Shown: piece by piece, positions 1-41,435 of the stretch | How positions within the stretch are numbered: the first letter of the stretch is position 1 | Layout: each line of letters begins with the position of its first letter | Source: an uncultured Oscillospiraceae bacterium | GTDB lineage: Bacteria; Bacillota; Clostridia; Oscillospirales; Oscillospiraceae | Length of the DNA stretch: 41,435 bases | Reading direction: 5' to 3' | Assembly: GCA_944385705.1 (NCBI GenBank) | Contig: CALWYF010000018.1 | Span: 1-41,435 of the forward strand | The notes under the pieces: model-generated | Database searches by the model: none | Told to the model about the DNA's origin: nothing | What the model saw: the letters and a program-made list of their open reading frames with translations, nothing else | Program-made: the position numbers and the translations under genes

Positions 1-872
1 ATACGGCCGATGGACAGGTCGGTACCGGCCAGCAGGATCAGGCCGGCCACGCCCAGAGCCAGGAACATTCTGGGGGATGCCTGCTGCAAAATGTTCAGGA
101 TATTGTTCACGGTGAGCAGCTGCACATTGGGTCCCTTGACTATGGGAGTGATGATGCACAGGCCGATGAAGATAATGATAATGGCTATGTACAGGCCGTT
201 TCTCAGCAGGAAGCTGCGGCGGTTGAAGGTATACCTGTAGTTCTCCCAGCGCTGGGCCATGGACTGGCCGGGGGTAAACCTGGATATACGCAGCAGGTCG
301 ATGAGGTGATACCTGTGGGCATAGGCGGCGTGGCGCCGGTCCTTGATCTGCTGCAGCTCCTTATCCAGCTGCATTTTGGCGTCGAAGAGGCGGTTTTTAT
401 GGACGTATTTTTCGTCCTTTATCTCGTTGGCGTCCTTCAGCTTTGCCAGGGCGCTTTCGTGCTCCTTCTTCAGCTCCTCCACTGCGGCAGCATACTTTTC
501 CTTGGCGATGGCAGTCTCGGCCTTGCAGCTGGCTGCCACGGCATTGTAGTAGTCCTTTTTAAAGTGTTCTTTCAGATAGGCCTCAGCCTGAGCCACCAGG
601 GAAGAAACCTCCGCCTTGTTCCGGCTCTCTACTACCTTGGCTTCCTGGAGAGCGGCCTGGAGCTCTTCCTTCCGCTTTGCCTTTTCCTGGGGGGTATAGA
701 TTTTATCCCGCTTCAGAGTCTCCAGAGAGGTCTGTATATCCAGCACTTTGTTGGTGCCGTTCTCCCTCAGTTCGTTTAACTTTGCCTGGATATTTCCGAC
801 ATATTCGTCGATTGGCTGGCGAAGCTGTGCTTCCTGCTCAGCCGAAAGTATTATTGTTTTCTCTGCTACCAT
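1..872 (-). CDS. mglC: galactose/methylgalactoside ABC permease MglC (partial, 3' end outside window)
   Basis: About 290 residues are visible before the window edge. The start is the ATG at 872-870, eight or nine bases after GGGAG; an ATG overlapping the mglA stop (888) hits a stop after 16 codons. Residues 1 to about 220 are a charged, Ala/Lys/Glu-rich, probably coiled-coil cytoplasmic extension absent from E. coli MglC. From about residue 225 (motif YTFNRRSFLLRNGLYIAI) the permease proper begins: a first membrane helix, then ILQQASPRMFLALGVAGL and GTDLSIGR, which match the BPD_transp_2 family. It is third in mglB-mglA-mglC and would form the membrane channel. Identity rests on the family motifs plus the operon; the C-terminal half is not visible. 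Confidence 0.85.
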   Translation of the reverse strand, partial: MVAEKTIILSAEQEAQLRQPIDEYVGNIQAKLNELRENGTNKVLDIQTSLETLKRDKIYTPQEKAKRKEELQAALQEAKVVESRNKAEVSSLVAQAEAYLKEHFKKDYYNAVAASCKAETAIAKEKYAAAVEELKKEHESALAKLKDANEIKDEKYVHKNRLFDAKMQLDKELQQIKDRRHAAYAHRYHLIDLLRISRFTPGQSMAQRWENYRYTFNRRSFLLRNGLYIAIIIIFIGLCIITPIVKGPNVQLLTVNNILNILQQASPRMFLALGVAGLILLAGTDLSIGR

Positions 873-887
873 TAGTGCTTTCTCCCA

Positions 888-2396
888 TCACAGATATTTT
901 GCGCTGAGCCGCAAAAGCTCTTCCTGGTTGGTATCCTTGGTGCTGACGATGCCGGACAAATGGCCGTTGGACATTACGCCTATGCGGTTTGTGATACCCA
1001 GGATCTCCGGCATTTCCGAGGATACGACTATTATCGTCTTGCCCTGCTTGGCCATCTTTATAATCAGCTCGTATATTTCATACTTTGCGCCCACGTCGAT
1101 GCCTCGGGTAGGCTCGTCCATCATGAATATCTGGGGCTCCCTCTCCAGCCACTTGCCGAAGATTACCTTCTGCTGGTTGCCGCCGGAAAGGCTGGTTATC
1201 ATATCGTCAGGTCCCATGCACTTGGTGTGCATGATTTTAATCTGCTTATTTGTGGCCTTCACCATTTTGGAATCCGACAGGGCCGGGCCGGCTTTGTACT
1301 GCTCCAGATTTGCAATGGTTGTGTTGAAGGTCAAATCACATTTCAAAAACAGGCCGTTGGCTTTACGTTCCTCGGTTATCATGGCGAAGCCATGCTCTAT
1401 GGCTTCTCTGGCGTCGTTGAAGTTCATCAGCCGGTTTTTGAAATAGACACGGCCGGCGGCTCTGGTACGCACGCCGAAGATGGTCTCCAGCAGCTCCGTA
1501 CGTCCGGCGCCCACCAGCCCGTACAGGCCGAATATCTCTCCTTCTCTCACATCAAAGCTGATGTCCTGGAGGTAAGGGGCATATTTTGTGGACAGGTGCT
1601 GCACGGACAAAATGGTGTCGCCGGGGGTATTGTCCACCGGCGGGAAGCGGCTTTCAAGAGAGCGGCCCACCATGGCGGTGATGAGCTCGTTCATATTGGT
1701 CTCGCCTATTGGCTTGGTCATGACCAGGTTGCCGTCTCTCAGAACGGAAACCTCATCGCATATCTCGAAGATCTCATCCATCTTGTGGGATATATATATG
1801 AGAGCTATGCCCTGTTCCTTCAGCATGCGCATCATGGAAAAGAGCTTGTCCACTTCCTGTACAGTCAGGGAAGAGGTGGGCTCATCCAGAACTATCACCT
1901 GAGAATTATAGGAAATTGCCTTGGCTATCTCGCACATTTGCCGCTGGGAAACGGACATGTTCCGCATTGGCTGGCTAAGGTCCACAGTCATGCCCAGCTT
2001 GCGGAACAACTCTGCTGCTTTCTTTTTCATCCCGCCTTCGTCCACTACGCCTAAGGAATTGGTGGGATATCGGCCCAGGAACAGGTTGTCGGTCACGTTG
2101 CGCTCCAGGCACTGATTCAGCTCCTGGTGCACCATGGCGATTCCGTTTTCCAGGGCGTCCTTTGGCCCGGAGAAGCTTATCTCCTTGCCGTTAAGATATA
2201 TGGTGCCTTCGTCCTTCTGATAGGTACCGAAGAGGCATTTCATCATGGTGGATTTGCCAGCTCCGTTTTCTCCCATCAGCCCCATTACCGTCCCCCGTTT
2301 CACATCCAGATTGATGTGATCCAGCACACGGTTCCGGCCGAAGGACTTGCTCATGCCCCGTATGGACAGGACAATATCGTCTCTCGCATCTGCCAT
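888..2396 (-). CDS. mglA: galactose/methylgalactoside ABC ATPase MglA
   Basis: 502-residue double ATPase that powers sugar uptake with MglB and MglC. First domain: Walker A GENGAGKST (42-50), a weak signature MSVSQRQ (148-153), Walker B VIVLDEPTSS (about 167-176) and the switch His in YISHKMDEI. Second domain: degenerate Walker A GLVGAGRTE (about 290), a good signature LSGGNQQK (about 400) and MMDEPTRGIDVG. This pattern is typical of the MglA/RbsA class, where the second nucleotide site is altered. Start: GGGAG at 2406-2410 is only two bases from the ATG at 2402 and overlaps the GTG at 2405, but lies eight bases before the ATG at 2396, so 2396 is chosen. The stop overlaps the RBS region of mglC. 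Confidence 0.95.
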   Translation of the reverse strand: MADARDDIVLSIRGMSKSFGRNRVLDHINLDVKRGTVMGLMGENGAGKSTMMKCLFGTYQKDEGTIYLNGKEISFSGPKDALENGIAMVHQELNQCLERNVTDNLFLGRYPTNSLGVVDEGGMKKKAAELFRKLGMTVDLSQPMRNMSVSQRQMCEIAKAISYNSQVIVLDEPTSSLTVQEVDKLFSMMRMLKEQGIALIYISHKMDEIFEICDEVSVLRDGNLVMTKPIGETNMNELITAMVGRSLESRFPPVDNTPGDTILSVQHLSTKYAPYLQDISFDVREGEIFGLYGLVGAGRTELLETIFGVRTRAAGRVYFKNRLMNFNDAREAIEHGFAMITEERKANGLFLKCDLTFNTTIANLEQYKAGPALSDSKMVKATNKQIKIMHTKCMGPDDMITSLSGGNQQKVIFGKWLEREPQIFMMDEPTRGIDVGAKYEIYELIIKMAKQGKTIIVVSSEMPEILGITNRIGVMSNGHLSGIVSTKDTNQEELLRLSAKYL

Positions 2397-2477
2397 TCTC
2401 ATCACTCCCGTTTATGCAAAATAGGCTGTACAGGGGGCAACCGGCGGCATGCCCTGTCAGCCTTGGAATATGCGCTG

Positions 2478-2537
2478 GGGGAGAGGGTTCCTCCGGCACT
2501 GAGAAGTCCCCCAATGTCGGAGAATATCCCTCTCCCC
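2478..2537 (-). terminator. mglB-mglA intercistronic hairpin
   Basis: A perfect 10-bp inverted repeat, GGGGAGAGGG at 2478-2487 and CCCTCTCCCC at 2528-2537, with an inner CTCCG/CGGAG stem, lies between mglB and mglA. No T-run follows in the direction of transcription. It is better read as an mRNA-stabilising or partial-termination hairpin that keeps binding-protein expression above that of the ATPase and permease. Confidence 0.6.
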
Positions 2538-2576
2538 TGTTGCATTAGCTGTTGGTTATAATTAAGAGTTTAAATA

Positions 2577-3890
2577 TCACTGGCTGAGCAGAGCGGTGTA
2601 AGAGGCGCCGTTGTCGGTCTTGACCATGTTGATGGCAAAGGCATCATAGAGGCTGGGATCGCTCAGACGGTTAGTGATATTGGCCTCGGTCTGTCCGTCT
2701 CCGCCTATGTATTCCACCTTCAGGTTGAGCAGATCATCATATTTCTGGAGCAGGGGCTGGTAGGTGGAGCCCAGGAAGTTATCGGCGGAGTTGTAGATGT
2801 TCAGCCAAACGCTCTTCTCAGGATGTGCGGTGGCATCCAGCTGGTTGCTCACGGGAGCATACACCACGGTGGAATCCAGGAAGTCCTGATAGTTATCAGC
2901 GGTGACGGCCACGTTCAAAGCGTAGTAGGAACGGGCAGCCTCATCGTAGTAGAACACGTCGGAGCTGAGCACGTTGCCGGCATCGTCGGCGGTGCCTATA
3001 CCGGTGTCCATGTCAACGCCGTCCAGAGCGTTGCGGAGAACACGCAGGGTCAGGTAAGCCTGAACGTCGGCGTGCTGGCTGATGGTTCCGCCGTAGCCGT
3101 TGGCAATAGCGGCGACAGCGTCGGAGTTGGCGTCATAACCGAAGGTGGGAACACCCTCAGCCTGGGACCAGCTGTTGAACATGGCCATGCCCATACCGTC
3201 ATTGTTGGAGACAACCACATCTATCTGATCGCCGAAGGAAGAGGACCAGGTGAGGATGGCGTTGCCGGCGGTAGCGGCATCCCAAGTAGCGCCGGCGGAG
3301 TTCTTCATCTCCTGAGAGGCCAGCTCACGGACGACGTAAGTGGTGCCGTTTATCTCCAGAGTGCCGTCAACGACAGCAGTGGCGGAGCCGTCAACGTTGG
3401 TGCCGACAGGATCGCTGTTTATGTTGCCGTCAACCTCAACGGCAGTGCCCAGAGCGGAGCGAACGCCGCGGGTACGGGCAATGGAGTCGTTGTGACCGAT
3501 ATCGCCGATGGCCAGGACATATCCGATAACGCCGTCGCCGTTGCGGTCGATAGTGTCGATGTTGGCCTCAATGTAGTCCTTGACCATGGTTCCCTGGAGC
3601 TCAGCGCCCTGGTTGGCGTCGAAGCCCACATAGTAGGTATCCTCATTGAAGGTCAGGGCATCCATATCCAGCTCTCCGGTGGAGCTGTTGGAAGGCTGAC
3701 GGTTGAACCACACAAGGGGCTTGTCCTTGTTGGCGACTTCAGCGGGAGCTTCTGCGGCGGGAGCCTCGGCGGCGGGAGCCTCGGCGGCATCATCGGCAGG
3801 AGCCTCTTCAGCGGGGGTCTCGGAACCGCCGCAGGCCGCCAGAGCGAACACCATGGCCAGAGCCAGAAGCAGTGCAAGCAGCTTTTTCAT
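2577..3890 (-). CDS. mglB: galactose-binding lipoprotein MglB, circularly permuted
   Basis: 437 residues. Residues 1-20 are a lipoprotein signal ending LAAC, followed by an Ala/Pro/Glu linker to about residue 54. The fold then starts at KPLVWFNRQPSNSS, which corresponds to the internal E. coli strand VPVVFFNKEPS (Asn91). The order continues with YYVGFDANQG, the Ca-site-like loop DRNGDGVIG (115-123), GHNDSIARTR (133-141), WD (203), NNDGMGM (229-235), FGYDAN (250-255), and the normal C-terminal strand at about 322-338. Only after that, at 361-437, comes VWLNIYNSADNFLG...DAFAINMVK, which matches the N-terminus of mature E. coli GBP (VTIYKYDDNF...). Sugar contacts map to D370, F372, N63, H133, D135, R139, W203, N230 and D253; the equivalent of Asn256 is Gln272. 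GGAGG lies nine bases before the ATG. Role: periplasmic-side sugar capture for MglAC. Confidence 0.93.
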   Translation of the reverse strand: MKKLLALLLALAMVFALAACGGSETPAEEAPADDAAEAPAAEAPAAEAPAEVANKDKPLVWFNRQPSNSSTGELDMDALTFNEDTYYVGFDANQGAELQGTMVKDYIEANIDTIDRNGDGVIGYVLAIGDIGHNDSIARTRGVRSALGTAVEVDGNINSDPVGTNVDGSATAVVDGTLEINGTTYVVRELASQEMKNSAGATWDAATAGNAILTWSSSFGDQIDVVVSNNDGMGMAMFNSWSQAEGVPTFGYDANSDAVAAIANGYGGTISQHADVQAYLTLRVLRNALDGVDMDTGIGTADDAGNVLSSDVFYYDEAARSYYALNVAVTADNYQDFLDSTVVYAPVSNQLDATAHPEKSVWLNIYNSADNFLGSTYQPLLQKYDDLLNLKVEYIGGDGQTEANITNRLSDPSLYDAFAINMVKTDNGASYTALLSQ

Positions 3891-3946
3891 TGTACTTTTC
3901 CTCCATAAAAAAATTAACAGTCAGGCCTCAAAAGCCTTGTGTATTG

Positions 3947-3974
3947 ATTTTACCAAAATACTGATAAAAAACAA
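3947..3974 (-). promoter_or_regulatory. possible mglB promoter
   Basis: On the minus strand TTGTTT (3974-3969) and TAAAAT (3952-3947) are separated by 16 bases, about 50 bases upstream of the mglB start. The -35 is weak, so this is tentative. Confidence 0.4.
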
Positions 3975-4126
3975 TGTTTTTATTCACACAAAATACGCAA
4001 AATCTTTCGCGCATCCGTCTATTTTGCCAAATTGCTTTTTAGGTTTTTGTTGCTTTTTTACAAAGTTCTTTTCACAGCCTGAAATTTGTTTCTAAAATAT
4101 TCCGGGTCGGAGCAGATTCAAAGGGT

Positions 4127-4155
4127 TTGAAATTTCAAGGCCATGCCGCTATAAT
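4127..4155 (+). promoter_or_regulatory. sigma-A promoter of the TrmH-family gene
   Basis: TTGAAA at 4127-4132 and TATAAT at 4150-4155 with exactly 17 bases between. The predicted start is near 4162, at the edge of the CCGTCCC/GGGACGG hairpin, giving a 5' leader of about 75 bases before the GTG start. Confidence 0.75.
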
Positions 4156-4238
4156 GATACCGTCCCCAAGGGACGGACAAATAAGAGAGCTATTCCGGTG
4201 ATTCTGCCGGACATGCGTCAAAGCTGGAGGTGGGCTCT

Positions 4239-5066
4239 GTGAGCAGGGTCATAGCCGTAGGAGATTTCTCCGCACCCGAACTAGATATATATGCGAGGCT
4301 TACGGAAAACCAGCTGGCGAACCGGGCCGACCCTGACAACGCCCTTTTTGTAGCGGAAAGTCCGGTGGTGATAGAGCGGGCCCTGGATTCCGGCTGTGTG
4401 CCGGTATCCTTTTTAATGGAAGAAAAGCATGTGGAAGGCAAGGGTCGTCCCCTGATAGAGCGCTGCGGCGACGTGCCGGTTTACGCTGCTCCCCTGGATG
4501 TGCTGGTGCAGCTCACCGGCTTTCACCTGACCCGGGGCATGCTCTGCGCCATGCGGCGGCCGAAGCTGCCTTCCGTTGACCAGGTTTGCGCAGGGGCCAG
4601 CCGTCTGGCGGTGCTGGAAAACGTGATGAACCCCACAAATATTGGAGCTATCTTTCGCTCCGCCGCCGCCCTGGGTATGGATGGGGTGCTTCTCACCGCT
4701 GCCAGCAGTGACCCTCTGTACCGCCGGGCCATAAGGGTGAGCATGGGCACGGTGTTTCAGGTGCCCTGGACCTATCTGCCCCAGGATGAGGACTGGACGC
4801 AGCTGCTGCACGTCCTGGGCTTCAAAACCGCAGCCATGGCTCTTTGGGAGGACTCGGTCACTCTCAGCGACCCGGCCCTCAACGCCGAGGAAAAGCTGGC
4901 AATAGTGATGGGCACCGAGGGGGACGGCCTGGCAGCCTCCACTATAGCCCATTGCGACTACACCGTGCGCATACCCATGGCCCATGGGGTGGACTCTCTG
5001 AACGTGGCGGCGGCCAGCGCCGTGGCCTTTTACCAGCTGGGCACAGTGAACAGGAGGGCTGAATAG
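4239..5066 (+). CDS. TrmH/SpoU-family RNA 2'-O-methyltransferase
   Basis: 275 residues. It transfers a methyl group from S-adenosylmethionine to a ribose 2'-OH in tRNA or rRNA; the exact target cannot be read from sequence. An N-terminal substrate-binding region (about 1-110) precedes the SpoU knot domain, with motif 1 NVMNPTNIGAIFRSA (about 128-142), motif 2 IVMGTEGDGLA (about 220-230) and motif 3 SLNVAAASAVAFYQ near the end. Start: GGAGG at 4226-4230 overlaps the in-frame GTG at 4230 but stands eight bases before the GTG at 4239, which is preferred. The next gene starts one base after the stop, so they are probably co-transcribed. Confidence 0.9.
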   Translation: MSRVIAVGDFSAPELDIYARLTENQLANRADPDNALFVAESPVVIERALDSGCVPVSFLMEEKHVEGKGRPLIERCGDVPVYAAPLDVLVQLTGFHLTRGMLCAMRRPKLPSVDQVCAGASRLAVLENVMNPTNIGAIFRSAAALGMDGVLLTAASSDPLYRRAIRVSMGTVFQVPWTYLPQDEDWTQLLHVLGFKTAAMALWEDSVTLSDPALNAEEKLAIVMGTEGDGLAASTIAHCDYTVRIPMAHGVDSLNVAAASAVAFYQLGTVNRRAE

Positions 5067-5067
5067 C

Positions 5068-5274
5068 ATGAACAAAGAAGAGCGCCTGGAAGCTTTTGAA
5101 AAGATGCTGGCAGATATAGAGAAAAACTATGCCGACATGCAGCAGAAAATGGATGCCCTGAAGGCTCAGGGCAAGGAGAAAAGCGCCACCTACCGGCAGT
5201 TAATGGGCAACAAACTGATGTATAAACAGATGCTCTTTATGTACGAACTCTACGGTCTGAAAGATAAGGAATAA
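5068..5274 (+). CDS. small coiled-coil protein of unknown function
   Basis: 68 residues, highly charged (Lys/Glu with Met and Leu spaced as in a helix), with no signal peptide or membrane segment. It begins MNKEERLEAFEKMLADIE and ends LYGLKDKE. The predicted structure is one or two helices. It is translationally close to the methyltransferase: AGGAGGGCTGAATAGC precedes the ATG and spans the upstream stop. No function is recognised. It ends just before a strong bidirectional terminator. Confidence 0.75.
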   Translation: MNKEERLEAFEKMLADIEKNYADMQQKMDALKAQGKEKSATYRQLMGNKLMYKQMLFMYELYGLKDKE

Positions 5275-5316
5275 ACAGTGAAAAGGGAGGCAAACGCCTC
5301 CCTTTTCACTGTTTAT
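5271..5316. terminator. bidirectional intrinsic terminator
   Basis: A perfect 21-bp stem (5271-5291 with 5296-5316) and a 4-base loop between converging genes. Its A/T-rich outer arms supply a U-run in both directions. It serves the small protein gene on the plus strand and the TetR gene on the minus strand. Confidence 0.9.
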
Positions 5317-5327
5317 TGTATGCTGTC

Positions 5328-5906
5328 TCAGGCCTCGCTGAAGGGCTTCATCTGGGCAAAGAGAAAGACCCCGCAGGACACCAGCCAGTAGCAGTTGTAT
5401 AGCAGCTCCTCCAGACTCAGCTTTTTCCCGTCCTGGTACCACTTGGATATGATGCCGCTTATGGCGGAGATGCTGAAGGTCAGGGCATAGTCAAAGTTGG
5501 GCGTGTCCGGCTCCAGGCCGAATATCTTGGTAAAGATAGGAGCGTAAAAAACCTTCAGCTTTTCCACGAATCCGGAATTCAGGCCGTTGGAGATGATGAA
5601 AAAGAGCTTTTCCCCTTCGTCCTCCAGGATGCCCGCATAGCGTTTGGCAAACTCCTTCAGACTCATGGGAAAGCCGCCGGGGAAGACCTGGGATATTTTT
5701 TTCTTAACATCCTCCAGCATCTGCTTTTCCGCCTGGTCCCTCAGGTCGTTCATGTCCATGAAGTACTGGTAGAAGGTGCTGCGGTTGACCCCGGCAGCCT
5801 TGGAAACACTGATAACACTGAGTTTTTCCCTGTTCATCAGCAGCTTCCAATAGGCGTCCGTAATACCCCTGCGGGTTTTCTCTGTCAGTTCCGGCTGCTT
5901 GTTCAT
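5328..5906 (-). CDS. TetR/AcrR-family transcriptional regulator
   Basis: 192 residues. The N-terminal helix-turn-helix covers about residues 12-58 (TRRGITDAYWKLLM, then VSKAAGVNRSTFYQYF), followed by an all-helical ligand-binding or dimerisation domain of unknown ligand. An in-frame extension to 6044 is rejected because GGAGG lies seven bases before the ATG at 5906 and the extension is not TetR-like. The gene is divergent from the giant activase, with 141 bases between the starts, which makes that gene and itself the likely targets. Possible operators are noted in the intergenic region. Confidence 0.88.
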   Translation of the reverse strand: MNKQPELTEKTRRGITDAYWKLLMNREKLSVISVSKAAGVNRSTFYQYFMDMNDLRDQAEKQMLEDVKKKISQVFPGGFPMSLKEFAKRYAGILEDEGEKLFFIISNGLNSGFVEKLKVFYAPIFTKIFGLEPDTPNFDYALTFSISAISGIISKWYQDGKKLSLEELLYNCYWLVSCGVFLFAQMKPFSEA

Positions 5907-5918
5907 ACACTTTCCTCC

Positions 5919-5998
5919 ATCCGACACAAAAAAGGATATTGTTGGTTGATAATCAAAAACTGGAATGCTACAATCTATTATACGGCAGTCTGTCGGAT
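5919..5998. promoter_or_regulatory. possible TetR operator half-sites
   Basis: ATCCGACA at 5919-5926 and TGTCGGAT at 5991-5998 form an 8-bp inverted repeat flanking the divergent promoter region. A second short palindrome, TTGATAATCAA (5946-5956), overlaps the activase -35. Either could be the TetR binding site; sequence alone cannot decide. Confidence 0.3.
5946..5974 (+). promoter_or_regulatory. promoter of the activase gene
   Basis: TTGATA at 5946-5951 and TACAAT at 5969-5974 with a 17-base spacer, about 70 bases upstream of the ATG at 6048. Confidence 0.65.
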
Positions 5999-6047
5999 GA
6001 TTCAAGACTTTGTATTTTTTTGCTTCTTTCGGGAGGTTGAACACATA

Positions 6048-9000
6048 ATGTATCGTTACAGAGCCGGAATAGACATCGGCTCAACCACAGTAAAACTGGT
6101 CGTTTTAAATGAAGAGGGCGATATCCTTTTCAGCGATTACCGCCGCCACCGGGCCCACACCCAGGAGACTCTGGCGGAGCTGCTCTCCGACGCCCGGAAG
6201 ATAACCGGAGAATGTGAGCTCACGGCGGGCATAACCGGCTCCGGCTCAATAAATCTGGGCAAGGCTCTGGATATAAAATTCGTACAGGAGGTCGTGGCTG
6301 TGGCCACGGCTTTGCAGCATACCGCACCCCAGACCGACGTAGCCATAGAGCTGGGGGGCGAGGATGCCAAGATAATATACTTCACCGGCGGGCTGGAAGA
6401 GCGGATGAACGGCGTATGTGCCGGAGGCACCGGCTCCTTTATAGACCAGATGGCCTCTCTTCTCCAGACCGACGCCGCCGGGCTGGACGCCGAGGCGACC
6501 AACTATAAGCAGATATACCCCATTGCCGCCCGCTGCGGTGTCTTTGCCAAGACGGATATCCAGCCCCTTATAAACGACGGGGCCACAAAAGCCGACCTGG
6601 CTGCCTCCATTTTCCAGGCAGTGGTGAACCAGACCATCTCCGGTCTGGCCTGCGGCAAGCCCATTCGGGGCTGCGTAGCCTTTCTGGGCGGACCTCTCCA
6701 CTTCCTGCCGGAGCTGAAGAAGGCTTTTATACGCACCCTGCATCTCACTCCCGAGACCACCGTGGACCCGGAAAACTCCCACCTCTTTGCCGCTTTGGGC
6801 GCAGCCCTGGAGGCAGAGGATGCCGAAAGCCACAGCATGGATGAACTCATAGAGCGCCTTTCCTCCGGTGTGAAGATGAACTTCGAGCTAAAGCGCCTGC
6901 CCGCCCTCTTTGCCGATGAGGCGGAATACGAGTCTTTCTGCCGCCGCCATGAGAAGGCTGTGGTGCAGAAGGCCCCGGTGGAGACTTACAGCGGCGACTG
7001 CTTTTTGGGCATAGACGCCGGCTCTACCACCACCAAGCTGGCCCTTATCGGCTCGGAAGGTCAGCTGCTCTATTCCTACTATTCAAATAACCAGGGGAAC
7101 CCCGTGCGCACCGCCATGGAGGCCATCGACAAGCTGCGCTCTCTGCTTCCTGAGAGGGCCCGCATAGTCCGCTCCTGCTCCACCGGCTACGGCGAGGACC
7201 TGCTGAAATCCGCCTTCGCCCTGGACGAGGGGGAGGTGGAGACCATTGCCCACTGCACCGCCGCCGCCTTTTTTGACCCACAGGTGGACTGTGTGCTGGA
7301 CATCGGCGGCCAGGACATGAAGTGCATAAAGCTGAAGAACAACTCCGTGGACACCGTGCTTCTGAACGAGGCCTGTTCCTCCGGCTGCGGCTCCTTTATC
7401 GAAAACTTTGCCAATTCCCTGGGCTACAGCGCAGAGGACTTTGCAAAGGAGGCCCTCTTTGCCCAGAACCCAGTGGACCTGGGCACCCGCTGCACCGTGT
7501 TCATGAATTCCAACGTAAAGCAGGCCCAGAAGGAAGGGGCCTCCGTTCAGGACATCTCCGCCGGTCTTGCCTATTCCGTCATCAAAAACGCCCTTTATAA
7601 GGTCATAAAGCTCACCGATCCCTCCCAGCTGGGCAGTCATATCGTTGTCCAGGGCGGCACCTTCTATAATAAAGCGGTGCTCCGGGCCTTTGAGGCCATA
7701 GCCGGGGTGGAGGTCACCTGCCCGGATATCTCCGGCATAATGGGTGCCTTCGGCGCCGCTCTCATCGCCCGGGAACGCTATACCGGCCAGGAGAGCAGCA
7801 TGCTGCCCCTGGAGGAGATTGTCAATCTCAAGTACACCACCGCTACCGCCCGCTGCGGCCGCTGCTCCAACAACTGCCTGCTGACGGTAAACAAGTTCCC
7901 CGGCGGCCGCCGCCATGTCACTGGCAACCGCTGCGAGCGGGGCTTGGGCGGCTCTTCTCAGCTGAAGCGGGCCCCCAGCATGGTGGAATACAAGCAGCAG
8001 CGTATCTTCGACTATCCCCCTCTGGAGGATGCTCCCCGGGGCGTCATTGGTATACCCAGGGTGCTGAACATGTGGGAGAACTACCCCTTCTGGGCCACCT
8101 TCTTCAAGGCCCTGGGCTTCAGAGTGGAGCTCTCTCCCCTCTCCTCCCGGAAGATTTACCAGCTGGGCATGGAGTCCATCCCCTCGGAGTCGGAGTGCTA
8201 TCCGGCAAAGCTGGCCCACGGCCATGTCCAGTGGCTCATCGACCAGGGCATCAAGACTATCTTCCACCCCTGCGTCTTTTACGAGCACCAGGAGACCCCG
8301 GGAGCCCAGAACCACTATAACTGCCCTGTGGTAGTCTCCTACCCTGAGAACCTGAAAAACAATGTGGAGGCCGTGGCCGACGGGGACGTGCGCTATATCC
8401 GCCCCTTCATAGCCTTTACCTGCGAGCGGGTGGCCGCCGACCGGCTGGTGAAGCTCTGCCGGGAAGAGTGGGACATTCCGGAGCAGGAAGTGCGCCATGC
8501 GGTAAAGCTGGCCTGGGCCGAGCAGCACCGGGCCAAGGACGACGTGCGCCGTCGGGGCGCAGAGCTTTTGAAAGAGATGGAAGAGCAGGGCGGCCGGGGC
8601 ATAGTCCTGGCGGGACGTCCCTACCACATCGACCCGGAGATAAACCACGGTATCCCCCAGCTCATAGCCTCCTACGGCCTCACCGTCTTTACCGAGGACA
8701 GCCTTCCCATAGACTTTGTCCCCGGCCGCCCCATCCGGGCCAACGACCAATGGGTCTACCACTCCCGGCTTTATACCGCGGCGGAGTTCGTCTCCCACCG
8801 GGACGACCTGGAGCTCATCCAGCTCAACTCCTTCGGCTGCGGTCTGGATGCCGTCACCACCGACCAGGTCTCCGAGATATTGGAGGGCAGCGGCAAGCTG
8901 TACACCGTTTTGAAGATAGACGAGGTGAACAATCTGGGCGCCGCCCGTATCCGGGTGCGCAGCCTTATCGCCGCCATGAACATGCGCCGGGACAAGAATG

Positions 9001-10316
9001 TCCACGCCAAGCCCCGGCCCGCTGCATACCACCGCACCGTGTTCACCCAGCAGATGCGCCGGGAGGGCTGGACCATCATCGCCCCCCAGATGAGCCCCAT
9101 ACACTTTGACATTTTGGAACCGGTATTCCGCAAGCACGGCTACAACGTGGTCATTCTGGATAACGACAACCGCTCTGCCATAGACACGGGACTTAAGTAC
9201 GTGAACAACGACGCCTGCTTCCCCGCCATGACCGCCGTGGGCCAGATAATGGAGGCTGTGCTCTCCGGCCGTTACGACACCGACCATCTGGCCATAGCCA
9301 TGACCCAGACCGGCGGCTGCTGCCGGGCCAGCAACTATGTGGGCTTTATACGCCGGGCCTTGGACAAGGCCGGGCTGTCACACATCCCCGTCATCTCCCT
9401 CAATGCCAACGGCATGGAGAAGAATCCCGGCTTCAAGCTCTCCCCCTCCCTCATTCTGGACGCCGGCCATGCCGTGGTCTATGGAGATTTGTTCATGCGC
9501 TGCCTGTACCGGGTGAGGCCCTACGAGCTCACTCCCGGCTCCGCCAATGAGCTGTACATAAAGCTGAGGGACAAGTGCATCCTCTCCCTGACCCAGCCCG
9601 GCGCCGCTCCCGGCTACAAGGAGCTTTGCCATGAGATAGTGGAGAGCTTTGACAAGTTCCCCATAGATGAGAGCATCCGCAAGCCCAGAGTGGGCGTGGT
9701 GGGCGAGATACTGGTGAAGTACATGCCTCTGGCCAACAACCACCTGGTGGACCTGCTGGAGAGCGAAGGGGCAGAGGCGGTGGTGCCGGATCTGATGGAC
9801 TTCCTCAACTACTGCGTGTACAACAACGACTATAAGCACCGCTTCCTGGGCAAGAGCTGGACCTCCTCCGCCACGGCAAAGCTGGGGGTGTCCATCATCC
9901 GCAGCCTGCGCAAGCCCGCCCTGGAGGCCCTGGAAAAGAGCCGCCGTTTTGAGCCCCCCATGCCCATTGAGAAGATAGCGGAACTGGCAAAGCCCTTCCT
10001 GTCCATCGGCAACCAGTACGGCGAGGGCTGGTTCCTCACCGGTGAGATGGCAGAGCTTATTCTCAGCGGCACCCCCAACATCGTGTGCATCCAGCCCTTC
10101 GCCTGCCTGCCAAACCACGTGGTGGGCAAGGGCGTCATCAAAGCCCTGCACAAGACCTATCCCAGGGCCAACATTGCCGCCGTGGATTACGACCCCGGCG
10201 CCAGCGAGGTCAACCAGCTCAACCGCATAAAGCTGATGCTCTCCGCCGCCATGAAGGACCTGCATCATCAGCAGGAGCTGGAGGAACAGTCCGCCGCCTG
10301 CGCTGCGGGAAAGTAA
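6048..10316 (+). CDS. giant 2-hydroxyacyl-CoA dehydratase activase-like protein (BcrAD/BadFG x2 + DUF2229)
   Basis: 1422 residues, the usual size for this fused family. Two ASKHA-type ATPase modules are visible: residues 1 to about 270 (GIDIGSTTVKLVVL; CAGGTGSFIDQMA) and about 317-590 (GIDAGSTTTKLALI; EACSSGCGSFIEN, where the cysteines resemble those holding the inter-subunit 4Fe-4S cluster of HgdC-type activators). A Cys cluster, CGRCSNNC (about 602), starts a DUF2229-type domain (ESECYPAKLAHGHVQWL; HPCVFYE). The C-terminal part has dehydratase-like Cys motifs (TQTGGCCRASNY, ACLPNHVVGKG). Known relatives use ATP hydrolysis to inject an electron into radical dehydratases, but no dehydratase subunits lie nearby, so the substrate is unknown. 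The ATG at 6048 is chosen, 11 bases after GGGAGG; an in-frame extension upstream overlaps the promoter. Confidence 0.88.
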   Translation: MYRYRAGIDIGSTTVKLVVLNEEGDILFSDYRRHRAHTQETLAELLSDARKITGECELTAGITGSGSINLGKALDIKFVQEVVAVATALQHTAPQTDVAIELGGEDAKIIYFTGGLEERMNGVCAGGTGSFIDQMASLLQTDAAGLDAEATNYKQIYPIAARCGVFAKTDIQPLINDGATKADLAASIFQAVVNQTISGLACGKPIRGCVAFLGGPLHFLPELKKAFIRTLHLTPETTVDPENSHLFAALGAALEAEDAESHSMDELIERLSSGVKMNFELKRLPALFADEAEYESFCRRHEKAVVQKAPVETYSGDCFLGIDAGSTTTKLALIGSEGQLLYSYYSNNQGNPVRTAMEAIDKLRSLLPERARIVRSCSTGYGEDLLKSAFALDEGEVETIAHCTAAAFFDPQVDCVLDIGGQDMKCIKLKNNSVDTVLLNEACSSGCGSFIENFANSLGYSAEDFAKEALFAQNPVDLGTRCTVFMNSNVKQAQKEGASVQDISAGLAYSVIKNALYKVIKLTDPSQLGSHIVVQGGTFYNKAVLRAFEAIAGVEVTCPDISGIMGAFGAALIARERYTGQESSMLPLEEIVNLKYTTATARCGRCSNNCLLTVNKFPGGRRHVTGNRCERGLGGSSQLKRAPSMVEYKQQRIFDYPPLEDAPRGVIGIPRVLNMWENYPFWATFFKALGFRVELSPLSSRKIYQLGMESIPSESECYPAKLAHGHVQWLIDQGIKTIFHPCVFYEHQETPGAQNHYNCPVVVSYPENLKNNVEAVADGDVRYIRPFIAFTCERVAADRLVKLCREEWDIPEQEVRHAVKLAWAEQHRAKDDVRRRGAELLKEMEEQGGRGIVLAGRPYHIDPEINHGIPQLIASYGLTVFTEDSLPIDFVPGRPIRANDQWVYHSRLYTAAEFVSHRDDLELIQLNSFGCGLDAVTTDQVSEILEGSGKLYTVLKIDEVNNLGAARIRVRSLIAAMNMRRDKNVHAKPRPAAYHRTVFTQQMRREGWTIIAPQMSPIHFDILEPVFRKHGYNVVILDNDNRSAIDTGLKYVNNDACFPAMTAVGQIMEAVLSGRYDTDHLAIAMTQTGGCCRASNYVGFIRRALDKAGLSHIPVISLNANGMEKNPGFKLSPSLILDAGHAVVYGDLFMRCLYRVRPYELTPGSANELYIKLRDKCILSLTQPGAAPGYKELCHEIVESFDKFPIDESIRKPRVGVVGEILVKYMPLANNHLVDLLESEGAEAVVPDLMDFLNYCVYNNDYKHRFLGKSWTSSATAKLGVSIIRSLRKPALEALEKSRRFEPPMPIEKIAELAKPFLSIGNQYGEGWFLTGEMAELILSGTPNIVCIQPFACLPNHVVGKGVIKALHKTYPRANIAAVDYDPGASEVNQLNRIKLMLSAAMKDLHHQQELEEQSAACAAGK

Positions 10317-10353
10317 TGCTTTTATACCCATAGAAAGCAATTCGTCTGTATGT

Positions 10354-10402
10354 AAAAGGAGCGTTGCAAATTCTTTTTTGCAGCGCTCCTTTTTTATCTG
10401 TT
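10354..10402. terminator. bidirectional intrinsic terminator
   Basis: AAAAGGAGCG...CGCTCCTTTT stem of about 14 bp with one G-T wobble, small loop, and T6 on the plus strand. It lies between the activase and the convergent DUF401 gene, whose stop abuts it. Confidence 0.85.
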
Positions 10403-11604
10403 CAGCATACCGCCAGCAATATCTGATAATACCCAAGCATCAAAAGGGCAAACAGCAGGGACGGAATTATGCTCTTTCGTATCAGCTCCCCCATACTGAC
10501 TCCGTAGTAATCCGCCGCCACCACCAGGCACACATGCACCGGCGAGATCTGACTGGCCGCATGGCTCATGCACATGAGCAGCACCATCAGCGGCACTCCT
10601 CCATCCATGGCGGCAAAGGCTAGGGGTGTGCCCAGGGCAATTATTCCCGAGGCTCCGCTGATTATGCCGCCCAGGAAAAAGAGCAGGGCAAACACCATAT
10701 ACATTGGCACCGGCAGCACAGACAAGGTCTCCGGCATGCGCTCCAGCACTCCGGTGCAGCCTATAAATTCCTTCAGTACCAGCACCAGGAAGGTGTTAAG
10801 TATTAGTTTTATCTCAAAGGCGCTTATAATGAAGCGGCCAAGCTCACCCGGCTTAAAGCGGCAGACCAGAGCCATGGCCAACATGGATATGAGGCTTGCA
10901 GGCACCACCGAGATATTGAAAACCAGTATAAGCCCTATTATCAGCAGCAGTGGCCACAGATGCAGCAACAGCTTTACCATGTCGCCCCGGCGGTTTTCAC
11001 TCTCGGGTGTTCCGGGATCTCGAGGCAGCCGGTGCAGATAAGGGAAATAACCCAAGGCTGCCAGCATCAGGGTAGGTACTATCATGCCCAGCATGAACTT
11101 TGGCAAAGGCACCTGGGAAATGCTGGTCATAATCAGCACGCCGGAATAAGTGGGCAGAATGCTTTCGGGAATGTGGCGCATCCAGCTGGTCACAAAAGCC
11201 TGTTCCTTGGGTTTGAGATAGCCGTCGGTGGAATCCTTTACAATATCTGCGCAGAGGATCATTGCCGCCGCCGAAGGCAGCAGACCTATAAATACCGGAG
11301 CTCCCCCTGCATTGACTCGCCGGTTGTGAAAGATACCGTTGAGGTCCTGCTGAGCCTGCTTTATCATCTGCCGGGATTCCAGCATCCGCTGGAGGTAGGT
11401 GATAAGATACAGAGATACCAGAACCTGGAATGAATTCCAGTCCGTAAACACTCTGAGCGTTTGACGCAGCATTATGCCGGGGCTGAGTCTATAGAGCAGC
11501 GCCGTAGCCAAGAGTCCGCCCAGCATAGCCTGACACAACGGCCGTTTTATCGCCAGCAGAATCACTATGACTGCAAAGACCCCTGCAAGGTACAGAAGTT
11601 CCAT
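10402..11604 (-). CDS. DUF401-family integral membrane protein
   Basis: 400 residues with about ten hydrophobic helices throughout, no signal peptide and no ATPase motif. The segments GLLPSAAAMILCADIV, KPKEQAFVTSWMRHI and GGIISGASGIIALGTP fit the DUF401 (PF04165) family, which resembles secondary transporters of the ion-transporter superfamily; no substrate is known. The ATG at 11604 is chosen because GGGAG lies about nine bases upstream; an in-frame start at 11637 has no ribosome site. It is monocistronic, with its own promoter and a shared terminator. Confidence 0.75.
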   Translation of the reverse strand: MELLYLAGVFAVIVILLAIKRPLCQAMLGGLLATALLYRLSPGIMLRQTLRVFTDWNSFQVLVSLYLITYLQRMLESRQMIKQAQQDLNGIFHNRRVNAGGAPVFIGLLPSAAAMILCADIVKDSTDGYLKPKEQAFVTSWMRHIPESILPTYSGVLIMTSISQVPLPKFMLGMIVPTLMLAALGYFPYLHRLPRDPGTPESENRRGDMVKLLLHLWPLLLIIGLILVFNISVVPASLISMLAMALVCRFKPGELGRFIISAFEIKLILNTFLVLVLKEFIGCTGVLERMPETLSVLPVPMYMVFALLFFLGGIISGASGIIALGTPLAFAAMDGGVPLMVLLMCMSHAASQISPVHVCLVVAADYYGVSMGELIRKSIIPSLLFALLMLGYYQILLAVC

Positions 11605-11637
11605 AGGCACTCTCTCCCTTTTTCTGACATACGCCAC

Positions 11638-11666
11638 ATTTTACCAGAAGCAACATATTTTGGCAA
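11638..11666 (-). promoter_or_regulatory. promoter of the DUF401 gene
   Basis: On the minus strand TTGCCA (11666-11661) and TAAAAT (11643-11638) with a 17-base spacer, about 30 bases upstream of the start. Confidence 0.65.
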
Positions 11667-11689
11667 GCCGCCCCATCTGGATAAAGCAG

Positions 11690-11729
11690 AACTGCCCTGC
11701 CAACATTAAAAGCGTTGGCGGGGCAGTTT
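11690..11729 (-). terminator. terminator of the sigma/anti-sigma operon
   Basis: AACTGCCCTGCCAAC (11690-11704) pairs with GTTGGCGGGGCAGTT (11714-11728) with one wobble. A short T3 follows on the minus strand, just after the anti-sigma gene. Confidence 0.7.
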
Positions 11730-11746
11730 CGGGTTTGCCGATTTAA

Positions 11747-13285
11747 TTATTTTGTCAGGCTGTCCAGCTTGGCAGTGAAGTCTGCAAGGCTGCAGCTGGC
11801 CCTGAACCATATGGGTTCAAAGTCCTCGCTGGAGTCCTGGGCCTGGACCTGGACCTGGATCTGGGTCTCGGCTCCTGCAACATCATAAGCTTCCGCTTCC
11901 ATGGTATTCTCCTCAGGAGCAGGCTGCTCGACCGGCTGGGACGGTTCCACACTTGCCGGGTCCTCGGCAGTCTCCAAAGGATCGATGATTATCTCCGCCA
12001 GGGAGAAGTACAGCTCCTCTCCGTAGACCTTCACCACGACCTCACAGGGTATATCGTCAAAGACCATGGCTATCACATAGCTTCTGTCGCACTGGCCCTC
12101 AGGCAGCTGAGCTTCCTCAGGTGCGGCGCCGTTTTCATCTTCCATGCCCATGAGCTGGAGCAGCAGCTCTCTGCTGCCTTCCTTGTCGTCCATCATGTCA
12201 TACTCCTCTGCATCGGGGCAGGGAGTGGGACTTACCTGGGGCAGCTCCCCGGTGCTCTGTACCGCATCGGCCTTGTCGTCTGCGTTGCCGTCATCCTGAG
12301 GCGGTACGGTCTCGGCCGGGGTCAGCTCCATAAGGGAGGGGAACAGGCTGAACACTCTGTCAGGCGCCTTCTTGTGCACTTCGCCGCTGATCTCAGACTG
12401 GCTGCCGGTCTCCGGCTGCTGGGCCTGGCCGGTCTCCGCCGCTTGGAACTGGGAAGCGCTTCCCTGCTCCTCCTCTGCCGCCGCTGCCGGCTGCTCTGTC
12501 TGGTCGGGAGTGGGCAAGGGCTCATTGTAGGGCGTAGGAGTGGGCGTAGGAGTGGGCGTCGGTGCCGGCGTGGAAACCACCACCGGGCTGGGGCTGGGAG
12601 TTGCCTGGTTGATAATGACCCGGTTCTGGTTTGAGCTGTCCTCACTTCCGGAGGAAATGGGATTACGCCAGTCGGCATTGGGGTCCACCGTGGGGACCGG
12701 AGTGGTGATTATGGTGCCCTCGTTCACGGCCGTGGTCCCTGTCTGGGGAAGGGTGGCCGTCTGCACATTGGGGCTTTCGGTAGACACCGGGCTGGGCGTG
12801 GGGCTGGCCGTAGGCGCCGGGGTCTGGGTGCTTTCAGGAGCAGCGCTCTCCGTCACGGTCTGCGTCTGGGTGCTGTTCGCAGCGCTCCTGGCCATAACCA
12901 CGGATTCCGCCCGCTCGCCGGGATTCAGTCCCACAGCGGCAGCTATGACCAGAGCCATGCAGGCCGCCGTGGCCAGAAGGTTTCTGACCGGTCTGGAAAT
13001 CTTAATGCTTTTGCGGCCGTTGTTTTTACCGTTTCTGCCGGTACGGCCATTCCTCTTTATCATCTCGCTGCGGCGGACCGAGGCCATTATATCCTCATGG
13101 AGCCCGTCGGGCAGTTCTTCCATATCCTCTTCCATCAATCCGGAAATATCCGCCATAAGCTGACGCATTTGGCTACAGGAAGGACAGCTTGCGAGATGAA
13201 CCGCCAGTGCCTTTCGTTCCTCCACACTGAGCTCATCGTCCAACGAGCGGCTTATAAGCTCCTGGTAGTAGTCACAGTTTCTCAT
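11747..13285 (-). CDS. membrane-bound zinc-finger anti-sigma factor with long extracytoplasmic region
   Basis: 512 residues. A cytoplasmic anti-sigma zinc finger (zf-HC2) has C4, H30, C34 and C37 (motif VHLASCPSC). A basic stretch leads to one membrane helix at about 102-120 (LLATAACMALVIAAAVGL). The remaining roughly 390 residues are outside: a Thr/Pro/Ser-rich low-complexity stalk with PTPTPT runs, acidic patches, and a C-terminal region (SYVIAMVFDDIPCEVVVKVYGEEL) that I do not recognise. Its start overlaps the sigma-factor stop by four bases (ATGA), so sigma and anti-sigma are translationally coupled. It most likely holds the ECF sigma factor until an envelope signal releases it. The exterior is much longer than that of RsiW-like proteins. 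Confidence 0.85.
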   Translation of the reverse strand: MRNCDYYQELISRSLDDELSVEERKALAVHLASCPSCSQMRQLMADISGLMEEDMEELPDGLHEDIMASVRRSEMIKRNGRTGRNGKNNGRKSIKISRPVRNLLATAACMALVIAAAVGLNPGERAESVVMARSAANSTQTQTVTESAAPESTQTPAPTASPTPSPVSTESPNVQTATLPQTGTTAVNEGTIITTPVPTVDPNADWRNPISSGSEDSSNQNRVIINQATPSPSPVVVSTPAPTPTPTPTPTPYNEPLPTPDQTEQPAAAAEEEQGSASQFQAAETGQAQQPETGSQSEISGEVHKKAPDRVFSLFPSLMELTPAETVPPQDDGNADDKADAVQSTGELPQVSPTPCPDAEEYDMMDDKEGSRELLLQLMGMEDENGAAPEEAQLPEGQCDRSYVIAMVFDDIPCEVVVKVYGEELYFSLAEIIIDPLETAEDPASVEPSQPVEQPAPEENTMEAEAYDVAGAETQIQVQVQAQDSSEDFEPIWFRASCSLADFTAKLDSLTK

Positions 13286-13902
13286 GGCAGTTCACCTCCT
13301 CTCGTTTTTCCAGACGATGCAAATTCAGGAATGTTCCCGTCTTTTATAAGATAATCGCAAAGCTTTTTTCTGCCTCTGAATATACGGGACTTGACGGTGC
13401 CCACTTCTATATTCAGCGCTGCGGCTATCTCATCGTAACTCAGGCCCTGTATTTCCCTGAGAAGCAGGATTTCCCTGTAATCCTCAGGCAGGGCTTTGAG
13501 CCCCCGGCGCACGCTCTCTCTGGTGAGGCTCCTCTCCAGCAGCAGCTCCGGGCTCTGGCTGTTGTCGGCGATGTCCAGCTGCACGTCGTCTCCCCCGTCG
13601 TCCTCCACGGAGAGGGACACGGTAGGCCGACGGCTGCGGCTTCTCAAAAAGTCCAGGCACAAATTGGACACTATCCTGGTCAGCCACACGGAGAACTTAC
13701 TGTCTCCTCTGAAGCCGGACAGGGAGTTGTAAGCCTTGATAAAGGCCTCCTGGGTCATGTCCGCCGCATCCTCGCTGTTGCCCAGGATACGCAAAGCCAC
13801 GTTATAAACTTTCTTTTCGTATTCAAGTACCAGCTCTTCAAAAGCGTTGACGTCACCTTTAAGTACCTGCTGCACTATAAGGTATTCCTGCTCTCGTGTC
13901 AA
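13282..13902 (-). CDS. ECF RNA polymerase sigma factor (SigW/RpoE type)
   Basis: 206 residues. Sigma region 2 (about 20-85: FEELVLEYEKKVYNVALRI, DAADMTQEAFIKAY, FSVWLTRIVSNLCLDFLRS) and region 4 (about 130-185: LPEDYREILLLREIQGLSY, then YDEIAAALNIEVGTVKSRI) are complete. The start is a TTG at 13902, seven bases after GGAGG; there is no better ATG. It directs RNA polymerase to envelope-stress promoters and is paired with the anti-sigma gene directly downstream. The gene sits behind dusB with 47 bases between, so it can be read from the trmB promoter; no autoregulated ECF promoter is evident in that short gap. Confidence 0.92.
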   Translation of the reverse strand: MTREQEYLIVQQVLKGDVNAFEELVLEYEKKVYNVALRILGNSEDAADMTQEAFIKAYNSLSGFRGDSKFSVWLTRIVSNLCLDFLRSRSRRPTVSLSVEDDGGDDVQLDIADNSQSPELLLERSLTRESVRRGLKALPEDYREILLLREIQGLSYDEIAAALNIEVGTVKSRIFRGRKKLCDYLIKDGNIPEFASSGKTRGGELP

Positions 13903-13949
13903 GCCGCCACCTCCTGTTTGTCTGTCCGCTCCGTCCTTTCTTACGGCGC

Positions 13950-14921
13950 TCAGATCAGATCCCTTTTTATTCCTTCGGCAATGCGCCGCAGTTCATCCAA
14001 AGTCTCCACATGTACCAGCTGCTGCTTGTAGTATACCGAGTGGGCCACTCCGTGGAGGTACCAGGGCAGCTGGTGCCTGGCCTCCAGACATGCTATCCGC
14101 TCCCCGACCCGGGAGCTCAGCTCCTCTATCTGCGAAACTGCCCTGTCGATCCGCTCTCTCAAAGGCGGGAGCTCCGGCACCGGCTCTCCCTTCAGAAGGG
14201 CATTGGCCTGCCGGAAAAGCCAGGGGTTGCCGAAACTGCCTCGGCCTATCATGGCCATGTCGCAGCCGGTATAGCGGAGGATATGCTCCGCATCCTCCGG
14301 AGTAAAGATGTCCCCGTTTGCCGTCACGGGGATGTCCACGGCCTTTTTCACATCTCTTATGATATCCCAGTCCGCCCGGCCGGCATACATCTGGACCCGG
14401 GTCCTGCCGTGGACGGCAATGGCGTCGGCCCCGGCCTGTTGGCACATGCGGGCAAATTCCACCGCATTCACGCTGCCGTTATCCCAGCCCTTGCGGAATT
14501 TCACCGTCACCGGCGCATCCACCGCCTGCTTCACCCGGCTGATTATCTCCCCGGCCAGGTCCATGTGGCGCATCAGGTCCGAGCCGTCCCCGGACTTTAC
14601 TATTTTGCCCACCGGGCAGCCCATGTTGATGTCCACTATGTCCGCCCCGGAGAGCTCCAGGGCCATTTGGGCCGCCTGGGCCATTATCTCCGGCTCATGT
14701 CCGAAAAGCTGCACGGCGCAGGGGTGCTCGTCCTCCGGGATGTACAGCAGTGACTTTGTCTTCTCGTCCTTATATACCAGAGCCTTTGCGCTGACCATCT
14801 CCGTAGTGGTGAGGGCCGCTCCCTGTTCCCGGCATACCCGGCGGAAGGCGAAGTCCGTCACCCCCGCCATGGGGGCCAGGCTCAGCCTCCCGGCTATCTC
14901 CACTTTTCCTATCTTCACCAT
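13950..14921 (-). CDS. dusB: tRNA-dihydrouridine synthase DusB
   Basis: 323 residues. FMN TIM-barrel enzyme that reduces uridine to dihydrouridine in tRNA. Motifs: [15 protein letters not shown] (15-29), the catalytic Cys102 in [48 protein letters not shown] and [11 protein letters not shown]. The ATG at 14921 gives the standard N-terminus ([18 protein letters not shown]); a longer reading from 15074 only retraces xth out of frame. The start overlaps the xth stop by seven bases, implying translational coupling. Gram-positive DusB orthologues share this length. Confidence 0.93.
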
Positions 14922-15670
14922 GTCATGTCCAGTCCCACCGGGCAGTGGTCGGAGCCCATGAGTTCGGGGAGGATGTAGGCGTCTTTGATGTTGTCTCTCA
15001 GCCGGTCGGAGACCACGAAGTAGTCTATACGCCAGCCCACGTTCCGCTCCCGTGCCGCCGCCCTGTAGCTCCACCAGGAATAAGCGTCGGTCTTATCCGG
15101 GTAAAGGTAGCGGAAGCTGTCGGTAAAGCCGGCATTTAAAAGCTCCGTGAACTTTTCTCTCTCCTCATCGGAAAAGCCCGGATTTCCCCGGTTGGTCTTA
15201 GGGTTTTTAAGATCTATTTCCTCATGGGCCACGTTCATGTCTCCGCAGACTATCACCGGTTTCTTCTTGTCCAGCTCCTTCAGGTACTCTCTGAAGTCGT
15301 CCTCCCAGCTCATGCGGTAGTCCAGACGTTTCAGGCCGTCCTGGGCGTTGGGAGTGTACACGCACACCAGGTAGAAATTCTCATATTCCAGGGTGATGCA
15401 GCGGCCCTCTTTGTCGTGTTCCTCTATGCCTATGTTGTAGTTGACGGAGAGGGGCGTGTGCTTTGTGAATATGGCGGTACCGGAGTAGCCCTTTTTCTCC
15501 GCGTAGCACCAGTAGCTCTCATAGCCGGGCAGGTCCGGCTCCAGCTGTCCCTGCTGGAGCTTGGTCTCCTGAAGGCAGAAGAAGTCGGCGTCCAGGCTCC
15601 AGAATACGTCTTCAAAGCCCTTTTTGTATACGGCTCTCAGGCCGTTCACGTTCCAGGAAATAAATCTCAT
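14915..15670 (-). CDS. xth: exodeoxyribonuclease III
   Basis: 251 residues, full length. AP endonuclease and 3' exonuclease of base-excision repair. Motifs of the exonuclease/endonuclease/phosphatase fold: [13 protein letters not shown] (Asn7), [10 protein letters not shown] (catalytic Glu35), [12 protein letters not shown], and the C-terminal GSDHCPVGL with Asp241-His242. Its ATG overlaps the trmB stop (ATGA) and its own stop overlaps dusB. Confidence 0.95.
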
Positions 15671-16425
15671 TTTGCTGTCTCCTTATCTCTGAGACTTTCG
15701 GCGTATCCCCGGGCATCCCTCAGTGCGGCAAAGCGCATCCGCTCCAGGGGCGGTGCCGAGAGGTCCAGGGTCTTTTCCGTCTTTTCCGCCACCAGGCGGT
15801 TTATTTTTATGCCTTCGGCGGAGAACTTGGCCTCATAGTCGGTCATTACTATCTCTCCACCCTGGCTGTGCAGGTCATTGGTGATCTCCGACAGCTGCCA
15901 GCCCTCTCTCTCCAGCTGCTCAATCGACCACTGGAACAAGGGCAGGTTGTCGGTCTTGAAGTGAATCTGTCCGCCAAAGGGCAGTATTGCGGCATATCTC
16001 CGCAGGAAGCCCGGATAAGTGAGACGGAACTTTGCGTCCCGGCTTTTTGGCCAGGGATCGCAGAAGTTTATGTATATTCTGTCCGCTTCACCCTCTTCAA
16101 ACATTTCGCAGAGTCCGGCAGCGTCGCCGTTTATGAAGCGCAGATTGTCCAGTCCCCTCTCCATGGCACGCTCCATGGCAATTATCATGGCGTCGGGCAC
16201 CTTCTCCACGGCCACATAAAAGACCTCCGGCATACTTGCGGCGGTATCCACAGTGAAGCGTCCTTTGCCGCAGCCCAGCTCCAGATAGAGCTTTTCCGCC
16301 TCTCTGTTCATTATCTCGCTTCCGGCGGCTTTCCACCGGCCTTTCAGTTCCTCAGGCCGGTCTATTATAAGCTCTGCGCATTTCTCCATTCTGGGCTCCA
16401 GGTTGGGCCGCTTCCTCATTCTCAT
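15667..16425 (-). CDS. trmB: tRNA (guanine-N7-)-methyltransferase TrmB
   Basis: 252 residues. It methylates G46 of tRNA using S-adenosylmethionine. Motifs: SAM-binding [15 protein letters not shown] (46-60), [19 protein letters not shown] and [10 protein letters not shown]. The C-terminus is about 30 residues longer than in many orthologues. The ATG at 16425 is preferred over 16455 because GGAG stands nine bases upstream of it. First gene of a five-gene operon (trmB-xth-dusB-sigma-anti-sigma) with coding overlaps or short gaps throughout. Confidence 0.93.
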
Positions 16426-16445
16426 CGGATCACACTCCTTATTCC

Positions 16446-16474
16446 AGCATACCACAAGCGGATAAAAACATCAA
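16446..16474 (-). promoter_or_regulatory. promoter of the trmB-xth-dusB-sigma operon
   Basis: On the minus strand TTGATG (16474-16469) and TATGCT (16451-16446) with a 17-base spacer, about 20-25 bases upstream of the trmB start. It is back-to-back with the tRNA-Pro leader promoter. Confidence 0.65.
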
Positions 16475-16485
16475 TGAAAAATGAC

Positions 16486-16514
16486 TTGCTTTACTGTCTG
16501 TCTTGTTGTATAAT
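16486..16514 (+). promoter_or_regulatory. promoter of the tRNA-Pro leader
   Basis: TTGCTT at 16486-16491 and TATAAT at 16509-16514 with a 17-base spacer. The predicted start, about 16521, is exactly where the GGCCTTGA arm of a long inverted repeat begins. Confidence 0.7.
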
Positions 16515-16520
16515 GTTTTA

Positions 16521-16632
16521 GGCCTTGAGACCGGAGAGCCTTGATTCTTTGGGCATTTCCCGGTTTTTTCCTTCCTTACCATCCTTAATTTTCCTTAATA
16601 AAAATTAAGAATTTCCCAGGTGCATCAAGGCC
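16521..16632 (+). ncRNA. structured leader upstream of tRNA-Pro with terminator-like hairpin
   Basis: GGCCTTGA (16521-16528) and TCAAGGCC (16625-16632) can close a roughly 112-base domain. Inside, ACCGG (16530-16534) and CCGGT (16560-16564), with an inner GCC/GGC, make a hairpin followed directly by T6, which looks like an intrinsic terminator. The rest is C/T-rich, with a CTTAAT/ATTAAG pair. Whether it is a small RNA, an attenuator of the tRNA or just a processed leader is unknown. Confidence 0.4.
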
Positions 16633-16655
16633 AAAAACCATTGAAAATACTGTAT

Positions 16656-16731
16656 CCGGGTGTAGCGCAGTTGGTAGCGCGCGTGGTTTGGGACCACGAT
16701 GCCGGGGGTTCAAGTCCCTCCACTCGGACCA
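16656..16731 (+). tRNA. tRNA-Pro (anticodon UGG)
   Basis: 76 bases with encoded CCA. Acceptor CCGGGTG pairs with CACTCGG with one G-U. D-stem GCGC/GCGC, anticodon stem CGTGG/CCACG around TTTGGGA (anticodon TGG), T-arm GGGGG-TTCAAGT-CCCTC. All arms close, and a terminator follows within four bases. Confidence 0.96.
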
Positions 16732-16734
16732 GCG

Positions 16735-16769
16735 TCGGAGCAAGCTTCATATCGCTTGCTCCGATTTTT
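16735..16769 (+). terminator. intrinsic terminator of tRNA-Pro
   Basis: TCGGAGCAAGC (16735-16745) and GCTTGCTCCGA (16754-16764): a perfect 11-bp stem followed by T5. Confidence 0.9.
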
Positions 16770-16818
16770 ATGCCCATGGCAAAAAATCAGAGTGCGCTCA
16801 TTCCGCTGCTCCTCCTTT

Positions 16819-16862
16819 CCAAATCGAACCCGTGCTGCGCACCGGGCTTCAATTTGGTTTTT
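16819..16862 (+). other. hairpin plus T-run in tRNA-HAD gap
   Basis: CCAAATCGAACCCG pairs with CGGGCTTCAATTTGG (one wobble, one bulge) around an inner GTGC/GCAC, followed by T5. No promoter or gene on the plus strand explains it. Confidence 0.4.
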
Positions 16863-16906
16863 GGACGCGGGTTTTGGTGACATATCCCCCAAACAAGCCG
16901 AAGATT

Positions 16907-16946
16907 TGCCTCCGGGCGGCGATGCAAGCATCGCTGCCCGGGGGCA
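16907..16946 (-). terminator. GC-rich hairpin after the HAD gene
   Basis: An 18-bp stem with one T-G and one G-U pair (16907-16924 with 16929-16946) and a CAAG loop, 22 bases beyond the HAD stop on the minus strand. A proper T-run is missing, so it may be a weak terminator or an RNA end-stabiliser. Confidence 0.5.
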
Positions 16947-16967
16947 GTGTCTGTCGGTGTGACTTTT

Positions 16968-17618
16968 TCAGGCCAGGAACTCCGCCAGCTCTTTCACCGT
17001 TTTGAAATAGTACCGGCAGTTTTGGCGCATGAAGCTCTCTATCTGGGGAATGTCGCTTGCCCAGCCGGCGGCGGCAAAGTCAACGCCGCAGGAGGCGGCC
17101 ATGTCATAGCCCGGCTTCAGGTCGTCTATCATCAGCAGTTCCTCCGGCTTCAGGTCGAAGCGCTCCATGATGTCCTTCAGGGGAAAGGGATTGGGCTTGC
17201 GCTCGTTCAGGGGCCGGCTCCAGCCGTACACTGCATCCGGCTCCGGCAGGGAATTTTCCCTGTAGTCCCTGAGTATGTAATTCTCAAAGGAGTGGGACAC
17301 CACACAGATGAGGCCTCCCTGAGAGCGCTGGCGCTCCATTATCTCCCTCATCCCCGGATAGGCCTGGGGAATATGCTCCTTCACATAGTCGGTCCAGAAC
17401 ACCACTTCCCTGTCCATATCCTCCTCGGTCATGCCGAATTCCTCCTTGCACATCTGCACAAAGCCGGGGTGGAAATTTTTCAGGAAGTACTCCTCCAGGG
17501 AGCAGCGGCGCTCCGGGTAGTGGAGGCTCAGATATTTCACGAAGCAGGGGTAATGTATGGTGGCGGTGCTGTTGACCACGGTGTCGTCGTGGTCAAAGAC
17601 AAGGCATTTGTATCTCAT
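16968..17618 (-). CDS. HAD-superfamily hydrolase (phosphatase/phosphoglucomutase-like)
   Basis: 216 residues. HAD motifs in order: I YKCLVFDHDDTVVNST (nucleophile and acid/base Asp in DHD; the usual DxDGT is DHDDT here), a helical cap, II VVSHS, III with the Lys in ERKPNPFPL, and IV MIDDLKPGYDMA. It probably cleaves a small phosphomonoester; the substrate is unknown. The start at 17618 gives the family's usual N-terminus; the in-frame extension to 17684 runs into the upstream small gene. Last gene of the run G3E GTPase - GTPase/DUF1980-like - small membrane protein - HAD. Its ribosome site (GAGAAG) is weak, suggesting coupling to the upstream gene. Confidence 0.85.
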   Translation of the reverse strand: MRYKCLVFDHDDTVVNSTATIHYPCFVKYLSLHYPERRCSLEEYFLKNFHPGFVQMCKEEFGMTEEDMDREVVFWTDYVKEHIPQAYPGMREIMERQRSQGGLICVVSHSFENYILRDYRENSLPEPDAVYGWSRPLNERKPNPFPLKDIMERFDLKPEELLMIDDLKPGYDMAASCGVDFAAAGWASDIPQIESFMRQNCRYYFKTVKELAEFLA

Positions 17619-17640
17619 ATAACTTCTCGCAGAATCAAGT

Positions 17641-17838
17641 TCATCCGTGTTTCTTTTTTTCTTTTTCCAGCACGGTAACCGCAAAAATTGCTATGCAAAG
17701 TACCACAACGCAAATTACAGTTCCGCTGGCTGACAGTTTGGGATTGATAAATCCGGTAAAGCCGTTTGCCACGGCAAGAATAATCAGGCACAAGCATATT
17801 GCTAAGGCCAGCTTGGAAAATGCAGAATAATCTTTCAT
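17641..17838 (-). CDS. small two-helix membrane protein
   Basis: 65 residues. Two hydrophobic segments (about 9-25, LALAICLCLIILAV; and 40-57, VICVVVLCIAIFAVTVL) are joined by a polar loop, with a Lys-rich tail (EKEKKKHG). No family is recognised. GGGAG is five bases before the ATG, and the gene begins 12 bases after the GTPase/DUF1980-like gene. Confidence 0.65.
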   Translation of the reverse strand: MKDYSAFSKLALAICLCLIILAVANGFTGFINPKLSASGTVICVVVLCIAIFAVTVLEKEKKKHG

Positions 17839-17850
17839 ATCTGCTCCCTC

Positions 17851-18807
17851 TCAATAGAACGTGGCTACGGGCTGTTCGGGGGCCTCGCAGCTCTCGGCGG
17901 AGATATAGCTGAGGACGGGTCCCCGGCGGTTGTAGGCCCGGTGGAACTTGAACTCCACCTTGGCGGTGAGTATCATCCAGCTGTCGTCCTTCACGGTGTT
18001 TGCCTTGTCCCACTGGCAGACCAGAGCGGCGAACTGGATATCCTCCACGCAGCAGGTCATCACATGGCGGCCCACCACGAAGCAGTTGGCGGGCAGCTTT
18101 TTCCGCACCAGGCAGCGGCACTTGAAGCGCACGGTCTTGCCTTCGTACTTCTTGGGCTCGTCGGCCATATCCCGGTAGAAGAGGGCGAAGTCCTCGTCCC
18201 CTATCTCCACTATGGGGGCGTTCAGGTCATAGGGCAGGGGGTCTTCAATGTCATCATATACCACCTTGCCGTTCTTGGCCTCGTAGGCGATATCCGCCCG
18301 GCGGGAGGCCCCCCGGACTATCTTGTGGAAGGCCATCTTGTCCATGGTCTTCTCGTCAAAGCGGTTGAAGACCACCAGCTCTGCGCTCTTCATTTTGTCA
18401 TAGACCAGCTGGCGCATGTTGCTGTTGTAGCTTAAAAATGTAGTGGAGTCGGCAAACATGAACTCCTGATATACCATCCAGTTTTCCGGCATGGCGTTGT
18501 AGAGCACATCCAGCATCCACATGCCGTTGTACTCCACCACCACCCGCTCGGCCCTGGTCTCGGCCAGCCATTTCTCCAGGTTCTCCCTGGTCAGGCTGTC
18601 CTGGTCCTCCACCACCCGTATCTGCACGGTGTCGGAGGCAAACTGCTCCGGGGCGTATTCCTCTTCCCCCTCTTCGCAGACCAGCAGCAGGGTCTTCTCC
18701 CCATTGCAGAAGCGCCGGTCCTCCAGAGTCTCCTGGATGAACTTGGTCTTGCCCCCCTCCAGGAAGCCGGTGAAGAGGTATACAGGGACGTCTTTTCTGT
18801 TACTCAA
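17851..18807 (-). CDS. CobW-type GTPase fused to a DUF1980/TIGR03943-like domain
   Basis: 318 residues. The N-terminal part (about 1-200) is a G3E/CobW-like P-loop domain: VYLFTGFLEGGKTKF (Walker A GFLEGGKT, residues 14-21) and a possible G4 motif NRFDEKT. The usual CxCC metal motif of the family is not present. The C-terminal part (about 215-318; KTVRFKCRCLVRKKL, VGRHVMTCCVEDIQFAALV) resembles the end of TIGR03943/DUF1980 proteins, which are partners of YcgR-type permeases in metal control. The start is TTG at 18807, ten bases after GGAG, with an 8-base overlap with the upstream G3E gene. Metal handling is inferred from domain and neighbour. Confidence 0.75.
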   Translation of the reverse strand: MSNRKDVPVYLFTGFLEGGKTKFIQETLEDRRFCNGEKTLLLVCEEGEEEYAPEQFASDTVQIRVVEDQDSLTRENLEKWLAETRAERVVVEYNGMWMLDVLYNAMPENWMVYQEFMFADSTTFLSYNSNMRQLVYDKMKSAELVVFNRFDEKTMDKMAFHKIVRGASRRADIAYEAKNGKVVYDDIEDPLPYDLNAPIVEIGDEDFALFYRDMADEPKKYEGKTVRFKCRCLVRKKLPANCFVVGRHVMTCCVEDIQFAALVCQWDKANTVKDDSWMILTAKVEFKFHRAYNRRGPVLSYISAESCEAPEQPVATFY

Positions 18808-19900
18808 TATTAAACAGCTCCTTCAGTGCCTGTTCCTTCAGCTTGGAACCGATGACGCAGAAGCGCCCGGTGACGGCGGCGGCGCCCCGGCGGATATCGC
18901 TCTCGCCGGGCACGTAGTCAAAGTATATCCAGTCCCCGTCGCTGGAGTCCAGGATGCCCTTGGCTCTCAGCACGGTGCCGAAGCGTTCCTCATCGCCCAG
19001 GGCGGACAGCAGGCTGCGCAGCTCCTCCTCGCTGAACTTTCTGGGCGTCTCCATGCCCCAGCTGGTGAATATCTCGTCGGCATGGTGGTGGTGCTCGTGG
19101 TCGTGGTCATGGCAGCCGCAAGTGCAGTTCTCATCATGCTCGTGATGGTGGTGCTCATGCTCCTCATGCTCGTGGTCGTGATGATGCTCGTGCTCATGGT
19201 CATGGCAGCCGCAGCTGCATTCCTCATCGTGGTCGTGGTGGTGCTCGTGTTCCTCATGCTCATGGTGGTGTTCATGATGCTCCTGAGCCAGCCGCTCCAT
19301 CTCCGCCTTCAGACCGTTTTCATCCATGGCCTCGGCTATCTGCTTGCCGGAGATCTTGTCCCAGGGAGTGGTGATGAGTCCGGCATGGTCGTTCAGGCCC
19401 TTCAGCAGCTCGGTGGCGGCCAGTATCTTCTCGGGAGAGGCGGTGTCGGTACGGCTCATAACGATGAGGTCGGCGTTTTCAACCTGGTCGTTAAAGAACT
19501 CGCCGAAGTTTCTCATGTACATGCGGCACTTGCCGGCGTCCACTACAGTGACCTTTGCGCCTATCTGGGCCCCCTCTACGCCGGAGACGGCCTTTGCCAC
19601 GTCGCTGAGCTTGCCCACGCCGGAGGGCTCGATGATTATACGGTCGGGAGCGTAATCCGCCATCACCTTTTTAAGGGCCTTGGTGAAGTCTCCCACCAGG
19701 GTGCAGCAGATGCAGCCGGAGTTCATTTCGGTGATCTCCACCCCGGCGTCCTTCAGAAAGCCGCCGTCAATGGCTATCTCGCCGAACTCGTTTTCAATGA
19801 GCACCAGCTTCTCGCCCTGATAGGCCTCGGCTATCAGCTTGCGGATAAGGGTGGTCTTGCCTGCGCCCAGAAAACCGGAAAAAATGTCTATCTTAGTCAT
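18800..19900 (-). CDS. His-rich G3E-family GTPase (COG0523 metallochaperone)
   Basis: 366 residues. G1/Walker A GFLGAGKTT (9-17), the family's metal motif GCICC (62-66), EPSG (91-94), and SRTD (149-152) in place of NKxD. Between the GTPase and the C-terminal CobW_C domain (about 280-366) lies an extraordinary His/Glu/Asp stretch (208-275) made of two imperfect 31-residue repeats, each with a CxCGC motif. Such segments bind or store Zn, Ni or Co. The family inserts or allocates metal using GTP. GGAGG is seven bases before the ATG at 19900. First gene of the operon; no convincing Zur box was found. Confidence 0.9.
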   Translation of the reverse strand: MTKIDIFSGFLGAGKTTLIRKLIAEAYQGEKLVLIENEFGEIAIDGGFLKDAGVEITEMNSGCICCTLVGDFTKALKKVMADYAPDRIIIEPSGVGKLSDVAKAVSGVEGAQIGAKVTVVDAGKCRMYMRNFGEFFNDQVENADLIVMSRTDTASPEKILAATELLKGLNDHAGLITTPWDKISGKQIAEAMDENGLKAEMERLAQEHHEHHHEHEEHEHHHDHDEECSCGCHDHEHEHHHDHEHEEHEHHHHEHDENCTCGCHDHDHEHHHHADEIFTSWGMETPRKFSEEELRSLLSALGDEERFGTVLRAKGILDSSDGDWIYFDYVPGESDIRRGAAAVTGRFCVIGSKLKEQALKELFNIE

Positions 19901-19934
19901 GGTTATGCCTCCATGTATTTTATTTCGAGAGGGT

Positions 19935-19962
19935 ATTATATCACTTTTTTTATTTTTTACAA
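19935..19962 (-). promoter_or_regulatory. promoter of the G3E GTPase operon
   Basis: On the minus strand TTGTAA (19962-19957) and TATAAT (19940-19935) with a 16-base spacer, about 35 bases upstream of the start. Confidence 0.6.
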
Positions 19963-19967
19963 TAGAA

Positions 19968-19991
19968 GAAAGGGCCTTTTCCGGCCCTTTC
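19968..19991 (-). terminator. terminator of the XRE membrane protein gene
   Basis: GAAAGGGCC and GGCCCTTTC (9 bp) around a 6-base loop, 33 bases after the stop on the minus strand, with TTCTATTG following. It also separates this gene from the G3E operon promoter. Confidence 0.6.
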
Positions 19992-20023
19992 CCTCCATTA
20001 TTCACAGTTTGTCAAAGTTTAAT

Positions 20024-20770
20024 TCAGGCTGAAGTTCCGCCGTTTTCCGCCCCGTCTTTTCCCGCCTCGGTGTTTTTTCTCCCTGCCGGGAAGTCCAGTA
20101 TCCACAGTACCGCCCCCAGGGCAGCATAGACATAATAATAGGCAGCCACATCAATGGCCATATATACCGCAGTATTGACATAGCCCCCTTGTCCCATAAA
20201 CGCCCCCGGGCCAATGCCGTATATGGCTGAGATGCTCACGGTGACCATCTGTATACACACCGGCAGCAGAAACAGAGCGACGGCTCCTATGAGCCCCAGC
20301 AGCCCCCGGCGGGCATATTTCACCCAGGGTCTGTTCAGAGGCTTTGCCTTTAAAATCATTGCCAGGCTCTGAACGGCGGTCCATCCCAGGGCCAGCATAT
20401 ACATGGGCTTGAGAGTACAGTTTAGCAGCAGCCCGGGCAGCATTTCAAAATAAGCAGCCTGGATCTCCAATATCTCCGGCCTCAGCAGCTTGTAGCAGAC
20501 AAACAGGAACAAGAACAGCCCGAAGGAGACCGCCAGCCGCCGGTACTCCCGGCGCCTGTCCTCCATCTGGGGCGTGCCATATAGCAGGGCATTGGCATCG
20601 GTGTCCAGGGCGGCGGCAATGTCCAGCAGCATGTCTATATCCGGCCGGGTGCAGCCGTTTTCATAGTTGGAGACGGTCTGCCTCGTCACATGCAGCCTCT
20701 CCCCCAGCTCCTCCTTAGTCAGGCCTCTGGCACAGCGCAGTTCCTTGATGTTTTTACCTATGTCCCGCAT
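20024..20770 (-). CDS. XRE-type regulator with C-terminal membrane domain
   Basis: 248 residues. An N-terminal helix-turn-helix (1-60: IGKNIKELRCARGLTKEELG, then LHVTRQTVSNYENGCTRPD) matches the Cro/C1 family. From about residue 75 on there are about five hydrophobic segments (LAVSFGLFLFLFVCYKLL, GLLGLIGAVALFLLPVCI, AVYMAIDVAAYYYVYAAL and others). Membrane-tethered XRE proteins of this kind are common in Clostridia; the signal is unknown. The ATG at 20770, with GAGGTG upstream, is chosen; the in-frame extension to 20869 reaches the neighbour's terminator. Confidence 0.8.
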   Translation of the reverse strand: MRDIGKNIKELRCARGLTKEELGERLHVTRQTVSNYENGCTRPDIDMLLDIAAALDTDANALLYGTPQMEDRRREYRRLAVSFGLFLFLFVCYKLLRPEILEIQAAYFEMLPGLLLNCTLKPMYMLALGWTAVQSLAMILKAKPLNRPWVKYARRGLLGLIGAVALFLLPVCIQMVTVSISAIYGIGPGAFMGQGGYVNTAVYMAIDVAAYYYVYAALGAVLWILDFPAGRKNTEAGKDGAENGGTSA

Positions 20771-20858
20771 TGCTCTCACCTCGGTATTATCATAGCATCT
20801 GAGGCGGGAAATGTTACGCAAGGAAGCTTTTACACAGGCTTTATATAAACAGAAAAAA

Positions 20859-20884
20859 TTTTGGGGCACTTTTGTGCCCCAAAA
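20859..20884. terminator. intrinsic terminator of the PPOX-family gene
   Basis: TTTTGGGGCAC and GTGCCCCAAAA form an 11-bp stem with a TTTT loop and A/T runs on both sides. On the minus strand T6 follows shortly after. Its first bases touch the PPOX gene end. Confidence 0.85.
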
Positions 20885-20887
20885 ACG

Positions 20888-21280
20888 TCAGAACTTATAT
20901 ACCTTAGGTGGGTTAGTGAAGGAATAAAGCGTGGCAGTTACATTACGCAGATACCACACCTCGGTGTTCCCGTCGTCCGGGGAGTACATGGCCTGCAGCT
21001 CGGGATAGGCTTCCAGCATGCTGACCCGGGCAGCTCTGTCGTCGTCCTCCACGGCGCTGGCCTCCACTCTCAGCCAGTCTCCGTCCACCATGGCGCATAT
21101 CTCCAGTTTGGGATTGGCATGGAGCTGATGAGACACTGCCTTGGATTTTCCGGTCTGGATGTACAGCTTTCCCTTGTATAGGTTAACCGTACCAAAAGGA
21201 CGCACTCTGGGCTGGCCGTCGTCACAGGTGGCCAGATAATAGGTTCCCGCCTTTTTCAGCATTTCATAAACTTCCTGCAT
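20888..21280 (-). CDS. pyridoxamine 5'-phosphate oxidase-family flavoprotein
   Basis: 130 residues. Split-barrel FMN-binding fold: EVYEMLKKAGTYYLATCD, GQPRVRPFGTVNLYKGKLYI, TGKSKAVSHQLHANPKLEIC, then DGDWLRVEASAV. Members reduce or bind small molecules; this one cannot be assigned a substrate and is too short to be PdxH. The ATG at 21280 is chosen because GGAG lies seven bases upstream; a longer frame to 21337 has no ribosome site. Single gene with its own terminator. Confidence 0.85.
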   Translation of the reverse strand: MQEVYEMLKKAGTYYLATCDDGQPRVRPFGTVNLYKGKLYIQTGKSKAVSHQLHANPKLEICAMVDGDWLRVEASAVEDDDRAARVSMLEAYPELQAMYSPDDGNTEVWYLRNVTATLYSFTNPPKVYKF

Positions 21281-21599
21281 AGTTATTCTCCACTCTGCCG
21301 CCAGTAATGTCAGCGCAGTTTCACCGGAATTATCCATATGCGGCCAATGGAAATTCCTTCATGCACTGCAATCCCCGCTGAAGAAGCAGGCGGCAGCTCT
21401 CCCAGTATGTAGCTCCACATTTTTCGCCTGTCCCTCTTGGTTATATTTTCTTTATACACCATGAATTTTATACCATTTTACAGCGGATTCCTTGACTTTT
21501 TTGTAAACATATTGTACAGTTGCCATGTAAGTCTGGATTTTTTATCTGCTCCCGGCCTATCTACCGGAACCCCAGCCAGCCTTTAAGGGAGAGTCTGAA
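21281..21599. other. intergenic region PPOX gene / VanY gene
   Basis: 319 bases without a gene. The right half has the VanY promoter (21492-21520). The middle is AT-rich, with TATAAA-like boxes on the minus strand that could serve the PPOX gene, but no -35 is convincing. Confidence 0.5.
21492..21520 (+). promoter_or_regulatory. promoter of the VanY-type gene
   Basis: TTGACT at 21492-21497 and TACAGT at 21515-21520 with a 17-base spacer, 80 bases upstream of the TTG start. Confidence 0.65.
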
Positions 21600-22439
21600 T
21601 TGAAGCTTAAAAATAGAGACAGAACTGTTTTAATAGTATTGCTCACCGTGCTGCTGTTTGCATGTATATGCATGCTCAGCCTACTGCTCATGAATATTGG
21701 CTCTGATGTGCTCTTTCAGTCCGCCGTTACACCCAGCCCATCACCCGTCCCAAGCCCCACAGCCACCCCGGAGCCCAGTCCGACGCCAACGCCCACGGCC
21801 ACTCCGGAACCCACGCCGGAGCTCCGGGAGCCTACAGATCTGCTCATACTTGTGAATCCTTGGAACAAACTGCCTGAGGACTATCAGCCGGAGCTGGAGG
21901 AGATACCTCAGGCAGATACCGAAGACCCGCTGTATGTGGACGTGCGCTGTGCTGATGCACTCAAGCAGATGATAGACGACTGCGAAGCCGCCGGAAATCA
22001 TCCTTACATATGCTCGGCTTACCGTTCTCTTGAAAAGCAGCAGTTCCTTTTCAACAACAAGATACGCCGCCTTGTCCTTGAGGGTACGGACCCGGACGAG
22101 GCCCCGGATATTGCCGCCATGAGCGTGGCAAAGCCCAACACCAGCGAGCATCAGCTGGGTCTGGCCGTGGACATAATCGACTTCTTTTATACCAATCTGG
22201 ACAAGGGTCAGGAGGAAACTTCCACCCAGCAGTGGCTTATGGAAAATTCCTGGCGCTACGGTTTTATCCTCCGCTACCCCAACGGAAGCAGCGATATAAC
22301 CGGCATCATCTATGAACCCTGGCATTACCGCTATGTGGGCGAGGAGGCCGCAGCGGAGATATATGAACTGGGAGTCACGCTGGAGGAATACCTGGACATG
22401 TTCTATGAGCCTCTGGAAAGCTCCGGAGAAGCCGAATAA
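21600..22439 (+). CDS. D,D-carboxypeptidase of the VanY/M15B family, membrane-anchored
   Basis: 279 residues. One N-terminal membrane helix (about 9-31), then a Pro/Thr/Ser stalk (44-75, PSPTP repeats), then the zinc peptidase domain (about 110-260). Zinc ligands: H184 and D191 in SEHQLGLAVDI, and H242 in EPWHYRYVG, with catalytic Glu239; R142 in SAYRS fits the substrate-binding Arg. It trims the terminal D-Ala from peptidoglycan stem peptides outside the membrane. No vancomycin-resistance genes are nearby, so a housekeeping or sporulation wall role is more likely. The start is TTG at 21600, eight bases after GGGAG. Confidence 0.9.
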   Translation: MKLKNRDRTVLIVLLTVLLFACICMLSLLLMNIGSDVLFQSAVTPSPSPVPSPTATPEPSPTPTPTATPEPTPELREPTDLLILVNPWNKLPEDYQPELEEIPQADTEDPLYVDVRCADALKQMIDDCEAAGNHPYICSAYRSLEKQQFLFNNKIRRLVLEGTDPDEAPDIAAMSVAKPNTSEHQLGLAVDIIDFFYTNLDKGQEETSTQQWLMENSWRYGFILRYPNGSSDITGIIYEPWHYRYVGEEAAAEIYELGVTLEEYLDMFYEPLESSGEAE

Positions 22440-22452
22440 AATCTGAAGTTTT

Positions 22453-22499
22453 AAAAATCAAGCAGCATTTTGCCCTTCGTAAAATGCTGCTTGATTTTT
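22453..22499. terminator. bidirectional terminator between VanY gene and spoIIID
   Basis: A perfect 19-bp stem AAAAATCAAGCAGCATTTT / complement with a 9-base loop and T5 on both strands, between converging genes. Confidence 0.92.
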
Positions 22500-22527
22500 A
22501 CTGCTTTCCGGGATTAGGCCCAGTCGC

Positions 22528-22779
22528 TCAGTCCTCGCCCTTGTATTTTCTCCTGGTGGCCAGGCCGCCCCGGATATGCCTCTCCGCCTTGTTTATGTCC
22601 AGCAGCTGCCGCACCTGCTTGTATAGTCCGGTGTTCAGCTTTGGCAGCCGCTCAGTTAGATCTTTATGTACCGTTGATTTTGAAATGCCGAACTCTGTGG
22701 CGGCGGAGCGGACGGTTGCCCGGTTATCAATGATGTATGCGGCCAGATCGCAGGCCCGCTCTTCGATATTTGTATACAA
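22528..22779 (-). CDS. spoIIID: sporulation transcriptional regulator SpoIIID
   Basis: 83 residues. Mother-cell DNA-binding protein that switches the sigma-E programme toward sigma-K. The core RSAATEFGISKSTVHKDLTE, then RLPKLN and AERHIRGGLATRRKYK, matches SpoIIID of Bacillus closely (VSKSTVHKDLTERLPEIN; RHLRGGEATKLKYK). Start: the frame can open at GTG 22788, but that overlaps the ribosome site; TTG at 22779 is eight bases from GGGGAG and gives the same N-terminal length as B. subtilis SpoIIID. A sigma-E-like promoter lies about 25 bases upstream. Confidence 0.95.
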   Translation of the reverse strand: MYTNIEERACDLAAYIIDNRATVRSAATEFGISKSTVHKDLTERLPKLNTGLYKQVRQLLDINKAERHIRGGLATRRKYKGED

Positions 22780-22809
22780 ATACACCACTCCCCATACTCT
22801 CGTGCTTAA

Positions 22810-22838
22810 TGTATATGAGAATATAGACCGCTATATGA
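22810..22838 (-). promoter_or_regulatory. sigma-E-type promoter of spoIIID
   Basis: On the minus strand TCATATA (22838-22832), 14 bases, then CATATACA (22817-22810), close to the sigma-E consensus (ATA-rich -35, CATA-type -10). Known regulation of spoIIID by sigma-E supports it. Confidence 0.6.
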
Positions 22839-22922
22839 AAAGCCCGGGCAGCATAGGTGTATGCGGTTTGCCTGGCATGAAGTATCTGTCCCCGCAATTA
22901 CGCCATCCCTTCATAGATATAG

Positions 22923-22959
22923 CAGCTCCCCCCGCCTGGCCGTGCCGTGTGGGGGGAGC
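22923..22959. terminator. hairpin after the XRE gene
   Basis: AGCTCCCCCC and GGGGGGAGCT (10 bp) around a 17-base loop, about 35 bases beyond the XRE stop on the minus strand. The only T-rich stretch is on the plus strand (22970-22982), so its direction is uncertain. Confidence 0.5.
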
Positions 22960-22992
22960 TGATGAGCTTTTGTTTTTTTATTTCGCCTGATA

Positions 22993-23304
22993 TCACTCGG
23001 ATAAGTCTTCTATTATCATTCTGACATGCTCCGCCTTGTTGGGTGGGAGTCTGGATATTGAATCGACCAGCTCCGCATTTATAGCAGGAGCATTGTTTCT
23101 ATAATTAAAGAAATCCTTGGGTTCTATATTCAGGTATTCACATATATAAAAGAATCCATTCATGGACGGCATTGTACGCCCGTTTTCAATCTTGTTGATG
23201 TAGCTTGCGCTTTGTCCCAGAGACAAGCTCATGTCTCTTGCAGATACACCTTTTTCAAGTCTGAGTTGCGACAAGCGCTCAGCAAACCATTTAGTGTAAT
23301 CCAT
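22993..23304 (-). CDS. XRE-family repressor next to the pilus operon
   Basis: 103 residues. A Cro/C1 helix-turn-helix occupies about 5-62 (FAERLSQLRLEKGVSARDMS, LGQSASYINKIENGRTMPSM). The C-terminal 40 residues (DFFNYRNNAPAINAELVDSI, then LPPNKAEHVRMIIEDL) look like the short helical dimerisation tail of SinR/phage-type repressors. The ATG at 23304 is eight bases after AGAGG; the TTG just before it is too close. It faces away from the pilus operon, whose promoter 150 bases upstream carries a perfect 18-bp palindrome, making it the best candidate regulator. Confidence 0.82.
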   Translation of the reverse strand: MDYTKWFAERLSQLRLEKGVSARDMSLSLGQSASYINKIENGRTMPSMNGFFYICEYLNIEPKDFFNYRNNAPAINAELVDSISRLPPNKAEHVRMIIEDLSE

Positions 23305-23440
23305 CAAATTTACCTCTGCGAATAAAACATAGTGCTTATCTATATAATCTGTATTTTCATTAGCCTCTACCGAAAGTGCCTATTTTTATATTATAGTTCC
23401 TTAATTTGGAAAAATATGGAATTGCAGGCTATTTTTTTGG

Positions 23441-23472
23441 TTGACATATATAATCTCAGTATATATACTGAG
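23441..23472 (+). promoter_or_regulatory. pilus operon promoter with palindromic operator
   Basis: TTGACA at 23441-23446 and TATACT at 23464-23469 with a 17-base spacer: the best promoter in the gap. The -10 lies inside a perfect 18-bp palindrome, CTCAGTATATATACTGAG (23455-23472), the shape expected for a dimeric XRE-type repressor site. Confidence 0.75.
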
Positions 23473-23608
23473 TGCATAAGCTTTTTATATAAGGCTATTA
23501 AAAATTGCTAATTCTTTAAAAAGTTTAATGTTAGATTTTACTTAATAAGACCTTTCTCATGACGGCTTTCCATTGTCTATAAGAAGTCATGTAAGCAGCG
23601 AATTATTG

Positions 23609-23640
23609 AAGTGCTGTTTTTCTTTTCAGCACTTTTCTTA
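23609..23640 (+). terminator. terminator-like hairpin 1 in pilus leader
   Basis: AAGTGCTG (23609-23616) and CAGCACTT (23627-23634) around a T-rich loop, followed by TTCTTA. CAGC at 23597-23600 upstream could pair with GCTG instead, giving a competing fold. Confidence 0.55.
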
Positions 23641-23808
23641 AACTTATATAAGCCCTTTTTATTATTCCCTGATATTACCTTTAAAATTTAATTGTAACTT
23701 TAATTTTTTATAAAGTTGTTAACAGAGGATTTATACAAAATCAACATACAGCGCAATTTGTTTTAAAAAATATTTGATTCCAGTTCCTGCTCTGTATTAT
23801 GGATTTTT

Positions 23809-23856
23809 ATCCGGCTGCGCAGCGGCTTTTTATAAAAGAATGCAGCTGGATTTTAT
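23809..23856 (+). terminator. terminator-like hairpin 2 in pilus leader
   Basis: ATCCGGCTGC (23809-23818) and GCAGCTGGAT (23842-23851), 10 bp with one G-U, followed by TTTTATTATATATTTTTA. The preceding GGATTTTTATCC (23801-23812) can form a small hairpin that uses the same ATCC, so the two are mutually exclusive. It ends about 40 bases before the adhesin start. Confidence 0.55.
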
Positions 23857-23892
23857 TATATATTTTTATATATGTTGAATTGGGGTGGATAC

Positions 23893-26800
23893 ATGGCTCA
23901 GCGCTTTAAAAGAACACTTGCCTTCATACTGGTGGTACTGATGTTGACTACCGTGGTGGAAAGCCAGGTCTTTGCGGTGGAAGGCGTTGTTCCTTCCCCG
24001 GCCACTCCTATGGAAACCAGCGGGATTGAGCAGCCCGAACCTGGCGAAGCGGAAAGTGAATCTCCCGACACGAAGGCTGAGATCCAGAATGATTCTTCCA
24101 AGGATGCCGGCTCTTCGGAAATCGACGGCGAGGCCGAACAGACAAAGGACAATTCCGAAAATACAGAGCCGGAAGCAGGAGACAGCAGCGGCAACATGAC
24201 TGTAAAACCGTCAGCCACTCCTGATATTACTGATAAAACTCAGGATATTACCAGTACTCTTGCCCCTAAAAGGGCTCCTGAAAAAGCTGCGGAAACCGTA
24301 ACGGTCAGCTTTCAGATTCTCAATGAAAACTATACCCATGACCCAGGTTCGGGAAGCACTCATATAACTGCGGAGACTCCTTTTGAGGGCGGGGACCTTA
24401 CATACATCCAGAGTGCTGGCCGCTATGCCGTGTCAGGCACCGGAGTTTTATGCAGCTATACCCTGCCCGCCGGCAGCAGCCTGGAGGGCAATGGCCTGTC
24501 TCTGCCAAAAATCATTGTAACGAATATCGGCGACAACAATACCTATACTTACCAGTCTCCCTATTCTTGGGTGGATTTTCAGGGCACGGCTTTCAATGTT
24601 CAGGCCCCAATTGAAGCGGACACCGTTCTCTCCCTTTATCTTTACCAGGCTGAAGAGGACTACAGTCTGAACTTTGTATGCGGCGAAGAGGGGCACAGCA
24701 TCACCTATATACTGGGCGGATATCCCTCTGCCACATTTACTTTGGGGCAAAGTGTTTCCGAAGCCTATATTCCCAGTCCCTCAGATATAAATGCCAACTA
24801 CCACAGCGAACTGTGTACCCATGGCAAAGACCACGGCGAAACCTTTCTCAAGTGGCAGCTGAAAGTTGCGGCCACCGGTGAGATGGTGGACTTCGGACCC
24901 GGTGTTCCCATCACGGCGGAGTATGTGGAAAACGGCAATCACTCCATAAAGGTATATGCGGTGTGGACCAGCTCCCATGTCGTCGCCACCTTTGATTATG
25001 GCGACGGCAAAACGGATAGCCGCGAGTACGGTGCCGGCTCCCCGCTGGGTAGCCTGCCCACTGTAAAAGCTCCCGAGGGTTTTTCCTTCCTGGGCTGGGA
25101 ATACACCGACTCTGAAGGTAATCTTCAATATGCAACAGCCGATACCCTTATATCTGCCGACACAACATATACGGCCCGGTTTATCGAAACCCAGACCCAT
25201 ACCCTCACATTCTATGACGTAAAAGCTGACGGCTCCTCTGAGGAAATTATATTGGAGGTGGAGTCCGGTACTCCGCTTTCCCAGGCCATTGTCTCTGCCG
25301 GCAGGGCCGGATGGACTGACAGCACTCCTATAGAAAATTGCCTGTGGTACACCATAGACAAGGACGGCTTAAATGTTCCCGTCGCTGCCGATGCTCCGGT
25401 CACAGGTGATATGGAACTGTATACTTACAGCTATGAGTTGTCCCTGACTTTAAAGCAGCAGGATGCTGAGCCCGTCACTCTCACCATCTTCTCCCGCGAA
25501 GGCCAGCCCATGAACACCGCTGATTTTGTCCTTGGCGGCGTGGATTTCAGTACCTATAGCTGGACAGAGGATGGTACAGACGGCACAGAACTCGACCTTC
25601 AGGCTTTGATAGCGGACGGCATTACTGAGGATATTGCCGCCTACAGTGAAAACACTGAGGGGCTGCCTTCCGGCATAATAAACTTTTATATAGCAATTGA
25701 CGATGAGTGGGTGCTTCTGGACAGCCGGGAAATGTCCGTACACTATATTTCGGCATATCCCGGTGGCAGATATTGCCTGACGGCAGCCCAGCTGGAAAGC
25801 GTATACGGATCTTATGGTTTCAGCGCCGCTGCGCTTAAACACGGCGACAGACTCTTCCCCCACACCAGTCCGGGCGACAATAGTATTTGGGCAAACGTGA
25901 TGGTCCGGGAAGTTGACGGCATTTTATATAGTCCAATGTTGTCTAACCCTTTTGACTGTGACGTGTACTATTTGCCAAATGCCTCCACCGCCAGCTTCAG
26001 CGGCCCTAGAGAGGATTTTGTAAAGGCCAACAGCTTTTACTCCATACTGGTCTCCGATCCCGGCCACAAAGTATATGCCGTGGGCGAGTCTCTTCCGGTT
26101 CCGCCCTTTACTCTCACCGGGGATGACGCATCAGTGACCGTAAAGACAGCGGCGGGAGTAGACTGGCAGTGCATCGGCTCGAAAGGCAGCATAGTTAGAG
26201 GTATTGACAATGGCGACGGGACAGTAACCTTTAACATTGAAAATATCGATCAGCCCTACATTATTTCACCCTCTCTGGAAGAGGATGAGTTTCAGGTCTT
26301 ATACGATATAAATCTGCCTTATGAGCCCAGCGATCCGGAGTACGAAAGCCCCACTATAGGCGGCGGCAACACCCACACGGTTATTGAGCAAGGAACCGAG
26401 CATACGGTGCTTGCCCCAAGCATCACGGAATATTTCTACTCTTCCGGCAAATATCTGGGAATTGCCAGGTTCCAGGGCTGGGCCGTAATGGAGAAGGTTG
26501 ATACCGTGCTTCAGCCCGGCCAAATACACACAATTTCCCAGGACATGGATACTCTCACCCTTGTCGCTCAGTGGGAAACGGAGCTGGGCGGTAACAGCGG
26601 TCAGGTTGCCCAATCCTCAATGGTCAACTTCTTTGTTGCCCTGACGGCCGTTCCTGAGGGAGGCGCCAGCTGGACCAGCAGTATACACTCCAATTTCTTT
26701 ACGAATTCCGTATTTACCAGCAGCTGCAATGTTACCGGGGAAGCAGCAATGAATCAGCACCTGTATGAAAGCAGCCAATCCGTCAACCAGGCTGTCCAGT

Positions 26801-29127
26801 ACATTGTAATGGGGGCCACCAGCGGCAATGACCTTAATCAGATACATGATGATCTTACCGGTACGCTCACAAACGGGCTGACAAAAACAGGGGCATACGA
26901 CGGTAAGGAGTACACATTCCAGGTCAGTTTCCCCACTGACGAAGAGGTTCTGCGCCACGTCCGCGCCATGATAGCCGACGGAGGCCAGCCCATAACTCTC
27001 AACGGTAAAACCGCCTATGCCTCGGATTTGACCTCTGCAAACTTTACAATTAAATGGCATGTGTTCAAGTTTGACACTACCGACGGCTGGCATATAGACG
27101 GCGTGCTTGTGGCAAAGACCGGTCACATGCGCATTACCAAGACCTTCTCCGGCGATCAGGATGTTGTCAAGAAGATCAAGGAAGGCGGCTATTCCATAAC
27201 TGTAGCCTCTCAACCCCATGAGGGCTTTACTCCTCCCAATCCGGGAACTACACTGACATTGGATGATTTCAGCAACTATGACAGTGCTTCCGACACCTAT
27301 ACCTGGGATATTCCCGTGGATCAATACCTTGACTATGAGATCAGCGAAGTAAATTACAAAACCGACAACAGCTATGTCAAGACTGCCGCCCGCTATAATG
27401 TTTATAACTCCAAGTTCAGCGCCCAGAACACCGGCGGCTGGCAGGAATATCCCGGTACTTTTATAGTCACCGGTCAAAGTTCCGCCCAATCAACCCAGCA
27501 GCTCACAGTTTCTTTCATCAATACCTATACCAAGCCCGGCACCATGTCATTGATAAAGGTTGACGCTTTGACCCATTCCTTCATGCCTGATGTGAGCTTT
27601 ACCATTGAAAAAGTGAACGACGACGACGGCAGCTTTATCCTTTATGATTTGGGCAGCAGCCATTACACCGTGGACAGCTCTGCAGCTGGGGCCAAACCTA
27701 CCGTGGGCAACACAATCACCACCGATGCCAGCGGACAGGCTTTCCTCCATCTTGGAACCGGGACCTTTATCTTCAAAGAGAGTGTTCCCAATGGCTATGA
27801 CGGCCCCGGAGATATTACCGTCGTTCTGGGTGAGGACAGCATAAAATCTGCAACAGCAGCAAATTCCGATCAGAGCAAGAACAGGATTTTTACCCAGATA
27901 AACGACGGAATGGAGCTGCAGGTCAATAACTACTCCAGAGTTGTGCCCTTGACGGTGGAGAAGGTATGGACAGACGGAGAAAACACTCCCGTCACCCTGC
28001 AGCTTTATTACAATGACCAGCATATGGCCACAGACTTCAATGTGGAGCTCAAAGATACCACATGGAGCCACACCTTTTCCCGGAACGTACCCCTGTATAT
28101 TGGCGGAGATCTTGTAAAATACAGTCTCCTTGAAACGGAAATCGGGGACTGGAGCTATTCTGAGGAATACGGCGGCGACGGTTACCGCTATTACGACGTG
28201 ACCTATTCCTCCATGGAGTACCGTGATGCCAATGGAAAGCCCACAGACAAGGCCGAGGAGGCTGCAAGCATCTACCTGAAAGTCAGCAACAGGCGAAGCA
28301 CCGGCGGGCTGAGCTTCAGCAAAGTAGATGAGAATAATGCCCCTCTTCCCGGTGCGGTGTTTTATCTGTATCCGGTAAACGATGAAGGAGAGGATACAGA
28401 GCCCGGCCCCGTCAACATTGGAAAAGATTCCGATGGTTTCAATGTGTTGGAGGGCCTTGGAACTCCGGCTCAGGCTGTGTCCGACACCAACGGTCTTGTG
28501 AGCTTCGGCAATGTGCCAACCGGCAACTACTACCTCATTGAGCATTCCGCACCTGAGAATTATAAGGGCACGGATACAGTGTATCTTGTAGAGCTTCAGG
28601 GCACCGGCTTTACCATGAAGCAATGGGACGGCAACAGCTGGGTAACCACAGGCAAAACAGTGGTCAACACCCTGCAGGCCGTTGAAGTGAACATTGAGAA
28701 AATTGTTGCCGGCAGCTTCGGTATATTGAGCAGAGATTTTGATTTTACCGTGCAGTCTGACAAGCCCATAAAACATGGTTCCGGCTATACTCTTTCTCAG
28801 GACGGCAAGACCGCAAGATTCACTCTCGGGCACAAGGAGGACATCACTCTTACCCTGGAGCCGGGCTCCGTAATCACAATAAGTGAGACCAATGCCCAGG
28901 GATACAGTATGAGCTTAACTTCCGGAGGTGTGCCTGTTTCCGGCAATCAATACACCGTCCCCTCCGACGGTACGAAGACTGTCAGTCTTCAGGTAACAAA
29001 CACTAAAAATGCCACCGTGGACACCGGTATTGTCCTGGACAGTCTCCCCTATCTTGTGATTCTGGGGCTGGCTGCGGCAGGCGGCGTCCTGCTTGTGAGC
29101 AGGCGCAAGCGCCGGGACGATAACTGA
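23893..29127 (+). CDS. large pilus tip adhesin, sortase substrate with VDTG signal
   Basis: 1744 residues. Signal peptide 1 to about 29 (FKRTLAFILVVLMLTT... VFA); acidic Ser/Pro/Glu linker to about 130; a large unassigned beta-rich head with at least one InlB/Listeria-type repeat (about 375-435, FSFLGWEYTDSEGN) and another at about 850-895. From about 1070 on come stalk domains of pilin type: a domain beginning MRITKTFSGDQDVVKKI, a SpaA-like domain at about 1217 (SLIKVDALTHSFMPDVSF), a Cna_B domain at about 1352 (LTVEKVWTDGENTPVTLQLY), SpaA at about 1472 (SFSKVDENNAPLPGAVFYLY), and a last domain at about 1597 (VNIEKIVAGSFG). These usually carry Lys-Asn isopeptide bonds. The C-terminus is VDTG (about 1709), LDSLPYLVILGL membrane helix, RRKRRDDN. 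The start at 23893 (GGGGTGG upstream) is preferred to 23872, which lacks a ribosome site. Confidence 0.85.
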   Translation: MAQRFKRTLAFILVVLMLTTVVESQVFAVEGVVPSPATPMETSGIEQPEPGEAESESPDTKAEIQNDSSKDAGSSEIDGEAEQTKDNSENTEPEAGDSSGNMTVKPSATPDITDKTQDITSTLAPKRAPEKAAETVTVSFQILNENYTHDPGSGSTHITAETPFEGGDLTYIQSAGRYAVSGTGVLCSYTLPAGSSLEGNGLSLPKIIVTNIGDNNTYTYQSPYSWVDFQGTAFNVQAPIEADTVLSLYLYQAEEDYSLNFVCGEEGHSITYILGGYPSATFTLGQSVSEAYIPSPSDINANYHSELCTHGKDHGETFLKWQLKVAATGEMVDFGPGVPITAEYVENGNHSIKVYAVWTSSHVVATFDYGDGKTDSREYGAGSPLGSLPTVKAPEGFSFLGWEYTDSEGNLQYATADTLISADTTYTARFIETQTHTLTFYDVKADGSSEEIILEVESGTPLSQAIVSAGRAGWTDSTPIENCLWYTIDKDGLNVPVAADAPVTGDMELYTYSYELSLTLKQQDAEPVTLTIFSREGQPMNTADFVLGGVDFSTYSWTEDGTDGTELDLQALIADGITEDIAAYSENTEGLPSGIINFYIAIDDEWVLLDSREMSVHYISAYPGGRYCLTAAQLESVYGSYGFSAAALKHGDRLFPHTSPGDNSIWANVMVREVDGILYSPMLSNPFDCDVYYLPNASTASFSGPREDFVKANSFYSILVSDPGHKVYAVGESLPVPPFTLTGDDASVTVKTAAGVDWQCIGSKGSIVRGIDNGDGTVTFNIENIDQPYIISPSLEEDEFQVLYDINLPYEPSDPEYESPTIGGGNTHTVIEQGTEHTVLAPSITEYFYSSGKYLGIARFQGWAVMEKVDTVLQPGQIHTISQDMDTLTLVAQWETELGGNSGQVAQSSMVNFFVALTAVPEGGASWTSSIHSNFFTNSVFTSSCNVTGEAAMNQHLYESSQSVNQAVQYIVMGATSGNDLNQIHDDLTGTLTNGLTKTGAYDGKEYTFQVSFPTDEEVLRHVRAMIADGGQPITLNGKTAYASDLTSANFTIKWHVFKFDTTDGWHIDGVLVAKTGHMRITKTFSGDQDVVKKIKEGGYSITVASQPHEGFTPPNPGTTLTLDDFSNYDSASDTYTWDIPVDQYLDYEISEVNYKTDNSYVKTAARYNVYNSKFSAQNTGGWQEYPGTFIVTGQSSAQSTQQLTVSFINTYTKPGTMSLIKVDALTHSFMPDVSFTIEKVNDDDGSFILYDLGSSHYTVDSSAAGAKPTVGNTITTDASGQAFLHLGTGTFIFKESVPNGYDGPGDITVVLGEDSIKSATAANSDQSKNRIFTQINDGMELQVNNYSRVVPLTVEKVWTDGENTPVTLQLYYNDQHMATDFNVELKDTTWSHTFSRNVPLYIGGDLVKYSLLETEIGDWSYSEEYGGDGYRYYDVTYSSMEYRDANGKPTDKAEEAASIYLKVSNRRSTGGLSFSKVDENNAPLPGAVFYLYPVNDEGEDTEPGPVNIGKDSDGFNVLEGLGTPAQAVSDTNGLVSFGNVPTGNYYLIEHSAPENYKGTDTVYLVELQGTGFTMKQWDGNSWVTTGKTVVNTLQAVEVNIEKIVAGSFGILSRDFDFTVQSDKPIKHGSGYTLSQDGKTARFTLGHKEDITLTLEPGSVITISETNAQGYSMSLTSGGVPVSGNQYTVPSDGTKTVSLQVTNTKNATVDTGIVLDSLPYLVILGLAAAGGVLLVSRRKRRDDN

Positions 29128-29144
29128 AGGGTTGGTGTCTCGTA

Positions 29145-29429
29145 ATGTCTCAAAATCCGGTTAAGACCGCATCGAAACGGGGCGGCAGAGGTGGTCCCCA
29201 GTCCTCTGCCGGCTCCAATGAACTTCATCTCAACCATGCCCAGCAGGCCATAGGCCCCTGGCTAAGCAAGCTCCGCTTCAGGCGGCAGCTCATAGGCGGG
29301 GTCAGCGAAGCCGACGTGTGGAAAAAAATAGCCGAGCTCAACGACATGTATGAGGCCGCCCTCTGTGCCGAGCGGGCCAGATACGAGGCTCTTCTGGAGC
29401 AGGCCCGGAAGGAGAATGCCGGTGGCTGA
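29145..29429 (+). CDS. small coiled-coil protein of the pilus operon
   Basis: 94 residues, cytoplasmic by composition, with no signal peptide. A basic Gly/Ser N-terminus precedes SNELHLNHAQQAIGPWLSKL, then RFRRQLIGGVSEADVWKKIA and a heptad-like helix ELNDMYEAALCAERARYEAL. I do not recognise a characterised family. It starts 17 bases after the adhesin stop and overlaps the SipA-like start by eight bases, so it is co-translated with it; a role in pilin export or SipA assembly is inference. The ribosome site (GAAGGG) is unusually far, about 13 bases, from the ATG, and no other in-frame start exists. Confidence 0.75.
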   Translation: MSQNPVKTASKRGGRGGPQSSAGSNELHLNHAQQAIGPWLSKLRFRRQLIGGVSEADVWKKIAELNDMYEAALCAERARYEALLEQARKENAGG

Positions 29430-29973
29430 TTACAGAGGGCACAGCCGGGATCTGGCAAAGATAATCAATCTACGGCGAAACCGGGCTCTGGACCGGCAGG
29501 AATTTCTGTCTCTTATTCTGCGGATAGTTCTGCTGGGCATAGTGCTTTGGCTCATATTCAGCCAGGTCTTTCTCATAAGCCAGGTCCATGGCAACAGCAT
29601 GTTCCCCTCCCTGAAGGACGGGGATCTGGTTCTGGGCTTCCGTCTCCAGGGTGAATACCAAAAAGGCGATTTAGTGGTGTATGACCTGGAGGACGGCAGG
29701 CATGTGGGCCGCATTGCCGCCGGGCCCGGCGACTATGTGGACATCAGTCCGGAAGGGGAGCTTCTGGTAAACGGCACTGCCCAGACCGGGGAGATACTCT
29801 ATCCCACCTACCCCGGGGACAAGCTAACTTATCCCTATCATGTGCCGGAGGACTCCCTCTTCATTCTTGGGGATTACCGCACCCAGTCCAGCGACAGCCG
29901 GGACTTCGGCGCCGTATCTCTGGATGACGTGCAGGCAAAAGTCATCACCCTTCTCCGCCGCCGTGGCCTGTAA
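29422..29973 (+). CDS. SipA-like signal peptidase I homologue lacking the catalytic lysine
   Basis: 183 residues. One membrane helix (about 31-52) anchors an S26-type domain. The box-B serine is present (HGNSMFPSL, S59), and KGDLVVYDL, the GPGDYV loop and GDYRTQSSDSRDFG (box E) are all recognisable. The general-base lysine of box D (normally in V-K-R-V-I) is Gly96: HVGRIAAGPGD. As I recall, streptococcal SipA in FCT pilus islands likewise has Gly at this site (and also lacks the Ser) and works as a pilus-assembly factor rather than a peptidase. The GTG at 29422 is chosen: AAGGAG stands seven bases upstream, versus one base for the ATG at 29416. Confidence 0.85.
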   Translation: MADYRGHSRDLAKIINLRRNRALDRQEFLSLILRIVLLGIVLWLIFSQVFLISQVHGNSMFPSLKDGDLVLGFRLQGEYQKGDLVVYDLEDGRHVGRIAAGPGDYVDISPEGELLVNGTAQTGEILYPTYPGDKLTYPYHVPEDSLFILGDYRTQSSDSRDFGAVSLDDVQAKVITLLRRRGL

Positions 29974-30040
29974 GTCCTTTAAATTTCCTTTTGCCCCACC
30001 GGGATATACATACAAAAGATTTTACTTGGGAGGAAACAAT

Positions 30041-31060
30041 ATGAAAAAACTTATATCCATGCTCCTTGCCCTGCTTCTCGTCATGTCCCTCAGCTCCGCC
30101 GCCTTTGCCAACTCCGCCACTTACACGGATATGAGCACGGTCACTCTCACCATCAACTATAACGAGACCAACGATGGTTCCACTTCTCCTGCCGAAGATC
30201 TTAGCTTCACTATTTCAAACACTTCCGTTACCGACGCTGCCAGCGGAGTGGATACCTCCAACATGCCCACTCCAACACTGGGCACCGTCAGCTATGCCGA
30301 GGGTGACGCCGGTGATACCGATATGACAAAAACTCTCACCATCACGCTTCCTTTCTACACCAGCGTAGGCATCTACACCTATACCATTACTCAGACCGCC
30401 GGGGACAAAGCCGGAGTGAGCTACTGGGCATCCGATATCCGTCTGGTGGTCACCGTCATCCAGGACGCCGACGGGTTGCTCCGTGTGGCTGCCGTACATA
30501 CTGAAGGCGGCGAAGGCGAAAAGTCTGATGATATTACCAACACTTACTCCGCCGGGTCCCTGGCCGTTACAAAGACCGTCACCGGCAATATGGGCGACCG
30601 CAGCAAATATTTCGCCATAAACGTCACTCTTACCGGCGAAGCTGACAAGACCTATGCCGCTTCCTACACGGTCACCGGCGGCACCAAGCTTGTAAACGGA
30701 ACCGACGACGCCACCACCTCAACAATTTTCATAGGCACTCCGGCCACCTTCTACCTCAAGCACGGAGAGACCTTTACAATTTCAAACCTGCCCTACGGCG
30801 TGACTTATACTGTCACCGAGGAAAACTATACCGCTGAGGAAGACGGCGGCTACGATACCCCGGCCATTACATACAGCGACGCCGGAACAACCAAAACCGT
30901 GGACAGTTCCTCCGAGACAGTAGACATTACCAATAATAAAGGCGCCAATGTAGATACCGGCATAAGCCTGGACAGCTTGCCCTACATCCTGCTGCTTGTA
31001 ATATCTCTGACCGGCGCTGTGGTCTTTATAGTAAAGAGGCGTTCCTCCCGGGAGTCCTGA
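30041..31060 (+). CDS. backbone (major) pilin, FctA/Spy0128-like
   Basis: 339 residues. Signal peptide MKKLISMLLALLLVMSLSSA ending AFA (about residue 23). Two beta-sandwich domains: an FctA/Spy0128-like domain (about 28-170, VTLTINYNETNDGST, TSVGIYTYTITQTAGD, DIRLVVTVIQDADG), and a second (about 178-310) beginning SLAVTKTVTGNMGD, with the acidic YTVTEENY and ending DITNNKG, so a Lys-Asn isopeptide with a catalytic Glu is likely in each. The C-terminus is ANVDTGISLDSLPY, a membrane helix and KRRSS, nearly the same sorting signal as in the tip adhesin. GGGAGG lies seven bases before the ATG. Compare the gene order with FctA in streptococci. Confidence 0.88.
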   Translation: MKKLISMLLALLLVMSLSSAAFANSATYTDMSTVTLTINYNETNDGSTSPAEDLSFTISNTSVTDAASGVDTSNMPTPTLGTVSYAEGDAGDTDMTKTLTITLPFYTSVGIYTYTITQTAGDKAGVSYWASDIRLVVTVIQDADGLLRVAAVHTEGGEGEKSDDITNTYSAGSLAVTKTVTGNMGDRSKYFAINVTLTGEADKTYAASYTVTGGTKLVNGTDDATTSTIFIGTPATFYLKHGETFTISNLPYGVTYTVTEENYTAEEDGGYDTPAITYSDAGTTKTVDSSSETVDITNNKGANVDTGISLDSLPYILLLVISLTGAVVFIVKRRSSRES

Positions 31061-31071
31061 ACTTCGCCCTG

Positions 31072-31091
31072 GCAGGCAGGAATCTGCCTGC
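31072..31091 (+). terminator. hairpin after the backbone pilin gene
   Basis: GCAGGCAG (31072-31079) and CTGCCTGC (31084-31091) with a GAAT loop, no T-run. It is likely to stabilise the abundant pilin mRNA or cut down read-through to the sortase gene. Confidence 0.5.
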
Positions 31092-31132
31092 GTCCCCGGC
31101 GGAGCCGGCCTCTTTCCCGGAAATTTCAAGAG

Positions 31133-31163
31133 AAAGGAGCGGGGCTGAATCCCCGGTAAAGCA
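31133..31163 (+). promoter_or_regulatory. sortase gene ribosome site separated by a hairpin
   Basis: AAAGGAG (31133-31139) is 24 bases from the ATG at 31164, normally too far. The bases between contain a 5-bp hairpin CGGGG-CTGAAT-CCCCG (31140-31155). If folded, it leaves eight free bases before the ATG, a normal spacing. Confidence 0.45.
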
Positions 31164-31940
31164 ATGTTCAGAATCTTTCTTCGGACAGCAAACTTTCTTT
31201 TAAGCTTTATTGTTGTCTTCTGCCTTTTTCTGTCCGGTGTCTATGCCGGGTATGCCCTGTGGGACAATGCGCAGATTTATTCAGCCGCTGAAAATGTCCG
31301 GGAAGATATGCTCAAATTCAAGCCGGAAGCCGGGGAAGACGGGCAGCCCCCTACCTTTGATGAGCTTACAGCCATCAACCCCGACGTCTGCGCCTGGGTC
31401 ACTCTGGACAACACCAAGATAGACCATCCTGTTCTTCAGGGGACAGACAACATGAGCTATATCAACACCGATATCTACGGGAATTTTTCCCTCTCCGGCA
31501 GTATTTTCCTGGATTCCCGCAACAGCCGGGATTTCGGCGACGCCTATTCCCTGCTTTATGGCCACCACATGGAAAACAGCGGGATGTTCGGCGATCTGGA
31601 TCTGTATAAGGACAGCCAATTTTTTCAGGAAAATACTACGGGCCGGCTGATGCTTCCCGGGCTCAGCTATGAACTTGAAATTTTTGCCTGCCTTTTGGTG
31701 GATGCCTCAGATAAATATATCTTTGAGCCCACAAACTGGCAGACCGATACGAACGCACTCATGGACTATGCCAGGGAAAACGCGCTGTATTTCCGGCAGG
31801 AGCCCATGAATGGGCCGGAGCCGGAAAACGGATTTAAAATTCTGGCCCTTTCCACCTGTTCCACAGAATTTACCGACGCCAGAACAGTTATTCTGGCATT
31901 CATGAATCCCTGTCAATCCACGACTCAGGAGGGAGCTTAA
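31164..31940 (+). CDS. class B-type pilin sortase (SrtC2-like)
   Basis: 258 residues. N-terminal membrane anchor (about 8-30). Catalytic residues in class B order: His134 in YGHHMENSGMFGD, Cys232 in ALSTCSTEF (TLxTC box), Arg240 in DARTVILAF. No lid motif of class C pilin polymerases is seen. In streptococcal FCT-3/4 islands a class B sortase (SrtC2) polymerises FctA, so the same job is inferred here, with VDTG as the recognised signal. The ATG at 31164 is the only in-frame start, and its ribosome site is unusual (see the separate entry). The anchor pilin gene follows one base after the stop. Confidence 0.9.
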   Translation: MFRIFLRTANFLLSFIVVFCLFLSGVYAGYALWDNAQIYSAAENVREDMLKFKPEAGEDGQPPTFDELTAINPDVCAWVTLDNTKIDHPVLQGTDNMSYINTDIYGNFSLSGSIFLDSRNSRDFGDAYSLLYGHHMENSGMFGDLDLYKDSQFFQENTTGRLMLPGLSYELEIFACLLVDASDKYIFEPTNWQTDTNALMDYARENALYFRQEPMNGPEPENGFKILALSTCSTEFTDARTVILAFMNPCQSTTQEGA

Positions 31941-31941
31941 T

Positions 31942-32556
31942 GTGAAAAAGAATATATTTCGTACATTTCTGGCTATGGTAATGATCTCCCTATGCCTGTT
32001 TACCTGCGGGTATACCGCCTTTGCCGACAGTACGGTCAGCGTCTCTCTGCCGGTGAAAATCACCGCAAGCGGCAACCGCCCCAGCTCCCCTGAAACCTAC
32101 ACACTGAAACTTCAGGCAGATGAGCCTGACTTTCCGATGCCCGCCGGAAGCAAGGACGGAGTTTATACCCTGGGCGTCCGGGGTCCGGTATCCTCAGTCT
32201 TTCCGGCTATCGTCTTTGACCGGGTGGGGGTGTACACCTATACCGTATTCCAGGCGAAGGGCAGCAACAGCAGCTGCACCTATGACAGCGCCGTTTATGT
32301 TGTAAAGATCACCGTCAGCTACGGTGCCGACGGCAGCAGCCTTGAAGCTGCAATCGCCATGTATCCTGCGGGAGCCCAGGTCAAGACTGCGCAGGCAGAA
32401 TTCGTCAACAAATACGCCTATCCTCCAACAGATACGCCAAAAACCGGGGACGAGGCTGAACCGGCTCTGTATGTGAGCTTGTGTATGCTGAGCCTGTCTG
32501 CTATGCTTGTCTGCATATTTTTCATGAAACACAGCAGAAAAATGAGCAGCCGTTAA
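31942..32556 (+). CDS. small anchor (minor) pilin, FctB-like
   Basis: 204 residues. Signal peptide about 1-28 (FLAMVMISLCLFTCGYTAFA), one FctA/Spy0128-like beta domain (about 30-155: VSVSLPVKITASGN, DRVGVYTYTVFQAKG, SAVYVVKITVSYGADG), then a Pro-rich segment PPTDTPKTGDEAEP, membrane helix and basic tail. The sorting signal, TPKTG, is LPxTG-like and differs from the VDTG of the two other pilins, as expected for a base pilin handed to a housekeeping sortase (none in this window). The start is GTG at 31942, about nine bases after GGAGG; the ATG just before it is followed by a stop. Confidence 0.82.
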   Translation: MKKNIFRTFLAMVMISLCLFTCGYTAFADSTVSVSLPVKITASGNRPSSPETYTLKLQADEPDFPMPAGSKDGVYTLGVRGPVSSVFPAIVFDRVGVYTYTVFQAKGSNSSCTYDSAVYVVKITVSYGADGSSLEAAIAMYPAGAQVKTAQAEFVNKYAYPPTDTPKTGDEAEPALYVSLCMLSLSAMLVCIFFMKHSRKMSSR

Positions 32557-32678
32557 TTTTACAATAAAAAATTCTGGAAAACCTATCTTAAGTTTAATGC
32601 TTCACGTAAAGAAAACGACAAGAAATTCTCGGATCTTAGGTTCTATCAATTGCTCTAAGAAAACAAGTTAATAAGCAA

Positions 32679-32720
32679 ACCGCCCTGCCGGAGAGAGCTA
32701 TTCCGACAGGGCGGTATTTT
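32679..32720 (+). terminator. terminator of the pilus operon
   Basis: ACCGCCCTGCCGG (32679-32691) and CCGACAGGGCGGT (32703-32715), 13 bp with one mismatch, followed by ATTTTTG. Confidence 0.85.
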
Positions 32721-32997
32721 TGTATCTTATAGGCTTTATCGGCGCCCGGATTCAGCTTTTTTGACAATTTCTTTTACAATTCTTAAGGTCAAATCTTCTA
32801 TTCTCCAGCCCAGGGCAACCTCCGCTTGGCCTATATGGAGCAGCCATTATATAGACAATTTGCACAAAAAATTTCGTCAAACAAAAAGTTTGTTTGTATG
32901 CGGTTTTATGCCGCTCCTCAATGAATTTTTATAAATATTGTAAAAAATTATCCTGATTTTTCCGTAAGTTTTATACAGTTATATTCAGACAAAATAT

Positions 32998-33026
32998 TTG
33001 ACACTTCTTTTTCTCTATGCTATAAA
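32998..33026 (+). promoter_or_regulatory. promoter of the YheO-like regulator operon
   Basis: TTGACA at 32998-33003 and TATAAA at 33021-33026 with a 17-base spacer, 66 bases upstream of the ATG. Confidence 0.8.
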
Positions 33027-33092
33027 TGCAACAATTTATAAATACGTAACAATAAACATAAAATTATTTAATTTTTAGAAGGGCGGGATTTT

Positions 33093-33710
33093 ATGGAAAA
33101 TGATCAGTGTCAAAAAGATTTTCTGAGCAGATTGGCGTCCAATATAACCAAGCAGTTCGGCAGAAACTGCGAGGTTGCAATTCACGAATTTCAAGGAGAA
33201 GATTTATTAATAACCCACATTGAAAACGGCTACATAACCGGGCGTCAGGTTGGCGATCTGAGCACAAACGAATTTCTCGACGAATTCTTTGAAAAAGATT
33301 TCATGCGTAATCCCGTATACCACATGAAGTCCAAGGACGGCAGAGAGCTCCTCTCCTCCACCACTTATATCCAGGACGGAGATAAGATAACCGGATTTGT
33401 GTGTATCAACTACGACATCTCCGAGCTCCAGGGTTTGGTCCGCTCCCTGGATTGGGCTATTGAGGACAACTCCATGAGAGATCTGAGCGACGTAAATGAA
33501 GTCCTGGAGTACCATCTCAACGCCTGTGAGCAGCTTATAGGCAAGAGTCCGGAAAACATGGACAGAGCAGACAAGTTCAAGGCTGTTGAATATCTGGAAA
33601 GCAAGCATGTTTTTCTCATAACCAAATCCAGCGTGCGTGTTTGTGAGTTTCTTAATATTACCAAATACAGCCTGTACACCTTCCTGGATGAAATAAGAAA
33701 GTCAAAGTGA
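33093..33710 (+). CDS. YheO/DauR-like transcriptional regulator (PAS_6 + HTH_22)
   Basis: 205 residues. An N-terminal YheO-type PAS domain (about 8-120: NITKQFGRNCEVAIHEFQG, ITHIENGYITGRQVGDLS, DGDKITGFVCINYDIS) is followed by a C-terminal helix-turn-helix (about 160-203: AVEYLESKHVFLITKSSVRV, CEFLNITKYSLYTFLDEIR). Relatives such as DauR regulate amino-acid catabolism in response to small ligands. The gene is directly upstream of an amidohydrolase and a peptide-transporter remnant, which fits local control of amino-acid or peptide use. AAGGG is about nine bases before the ATG. Confidence 0.88.
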   Translation: MENDQCQKDFLSRLASNITKQFGRNCEVAIHEFQGEDLLITHIENGYITGRQVGDLSTNEFLDEFFEKDFMRNPVYHMKSKDGRELLSSTTYIQDGDKITGFVCINYDISELQGLVRSLDWAIEDNSMRDLSDVNEVLEYHLNACEQLIGKSPENMDRADKFKAVEYLESKHVFLITKSSVRVCEFLNITKYSLYTFLDEIRKSK

Positions 33711-33749
33711 CATAAAATATTAACCACGTTGCAAAGCAGGTGAATTTCT

Positions 33750-34997
33750 ATGAAAAAACTTTTAATTTGCGGCCGTCTTTTTACGGCCGAGTCCGAGACC
33801 GTGCAGGAGAACATGGCCGTGGTTTTGAACGGCAACAAGATTGAGGAGATAATCCCTGCTGCCGCCGTTCTCAACCGGGATATCTATGACGAGGTAATAG
33901 ATCTTTCGGATCGTTTCGTAATGCCCGGTCTGTTTGACTGCCACACCCATGTAGCGGTCAACGGCACCTTCGATGAGTTGGGAGACGATGTCCGCTATTC
34001 CAGGCTCCCCGCCACTTACGCTCTGCGGGGTGTCAACTACGCCCGTGACGATCTTATGGCCGGCTTTACTTCCATCCGCGATCTGGGCTGCTGTCCCGAG
34101 TGGGCGGATGTATGTATTCGGGATTCCATAGACTCCGGAGCATATCCCGGACCTCGCATGATGGTTGCCGGTCTTACGCTGAATGCTGCGGGCGGCCATG
34201 GCGACAACAGCTTCCTGCCTCCTTTTTCCGGGCTTGGCAAAGACAATGTTCGCGCAATAATATGCGGCCCGGACCAGGCGCGTCAGGCGGCCCGTATGAA
34301 CTTTAAATACGGTGCAAGCTGCCTGAAGTTTATGGCCACTTTCGGAGTTCTCTCCCGCAGCGATGATCCGGGTCCTCAGGAACTGACTTATGAGGAGATG
34401 CGGGCAGCCATAGAAATTGCCGAATTCAGAGGTTACACCTCCTGTGCCCATGCTGAAGGGCGTGTAGGTATAAACGTTGCAGTCAGAGCCGGAGTCACCT
34501 CCATCGAGCACGGTACATTCATAGATGAAGAGGCCGCCGAGATGATGATGGAGAGAGGCACCTTCCTCGTCCCCACGCTGGTGGTTGATCCCAGGATGTT
34601 CAAGTGCATGAAGCCCGGCGAAATAAAACCCAACGTAATTGAGAAAGCCCGGCGCTGTACCGAGGTCCATGCGAAAAATATCGGTATGGCCTATCGCAAG
34701 GGCGTAAAGATTGCCTTCGGCACCGATGTCTGCGCGCCGTATCTGTATCACGGCACTCAGGCAGAGGAGTTCGTCTTTATGGTAAATGAGGCCGGAATGA
34801 AGCCCGCCCATGCCCTCCACTCCGCCACCAGGATTGCCGCTCAGCTCCTGGGCTGGAACAGCAAACTGGGCACCATAAGCCGGGGGAAACTGGCTGATAT
34901 CATCGCCGTGGACAATAATCCGCTGGAAGATATCAGCACCATGCAACAGGTTACCTTCGTCATGAAAGACGGTAAGGTATATAAGAAAGAAAAATAA
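33750..34997 (+). CDS. metal-dependent amidohydrolase (imidazolonepropionase/prolidase-like)
   Basis: 415 residues. Amidohydrolase-superfamily TIM barrel with N- and C-terminal beta caps: metal ligands H65 and H67 in GLFDCHTHVAVNG, the Lys in GASCLKFMATFG, His in CAHAEG and in SIEHGTFI, Asp in AFGTDVCAP. The C-terminal GTISRGKLADIIAVDNNPL is typical. It probably hydrolyses an N-acyl amino acid or Xaa-Pro/cyclic amide; the substrate cannot be named. It lies 39 bases after the regulator and ten bases before the transporter remnant, so it was part of an uptake-and-hydrolysis operon. Confidence 0.88.
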   Translation: MKKLLICGRLFTAESETVQENMAVVLNGNKIEEIIPAAAVLNRDIYDEVIDLSDRFVMPGLFDCHTHVAVNGTFDELGDDVRYSRLPATYALRGVNYARDDLMAGFTSIRDLGCCPEWADVCIRDSIDSGAYPGPRMMVAGLTLNAAGGHGDNSFLPPFSGLGKDNVRAIICGPDQARQAARMNFKYGASCLKFMATFGVLSRSDDPGPQELTYEEMRAAIEIAEFRGYTSCAHAEGRVGINVAVRAGVTSIEHGTFIDEEAAEMMMERGTFLVPTLVVDPRMFKCMKPGEIKPNVIEKARRCTEVHAKNIGMAYRKGVKIAFGTDVCAPYLYHGTQAEEFVFMVNEAGMKPAHALHSATRIAAQLLGWNSKLGTISRGKLADIIAVDNNPLEDISTMQQVTFVMKDGKVYKKEK

Positions 34998-35007
34998 GTA
35001 GGAAAAA

Positions 35008-35448
35008 ATGAAACGATTTATAAGCATCCTGCTGGTATGCCTCATGACTTTCTCCCTTTTTGGGTGCGGCAGTGAGGATACAAGCGCCGAGAGCGGCCAG
35101 ACCGCAGACACCGGCAGCAGCACTACCATGACTGCTGCAGAGAAGAACGAAAATCAGACCCTGGTGGTCTCCCTGGCCACCGAACTTCAGACCCTCAGCA
35201 TACTGGGTATGCAGAACATTGTTACCAACCAGGTCCTGACCAACATCTACGACGGTCTTCTGACCCTGGACCAGGAAGCCAATATCTGCCCCAACATTGC
35301 AGAGAGCTGGGAGTGGGATGAAGAGAACGTTAAATATACCTTCCACATCAAGCAGGGAATAAAGTTCCATGACGGCAGCGAGCTGACCGCCAAGGACGTG
35401 GCCTTTACCTTTGACCTCATCAAGAACGAGTATTCCGACTATCAGGCT
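35008..35448 (+). pseudogene. oligopeptide-binding lipoprotein (SBP_bac_5), 3'-truncated
   Basis: The first about 145 residues of an Opp/Dpp-type binding lipoprotein (normally about 500-600). Lipoprotein signal FISILLVCLMTFSLFGCG; then LVVSLATELQTLSILG, NIYDGLLTLDQEANICPNIA and FHDGSELTAKDVAFTFDLIK. After NEYSDYQ the homology stops and the reading continues out of phase into ATPase sequence until a stop at 35548-35550. The junction lies near 35440-35450. The product cannot form a working binding protein. AGGAAAAA precedes the ATG; the gene was in operon with the amidohydrolase. Confidence 0.85.
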
Positions 35449-36058
35449 AAACAAGCTGTACAAGGACAAAGGAGCCCTGGAGCAGCGGGTGCTGGAGCTG
35501 ATGGACATAGCCGGTCTTTCACCAAGGCTTGTCAACAGCTATCCCCATGAGCTTGACGGCGGACGCAGGCAGCGCATAGGTCTTACCCGCGCCTTGTCGA
35601 TGCAGCCTGAATTCATTGTTTGCGATGAACCTGTTTCGGCTCTTGACGTCAGCATCCAGGCCCAGATACTCAATCTGCTCATGGATCTGCAGGATCAGTT
35701 CGGCCTGACCTATCTGTTCATCACCCACGACCTGTCGGTGGTACGGCATATTTCCGACGAGATAGCCGTGCTGTATGTGGGGCAGTGCATAGAGAAGGCC
35801 CCGTCAAAGGAGCTGTTCAAGAACCCCCTGCATCCGTATACAAAGATGCTGCTGTCCTCAATCCCCGTCCCCTCCATAAACAGCAGGCACAGACATCGTG
35901 AAGTAATACAGGGCGAAGTGAGCAACCCCATCAACCCCAAGCCCGGCTGCCGCTTTGCTTCCAGATGTAAATACTGCACGGACAAGTGCCTGGAGGGCAG
36001 CCTGAGCCTAAAGGAAGTGGACAAGGACCATTTCGTAATGTGCCGCCTATTTGATTGA
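35445..36058 (+). pseudogene. oligopeptide ABC ATPase (OppF/DppF-like), 5'-truncated
   Basis: About 204 residues of the C-terminal two-thirds of a DppF/OppF ATPase: LNKLYKDKGALEQRVLELM, signature HELDGGRRQRIGLTRAL, Walker B FIVCDEPVSALDVS, H-loop ITHDLSVVRHIS, and the family's C-terminal oligopeptide-domain Cys motif (CRFASRCKYCTDKC). The N-terminus with Walker A and the Q-loop is missing, so it cannot hydrolyse ATP. It is fused out of frame to the binding-protein fragment, meaning that the permease genes and the OppD gene normally between are gone. The coding sequence itself shows no further decay, so the deletion is recent or an assembly join. Confidence 0.85.
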
Positions 36059-36088
36059 TCAAGGTCTCTCTTTCTTTTTGAATCCTAT

Positions 36089-36137
36089 AAACTAAATCCC
36101 CGACTCACCGTCATGGTGAGCCGGGGATTTAGTTTTT
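36089..36137 (+). terminator. terminator of the former opp operon
   Basis: AAACTAAATCCCCG... pairs with ...CGGGGATTTAGTTT, with an inner CTCACC/GGTGAG stem, followed by T5. Confidence 0.88.
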
Positions 36138-36176
36138 GCCGTTCTGTTCCCAGTTCCGGTCTTTGCAATCAATTAT

Positions 36177-36249
36177 CTGCGTTAACGCAGCAGGCCCTCT
36201 GAGGCCTTAATGCCTGCACCCAAAGCAGGACCCACGCTCTCTGCCTCAG
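36177..36249. repeat. palindrome and nested hairpins in convergent gap
   Basis: CTGCGTTAACGCAG (36177-36190) is a perfect 14-bp palindrome. Next to it CTGAGGC (36199-36205) and GCCTCAG (36243-36249) enclose CCTGC/GCAGG (36213-36217, 36225-36229). It lies between the opp terminator and the dehydrogenase 3' end; it could be a termination or REP-like element. Confidence 0.4.
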
Positions 36250-36273
36250 CCGATACGGGTCTGTAAATAAGCC

Positions 36274-37230
36274 TCAGGTCTTGTATCCGGTTCTGATATC
36301 CACCACATTTTTTAGTTTCCCGCCGTTTAAAAAGGCCTGGAGGTTTTCAGCGCAGATATCCACTATCCTGTCCACAGTTTCAGGCAGATGGTGGCTCCCG
36401 GAGATATGGGGAGTTATCATAAGATTTTCCAGGCTCCACAGCGGACTGTCCTCCGGCAGAGGCTCGGTCTCCGCCACGTCTATCCCGGCAGCGGCTATCT
36501 GTCCTTCCGAAAGGGCCTTGTACAGCACATCGGCAGATACGGCGTTGCCCCGGCCGCAGTTTATAAATATGGCGCTGTTCTTCATGAGCCGGAACCTGTC
36601 CCCGGTGTATATATGGCTGGTAGCGGCGGTGTTTGGCAGTACGGACATAATAACATCCGCCCTGGGCAGCACCCGGTCCAGCTCATCCGTAAGAGCCAGT
36701 TCATCCACACATTCCGGGCAGGAAGAGGGCCTCCGCTTCACACCTATCACATAGGCCCCCATATTCTTTACAAGCCTTGCATAATATCCTCCGATATCCC
36801 CCAGGCCCACCACGGCCACTGTGGCGCCCCTCAGGGAACTGACGGTGCCCCTGTCTCTCCAACGTGCAGCCCTCTGTTCGTCCCTGTACAGGTGCAGCTT
36901 CTTCTGCAGCATCAGGGTAAGGGCGAAGGCATGCTCAGCCACAGCCTGACTGTAGGCTCCGGTGGCGTTGGTGAGCACGGTCTTCCCGTTCAGCACGCCT
37001 GGGACTATATAGGCATCGGCGCCGGCCGACTCCAGCTGCAAAAGCTCCAGGTTTTCCGAGGCCTTTATCATCTCCGCCCTGGGCAGACCGATTATAACAT
37101 TTGCCGCCTGTATCTCTTCTTCCGACACCCGGTCCGGACTGCTGAATGTCAGCATGCTGCCTGCACCGGCAATCTCCAGTTTCTCTTTCTGCCCGGAGCT
37201 GAGCTCCATGAGTATAAGTATCTTTTTCAC
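36274..37230 (-). CDS. D-isomer-specific 2-hydroxyacid dehydrogenase
   Basis: 318 residues, usual length. NAD-binding Rossmann motif VAVVGLGDIGGYYARLVKNM (about 135-155). Catalytic triad: Arg in FINCGRGNAVS, Glu in AETEPLPEDSPLW, His in ITPHISGSHH. The N-terminal substrate domain begins KKILILMELSSGQKEK. It reduces a 2-oxoacid (or oxidises a D-2-hydroxyacid) with NAD(P)H; specificity is unknown. The start is GTG at 37230, six bases after AAGGGGAAG; the in-frame extension to 37431 runs through the rplT terminator. Confidence 0.88.
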   Translation of the reverse strand: MKKILILMELSSGQKEKLEIAGAGSMLTFSSPDRVSEEEIQAANVIIGLPRAEMIKASENLELLQLESAGADAYIVPGVLNGKTVLTNATGAYSQAVAEHAFALTLMLQKKLHLYRDEQRAARWRDRGTVSSLRGATVAVVGLGDIGGYYARLVKNMGAYVIGVKRRPSSCPECVDELALTDELDRVLPRADVIMSVLPNTAATSHIYTGDRFRLMKNSAIFINCGRGNAVSADVLYKALSEGQIAAAGIDVAETEPLPEDSPLWSLENLMITPHISGSHHLPETVDRIVDICAENLQAFLNGGKLKNVVDIRTGYKT

Positions 37231-37316
37231 TTCTGTCTTCCCCTTTTGTACCTTTGTTTCTTCCAAAGTTTCTCCCTGCTGCGGCCTGCTCACTGCTCTT
37301 GCCGGCATAAACCTAT

Positions 37317-37356
37317 AAACAGCCCGGGAGCGGCTAAGCCGTTTCCCGGGCTGTTT
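37317..37356 (-). terminator. terminator of infC-rpmI-rplT
   Basis: AAACAGCCCGGGA (37317-37329) and TCCCGGGCTGTTT (37344-37356), a perfect 13-bp stem with an inner CGGC/GCCG, 23 bases after the rplT stop on the minus strand. Confidence 0.8.
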
Positions 37357-37378
37357 CTTCTGCCTTATGTGCCTTATT

Positions 37379-37732
37379 TTACTTTGCAGCCTTGGCCATG
37401 TCGCACAGGGCGGTGAAGGCAGCGGGGTCATGGATGGCCATCTCGGAGAGCATCTTCCGGTTCATGTCGACACCGGCGAGCTTCAGGCCGTGCATGAAGG
37501 TGGAGTAGTTCATGCCGTTCATCTTGCAGCCTGCGCTGATACGGGTGATCCACAGCTTGCGGAAGTCGCGCTTCTTCTGCTTACGGCCTACGTAAGCGTA
37601 GCGGCCGGACTTCATCAGCTGCTCGTTAGCCATCTTATAGTGACGGGACTTGTTGCCCCAGTATCCTTTAGCAAGACCGAGAATTTTGCTTCTGTGCTTG
37701 CGGGTCATCATTGCGCCTTTAACTCTTGCCAT
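37379..37732 (-). CDS. rplT: 50S ribosomal protein L20
   Basis: 117 residues, full length. [20 protein letters not shown], then [20 protein letters not shown] and [18 protein letters not shown] are diagnostic. It binds 23S rRNA early in 50S assembly and, in Gram-positives, represses its own operon through the leader mRNA. Last gene of the operon; 29 bases separate it from rpmI. Confidence 0.98.
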
Positions 37733-37761
37733 TTGATTATCCTCCTATATAGCGTCTGCCC

Positions 37762-37959
37762 TTATTTGTAAGGGATCATTTTCTTGATGGTTGCCTCGTT
37801 GGTAGCGTCGGCATAAGCCTCGGAACGCAGACGGCGGCAGCGCTTGGTGTCCTTCTTGGTGAGGATATGGCTCTTAAAAGCGTGTGCGCGCTTTACCTTG
37901 CCGGACTTGGTGAGGCTGAATCTCTTCTTGGCACCGCTATGGGTTTTCAGTTTGGGCAT
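37762..37959 (-). CDS. rpmI: 50S ribosomal protein L35
   Basis: 65 residues, full length, very basic. [20 protein letters not shown] and [20 protein letters not shown] are typical. It sits between infC and rplT in the conserved order. Confidence 0.98.
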
Positions 37960-38015
37960 GATAATTTCTCCTTCCGTATCTGCATGACAGGCAGAGGGCT
38001 GCCTGTTGCTGGCGT

Positions 38016-38591
38016 TTATTCGTCCTTAGGCTCCTGGGTTTTGGGAGTCTTGGGCTTGGCCGGCTTCTTGGCCGGGGTCTGGGGTTTGGGAGAGAGGAAC
38101 ATGGACATATTCCGGCCCTCCAGCTTGGGGTTCTTGTCCAAAGTGGCGATATCCGCACATTTGGCTGCAAAGTCCTTCAGCAGCTGCTCGCCTATCTCGG
38201 TGTGAGCCATTTCCCTGCCTCTGAAGCGCACGGAGACCTTGACCCTGTCGCCGTCGTTCAGGAACTTCTGACCGTTTTTCAGCTTGGTGTTAAAGTCGTT
38301 CTCGCCGATGCCGGGAGACATACGGATCTCCTTGATCTCGATGACCCGCTGATTCTTCTTAGCTTCCTTTTCCTTCTTGGTCTGCTCAAAGCGGTACTTG
38401 CCGTAATCCATGACTTTACAGACGGGGGGATTGGAGCCGGGAGCTATCTTGACCAGGTCCATCTCCCGCTCTGCGGCTATCTTCAGCGCCTCCTGAGCGG
38501 ACATGATGCCCAGCTGCTCGCCCTGATCTCCTATCAGGCGGACTTCCTTGTCAAGTATCTCCTCGTTGATTTGATGAACAGCGTTTGCTAT
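38016..38591 (-). CDS. infC: translation initiation factor IF-3, probable AUA start
   Basis: 191 residues. N-domain [20 protein letters not shown], linker [21 protein letters not shown]-domain [20 protein letters not shown], then a Lys/Pro-rich tail ([19 protein letters not shown]) longer than in many orthologues. No ATG, GTG or TTG is well placed: the only in-frame GTG overlaps the GGAGG itself (38604-38600). Eight bases after GGAGG is ATA at 38591-38589, giving [12 protein letters not shown] as the N-terminus. IF-3 genes are known to use AUU/AUC/AUA starts, which IF-3 itself discriminates against, so this is probably an autoregulatory start. Confidence 0.95.
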
Positions 38592-38611
38592 TGTTAACAC
38601 CTCCGGAAAAT

Positions 38612-38741
38612 AAAAAGTGCGGATGATGACATCCGCACGTAAAAACACTCCAAGCCCTGTTGGGGCTGTGCTTTATTGACCGCAGCGGGCCTTCATGCCC
38701 CTGGGTGAGGACGGCGGATGCCGAGCCTTCTTTGTTTTAGC
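38612..38741 (-). ncRNA. infC-rpmI-rplT leader with transcription attenuator
   Basis: About 130 bases of leader from the predicted start near 38741. It ends in a perfect 9-bp hairpin GTGCGGATG/CATCCGCAC (38638-38617) followed by T5 (38616-38612), only eight bases before the infC ribosome site. By position and gene content this corresponds to the L20-controlled attenuator of Gram-positive infC operons. I cannot verify the L20-binding fold by eye. Confidence 0.75.
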
Positions 38742-38747
38742 GCTGAT

Positions 38748-38776
38748 AATATACCAGCTTTGGCGCTTTTTGTCAA
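38748..38776 (-). promoter_or_regulatory. promoter of infC-rpmI-rplT
   Basis: On the minus strand TTGACA (38776-38771) and TATATT (38753-38748) with a 17-base spacer. Confidence 0.85.
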
Positions 38777-38859
38777 GGCTTTTTCCAATTTTTATTCTAT
38801 GCTTCAGCCTGTATTATAATGCCTCTTCGTACAAAAGCTAGTTTTGGGAGTTGAGGAAA

Positions 38860-39234
38860 TTGGAATATATACTTGTGTATTTAAGCGGAGCATTTTTATA
38901 TGGATTGCTGGAGCTGTGCTGGCGGGGCTGGACCCACTGGACGATGCTCCTTTGCGGCGGGATCTGCTTTTGCTTCATGTATCTGATTGCCCCCATGACG
39001 CTTCCTCTGTACCGCAAATGCGTCCTCAGTACCGCAGCCATAAGCACCGTGGAGTTTTATACCGGCTGCCTGGTAAATCTACGGCTCCACTGGCAGGTCT
39101 GGGACTACTCCGCCCTGCCCTTCAATCTGCTGGGTCAGGTCTGTCCCCAGTTTTTGCTGCTGTGGCTGGCCCTGTCTCTTCCCGGGCTCTGGCTTTGCTC
39201 CGGGCTGCGGCGGCTGCTGCACAGGCTTCTTTAG
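38860..39234 (+). CDS. small integral membrane protein, PF06541-like (putative ABC type IV)
   Basis: 124 residues with four hydrophobic helices. The block TVEFYTGCLVNLRLHWQVWD, then SALPFNLLGQVCPQF and LLWLALSLPGLWL matches the CmpB-type family PF06541 (formerly DUF1113), a short membrane family of unknown function. The frame opens at TTG 38851, but GGGAG directly abuts it; the TTG at 38860 has a nine-base spacing and is preferred. Divergent from infC. Confidence 0.75.
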   Translation: MEYILVYLSGAFLYGLLELCWRGWTHWTMLLCGGICFCFMYLIAPMTLPLYRKCVLSTAAISTVEFYTGCLVNLRLHWQVWDYSALPFNLLGQVCPQFLLLWLALSLPGLWLCSGLRRLLHRLL

Positions 39235-39265
39235 TCCCCGGCAGCTTACATAGTTTTACAAAGGC

Positions 39266-39949
39266 TCAGTAGCTCTCGTTGGGAGCGCCCTCCTCATTTT
39301 CCAGCTCCATTGCCAGCTTCACTATGCGGCTGGTGCCCAGGCGCTCTGCCCCCAGCTCAATAAAGTCCATGGCGTCCTGGAGGCTGGATATGCCGCCGGC
39401 AGCCTTCACCTTCACCTTTTCAGGGCAGTTTTCCCGCAGGAGCTTTACGTCCTCCCGGGTGGCTCCGCCCTTGCTGAAGCCGGTGGAGGTCTTTATGAAG
39501 TCGGCGCCGCAGTCGGCAACTATCTTGCACATGTGCACCTTCTCCTCCTGGGTAAGCAGGCAGCACTCGATTATAACTTTCAGTATCTTGCCCCGGGTGG
39601 CGTCTCTCACGGCACGCACGTCGTTGGCCACATCCACCCAGCAGCCGTCCTTCACCATGGAGACATTGATGACCATGTCTATCTCGTCGGCTCCGTTGGC
39701 CACGGCGTCGGCAGCCTCAAAGGCCTTGGCGGCGGTGGTCATATAGCCGTTGGGAAAGCCGATGACTGTGCATATCCTCATTTTTTCCCCTACGTAGCGC
39801 CGGGCTCCGGCCACATGACAGGGGGGAATGCACACGCTGGCGCAGTTATACTTGATGGCCTGGTCGCAGAGTTTCTTTATCTCCTCGCTGGTGCAATCAA
39901 CTCTCAGCAGGGTATGGTCGCATTTTTCCAGAATTTCTTTTATGTCCAT
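39266..39949 (-). CDS. deoC: deoxyribose-phosphate aldolase
   Basis: 227 residues, full length. Class I aldolase that cleaves 2-deoxyribose-5-phosphate to glyceraldehyde-3-phosphate and acetaldehyde. The Schiff-base Lys is in FIKTSTGFSKGGAT; other motifs are CDHTLLRVDCT, EIDMVINVSMVKDG, KVIIECCLL and VKAAGGISSLQDA. AGGAGAACC precedes the ATG. Single gene here, with no deoxynucleoside phosphorylase or transporter nearby. Confidence 0.96.
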   Translation of the reverse strand: MDIKEILEKCDHTLLRVDCTSEEIKKLCDQAIKYNCASVCIPPCHVAGARRYVGEKMRICTVIGFPNGYMTTAAKAFEAADAVANGADEIDMVINVSMVKDGCWVDVANDVRAVRDATRGKILKVIIECCLLTQEEKVHMCKIVADCGADFIKTSTGFSKGGATREDVKLLRENCPEKVKVKAAGGISSLQDAMDFIELGAERLGTSRIVKLAMELENEEGAPNESY

Positions 39950-39985
39950 GTCGGTTCTCCTTTTATTTTTTTCGATGCCGCATTC

Positions 39986-40013
39986 ATTATAACATTTTCC
40001 CTGTCATATTCAA
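39986..40013 (-). promoter_or_regulatory. promoter of deoC
   Basis: On the minus strand TTGAAT (40013-40008) and TATAAT (39991-39986) with a 16-base spacer. The -35 overlaps the left arm of the CATATTC/GAATATG inverted repeat. Confidence 0.7.
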
Positions 40014-40031
40014 GAGCGCTCCGGGAATATG
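40005..40031. promoter_or_regulatory. possible operator in deoC-ssb gap
   Basis: CATATTC (40005-40011) and GAATATG (40025-40031), a 7-bp inverted repeat with 13 bases between, overlapping the deoC -35. Spacing fits a dimeric repressor; the regulator is unknown. Confidence 0.35.
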
Positions 40032-40065
40032 TTCTAGTATCTCAACGAAAAGGACGGCACAGACC

Positions 40066-40695
40066 ATGGACATGACATGCGACAACAATTACACCCGGCT
40101 CTGCGGCAGTATGGCCGGCAGCCCGGCCTATTCCCACTCCAGCCGGGCCCAGCAGTTTTATATCTTTCCATTGGAAATAGAACGTCTCTCCGGCAACCGG
40201 GACATCATTAACATTGTGGTGCGCCGGGAGCAGCTGGCGGAGCTGGCGGTGCAGAGCAGCAGCAAGCTCTGGGTGGAGGGTCAGCTGCGCACCTTCAACA
40301 ACCGCCACAGCCAGGGGGCAAAGCTGGTTATAACGGTGCTGGCCCGGCAGCTGGGCTTCTGCGACGGGGAGGACGAGAACCTGGTGCAGCTCACCGGCAC
40401 CCTGTGCAAGGCCCCGAATCTGCGCACCACGCCCATGGGCCGGGACATCTGTGACCTGATGCTGGCGGTGAACCGCCGCTACGGCCGCTCCGACTATCTG
40501 CCCTGTATCTGCTGGGGCTTGAAGGCCCGGGAAGCCTCTCTGTGGACCGTGGGCACTCAGCTGCGCCTTCAGGGCCGCATACAGAGCCGCAACTACATAA
40601 AACTCACCGAGGACGGCCCGGTGGAGAAAACTGCCTTTGAGGTCTCCGTCACGGAGATTGAACCGGTGACCCAGGAAGAAGCGCTTATCTTATAA
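40066..40695 (+). CDS. SSB-like protein with two OB folds
   Basis: 209 residues. Two consecutive SSB-type OB-fold units: about 8-100 (YTRLCGSMAGSPAYSHSSRA, RDIINIVVRREQLAE, KLWVEGQLRTFNNRH) and about 105-200 (NLVQLTGTLCKAPNLRTTPM, GRDICDLMLAVNRRYGRSDY, LPCICWGLKAREAS, LRLQGRIQSRNY). The second resembles bacterial SSB closely. The acidic, phenylalanine-ended C-terminal tip that recruits repair partners in normal SSB is missing (ends TQEEALIL). A specialised role in DNA handling is inferred. Start ATG 40066, with AAGGA about 11 bases upstream; ATG 40072 is a possible alternative. Confidence 0.8.
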   Translation: MDMTCDNNYTRLCGSMAGSPAYSHSSRAQQFYIFPLEIERLSGNRDIINIVVRREQLAELAVQSSSKLWVEGQLRTFNNRHSQGAKLVITVLARQLGFCDGEDENLVQLTGTLCKAPNLRTTPMGRDICDLMLAVNRRYGRSDYLPCICWGLKAREASLWTVGTQLRLQGRIQSRNYIKLTEDGPVEKTAFEVSVTEIEPVTQEEALIL

Positions 40696-40781
40696 TAGTG
40701 TTCAACAATAGCACCAGTTTTGTCGAAGCCATTGACCCGGAGCTCTTTTTATATTATGTTAACTTCGGAGGTGGTTTTGAC

Positions 40782-41330
40782 ATGGGGAGGAAAATTTTGC
40801 TGCTGACTGCCGCACTGGCATTTCTGTGGCTGTCCAATCTGAAGCTGTGCTGTGCCGTCACGGTGGACGGCCGGGAACTGGAGGGGCTATATTCCCTTTC
40901 CGCTGCGGACCGGGGGCTCAGGGCTGCCGAAGCTGCGGCGGAGGAAATAAGCCCGGGCCCGGCTCTCCCGCCGGAACTGAGCAGGTCTTACCGGCTGAGC
41001 CTGCGCCCGGCCCAAGGCAGCCCGGCGGAGATAAGCTCCGCCATGCTGGACAGCACTCCTGAGGTGGAGCTGCACCAGGCCGTATATATAAGCGGCGTGT
41101 ATCTGGGCAGCGTAGAACAGCGGGAGGAGCTGCTCTCATCCCTGCGGCAGTTCATTATGGGGCAGCTGCCCAGCTGGGCGGAGCACGGCTATCTCAGCCA
41201 GGAGCTGAGCTTCCGGGAGCAGTACGGCCGCAGCGGCGGCACCACGCCGGTGGAGGACATGGTACTGCTGGTCTCCGGCATGGCCCCGGTGATGTATTCC
41301 AACGGAGAGGGCTATGTGGCCATGGCATAG
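40782..41330 (+). CDS. secreted or membrane-anchored protein of unknown function
   Basis: 182 residues. N-terminal hydrophobic signal or anchor (MGRKILLLTAALAFLWLSNL). The mature part has VTVDGRELEGLYSLSAADRG and VYISGVYLGSVEQREELLSS, reminiscent of the paired N-terminal repeats that precede G5 or M23 peptidase domains in clostridial wall hydrolases, but no G5, M23 or other catalytic domain follows. It could be a shortened relative. GGAGGT is nine bases before the ATG at 40782; a longer frame from 40698 has no ribosome site. Confidence 0.65.
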   Translation: MGRKILLLTAALAFLWLSNLKLCCAVTVDGRELEGLYSLSAADRGLRAAEAAAEEISPGPALPPELSRSYRLSLRPAQGSPAEISSAMLDSTPEVELHQAVYISGVYLGSVEQREELLSSLRQFIMGQLPSWAEHGYLSQELSFREQYGRSGGTTPVEDMVLLVSGMAPVMYSNGEGYVAMA

Positions 41331-41358
41331 GACACAGGCAAAAACCGCAGAGCTTTTG

Positions 41359-41435
41359 TGAACAGCACCCCATTTGTTAGACAGTATGGTATACTGAATA
41401 ACAAGAGGGGTGCTTTTTATGCCAAAAGGAATACC
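41359..41435 (+). mobile_element. possible left end of an IS3-like element (cut by window)
   Basis: A TG-starting, C-run-containing end (TGAACAGCACCCCATTTG), then an extended -10 promoter TGGTATACT (41388-41396) inside a CAGTA/TACTG palindrome, GAGGGG, and an ORF beginning at 41419. IS3-family orfA genes in related genomes, as I recall, open with the same MPKGIP residues. Only 77 bases are visible and the right end is outside. Confidence 0.3.
41419..41435 (+). CDS. start of a CDS, possibly IS3-family transposase OrfA (partial)
   Basis: Only MPKGI plus part of the next codon are visible, behind AGAGGGG about nine bases upstream. The identification as an IS3 orfA rests on the recalled N-terminus of such proteins and is weak. 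Confidence 0.35.

Follow-up and report, generated by a model that had tools for sequence, protein, structure and literature searches.

A natural circular permutation of the galactose/glucose-binding protein in an uncultured Oscillospiraceae bacterium, with an extended permease as its partner

Introduction

The question that this locus raises is whether a galactose-binding protein (GBP) whose segments are encoded in a changed order is a real natural form, whether that form has been described before, and what accompanies it in the genome. The stretch of DNA analysed, hereafter the window, comprises 41,435 nucleotides at the start of a contig of a 2.26-Mb draft genome (95 contigs) of an uncultured Oscillospiraceae bacterium. 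The initial annotation, made from the sequence, had placed an open reading frame at 2577-3890, which is indeed there and lies on the minus strand, and had read it as a natural circular permutation of GBP for which no published case was known. This last point does not stand, since the same permutation is already found in Tp0684 of Treponema pallidum (TpMglB-2, PDB 5JX2), the structure of which was solved by Brautigam et al. (2016; PMC4990184). In that paper, the binding of glucose by Tp0684 is established by calorimetry and fluorimetry, together with a ligand-driven compaction, the same residue map is tabulated for TpMglB-2, with the change of N256 to Gln included, and a “Type Ic” class is proposed with Tp0684 as its founder. 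Its homologues come mostly from treponemes and from Gram-positive bacteria, for the greater part of the gut. When the literature was searched for further natural examples or for subsequent work on Type Ic proteins, PMC4990184 was the sole relevant paper among those listed. The permutation as such is therefore not new, and what is added here is the argument on homology, the tail of the permease and the plasmid-borne copies in two phyla.

Results

The mglBAC locus

The operon at the start of the window, with the parts of its binding-protein gene, is made up as follows:

3..872, minus strand: mglC, permease, 290 aa seen of about 553, cut by the contig start (by comparison with the relative at 8005-9666 of locus L024, 553 aa)
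888..2405, minus strand: mglA, sugar ABC transporter ATPase, 505 aa (open reading frame and a 98.8%-identical copy in locus L024)
2577..3890, minus strand: mglB, permuted galactose/glucose-binding lipoprotein, 437 aa, ATG start (open reading frame, match to TpMglB-2, PF13407 and PF18610)
3728..3890, minus strand: mglB codons 1-54, putative lipoprotein signal, with LAAC at residues 17-20, followed by an acidic/alanine-proline linker (sequence)
2871..3728, minus strand: mglB codons 55-340, GBP from canonical strand 4 to the C-terminus, now leading the chain (hhalign, invariance)
2580..2819, minus strand: mglB codons 358-437, the moved piece, corresponding to the N-terminus of canonical GBP (PF18610, profile match, invariance)

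The order mglB-mglA-mglC is found in the relatives whose contigs extend far enough, and the combination of a single two-domain ATPase with a single permease is that of an Mgl-type sugar ABC importer. The copy of mglA in L024 scores 664 bits with the MglA model NF008215, under its cut-off of 828. A scan for promoters and terminators gave no minus-strand promoter-like site upstream of mglB and no terminator-like site, and the G+C content of positions 1-3890 (0.550, vs 0.539 for the remainder of the window) gives no sign of a recent import of this part. Beyond mglB, the window continues with genes that, by their look alone, may encode an rRNA methyltransferase of the SpoU kind (4230-5066, plus strand), a TetR-type regulator (5328-6044, minus strand) and a large protein resembling 2-hydroxyacyl-CoA dehydratase activators (5946-10316, plus strand).

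The lipobox pattern is present in 87 of 97 aligned rows (94 distinct loci, the window gene being represented three times and one other gene twice), and the LAAC motif of the window protein, with its Cys, predicts a bacterial lipoprotein with the lipid anchor at Cys20; many other open reading frames of the same genome match the signal and linker of MglB, and not the remainder of the chain. Among the Pfam families, PF13407 covers residues 82-291 and PF18610 residues 358-428, the latter with 138 bits against a cut-off of 36.8. The NCBIfam model of MglB (NF011924) reaches 88 bits, in two stretches, against a cut-off of 420, which is to be expected because the model is written in canonical order and the protein is a permuted relative. 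That the genome might encode a canonical MglB besides this one was considered and rejected, as NF011924 matched this gene alone there and the other matches of the protein lie mostly in its signal and linker.

Evidence for the circular permutation

With TpMglB-2 the protein is colinear: residues 54-435 align with 19-385 of 5JX2 in one stretch (phmmer against the PDB, E 8.8e-87), whereas the canonical MglB chains of the PDB match it either in two stretches or in a single mid-chain stretch. The relation to the canonical order was followed with hhalign in three sets, namely (i) 30 non-redundant permuted sequences against 10 canonical ones written twice in a row, (ii) the same with the canonical sequences increased to 27, and (iii) with Treponema saccharophilum and Agathobacter rectalis included. 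In all three, the permuted profile and the doubled canonical profile form one alignment across the join, passing through canonical positions 79-309 and then 1 to 67-70, and a canonical profile reordered as in the permuted chain scores better than one in natural order, both with the 27 canonical sequences (230.7 vs 217.0) and with T. saccharophilum and A. rectalis included (260.3 vs 244.7). Residues 55-340 correspond to canonical 79-308 (E 7.8e-25) and the counterpart of the canonical N-terminus is found at residues 362-428. The break falls, as had been proposed, past the helix that follows the AINMV strand and ahead of the WFNRQPS strand. The natural circular permutation of the galactose/glucose-binding protein is confirmed for MglB of the window, its profiles in permuted order aligning in one piece. 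In its colinearity with TpMglB-2, and in having the first three strands of the canonical N-lobe at the C-terminus, the protein agrees with the circularly permuted Type Ic (Type I/Cluster B) class, to which its sequence would assign it.

A different matter is the descent of the moved piece. In PMC4990184, its identity to the canonical N-terminus is given as 13% only and its origin is left open, one possibility there being that the C-terminal piece derives from some other gene and acquired the shape of the GBP N-terminus by convergence. With this possibility agree that low identity, the fact that PF18610 is a Pfam family of its own, and the profile of one canonical subgroup (the L146 type, 8 sequences), which alone gives no match with the moved piece (P 0.52), its best alignment nevertheless lying at the same place. 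The piece is also weakly conserved, its profile match alone standing at a P of about 7e-4. However, segment 341-437 by itself finds the full-length canonical profile at the predicted place, always at canonical 4-70, in the three sets (P 2.4e-3, 6.3e-4 and 7.5e-4, respectively); the P falls to between 9e-5 and 7e-5 against the N-terminal canonical piece alone, and the canonical chain deprived of that piece gives no match (P 0.36-0.43). When the canonical set is split in three, the two other subgroups match with P 0.0058 and 0.006. None of 300 column-shuffled controls with the 27 canonical sequences reached the score of the segment (best shuffle 24.0 vs 28.9), nor did any of 500 in the third set (22.9 vs 28.6). 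To this is added the retention of the contacts D14 and F16, in sequence and in register, with the same D and F in the piece of T. saccharophilum. We regard convergence of a foreign piece as improbable, and the profile evidence favours the other of the two origins left open in PMC4990184; with moderate confidence, and from sequence comparison, the moved piece would be homologous to the canonical N-terminus.

The predicted structure agrees with this arrangement. The AlphaFold2 model of MglB (best of five, mean pLDDT 71.3, pTM 0.72; the other four models 43-62) aligns by Foldseek over its whole length with 5JX2 and with 6BGC/6BGD (384-391 columns, 40-41% identity, TM 0.71-0.78). The galactose-binding protein chains among the matches listed align over 284-295 columns and rank after 5JX2 and its variants, the shorter alignment being expected because the program depends on chain order and the chain is permuted. 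At the C-terminus the model would place strands at 306-311, 337-342 and 364-369 (numbering of the mature construct). The stretch at about 330-360 lacks a canonical counterpart, and there the model is poor, with pLDDT of about 49-55 in places. The initial annotation had named two outcomes that would have spoken against it, an extra domain formed by the moved segment or the lack of a match of this segment to the GBP N-terminus; what is found is a model aligned along its whole length with 5JX2 and a segment matched by profile, each of the two segments aligning separately with GBP and the moved one at canonical 4-70.

Sugar contacts and ligand

The contacts with the sugar were mapped from Table 2 of PMC4990184 (EcMglB/TpMglB-2), read through the phmmer alignment between TpMglB-2 and the window protein. 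N63, H133, D135, R139, W203, N230, D253 and Q272 lie in codons 55-340, and D370 and F372 in the moved piece; these are the residues already named in the initial annotation, and the ten positions are invariant in the 97 aligned rows, as are D115, N117 and D119 of the Ca-loop. Nine of the ten are identical to those of E. coli, and N256 is replaced by Gln as in TpMglB-2.

Could the protein, permuted as described, bind something other than glucose or galactose? The Gln throughout at the N256 position might point that way, together with the 88 bits with the NCBI MglB model against 420 and with the models of MglA and MglC, likewise under their cut-offs. Yet TpMglB-2 carries the same Gln and binds glucose, according to PMC4990184, and the remaining nine contacts are as in E. 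coli, including D14, which in TpMglB-2 is Asn. We consider another ligand unlikely, although a little less so than the foreign origin of the moved piece; by analogy with TpMglB-2, for which this has been shown, MglB of the window likely captures glucose/galactose for import. The gene is functional-looking, and its class is one already described.

Distribution of the permuted form

A scan of 84,980 species genomes gave 475 places encoding a relative, of which the best 80 were kept; all 80 are full-length and permuted, and the closest among them belong to uncultured Oscillospiraceae and Eubacteriales (95-97% identity). These counts also bear on the notion that the permuted order is an artefact of assembly or sequencing, for which nothing speaks except that the contig ends 2.6 kb from the gene: the same order is present in the 80 kept loci of other genomes (the best 80 of 475), in 13 further genomes of the family and in the solved structures. 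Since independent genomes agree, the artefact was rejected, and we give it practically no credence. In one locus (L194), an apparent fusion of binding protein and ATPase contains a run of unknown residues; it was rejected as such and treated as a gap.

PF18610 is present in 15 of the 250 genomes of the family of the window, in 2 of 245 of the class and in 2 of 299 of the phylum, and in none of the 4 genomes of other members of the genus among those listed; its distribution is therefore patchy. No relative was found in viral contigs. Permuted copies are borne by plasmids in two phyla, in Agathobacter rectalis and Treponema saccharophilum, and these copies, taken with the shallowness of the Bacillota crown in the trees, suggest horizontal transfer. 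On the A. rectalis plasmid (L208, 1-1753 and 4878-9432), genes annotated as integrase and IS91-type transposase are found at a distance of about 3 kb from the permuted mglBAC. On plasmid pTS2 of T. saccharophilum (L207, 5914-10402), about 2 kb downstream of the permuted operon, there are an annotated AAC(3)-family acetyltransferase and a HicAB pair.

An extended MglC permease

Residues 1 to about 215 of the window MglC constitute a hydrophilic, helical N-terminal extension, and this is a constant trait of the permuted systems: among the loci with permuted mglB, 65 of the 66 permeases uncut by a contig end have 212-227 additional aa ahead of their MglC-like part, whereas in the 66th (L093) a frame break leaves the extension in the preceding open reading frame. 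In that same locus (6523-9701) mglA reaches only 225 aa, and this, like the frame break in mglC, may be due to sequencing error or decay. The permease of L147 (553 aa) also has the extension. In contrast, none of the 25 operons in which mglB is canonical and mglC complete (L134-L146, L179-L181, L183-L191) has it, their permeases measuring 328-367 aa. Strong matches to the extension (E 4e-63 or better) occur in 16 of the 250 family genomes, that is, all 15 with PF18610 plus one (G504) whose contig starts about 1.1 kb upstream of the permease; weaker matches (E 2e-4 in one genome of the family, G378, and E 8e-4 in two of the class) seem to reflect coiled coil matched by chance.

The permuted operon of T. 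saccharophilum has a permease of 562 aa with an extension of similar length, whose resemblance to the others is distant (blastp E 1e-6 over 88 aa); its HMM match (E 6.5e-8 for 1000 sequences) has a composition-bias figure of 22.8 and should therefore be read with care. The extension is predicted to form helices at 11-37, 40-55, 61-144 and 148-194, with pLDDT 86-93 over residues 11-190, and, being N-terminal to the first membrane helix, it is presumably cytoplasmic. By itself it belongs to no Pfam family, and its four NCBIfam matches are far under their cut-offs; MglC found no match by sequence in the PDB, and its model, poor in the membrane part, gave nothing in Foldseek at 0.001 (best E 0.073). 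Literature searches found no description of the extension, the word “coiled” does not occur in the text of PMC4990184, and the tailed permease is absent from the passages of that paper covered here.

Discussion

The proposed importer

With high confidence, the window gene is regarded as the substrate-binding lipoprotein of an Mgl-type (CUT2) importer and a permuted member of Type Ic. The segment order, the homology of both segments, the conserved contacts and the operon are supported by the present analysis. In the chain that we propose, a lipid anchor at Cys20 and a flexible linker would lead to a chain starting at strand 4 of the canonical N-lobe, which would run through the C-lobe and back, making a fourth hinge crossing via an added connector (about residues 330-360), and the N-lobe would be completed by the piece that opens canonical GBP. 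With glucose (or galactose) bound, the lobes would close in the manner of GBP and pass the sugar on to MglC/MglA. The fourth hinge, the closing motion and the glucose binding are here carried over from TpMglB-2 by analogy.

Origin of the permutation

In a tree of MglA and MglC with Treponema, built from 15 permuted and 25 canonical operons, all permuted systems, T. saccharophilum included, are set apart from the canonical ones as a single clade (100% support) on a long stem of 0.75 substitutions per site (1.21 without Treponema); as the rooting is by midpoint only, no sister canonical group is claimed. The classical route to a circular permutation is the tandem duplication of a gene and subsequent loss of its outer parts. 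We infer that in this case the permutation would have arisen once, when an mglB gene was duplicated in tandem and then truncated, that it would predate the split between the Treponema and Bacillota copies, and that a horizontal spread would have followed. In locus L192 two canonical sugar-binding protein genes stand in tandem (1251-2348 and 2458-3579), 109 bases apart, and a duplication of that type is a possible source of a permuted gene. No intermediate, whether a duplicated or a half-deleted gene, was seen among the loci read.

A more ambitious reading joins both traits: permuted MglB and tailed MglC could be one importer subclass, the two having arisen on the same stem before the Treponema/Bacillota split, having remained together since, and cooperating, with the importer spreading in gut Bacillota partly on plasmids. 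We put this forward tentatively and consider it rather doubtful as a whole. For example, the tail might adapt the permease, in its assembly or its gating, to a binding protein whose tether is at strand 4. If tail and permutation were interdependent, the permuted class would be a functional subclass of importers, beyond a curiosity of folding, and the tailed permease as a constant partner offers a testable lead.

How proteins change topology is a question for which natural permutants are useful when, as here, an unpermuted sister is known from the same operon context. The present family offers some 100 relatives from cultured and uncultured gut bacteria, in addition to a solved founder, and what is new in it is the argument for homology of both pieces with their canonical counterparts.

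Comparison with known systems

The closest known system is TpMglB-2 (5JX2, 6BGC, 6BGD; “Type Ic” or “Cluster Bc”), which has in common with the window MglB the break point, the order of the segments, the map of sugar contacts with Gln for N256, the Ca-loop and the colinearity of the whole chain. The differences are that the D14 position is Asp in the Bacillota copy and Asn in TpMglB-2, and that the anchoring linker is longer in the former; the divergence between the two is at a level of 37 to 45%, comparable to that of the T. saccharophilum copy (43% identity). PF18610 (Peripla_BP_7), for which one paper was found naming it, in an accession list, models the moved C-terminal piece and that piece alone. 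The canonical MglB/GBP of E. coli and of Bacillota (L104-L116, L146, L178-L191) share with the window MglB both lobes, the contacts and the operon with MglA and MglC, but keep the unpermuted order; in all 25 canonical operons whose mglC is complete, the permease has 328-367 aa and lacks the N-terminal extension.
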